A stretch of DNA of 10,118 nucleotides from Campylobacterota bacterium (GTDB lineage: Bacteria > Campylobacterota > Campylobacteria > Campylobacterales > Sulfurimonadaceae), in NCBI GenBank assembly GCA_013153755.1, contig JAADDU010000100.1, positions 1 through 10,118 on the forward strand, read 5' to 3'. The notes beneath the pieces are model-generated. The model saw only the letters and a program-made list of their open reading frames with translations, did not search any database and had not been told where the DNA came from. Of the stretch, positions 1 through 10,118 are shown in pieces (the stretch's first letter is position 1; each line of letters begins with the position of its first letter). The position numbers were made by a program, and so were the translations under genes.

Positions 1-248
1 ATTATATATTTAAAATTGTAGATATAAACAGAATGGAGTTTAAAAAATTAAATACAAACTTAAGACTTAAAAACTTTGCAAAGCTTTGGATAAAAGATGA
101 AGATTTAAAAACTATCATAAAGGTATATGCAAATCTCATAAATGAGGATGAAAAAACATGTATAGAATTAGCACTAAAATATTCTCATAAATTAAAATAT
201 AAAATCAATATGAAAAAACGCATAAAAGGGATACCAGTTGTTGATTAG
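1..248 (+). CDS. LPS (Kdo/WaaP/InaA-type) kinase, C-terminal fragment cut by window edge
   Basis: The reading frame is open to the left edge (first full codon at base 3), so the internal ATG at 33 is probably not the true start. About 81 residues are visible and end at TAG 246-248. The fragment begins with a VDINRM motif. It matches the D-[LI]-[HN]-R motif of the Kdo/WaaP/InaA lipopolysaccharide kinase family, whose catalytic half ends this way. A NFxxLW segment, a helical YA-containing stretch and a basic tail (KMKKRIKG type) follow, as is usual for the C-terminus of this family. Such kinases phosphorylate Kdo or heptose of the LPS inner core at the cytoplasmic face of the inner membrane. 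The next gene overlaps by 11 bases, and all neighbours act on surface glycan, which supports the call. Most of the kinase fold is missing, so the substrate cannot be named. Confidence 0.6.
   Translation, partial: YIFKIVDINRMEFKKLNTNLRLKNFAKLWIKDEDLKTIIKVYANLINEDEKTCIELALKYSHKLKYKINMKKRIKGIPVVD
226..230 (+). promoter_or_regulatory. Ribosome binding site deciding a TTG start
   Basis: AAGGG lies 7 bases before TTG 238 and 10 before TTG 241. The first in-frame ATG (250) would be 19 bases away, which is too far. The site lies inside the end of the upstream kinase gene and so favours a TTG start for the deacetylase, with coupled translation. Confidence 0.5.
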
Positions 249-969
249 TATGATGTATCATCATGTAAATAGTGATAGGTGTTCAAATGAGCTAGAAGTA
301 TTTGAAGAACATCTTAAATATATTAGCCAAAATTTTACTTCTGTTTTTCCTACAAAAGATAAATTACCAAAAAAACCAATATGTCTTGTATTTGATGATG
401 GTTATTATGATTTTTATAAATTTATTTATCCACTTTTACAAAAATATAATCTAAAAGCATTACTAGCTATAACCCCCAAATATATACTAGATGATACACA
501 CATAGATGATAAAACAAGACTTAAGTTTGAACATAATGACCTTTTTAAAGAGTATAAAAATGCAACCTTTTGTACATATAAAGAACTCAAAGAGATGCAA
601 CTCAGTCAAACTGTTCAAATTGTCTCACACTCATATTCACATAAAAATCTTTTAGATACGGACACCAATTTAGAAGAAGAACTGCTAAAATCAAAAACTA
701 TCATAGAACAAAAACTAGACATAAAAGTTGAAAGTTTTGTGTTTCCTTTTGGAAGATATAACCAAGCTATACTAGATAAAACGATGCAATATTATGACTA
801 CTCTTTTAGGATAGGAAATGGCATTCAAAAAGATTTCAATGGTGTTAATGGTGTTATTTATCGTATAGATGGAGATTTTTTAAAAAGTAAAGATGAGATT
901 TTTTCCAAAAAAAATATGTTAAAATTTAGATTTAAAACATTTATAAAAACTATACTAGGTAACTCATGA
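238..969 (+). CDS. Polysaccharide deacetylase (NodB/CE4-like)
   Basis: This 243-residue protein has the CE4 (NodB homology) signature in order. FDDGY (residues 52-56) supplies the catalytic-base and metal aspartates D53 and D54. HSYSH (131-135) gives the HxxxH metal ligands. FPFGRYN (169-175) is the substrate-groove motif. The N-terminus, MMYHHV after four residues, is the typical first beta strand of the short family members. No signal peptide is visible, so it is probably cytoplasmic or membrane-associated and acts on a lipid-linked or nucleotide-linked intermediate. The likely chemistry is removal of an N-acetyl group from a sugar. The start is TTG 238 or 241, chosen by the Shine-Dalgarno position; ATG 250 or 253 is the alternative. 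It overlaps the kinase by 11 bases and the GT2 gene by the ATGA tetranucleotide, so it is part of a coupled operon. The exact glycan substrate is unknown. Confidence 0.85.
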   Translation: MLISMMYHHVNSDRCSNELEVFEEHLKYISQNFTSVFPTKDKLPKKPICLVFDDGYYDFYKFIYPLLQKYNLKALLAITPKYILDDTHIDDKTRLKFEHNDLFKEYKNATFCTYKELKEMQLSQTVQIVSHSYSHKNLLDTDTNLEEELLKSKTIIEQKLDIKVESFVFPFGRYNQAILDKTMQYYDYSFRIGNGIQKDFNGVNGVIYRIDGDFLKSKDEIFSKKNMLKFRFKTFIKTILGNS

Positions 970-1721
970 TAACAAATATCTCTGCTGTTGTTTTATCAAA
1001 AAACAATGAATCGACCATACAAAAAACACTAGATGCTTTAAAACTTTTTGATGATGTTGTCGTTTATGATAATGGCTCTATAGATAACACCTTAGATATT
1101 GTCAAAAGCTTTTCAAATGTAACACTCATAGAGGGAAAATTTAACGGTTTTGGTTGGACTAAAAATCAAGCTTCTTCTTTTGCTAAACATAATTGGATTT
1201 TAGTAGTTGATAGTGATGAAGTAGTAGATAAAGAATTATATGAAGAATTAAAACATAAAGAGTTGGATGCTGATACTGTCTATAAAGTAAATTTTCGTGC
1301 TTTTTATAAAGAAATCGAAGTTAAACATTGTGGTTGGAACAACCAAAAAATCAAACGCTTATATAACAGAACAATTACACACTATAACAGCAATGATGTT
1401 CATGAAGATATTATCACTAACAAACTTAAAACTGAACTTTTAAAAGGCAATATGCTACACTATAGCTATCAAAGTATCGAACAGTTTATAAACAAAGCAA
1501 ATAATTACTCAACTCTTTTTGCTAAAAATAATATAGGTAAAAAAAAGTCTTCCCCTTCAAAAGCATTTTTTAATGCTTTGTATTCTTTTATCAAAACATA
1601 CTTTTTTAAACAAGGTTTTCGTGATGGATATGTTGGACTTATCATAGCTTTTTCCCACATGGTTACTAACTTTTACAAGTACATGAAACTTTATGAGGCA
1701 AATAAAGAACTAAAAAGATAG
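966..1721 (+). CDS. Glycosyltransferase family 2, WaaE/KdtX-like
   Basis: This 251-residue GT-A glycosyltransferase starts at ATG 966 inside the stop of the deacetylase (ATGA overlap). The N-terminal Rossmann-like part shows VVYDNGSIDNT (residues 32-42), the nucleotide-sugar binding loop. DSDE (82-85) is the DxD-type metal site, preceded by the WILVVDSDE strand. KIKRLYNR (128-135) and a VHEDI segment (145-149) are typical of the WaaE/KdtX subfamily, which adds glucose or another hexose to inner-core heptose. The C-terminal 55 residues hold two hydrophobic or amphipathic stretches (about 200-215 and 220-236) that could dock the enzyme to the inner membrane. Its end overlaps the end of the convergent GT9 gene by 12 bases. 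The family is clear. The donor sugar and acceptor are inferred only from context. Confidence 0.88.
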   Translation: MITNISAVVLSKNNESTIQKTLDALKLFDDVVVYDNGSIDNTLDIVKSFSNVTLIEGKFNGFGWTKNQASSFAKHNWILVVDSDEVVDKELYEELKHKELDADTVYKVNFRAFYKEIEVKHCGWNNQKIKRLYNRTITHYNSNDVHEDIITNKLKTELLKGNMLHYSYQSIEQFINKANNYSTLFAKNNIGKKKSSPSKAFFNALYSFIKTYFFKQGFRDGYVGLIIAFSHMVTNFYKYMKLYEANKELKR

Positions 1722-2669
1722 TTCCCCCTTAACCTCATCAAAAAGCTCCTGCTTTTTCACTGCATCTAAAGGTATCATGTAGTGTTTTTGTTTGGTTATA
1801 TCCCCAACACTTTTCCACCTTTTGGCACTTGCAAAAAGAGAGTCTGCAAAAAATGTCATAGTAGCAGTTCCTACCAAAGATGCAAGATGGTATGTTCCTG
1901 TTGAAGTAGATACAAAAAGTTTAAAATTGCTTATGAGTTTTGCAAACTCCACCAAACCATCTTTTGATACATAAAAAACAACTCCCCTACCCTCTAGGCG
2001 TTTTTGCATCTCATCACAAAGGTTTTGCTCATCAGGTCCAAATGTCAAAACAACATCATATTTATTCTCTAAAAGCACTGCATCTATGAGTTTTTCATAC
2101 TCATCAAGACTCCAGTTTGCATCAGATGAACCACCAAAACCAACATGAAACGCTATAACATCCCTCTTTATGCCGTACTCTTTTTTAAACTCATCATACA
2201 CACTCTTTGCATCTACAAACTCCAAAAGAGGTTTTTTATACTCTGTGTCCATATCTTTAAAAAGGCTCTTACAAAGCTCTATGTTGTACTCAAACTCAGC
2301 CATTTTTACCTGACTTCTTCTTTGTTTTACCCTTTTGTTGTAAAAGATTTGGGCTATTTTGGTAGCGGGAGCTATACGGATGGGGATAGATGCCAAAAAC
2401 TGAGCAAATGCCACGCGAGTATTTGAAAACATGGTTATAGATGCATCTACTCTCAAAGCTCTAAGTTCACTAGCCAAAGAGAGCAAAGACTGCCCATTAT
2501 CTACAACTACTGCATCTATAAAATCACATGCTCTTGCAAGTGCAACATTTAGTGGAGCTACACAAACAACTATCTCATTTTTTGGGTTATGTTTTTTTAG
2601 CAGATATATAGCCGGAAGTGTTGTTATAAAATCTCCAAGCTTATCTGTACGAACTATAAGTATCTTCAT
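1710..2669 (-). CDS. Glycosyltransferase family 9 (ADP-heptose:LPS heptosyltransferase-like)
   Basis: This 319-residue GT-B enzyme begins MKILIVRTDKLGDF, the GT9 N-terminal glycine loop with the conserved catalytic D13. The C-terminal domain has FHVGFGGSSDANW (174-186), which replaces the usual GA/S-x-x-x-K-x-W donor loop. STSTGTYHLAS (254-264) matches the S/T-GPxHLA motif that binds the ADP part of the donor. In this family the reaction transfers L-glycero-D-manno-heptose to the inner core at the cytoplasmic face. The usual proline in GPxHLA is T259 here and the donor loop is divergent, so it may be a third, non-WaaC/WaaF heptosyltransferase or use another sugar. It is the only gene on the minus strand and carries six copies of the TAGATGCA core in 960 bases. 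No Shine-Dalgarno sequence is obvious before ATG 2669. Confidence 0.85.
   Translation of the reverse strand: MKILIVRTDKLGDFITTLPAIYLLKKHNPKNEIVVCVAPLNVALARACDFIDAVVVDNGQSLLSLASELRALRVDASITMFSNTRVAFAQFLASIPIRIAPATKIAQIFYNKRVKQRRSQVKMAEFEYNIELCKSLFKDMDTEYKKPLLEFVDAKSVYDEFKKEYGIKRDVIAFHVGFGGSSDANWSLDEYEKLIDAVLLENKYDVVLTFGPDEQNLCDEMQKRLEGRGVVFYVSKDGLVEFAKLISNFKLFVSTSTGTYHLASLVGTATMTFFADSLFASAKRWKSVGDITKQKHYMIPLDAVKKQELFDEVKGELSF
1759..1768 (-). repeat. TAGATGCAGT repeat copy 1
   Basis: An exact copy in the 3' part of the GT9 gene, read as Leu-Asp-Ala-Val in the gene's frame. Confidence 0.7.
2077..2086 (-). repeat. TAGATGCAGT repeat copy 2
   Basis: An exact copy in the GT9 gene, encoding Ile-Asp-Ala-Val. 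Confidence 0.7.
2438..2449. repeat. Perfect 12-bp palindrome made of two overlapping repeat cores
   Basis: TAGATGCATCTA reads the same on both strands, so the core TAGATGCA occurs in both orientations at one site inside the GT9 gene. Confidence 0.6.
2509..2518 (-). repeat. TAGATGCAGT repeat copy 3
   Basis: An exact copy in the 5' third of the GT9 gene, encoding Ile-Asp-Ala-Val. Confidence 0.7.
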
Positions 2670-2675
2670 CTGGGT

Positions 2676-2681
2676 ATTTTA
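2676..2681 (-). promoter_or_regulatory. Possible -10 element of the GT9 gene
   Basis: TAAAAT (minus strand) lies 6 bases before the ATG of the GT9 gene. It would place transcription start at or next to the start codon, giving a leaderless mRNA. The base composition is AT-rich and there is no clear -35, so this is a weak call. Confidence 0.3.
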
Positions 2682-2693
2682 ACCTAAAAACGA

Positions 2694-2699
2694 TATAAT
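2694..2699 (+). promoter_or_regulatory. -10 promoter element of the glycosidase-like gene
   Basis: A perfect TATAAT lies 7 bases upstream of ATG 2707, and no Shine-Dalgarno sequence separates them (the spacer is C-rich). Transcription would start at about the A of the ATG. Sigma-70 promoters in this phylum often lack a -35 box, so the -10 alone is meaningful. If the true start is the in-frame ATG at 2782, the same promoter would give a 5' leader of about 75 bases. Confidence 0.5.
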
Positions 2700-2706
2700 C
2701 CCCCTT

Positions 2707-3987
2707 ATGAAAGAACCATTTAACTGGGATGAGTATTCCGACCAACCAGCACTACTAAAAGACAGAGCATTTAAAAAGCAGATGCGTAAAAAAGAGTCTA
2801 GCTCTTTGTTTAAAACCATCCTCACCTCACTTGTTGTATTACCATTTTCACTTATGATGATGCCGTTTGTAAAAAGAAAAGAGGTAAAAAGTAGTGAGTT
2901 TTTCTCTATAGGTGTAGATTTTGAGCGAGAAAGTAAACTTACACTTGAACTTTTAGATGAGTTAGATGCAGATAATATTTTAGTTCGTATAAAACTCTGG
3001 GAGATGGAAAAACTAGATGCACTAAAAGAGTTTTTAACTAAAACAAAACACAGAAAAATCACACTTAAAATACTCCAAGACAGAGAGCATATAGAGGATT
3101 TAAACCTACTTGAAGATGATTTGAGAACTATCTTTAAAAAGTTAGATGCAGTGGTTAATATATTTGAGATAGGCTCAACCATAAACAGAGCAAAATGGGG
3201 CTTTTTTAGTGTTGATGAATATAGTAGATTTTATAAAACGGCTTATGACTTAAAACAAAAAGAGTTTAAACACATAAAGCTCCTAGGTAGTGGAGTTATA
3301 GACTTTGAGTATCACTTTACTGCCCATACACTATTTAACTTTTACAAATACCATTATGACGGTGTGGCATCTTTACTTTATGTAGATAGAAGAGGTGCTC
3401 CTGAAAATACTCAGATGGGGTTTACTCTATCAGATAAAATCGCCCTGCTTAGCACTATGGTATGGCTAAGCCCAAAAACATCAAATAAACTCTATATCAC
3501 AGAAACAAACTGGCCCATAAGTGGTACTGCTCCCTATGCACCGACAAGTGAATATGAGTGTGTAGATGAAAACTCCTATGCGAACTTTATGTTACGCTAC
3601 TATCTTTTAGCTTTTGCTTCTCAACAAGTAGATGCACTCTCTTGGCATCAACTCATAGCAAGAGGTTATGGGCTTGTTGATAACATAGGTGGTATAAGAA
3701 AAAGGGATGCTTTTTATACATTTAAAACTATGTTAAAACACCTTAAAAATGCACAGTTTTTAAGACTAGATATAAAAAGAGGCTACTATATACTACAATG
3801 CTTAGTAGATGAGAGATTACTTCAAATTCATTGGTCAACAAAAGAACAAAATCTAAAAAATGAAGATAGTTTTGAGGTGTATTTGAGAGATGGAGAGAAG
3901 ATAGAAAGTGAAGATATAACCATATCAGAGTCACCAACTTACATATATATAACAAAAGCAGTATCACAAAAAGTAAACTGCATCTAA
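2707..3987 (+). CDS. Membrane-anchored glycosidase-like TIM-barrel protein (clan GH-A type)
   Basis: This 426-residue protein has a basic patch (KKQMRKK, 23-29), then one hydrophobic segment (about 36-55), then a large soluble part, consistent with a type II inner-membrane anchor. The soluble part reads like a clan GH-A barrel. The strand NIFEIGSTIN has E154 in the place of the acid/base residue. KLYITETNWP has E266 in the position of the nucleophile (the classic T-E-x-x-W end of strand 7). SWHQLIARGYGL (312-323) fits strand 8. A beta-rich tail (about 350-426) resembles the C-terminal sandwich of GH39/GH5-like enzymes. It is flanked by a GT9 gene and waaF, so a role in trimming or remodelling LPS or another surface glycan is plausible. 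No family assignment is certain, and it could be a catalytically inactive scaffold. The start may instead be ATG 2782, which would give a cleaner signal-anchor. The stop codon lies inside a TAGATGCAGT-family repeat. Confidence 0.55.
   Translation: MKEPFNWDEYSDQPALLKDRAFKKQMRKKESSSLFKTILTSLVVLPFSLMMMPFVKRKEVKSSEFFSIGVDFERESKLTLELLDELDADNILVRIKLWEMEKLDALKEFLTKTKHRKITLKILQDREHIEDLNLLEDDLRTIFKKLDAVVNIFEIGSTINRAKWGFFSVDEYSRFYKTAYDLKQKEFKHIKLLGSGVIDFEYHFTAHTLFNFYKYHYDGVASLLYVDRRGAPENTQMGFTLSDKIALLSTMVWLSPKTSNKLYITETNWPISGTAPYAPTSEYECVDENSYANFMLRYYLLAFASQQVDALSWHQLIARGYGLVDNIGGIRKRDAFYTFKTMLKHLKNAQFLRLDIKRGYYILQCLVDERLLQIHWSTKEQNLKNEDSFEVYLRDGEKIESEDITISESPTYIYITKAVSQKVNCI
3143..3152 (+). repeat. 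TAGATGCAGT repeat copy 4
   Basis: An exact copy in the glycosidase-like gene, encoding Leu-Asp-Ala-Val. Core-only copies at 2963, 3014 and 3629 lie in the same gene. Confidence 0.7.
3977..3986 (-). repeat. TAGATGCAGT repeat copy 5, spanning a stop codon
   Basis: An exact copy in which the last two codons and the first two bases of TAA of the glycosidase-like gene form the motif. It lies in a different frame and orientation from the Asp-Ala-coding copies and 6 bases before the long hairpin. Confidence 0.7.
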
Positions 3988-3992
3988 TCCCA

Positions 3993-4037
3993 ACTTTCTT
4001 TCTAGTTCTCATACTGAGTATGGGAACTAGAGAAAGT
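3993..4037. promoter_or_regulatory. Long hairpin/palindrome between the glycosidase-like gene and waaF
   Basis: Arms 3993-4015 and 4017-4037 pair over about 20 bp. There is a two-base bulge (3999-4000) and one G-T pair (4009/4023), and the centre is at 4016. No T-tract follows on either strand, so it is not a canonical intrinsic terminator. The inner part (AGTTC-x-CATACT and its mirror) is nearly symmetric, as an operator would be. A TATAGG hexamer at 4037-4042 could be a weak -10 for waaF. The choice between operator, RNA-processing hairpin and Rho-assisted terminator is open. Confidence 0.6.
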
Positions 4038-4053
4038 ATAGGATGGAAAATAA

Positions 4054-4057
4054 AGGA
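4054..4057 (+). promoter_or_regulatory. Ribosome binding site of waaF
   Basis: AGGA lies 5 bases before ATG 4063 and fixes that start codon. Confidence 0.6.
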
Positions 4058-4062
4058 TAAAA

Positions 4063-5040
4063 ATGAGAATCTTAGTAATACTTCCAAACTGGCTTGGAGA
4101 TGCCGTCATGACAACCCCTGCCATCGAGTTACTTGCATCTACATACAAAGATGTAAAATTTACATTTGTCGGTAGTTTTGCAAGTATAGAAGCACTAAAG
4201 TACCATCCTTTATGTGAAAAAGCAGTTATAGATGAGACTAAAAAAGCAAAAAATAGATTTCTCGCGACTTTTCAGCTTGCAAAAGAGTTAGGAACTTTTA
4301 ATCTAGCCATAACTTTTAGAAACCAAATCCACTCATCTTTACTACTAAGATTTACAGATACAGTTGTCTGCATAGCTAGAAAATCGTGGCACTCTATGTT
4401 TTTACTATCTCATACACCAACCATACCCACTTCCCAACACCTAGTAAAACAATACGCCCAACTAGCCATGGTAGATGCAGATAGCTATGATGAAAATATA
4501 CCAAAACTAAGACTATACATAAAACCAAAAGAGTTTGACAAACCGATGCTTGGCATAAATGCTGGTGCAACTTATGGAAGTGCAAAAAGATGGTATCCTG
4601 AGAGATTTGCAGAGGTTGCATCAAGTTTTAGAGACAAGTTTAATATCATAATCTTTGGTGGACCAAATGAAGTAGAGATGGCTAAAGATATAGAGCAAAA
4701 TTTAGATGCACTGGGTGTAAAAAACTACACAAACTTAGCAGGAAAAACAACTATAGAAGAACTTTGCGCAAATATAGGTGGATGCTCACTATTTATTACA
4801 AATGACAGTGGTCCTATGCATATATCAGCAGCTTACCAAGTACCAACAGTAGCGATTTTTGGACCTACAAAATACAAAGAAACTTCACAATGGGCAAATG
4901 AAAAAAGCACCATAGTAAGACACGAGATGGAGTGTAGCCCATGTATGAAAAGGGAATGTCCTCTTAAACATCATGAATGTATGACAAGTATCACTGCATC
5001 TGAGGTTATAGATGCAGTCAAAGAGTTACTTAAATATTAA
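4063..5040 (+). CDS. waaF: ADP-heptose:LPS heptosyltransferase II
   Basis: This 325-residue GT9 protein transfers the second L-glycero-D-manno-heptose onto heptose I of the LPS inner core, using ADP-heptose, at the cytoplasmic face of the inner membrane. The N-terminus ILPNWLGDAVM carries the catalytic D13. NAGATYGSAKRWYPERFA (166-183) is the donor-binding loop with the family's KRW. NDSGPMHIS (247-255) and VAIFGPT (263-269) are the ADP-binding strands. The tail has the cysteine-rich stretch CSPC-x4-CP-x4-H-x-CM (C291, C294, C299, C306), which is typical of WaaF rather than WaaC. The length fits the family. It follows the hairpin at 3993-4037 and ends in two overlapping hairpins. Four exact TAGATGCA cores lie inside. 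Confidence 0.93.
   Translation: MRILVILPNWLGDAVMTTPAIELLASTYKDVKFTFVGSFASIEALKYHPLCEKAVIDETKKAKNRFLATFQLAKELGTFNLAITFRNQIHSSLLLRFTDTVVCIARKSWHSMFLLSHTPTIPTSQHLVKQYAQLAMVDADSYDENIPKLRLYIKPKEFDKPMLGINAGATYGSAKRWYPERFAEVASSFRDKFNIIIFGGPNEVEMAKDIEQNLDALGVKNYTNLAGKTTIEELCANIGGCSLFITNDSGPMHISAAYQVPTVAIFGPTKYKETSQWANEKSTIVRHEMECSPCMKRECPLKHHECMTSITASEVIDAVKELLKY
4993..5018. repeat. Perfect inverted pair of the TAGATGCAGT repeat
   Basis: ACTGCATCT (4993-5001) and AGATGCAGT (5010-5018) are exact reverse complements across an 8-base loop. They sit 22 bases before the waaF stop codon. The right arm is a full 10-mer copy (5009-5018). The left arm is a 9-of-10 copy. Pairs of uptake sequences near gene ends have this arrangement in Neisseria and Haemophilus. 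Confidence 0.75.
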
Positions 5041-5050
5041 AGCAACTCTT
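5021..5050 (+). terminator. Terminator-like hairpin at the end of waaF
   Basis: AAGAGTT (5021-5027) pairs with AACTCTT (5044-5050). Inside it are one mismatch and a further CTT/AAG pairing (5029-5031 with 5040-5042). The left arm lies in the last codons of waaF. The following stretch is AAAATTTTATTAT, a short imperfect T-run, so termination may be weak. Confidence 0.4.
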
Positions 5051-5131
5051 AAAATTTTATTATGCTCTTCTTGATAGATATTTATCTTCCACTCTATTGA
5101 CATACTAATATAGTTTTGAGAAATTATATCT

Positions 5132-5137
5132 TATAAT
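5132..5137 (+). promoter_or_regulatory. -10 element of the glnD-glmS transcript
   Basis: A perfect TATAAT in the 123-base gap after waaF would start transcription near 5144, about 20 bases before the glnD start. No well-spaced -35 is seen: a TTGACA at 5097-5102 is 29 bases away, which is too far. T-rich sequence upstream is usual in this phylum. Confidence 0.45.
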
Positions 5138-5152
5138 GACAAAAAGAGAATT

Positions 5153-5155
5153 AGG
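5153..5155 (+). promoter_or_regulatory. Ribosome binding site supporting the TTG start of glnD
   Basis: AGG lies 8 bases before TTG 5164. An in-frame TAG at 5152-5154 excludes any start further upstream. The first in-frame ATG is at about codon 62, inside the conserved region before the nucleotidyltransferase motif, so TTG is the best start. Confidence 0.5.
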
Positions 5156-5163
5156 CATATAAT

Positions 5164-7671
5164 TTGGATTTAAAACTACAGATAGAAGATATCATAGAAA
5201 AAAATGGCTCAGATTTTGAGCTTAGTAAGCTTTTTAAAGCCTATATAAATGAGTATAAGAGCTCACTTCCTGAGCTTTTTGAGAGTTCTCAAGGTAAAGA
5301 CTTCTTAGTAAAACATACAAAAAAACTAGACTCTATAATATCTTTAATGTATAACACCACTCTTAGACGCATCTTTGGAAACTACTTACCTATGAAAAGT
5401 TCTATCCCTGTTGCTGTAGTCGCACTTGGTAGTTATGGACGGGAGCAACTTTGTGTGCATAGTGATATAGATATACTTATAGTATATGAAAATATTGATG
5501 GCTATAACACCCACCTAATCATGGAAAAACTTTTCTATCTAGCACTAGATTCTGGGTTAAAGCTCGGACATAGAGTTCACACTACAGATGACTTATTTAA
5601 AGCATCAAATGAAGATGTAACCATAAAAACATCCTTAATGGAATCTCGCTTGATTATAGGTTCCCCTTTTACATGGCACGAAACACAAAGACAACTTACA
5701 AAGATAAGACTTTATAACCAAAAAGAGTTTATACTCGCAAAAATCGAAGAAGCTCAAATAAGACGCAAAAAGTACCCAACATCTATGCAGCCAAATATAA
5801 AAGAGAGTGTGGGAGGGCTTCGTGATTCTCAATTACTTTACTGGATAGCAAATACAATATATGGCATTAAAAGTTTAAAAGATTTAAGTCAAAAAGTTTT
5901 TTCAGATGATGAGTATAGAGAGTATCGTATAGCCTTAGAGCTTTTATTTCGTGTTAGAAGTGCACTGCATCTAATCACAAATAAGCAAGAAGACAGGCTC
6001 ATACTAGAGCATATACCTCAAGTTTCTAAAATGTTAGGTTTTAAAAATGAACAAAAACTAGTTACAAAAGTTCTTCAAGCATTATGGCGTATAAATAACT
6101 TCACTCAGATTTTTGTAAAAAAGATGCTTAGACCATATATTAGAGATACAAAATTTATAAAAAACTTTAAACATAACCGTATAACTCATGGTATTTACTT
6201 AGTAGATGATAGACTTTATGCCTCTTATAACCTAAAAGTACAACCCATAAATAACATCTTAAAGCTTTTAATTTCACTTGAAGATAAGAACTATCATTTT
6301 GATGCTGGTTTTTTAAACTTACTCACATACTGTGATATATCTCCACAATTTAAAAAGAAAACTTACACACTTTTTAAAGAGTTCTTTAAAAGAGAGCATA
6401 TATACTGTTTTTTAAAACTCTTTTATGATGCTGGGATACTACATAAACTATTTTTTAATTTCAAAAAAGTACTGCATCTACCTCAGTTTGATGGTTATCA
6501 TCACTATCCTGTAGATATTCACTCCATTAAATCTATACAAGCACTTGAAAATATCAAAGAAAATTTTATAAAAGAATTATATGATGAATTAAGTGCAGAT
6601 GAAAAGTTATTGCTAAAAGTAGTAGTTTTATTTCACGATACAGGTAAAGGTCGTAAACAAGATCATAGTGAGGTTGGAGCAAAACTTATAGTACCTTTTG
6701 CAAATAGACTTGGACTAAATGAAAAACTTATACAAAGAGCAGTTATACTCATAAAACATCATGTACTTATGAGTAATGTAGCCTTTAAAGAAAACATCCA
6801 CAATGAAAAAACTCTCTATAAATTTATGTCAAATATAAAAGATACAAAAAATCTAAAGCTTTTATATATCTTAACTTATGCAGATATAAATGGAGTTGGG
6901 GGGAACACTTATAACTCTTTTAACTCTAAACTTTTAAATGATTTATATAAAAGTGCCTTAGAAGTCTCACAAAATAGCGATAGAATCACAGATGCTTCTA
7001 AAAGAATCACTATAGAAAAGAGAGTTAAAAACCATAATGAGTTTAAAAACCTACCAAAATTACTTCAAACTAAACTACTTAGAGTTGAATCAAACCTATT
7101 TTTCTTTAAACACACACCTCTTGACATCATAAAAATTGCAAAAAAAGCAAAAGAGATGAAAGAATATGATTTTCATATAGATGCTATAAACTCTCTAAGT
7201 ATAGAGATATATAGAAAAGTACCACTAAACATAGGCTACCTTTTAGCAACACTTAGCCATTTAGATGTCGCGTCTATGGAGATTTTTACACTTTTTGATG
7301 GTATAAAATACTTCAAAATTGAGTTTATAAAAAATGTTAATGGAAATGAACTCCTAGAGGTTGAAGAGATTGTTAAAAATGCTTTTGATATGGATAGATT
7401 AGTTCCTCTAAAAAAAGTTGATTTAAGTAACAAAGAGATAAGTATAGATTGTGAGCATTCACTAACTTATGCTCAGATAACTATAAATACTAAAAACCAA
7501 CTAGGACTCTTAGCATACATAATGGACTGCTTTGAAAACCTAGGTATAAACATAGTAACAGCTAAGATTTACTCAACTAAGCACAAAGTAAGAGATAGCT
7601 TCTTAATGGAAAAACAAAACAATATATGCCATAATAGTGACAAAATTTATAAATTATTAACTCAAGGATAA
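5164..7671 (+). CDS. glnD: [Protein-PII] uridylyltransferase/uridylyl-removing enzyme
   Basis: This 835-residue protein is close to the family length. GlnD senses glutamine in the cytoplasm. It uridylylates the PII protein when glutamine is low and removes UMP when it is high. Domains in order are as follows. The nucleotidyltransferase domain has GSYGREQLCVHSDIDIL (89-105), with the metal aspartates D101 and D103. A GlnD-type helical region contains the ESVGGLRD motif (214-221). The HD hydrolase domain has HHYPVDIH (446-453) and FHDTGKG (490-496), with the HD pair H491-D492, then H501 and KHH (531-533). Two C-terminal ACT domains follow, one divergent (about 679-720) and one clear (about 769-816, NQLGLLAYIMDCFENLGI core). 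The start is TTG, which usually lowers translation. It has its own promoter and ends 3 bases before glmS. It holds two antisense 10-mer repeats (5964, 6471). Confidence 0.93.
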   Translation: MDLKLQIEDIIEKNGSDFELSKLFKAYINEYKSSLPELFESSQGKDFLVKHTKKLDSIISLMYNTTLRRIFGNYLPMKSSIPVAVVALGSYGREQLCVHSDIDILIVYENIDGYNTHLIMEKLFYLALDSGLKLGHRVHTTDDLFKASNEDVTIKTSLMESRLIIGSPFTWHETQRQLTKIRLYNQKEFILAKIEEAQIRRKKYPTSMQPNIKESVGGLRDSQLLYWIANTIYGIKSLKDLSQKVFSDDEYREYRIALELLFRVRSALHLITNKQEDRLILEHIPQVSKMLGFKNEQKLVTKVLQALWRINNFTQIFVKKMLRPYIRDTKFIKNFKHNRITHGIYLVDDRLYASYNLKVQPINNILKLLISLEDKNYHFDAGFLNLLTYCDISPQFKKKTYTLFKEFFKREHIYCFLKLFYDAGILHKLFFNFKKVLHLPQFDGYHHYPVDIHSIKSIQALENIKENFIKELYDELSADEKLLLKVVVLFHDTGKGRKQDHSEVGAKLIVPFANRLGLNEKLIQRAVILIKHHVLMSNVAFKENIHNEKTLYKFMSNIKDTKNLKLLYILTYADINGVGGNTYNSFNSKLLNDLYKSALEVSQNSDRITDASKRITIEKRVKNHNEFKNLPKLLQTKLLRVESNLFFFKHTPLDIIKIAKKAKEMKEYDFHIDAINSLSIEIYRKVPLNIGYLLATLSHLDVASMEIFTLFDGIKYFKIEFIKNVNGNELLEVEEIVKNAFDMDRLVPLKKVDLSNKEISIDCEHSLTYAQITINTKNQLGLLAYIMDCFENLGINIVTAKIYSTKHKVRDSFLMEKQNNICHNSDKIYKLLTQG
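5964..5973 (-). repeat. TAGATGCAGT repeat copy 6, antisense in glnD
   Basis: An exact copy on the strand opposite to glnD. The sense strand encodes Ala-Leu-His-Leu, so the sequence is not explained by a favoured Asp-Ala codon pair. Confidence 0.7.
6471..6480 (-). repeat. TAGATGCAGT repeat copy 7, antisense in glnD
   Basis: An exact copy on the strand opposite to glnD, where the sense strand encodes Val-Leu-His-Leu. Confidence 0.7.
7664..7668 (+). promoter_or_regulatory. Ribosome binding site of glmS inside the end of glnD
   Basis: AAGGA lies 6 bases before ATG 7675 and overlaps the last codons of glnD, which indicates translational coupling. Confidence 0.6.
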
Positions 7672-7674
7672 AAA

Positions 7675-9489
7675 ATGTGTGGCATAGTTGGATATTTGGG
7701 CGAAAAAAACACTAAAGAGATTTTACTAGATGGACTCAAAGAGTTGGAGTATAGAGGTTACGATTCAGCAGGGATTGCCGTTTTACAAAAAGGTCACTTT
7801 AGTAACTATAAAGCTATCGGTAAACTTGTAAATCTTGAAGAAAAAACGAAAGATTTCACGACTGAAGGTTTTGCAATAGGTATAGGTCATACTCGTTGGG
7901 CTACACATGGTAAACCAACAGAACTAAATGCCCATCCACACTTAGGGGAATGTTCTTATGTTGTTCACAATGGTATCATAGAAAACTACATGGAACTCAA
8001 AAAAAGTTTACAAAAAGATGGTGTTGTTTTTTTAAGTCAAACAGATACAGAAGTAATCGTACATCAATTTGAAAAAAACTTAAGTACATCAACTGATGCT
8101 TTTGAAGCATTTAAACAAACTATCAAAGAACTAGATGGTGCTTATGCTATCTTACTTGTAACAAAGTCTATGCCAGATACCATCTTTTTTGCAAAAAATG
8201 GCTCTCCTATGCTTATGGGTATAAACTATGAGGGTGAAAAGTTTTTTGCATCATCAGACACACCACTTATAGGTCATGCAAGTGATGTAAACTACTTTGA
8301 TGATGGAGATTTTGGATATGTTAGTGCTAAAGAGATAGCTATCTTTGGAAATGATGGTATTAAAAAAGAAGCTAAATTTTCAAAACTATCTCAAAACAAA
8401 CTCTCAGCTCAAAAAGATGGTTATAGATTTTTCATGGAAAAAGAGATTTATGAACAAAGTAATGTAATAGCAGACACTCTTTTAGGCAGACTTGCAGACG
8501 ATGAAGTTATTTTTGATGAGTTAGATGCAGTGCTTTTTGATGGTATAAATGAGATAAAGCTTTGTGCTTGTGGTACATCTTATCACTCAGCACTTAGTGC
8601 ATCTTATCTATTTGAAAGATACGCTAAAGTAAAAACTTCTGTAGAGATTGCAAGTGAGTTTAGATATAGAGAACCCATAATGACAAAAGATACCCTTTTT
8701 GTTGTTATATCTCAAAGTGGTGAAACTGCTGATACACTAGAAACATTAAAAATGGCAAAAGAAGCTGGTCTTAAAACACTTGTTATTTGTAATGTTGACA
8801 ACTCATCTATGGTTAGAATCGCAGACGCAACCATACTTGCTCGTGCTGGGATTGAAAAAGGTGTAGCATCTACAAAAGCTTTTGCTACACAAGTTACTAT
8901 ATTTTGGATGTTAAGTCTTTATGTAGCAAAACTTAAAAAATCACTACCAAATGATGAGATAGCAAAACAGATAGAACTCATAAGAGAGATTCCATTGTCT
9001 GTAAAAGTTACAGACTCTATGCATGAAAGATTAAAAAGATTATCTAAACGATATCTTCATGGGCATGGATTTTTCTTCATAGGTAGGGACATATTTTTCC
9101 CTCTAGCACTAGAGGGTGCATTAAAATTAAAAGAGATAAGTTATCTTCATGCAGAAGGTTATCCTAGTGGAGAGATGAAACATGGTCCTATCGCTTTAGC
9201 AGATCCAGAACTATTTACAATCGCCCTACTTCCAGAACACCTACACTATGAAAAATCAAAAAGTAATGTAGAAGAACTTAGTGCAAGGGATTCAACCATA
9301 TGTGCTATAAGTTCACTAGAATTTGATAAAGCAGATGACTTTATCCCTATAAATCGATGCAAGCACTATATGTTAGAATTTTTTGAAATGATGGTTGTTG
9401 TTCAACTACTCTCACTAGAAATTTCTGTCCGTTTAGGTAATGATGTAGATATGCCTAGAAACCTTGCAAAAAGTGTTACTGTAGAATAA
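7675..9489 (+). CDS. glmS: Glutamine--fructose-6-phosphate aminotransferase (isomerizing)
   Basis: This 604-residue enzyme makes glucosamine-6-phosphate from fructose-6-phosphate and glutamine, the first step to UDP-GlcNAc for peptidoglycan and lipid A. The N-terminal class II glutaminase domain starts MCGIVGYLG with the nucleophile C2. It has YRGYDSAGI (26-34), HTRWATHG (72-79, R74), HNG (98-100) and QTDTE (122-126, D124). Two SIS sugar-isomerase domains follow. SIS1 has CGTSYHS (299-305) and SQSGET (346-351). SIS2 has ALKLKEISY (482-490, catalytic Glu487) and GEMKHGP (499-505, His503). The C-terminal DMPRNLAKSVTVE carries the conserved K599 that forms the sugar Schiff base. No residues are missing. 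It follows glnD by 3 bases, probably in one transcript. No glmS ribozyme space exists upstream. Confidence 0.97.
   Translation: MCGIVGYLGEKNTKEILLDGLKELEYRGYDSAGIAVLQKGHFSNYKAIGKLVNLEEKTKDFTTEGFAIGIGHTRWATHGKPTELNAHPHLGECSYVVHNGIIENYMELKKSLQKDGVVFLSQTDTEVIVHQFEKNLSTSTDAFEAFKQTIKELDGAYAILLVTKSMPDTIFFAKNGSPMLMGINYEGEKFFASSDTPLIGHASDVNYFDDGDFGYVSAKEIAIFGNDGIKKEAKFSKLSQNKLSAQKDGYRFFMEKEIYEQSNVIADTLLGRLADDEVIFDELDAVLFDGINEIKLCACGTSYHSALSASYLFERYAKVKTSVEIASEFRYREPIMTKDTLFVVISQSGETADTLETLKMAKEAGLKTLVICNVDNSSMVRIADATILARAGIEKGVASTKAFATQVTIFWMLSLYVAKLKKSLPNDEIAKQIELIREIPLSVKVTDSMHERLKRLSKRYLHGHGFFFIGRDIFFPLALEGALKLKEISYLHAEGYPSGEMKHGPIALADPELFTIALLPEHLHYEKSKSNVEELSARDSTICAISSLEFDKADDFIPINRCKHYMLEFFEMMVVVQLLSLEISVRLGNDVDMPRNLAKSVTVE
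8522..8531 (+). repeat. TAGATGCAGT repeat copy 8, in glmS
   Basis: An exact copy in the linker before SIS1 of glmS, encoding Leu-Asp-Ala-Val. It is the only copy in glmS and the last in the window. The ninth exact copy is the right arm of the inverted pair at 5009-5018. Confidence 0.7.
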
Positions 9490-9495
9490 TAAAAT

Positions 9496-10118
9496 ATGAA
9501 AACAAAGACTAAAATACTTCTTAGTATGACTTTTATATTTTTTTTACTTGGTTTTACAAATATTATAAATATATTTTTCAACTTCAAGCATACTATAGTA
9601 TCTAATGCTTTTGAAAAATCTGAACTAGTAGCAAACATAGTAAAAGATGGTCTTACTGCTCATATGGTAAACAATACAATGCCAAAGAGAAAATACTTTT
9701 TAGATCAAATCTCTAAAAACAATGAGATTAAATCTCTTTGGATTATAAGAGGTGATAATGTAAAAAAACAGTATGGCGATGGCTTTATAGATGAAAATAT
9801 TCAAGACAAAATAGATGAAACTGTTTTAAAAAATGGCAAAACACAGCAAATACTTACAGAAAATATAAATGAGATGATTTTAAGAGTTACTATTCCATAT
9901 ATAGCTACTCACAAAAATGAAAGTATTGACTGTCTATCTTGCCATAATGTTCAAGAAGGTGATACTTTAGGTGCTATCAGTATGGAGTTTGATATTAGCA
10001 AACTTAGAACAAATGGTGCTGTAACACTTTTAAAAATAATAAGCATAAATTTAATCTTTGTTACACTTATACTTTTACTCATAAACTATTATATATCACC
10101 ATTTACTAGATTATTATA
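9496..10118 (+). CDS. Two-TM sensor with periplasmic haem c (CxxCH) motif, N-terminal part cut by window edge
   Basis: The ORF is open to the right edge, with 207 codons visible. Hydrophobic segment 1 (about residues 8-30, after a basic MKTKTK) and segment 2 (about 177-199) bracket a periplasmic domain of about 145 residues. That domain contains CLSCH (C146, C149, H150), the c-type haem attachment motif CxxCH, followed by NVQEGDTLGAISMEFDISKLR, a typical end of a sensor domain just before the second membrane helix. This is the layout of haem-containing sensor domains of histidine kinases, chemoreceptors or GGDEF/EAL proteins. The output domain lies beyond the window. It starts 6 bases after glmS with no clear Shine-Dalgarno sequence. 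Likely ligands are redox state, O2 or NO, inferred from the haem only. Confidence 0.75.
   Translation, partial: MKTKTKILLSMTFIFFLLGFTNIINIFFNFKHTIVSNAFEKSELVANIVKDGLTAHMVNNTMPKRKYFLDQISKNNEIKSLWIIRGDNVKKQYGDGFIDENIQDKIDETVLKNGKTQQILTENINEMILRVTIPYIATHKNESIDCLSCHNVQEGDTLGAISMEFDISKLRTNGAVTLLKIISINLIFVTLILLLINYYISPFTRLL

Follow-up and report, generated by a model that had tools for sequence, protein, structure and literature searches.

The repeated word in the window

The window, by which the whole 10.1-kb stretch of analysed DNA is meant, carries two heptosyltransferase-like open reading frames (ORFs; 1710-2669 and 4063-5040), a further ORF at 2707-3987, glnD (5164-7671), and glmS (7675-9489). 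Nine exact copies of the decamer TAGATGCAGT, roughly one per kb, are found in it, three on the plus strand and six on the minus strand, while the octamer TAGATGCA occurs 18 times, including the cores of the nine decamers. All nine decamers and all 18 octamers lie at the positions given for them in an earlier note on this DNA. The ends of the window, 1-1758 and beyond 8531, contain no copies. The individual copies are as follows.

1759..1768, minus strand: TAGATGCAGT, sense in the heptosyltransferase-like ORF 1710-2669, Leu-Asp-Ala-Val
2077..2086, minus strand: TAGATGCAGT, sense in ORF 1710-2669, Ile-Asp-Ala-Val
2208..2215, minus strand: TAGATGCA core only, sense in ORF 1710-2669
2438..2445, plus strand: TAGATGCA core, antisense to ORF 1710-2669, first half of the palindrome TAGATGCATCTA
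2442..2449, minus strand: TAGATGCA core, sense in ORF 1710-2669, second half of the palindrome TAGATGCATCTA
2509..2518, minus strand: TAGATGCAGT, sense in ORF 1710-2669, Ile-Asp-Ala-Val
2963..2970, plus strand: TAGATGCA core only, sense in ORF 2707-3987
3014..3021, plus strand: TAGATGCA core only, sense in ORF 2707-3987
3143..3152, plus strand: TAGATGCAGT, sense in ORF 2707-3987, Leu-Asp-Ala-Val
3629..3636, plus strand: TAGATGCA core only, sense in ORF 2707-3987
3977..3986, minus strand: TAGATGCAGT, antisense, spanning the stop codon of ORF 2707-3987
4134..4141, minus strand: TAGATGCA core only, antisense to the heptosyltransferase-like ORF 4063-5040
4472..4479, plus strand: TAGATGCA core only, sense in ORF 4063-5040
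4703..4710, plus strand: TAGATGCA core only, sense in ORF 4063-5040
5009..5018, plus strand: TAGATGCAGT, sense, close to the end of ORF 4063-5040, Ile-Asp-Ala-Val
5964..5973, minus strand: TAGATGCAGT, antisense to glnD 5164-7671
6471..6480, minus strand: TAGATGCAGT, antisense to glnD 5164-7671
8522..8531, plus strand: TAGATGCAGT, sense in glmS 7675-9489, Leu-Asp-Ala-Val

The octamers at 2438(+) and 2442(-) are the two strands of one overlapping palindrome, and TAGATGCAGT itself is not palindromic. In 200 dinucleotide shuffles, TAGATGCAGT is present on average 0.04 times, and at most once, versus 9 copies observed, and TAGATGCA 0.52 times, and at most four times, versus 18 observed. The strong over-representation claimed earlier, for which 0.02 and 0.4 expected copies had been guessed, is thus confirmed. 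A second-order Markov model ranks the motif word first among the 8-, 9- and 10-mers in the window.

Codon usage and the encoded peptide

Thirteen of the 18 octamers are read in the sense direction in the frame x-Asp-Ala, and GAT-GCA spells 14 of the 24 Asp-Ala pairs in the window, both of which are in line with a preferred codon pair as the source of the motif. The remaining five octamers, however, lie antisense to their ORFs, one of them across a stop codon (among the decamers, six are sense and three antisense), and 3,000 synonymous shuffles with proteins and codon usage fixed, which preserve codon usage but not codon pairs, never reach the observed counts (mean 1.62 and largest 6 versus 9 for TAGATGCAGT; mean 4.78 and largest 12 versus 18 for TAGATGCA). 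Moreover, the word has overwritten alanine positions in the window: the nearest relative used has the alanine at 2 of the 10 sense motif sites and lacks it at the other eight, whereas elsewhere alanine is kept at 71 of 85 sites (Fisher p ~9e-5). At the antisense glnD site 5966, the residues are conserved in 58 of 67 relatives, so no amino acid was overridden there. A codon or peptide effect is already refuted as the full explanation, and there is next to no probability that the preferred pair gave rise to the motif. The earlier statement that amino-acid or codon preference alone is insufficient is borne out by both the shuffles and the overwritten alanines.

Dialects of the word in Sulfurimonadaceae

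Whole-genome dialect counts covered 47 of 71 loci (46 genomes), with 46 loci for TAGATGCA, ComEC, and one word count. One of six other words is present at 178-1,822 copies in 35 of the 46 whole-counted family genomes, far above the counts of the same words in the remaining genomes, and the densest genome of this kind (G011) carries about one word per 1.3 kb. TAGATGCA is found in 499-897 copies in the three nearest relatives of the window and in G020, versus 88-249 in the 42 others, and in G002 (299 kb counted) TAGATGC is the top 7-mer, with 222 copies versus 53.8 expected. Words of this kind are thus genome-wide in the relatives, in line with the earlier idea of a genome-wide signal. As a signal of the whole family, TAGATGCAGT was rejected, since its exact copies do not exceed 62 in any of 228 family genomes.

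TAGATGCAGT is one dialect among several in the family, for which at least seven forms were found: TAGATGCAGT in the window, C/T-AGATGC-A/T in its nearest relatives, AAACGCAG, CTCACGCAG, AACACGCA, TTTCCACATGCC, and the palindromic TTACATGTAA. The TACATGTA dialect is palindromic, as is part of the CTCACG dialect (the CTCACGTGAG form). A possible core across the dialects, A-C/T-G-C/T, was recognised by eye, with either strand freely chosen. The word CGGTGTTAC of locus L041 was dropped as a dialect word, as it belongs to a longer hairpin repeat.

The rarity of TAGATGCAGT in the 228 relatives could point to a feature of the window only, that is, to the spread of a local repeat or to a mosaic region and not to a genome-wide signal. 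Such an origin is nevertheless highly unlikely, since the copies are spread over several unrelated genes, their flanks share little beyond the word, and the same core occurs throughout the genomes of the nearest relatives. The whole genome from which the window comes is presumably as word-dense as the window.

Outside the family, AAACGCAG reached at most 239 copies (control 113) in 271 out-of-family genomes (298 genomes were searched). De novo words in 14 out-of-family 20-kb stretches, mostly from A+T-rich genomes with low counts and hence no fair sample, gave a best score of 18 versus simulation maxima of 14-23. Viral contigs with close inverted pairs of TAGATGCAGT (five stretches) were rejected as DNA of the same species, because each stretch holds the pair and at most two further octamers, as chance matches would.

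Phylogeny and persistence at orthologous sites

In a GlnD tree of 67 of the 71 loci, the words cluster by clade, as judged by eye alone, though three of them (AAACGCAG, TACATGTA, and AGATGC) turn up more than once, in clades that are separate. Conservation at orthologous sites, proposed earlier as a check, was found in six sets, in which words are intact 1.7-3 times as often as words of equal G+C; the comparisons are ordered pairs that are not independent, and 5 of the 11 CCACATGC loci were used. Motif words of L007 compared with the weaker-dialect loci L012 and L055 are kept at 4 of 21 sites each versus 0.18 for other words, that is, with no excess.

Strands, spacing, and word-free stretches

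In the genomes with a dialect word, forward and reverse copies are about 1:1. Within contigs, the strand counts are 51/50 in G124, 31/27 and 15/13 in G116, and 22/24 and 38/26 in G138. CCACATGC had at first seemed to be skewed between the strands, a suspicion that was rejected on the basis of both loci and contigs. In G138, 20 of 110 copies lie outside ORFs, which make up all but 7% of the sequence, and inverted pairs are present; in G002, G124, and G116, 3-6% of copies lie outside ORFs versus ~9-10% of the sequence, with no enrichment, and a single close inverted pair was seen in G124 and another in G116. Intergenic enrichment together with inverted pairs is therefore a property of one genome of the four. 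Even spacing of the words was looked for and not found, the words being clustered in G124 and in contig 62 of G138.

Scarcity of the words in mobile or defence-type DNA is seen in part. For the three longest word-free stretches, 10 of the 25 listed ORFs were searched: the stretches in contig 1 of G116 and contig 8 of G124 include conjugation-type (TrbI/TraK-like) and McrBC genes, and the third (G138 contig 62) has ordinary genes where searched.

A chromosome-orienting or recombination signal, either KOPS for FtsK or Chi for RecBCD/AddAB, would also consist of short, abundant, mostly intragenic words. KOPS and Chi are, however, skewed along replichores, whereas the words described here are balanced both genome-wide and within the 60-120 kb contigs of G124 and G116. 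They also differ from clade to clade, which to our knowledge is not expected of words of the KOPS/Chi class, and we give this explanation very little credence. The earlier preference for an uptake sequence over these classes gains partial support from the genome-wide words of the relatives, their ~1:1 strands, their maintenance at orthologous sites, and their absence from two mobile or defence-type stretches.

Competence genes and the search for a receptor

ComEC and pilus genes, which the earlier note had suggested looking for, are widespread: 42 of 46 genomes encode ComEC, and all 20 genomes searched have prepilins. Of the 35 genomes that carry a strong word, 32 have ComEC, but so do 10 of the 11 that lack such a word, and ComEC therefore does not discriminate between them. 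A receptor was sought as a link between prepilins and dialects, but none was found, with no clear signal in four prepilin groups other than the comEC-linked one. Distant prepilin pairs that share a dialect resemble each other a little more than expected (mean residuals 0.030-0.045 versus 0.004-0.025, a descriptive comparison), and several pairs of different dialects are equally or more alike.

A putative uptake-sequence system

On the evidence above, the Sulfurimonadaceae (Campylobacterota) probably possess a DNA-uptake-sequence-like system of which TAGATGCAGT is one dialect. We also consider it rather likely, if marginally less so, that this system evolved independently and that its forms, at least seven in number, differ from clade to clade and reappear in clades that are separate. 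A role of the words in DNA uptake, and with it a receptor, is inferred. In the proposed mechanism, a pilus or periplasmic receptor would bind the word in outside DNA during natural transformation, so that cells would favour DNA of the same lineage for uptake and pass it inward through ComEC. As this DNA recombines into the chromosome, the word could then build up to about one copy per kb at sites tolerated by the genes, and a shift in the specificity of the receptor would shift the word as well, yielding the dialects of individual lineages.

Alternatively, the word might be highly iterated in the manner of HIP1, maintained by a methyltransferase or by a repair system, with no role in uptake. 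The palindromic TACATGTA dialect and the palindromic part of the CTCACG dialect would fit such a word, as would the link of HIP1 to orphan methyltransferases described in a published report (PMC4390886). By contrast, TAGATGCAGT, AAACGCAG, and AACACGCA are non-palindromic words, and the fast change of words between clades is the pattern of DNA uptake sequences (DUS). The wordless conjugation-type and McrBC stretches also follow the DUS pattern, although slow accumulation of any word could match them. This alternative appears unlikely, though it is the most probable of those weighed here.

If the uptake-sequence reading is correct, it adds a further, unrelated case with many dialects, implying that self-recognising transformation arises repeatedly, and it offers a second natural experiment, beside Neisseriaceae, on how co-evolution of a receptor and a genome-wide word limits gene flow between species. 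The dialects would then mark barriers to gene flow among ecologically important sulfur oxidisers and tell which DNA suits the transformation of Sulfurimonas, and candidate receptors could be found by comparison of dialects. Addition of its own word to a DNA fragment should increase uptake by the respective species.

Comparison with known systems

The established uptake sequences belong to two families of Proteobacteria: Neisseriaceae, in which the DUS dialects are recognised by the minor pilin ComP, and Pasteurellaceae, in which there are two main types of uptake signal sequence (USS), unlike the at least seven forms found here. A literature search for an uptake sequence in Campylobacterota or Sulfurimonas found no report (most subscription papers lay outside it), and a search of PMC12616744 came upon neither Campylobacter nor Helicobacter.

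As described in two reports, the DUS of Neisseriaceae are words of ~10-12 bases with hundreds to thousands of copies and lineage dialects, largely intragenic and missing from islands (PMC3630211, PMC7371117). The abundant, largely intragenic words and lineage dialects of Sulfurimonadaceae resemble this description, although they belong to another phylum, the words are different, and the core appears by eye to be A-C/T-G-C/T and not CTG. The USS of Pasteurellaceae is likewise an abundant short word, in naturally competent bacteria (PMC7811141). A/T tracts one helical turn from the word, as in USS, were not seen in the motif context columns, and the palindromic TACATGTA dialect has no counterpart in known DUS and USS. 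Cyanobacterial HIP1 (GCGATCGC; PMC4390886) is similar in being a very abundant, clade-tied word, and TACATGTA shares its palindromic character. Unlike HIP1, the word of the window and most dialects are non-palindromic and change between clades. In Campylobacter jejuni, a member of the same phylum, DNA is discriminated in transformation by methylation of RAATTY; the self-recognition in transformation proposed here would be comparable, but the signal of C. jejuni is a short methylated site, whereas that of Sulfurimonadaceae would be an accumulated word of 8-12 bases.

The word in the window

The decamer TAGATGCAGT is present nine times in the window and its octamer core TAGATGCA 18 times, compared with 0.04 and 0.52 copies expected from dinucleotide shuffles, and all the positions claimed for them in the earlier note were confirmed. 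In a second-order Markov model the same word is the top-scoring 8-, 9-, and 10-mer, observed 18, 11, and 9 times versus 1.34, 0.16, and 0.06 expected (scores of 30, 36, and 37), whereas the best word in a simulated background (20 sequences, 22.5 kb) scored at most 14, 14, and 23, respectively. Thirteen of the 18 octamers lie in sense orientation and read x-Asp-Ala, while five are antisense. In 3,000 synonymous shuffles with proteins and codon usage fixed, the means were 1.62 decamers and 4.78 octamers, and the observed counts were never attained; together with the antisense copies, this bears out the earlier claim that codon preference alone fails to explain the word.

The genes of the window are as follows:
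1–1758: polysaccharide deacetylase-like and family-2 glycosyltransferase genes, with zero copies of the word
2707–3987: 426-aa ORF without a Pfam match, adjoining a heptosyltransferase-like gene
elsewhere: two family-9 (heptosyltransferase-like) genes, glnD, glmS, and one partial ORF without a Pfam match

Region 1–1758 may be recently acquired DNA. An orthologue (70%) of the 426-aa protein, with the same neighbour gene beside it, is found in a related genome, G002 (locus L084).

Words of the same kind in Sulfurimonadaceae

Relatives were collected by a GlnD search of species genomes, yielding 71 loci, of which 60 bear a Sulfurimonas title; among full-length GlnD matches, the highest identity to the window is 81%. 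In the GlnD tree (68 rows) the window groups with loci L001, L002, and L006 (SH-aLRT 98). The exact decamer, with at most 62 copies per genome across 228 family genomes, was rejected as a family-wide signal. In per-locus counts, many relatives have a different strongly over-represented word at their locus. Words were then counted genome-wide in 46 genomes; the loci themselves account for about 1% of this DNA.

Copies per genome of the six words and of the window core (46 genomes)
AAACGCAG: 370–1,822 in nine genomes; 124 in one; at most 101 in the remaining 36
CCACATGC: 272–1,564 in 11; at most 85 elsewhere
AGATGCTA: 762–954 in four; 67–267 elsewhere
TACATGTAA (palindromic core, many places counted on both strands): 325–681 in four; 178 in one; at most 69 elsewhere
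TCACGCAG: 433–549 in five; at most 68 elsewhere
AACACGCA: 992 in one; at most 79 elsewhere
TAGATGCA: 897 (G002), 571 (G004), 521 (G001), 499 (G020); 88–249 in the other 42

One of the six words stands far above the remaining genomes in 35 of the 46; reversed words, used as a control, gave 0 to 122 copies per genome. The genome-wide signal proposed is therefore found across the family for words of this kind, but the exact decamer is not a family-wide signal. The four genomes rich in the window core are also those of AGATGCTA, and they include the three nearest relatives of the window. Eleven genomes have no strong word (G170, G158, G008, G198, G111, G149, G016, G159, G018, G147, and G122), although five of these (G149, G158, G016, G159, and G018) have a weak or locus-only word. 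Forward and reverse counts are about equal in the dialect genomes, and the balance is also seen within single contigs; in contrast, AAACGCAG in G121 is uneven (111 forward, 30 reverse), perhaps because of a tandem repeat. As judged by eye on the GlnD tree, the words are clustered by clade, with AAACGCAG, TACATGTA, and AGATGC each recurring in separate clades.

De novo counts on stretches of relatives' genomes gave sharper words. The top 7-mers in G002 (299 kb), TAGATGC (222 versus 53.8 expected) and AGATGCA (256 versus 79.8), lead to a word of roughly C/T-AGATGC-A/T. In G138 (160 kb), GGCATGTGG is found 104 times versus 0.7 expected and extends to about TTTCCACATGCCAAG, the word of G124 is C/T-AAACGCAGC, and that of G116 is CTCACGCAG, together with a palindromic form, CTCACGTGAG. 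When compared by eye with the strand freely chosen, all words appear to share the centre A, C/T, G, C/T, with lineage-specific flanks. The family genome G033 (loci L193 and L194), a single contig of 2,240,048 bases well suited to whole-chromosome mapping of the word, bears a palindromic TTACATGTAA form, and TACATGTAA occurs there 20 times in 40 kb (0.39 expected).

Other repeats were also noted. Locus L041 has several copies of a dispersed hairpin repeat around CGGTGTTAC, with paired arms (ACCGACT...AGTCGGT); it does not belong to the dialect type. Loci L011 and L070 carry the related 10–12-mers TCAGAATGACAA and CAGAATGACGG in 4–5 copies per locus, and the 12.9-kb locus L003 has seven copies of the G+C-rich AGCCATCGCGTC alongside the CCACATGC dialect.

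Placement and maintenance of the words

Inside genes the words occupy reading frames unequally, as expected if they are retained only where the residues are tolerated. In G138, DNA outside ORFs makes up 7% of the sequence but holds 20 of the 110 copies, and perfect inverted pairs are present; G002, G124, and G116 show no excess outside ORFs (3–6% of copies versus 9–10% of sequence), with one close inverted pair each in G124 and G116, so that both features belong to one of the four genomes. Even spacing was not found, and spacing in G124 and in contig 62 of G138 is more clustered than random.

Between species of the same dialect, motif words were intact in 31/53, 22/47, 54/92, 61/128, 42/63, and 7/13 comparisons (ordered species pairs, not independent), versus 20–35% for other words of equal G+C, in agreement with the conservation at orthologous sites that the earlier note had proposed to look for. 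Locus L007, when compared with L012 and L055, two loci of weaker dialect, showed no excess retention (4/21 each versus 0.18). At the ten sense sites of the window with an orthologue in L084 or L002 (for three further sense sites the available DNA contained none), alanine is retained in the near relative in 2 of 10 cases, as opposed to 71 of the 85 alanines elsewhere (Fisher p about 9e-5), and aspartate in 7 of 10 versus 55 of 75 elsewhere. Most likely, therefore, the DNA word wrote the alanine at these sites. Of 64 relatives, 10 have Asp-Ala at the glmS site. In glnD, the residues over the antisense site 5966 are conserved (58 of 67 relatives), so the protein is not overridden there.

Word-free stretches

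In G116 contig 1 the word is missing over a maximum of 12.5 kb, located at the contig end (random gaps as long in 5.2% of draws). This stretch carries genes resembling TrbI and TraK as well as a BRO-N gene, and borders a tRNA gene adjoining a tRNA synthetase gene; this conjugation-type region beside the tRNA gene corresponds to L098:1–11543. The longest stretch in G124 contig 8 (6.0 kb, 1.9% of draws) includes McrBC, and that in G138 contig 62 (9.5 kb, 3.0%) holds ordinary genes; of the ORFs listed for these stretches, 5 of 10 were searched in G116, 2 of 6 in G124, and 3 of 9 in G138. Two of these three stretches fit the description of Neisseriaceae islands in PMC7371117.

Competence genes

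ComEC was identified in 42 of the 46 genomes and prepilins in all 20 searched, answering the earlier suggestion to look for such genes. Since ComEC is present in 32 of 35 genomes with a strong word and 10 of 11 without, it is taken as a necessary condition and does not discriminate between the two groups. Twelve of the 20 genomes have two or three short prepilin genes near comEC, at a distance of about 6.5–10 kb within one contig:
L156:9176–10666, and similar places in L154–L165: short prepilins linked to comEC, candidate competence pilins

In G116 they adjoin a 615-aa ORF, which we take to be PriA. A comparison of four other prepilin groups revealed no clear association with dialect.

Comparison with known uptake sequences

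A search of mostly non-subscription literature found no paper linking uptake sequences with Sulfurimonas or Campylobacterota. Sulfurimonadaceae probably have an uptake-sequence-like system of which the window word is the local dialect, and for this system we infer uptake and a receptor for the word. The uptake signal proposed in the earlier note is only partly borne out in scarcity in foreign DNA and in inverted pairs, but the resemblance to the DNA uptake sequence (DUS) of Neisseriaceae extends to abundance, presence on both strands, dialects, site maintenance, and protein override.
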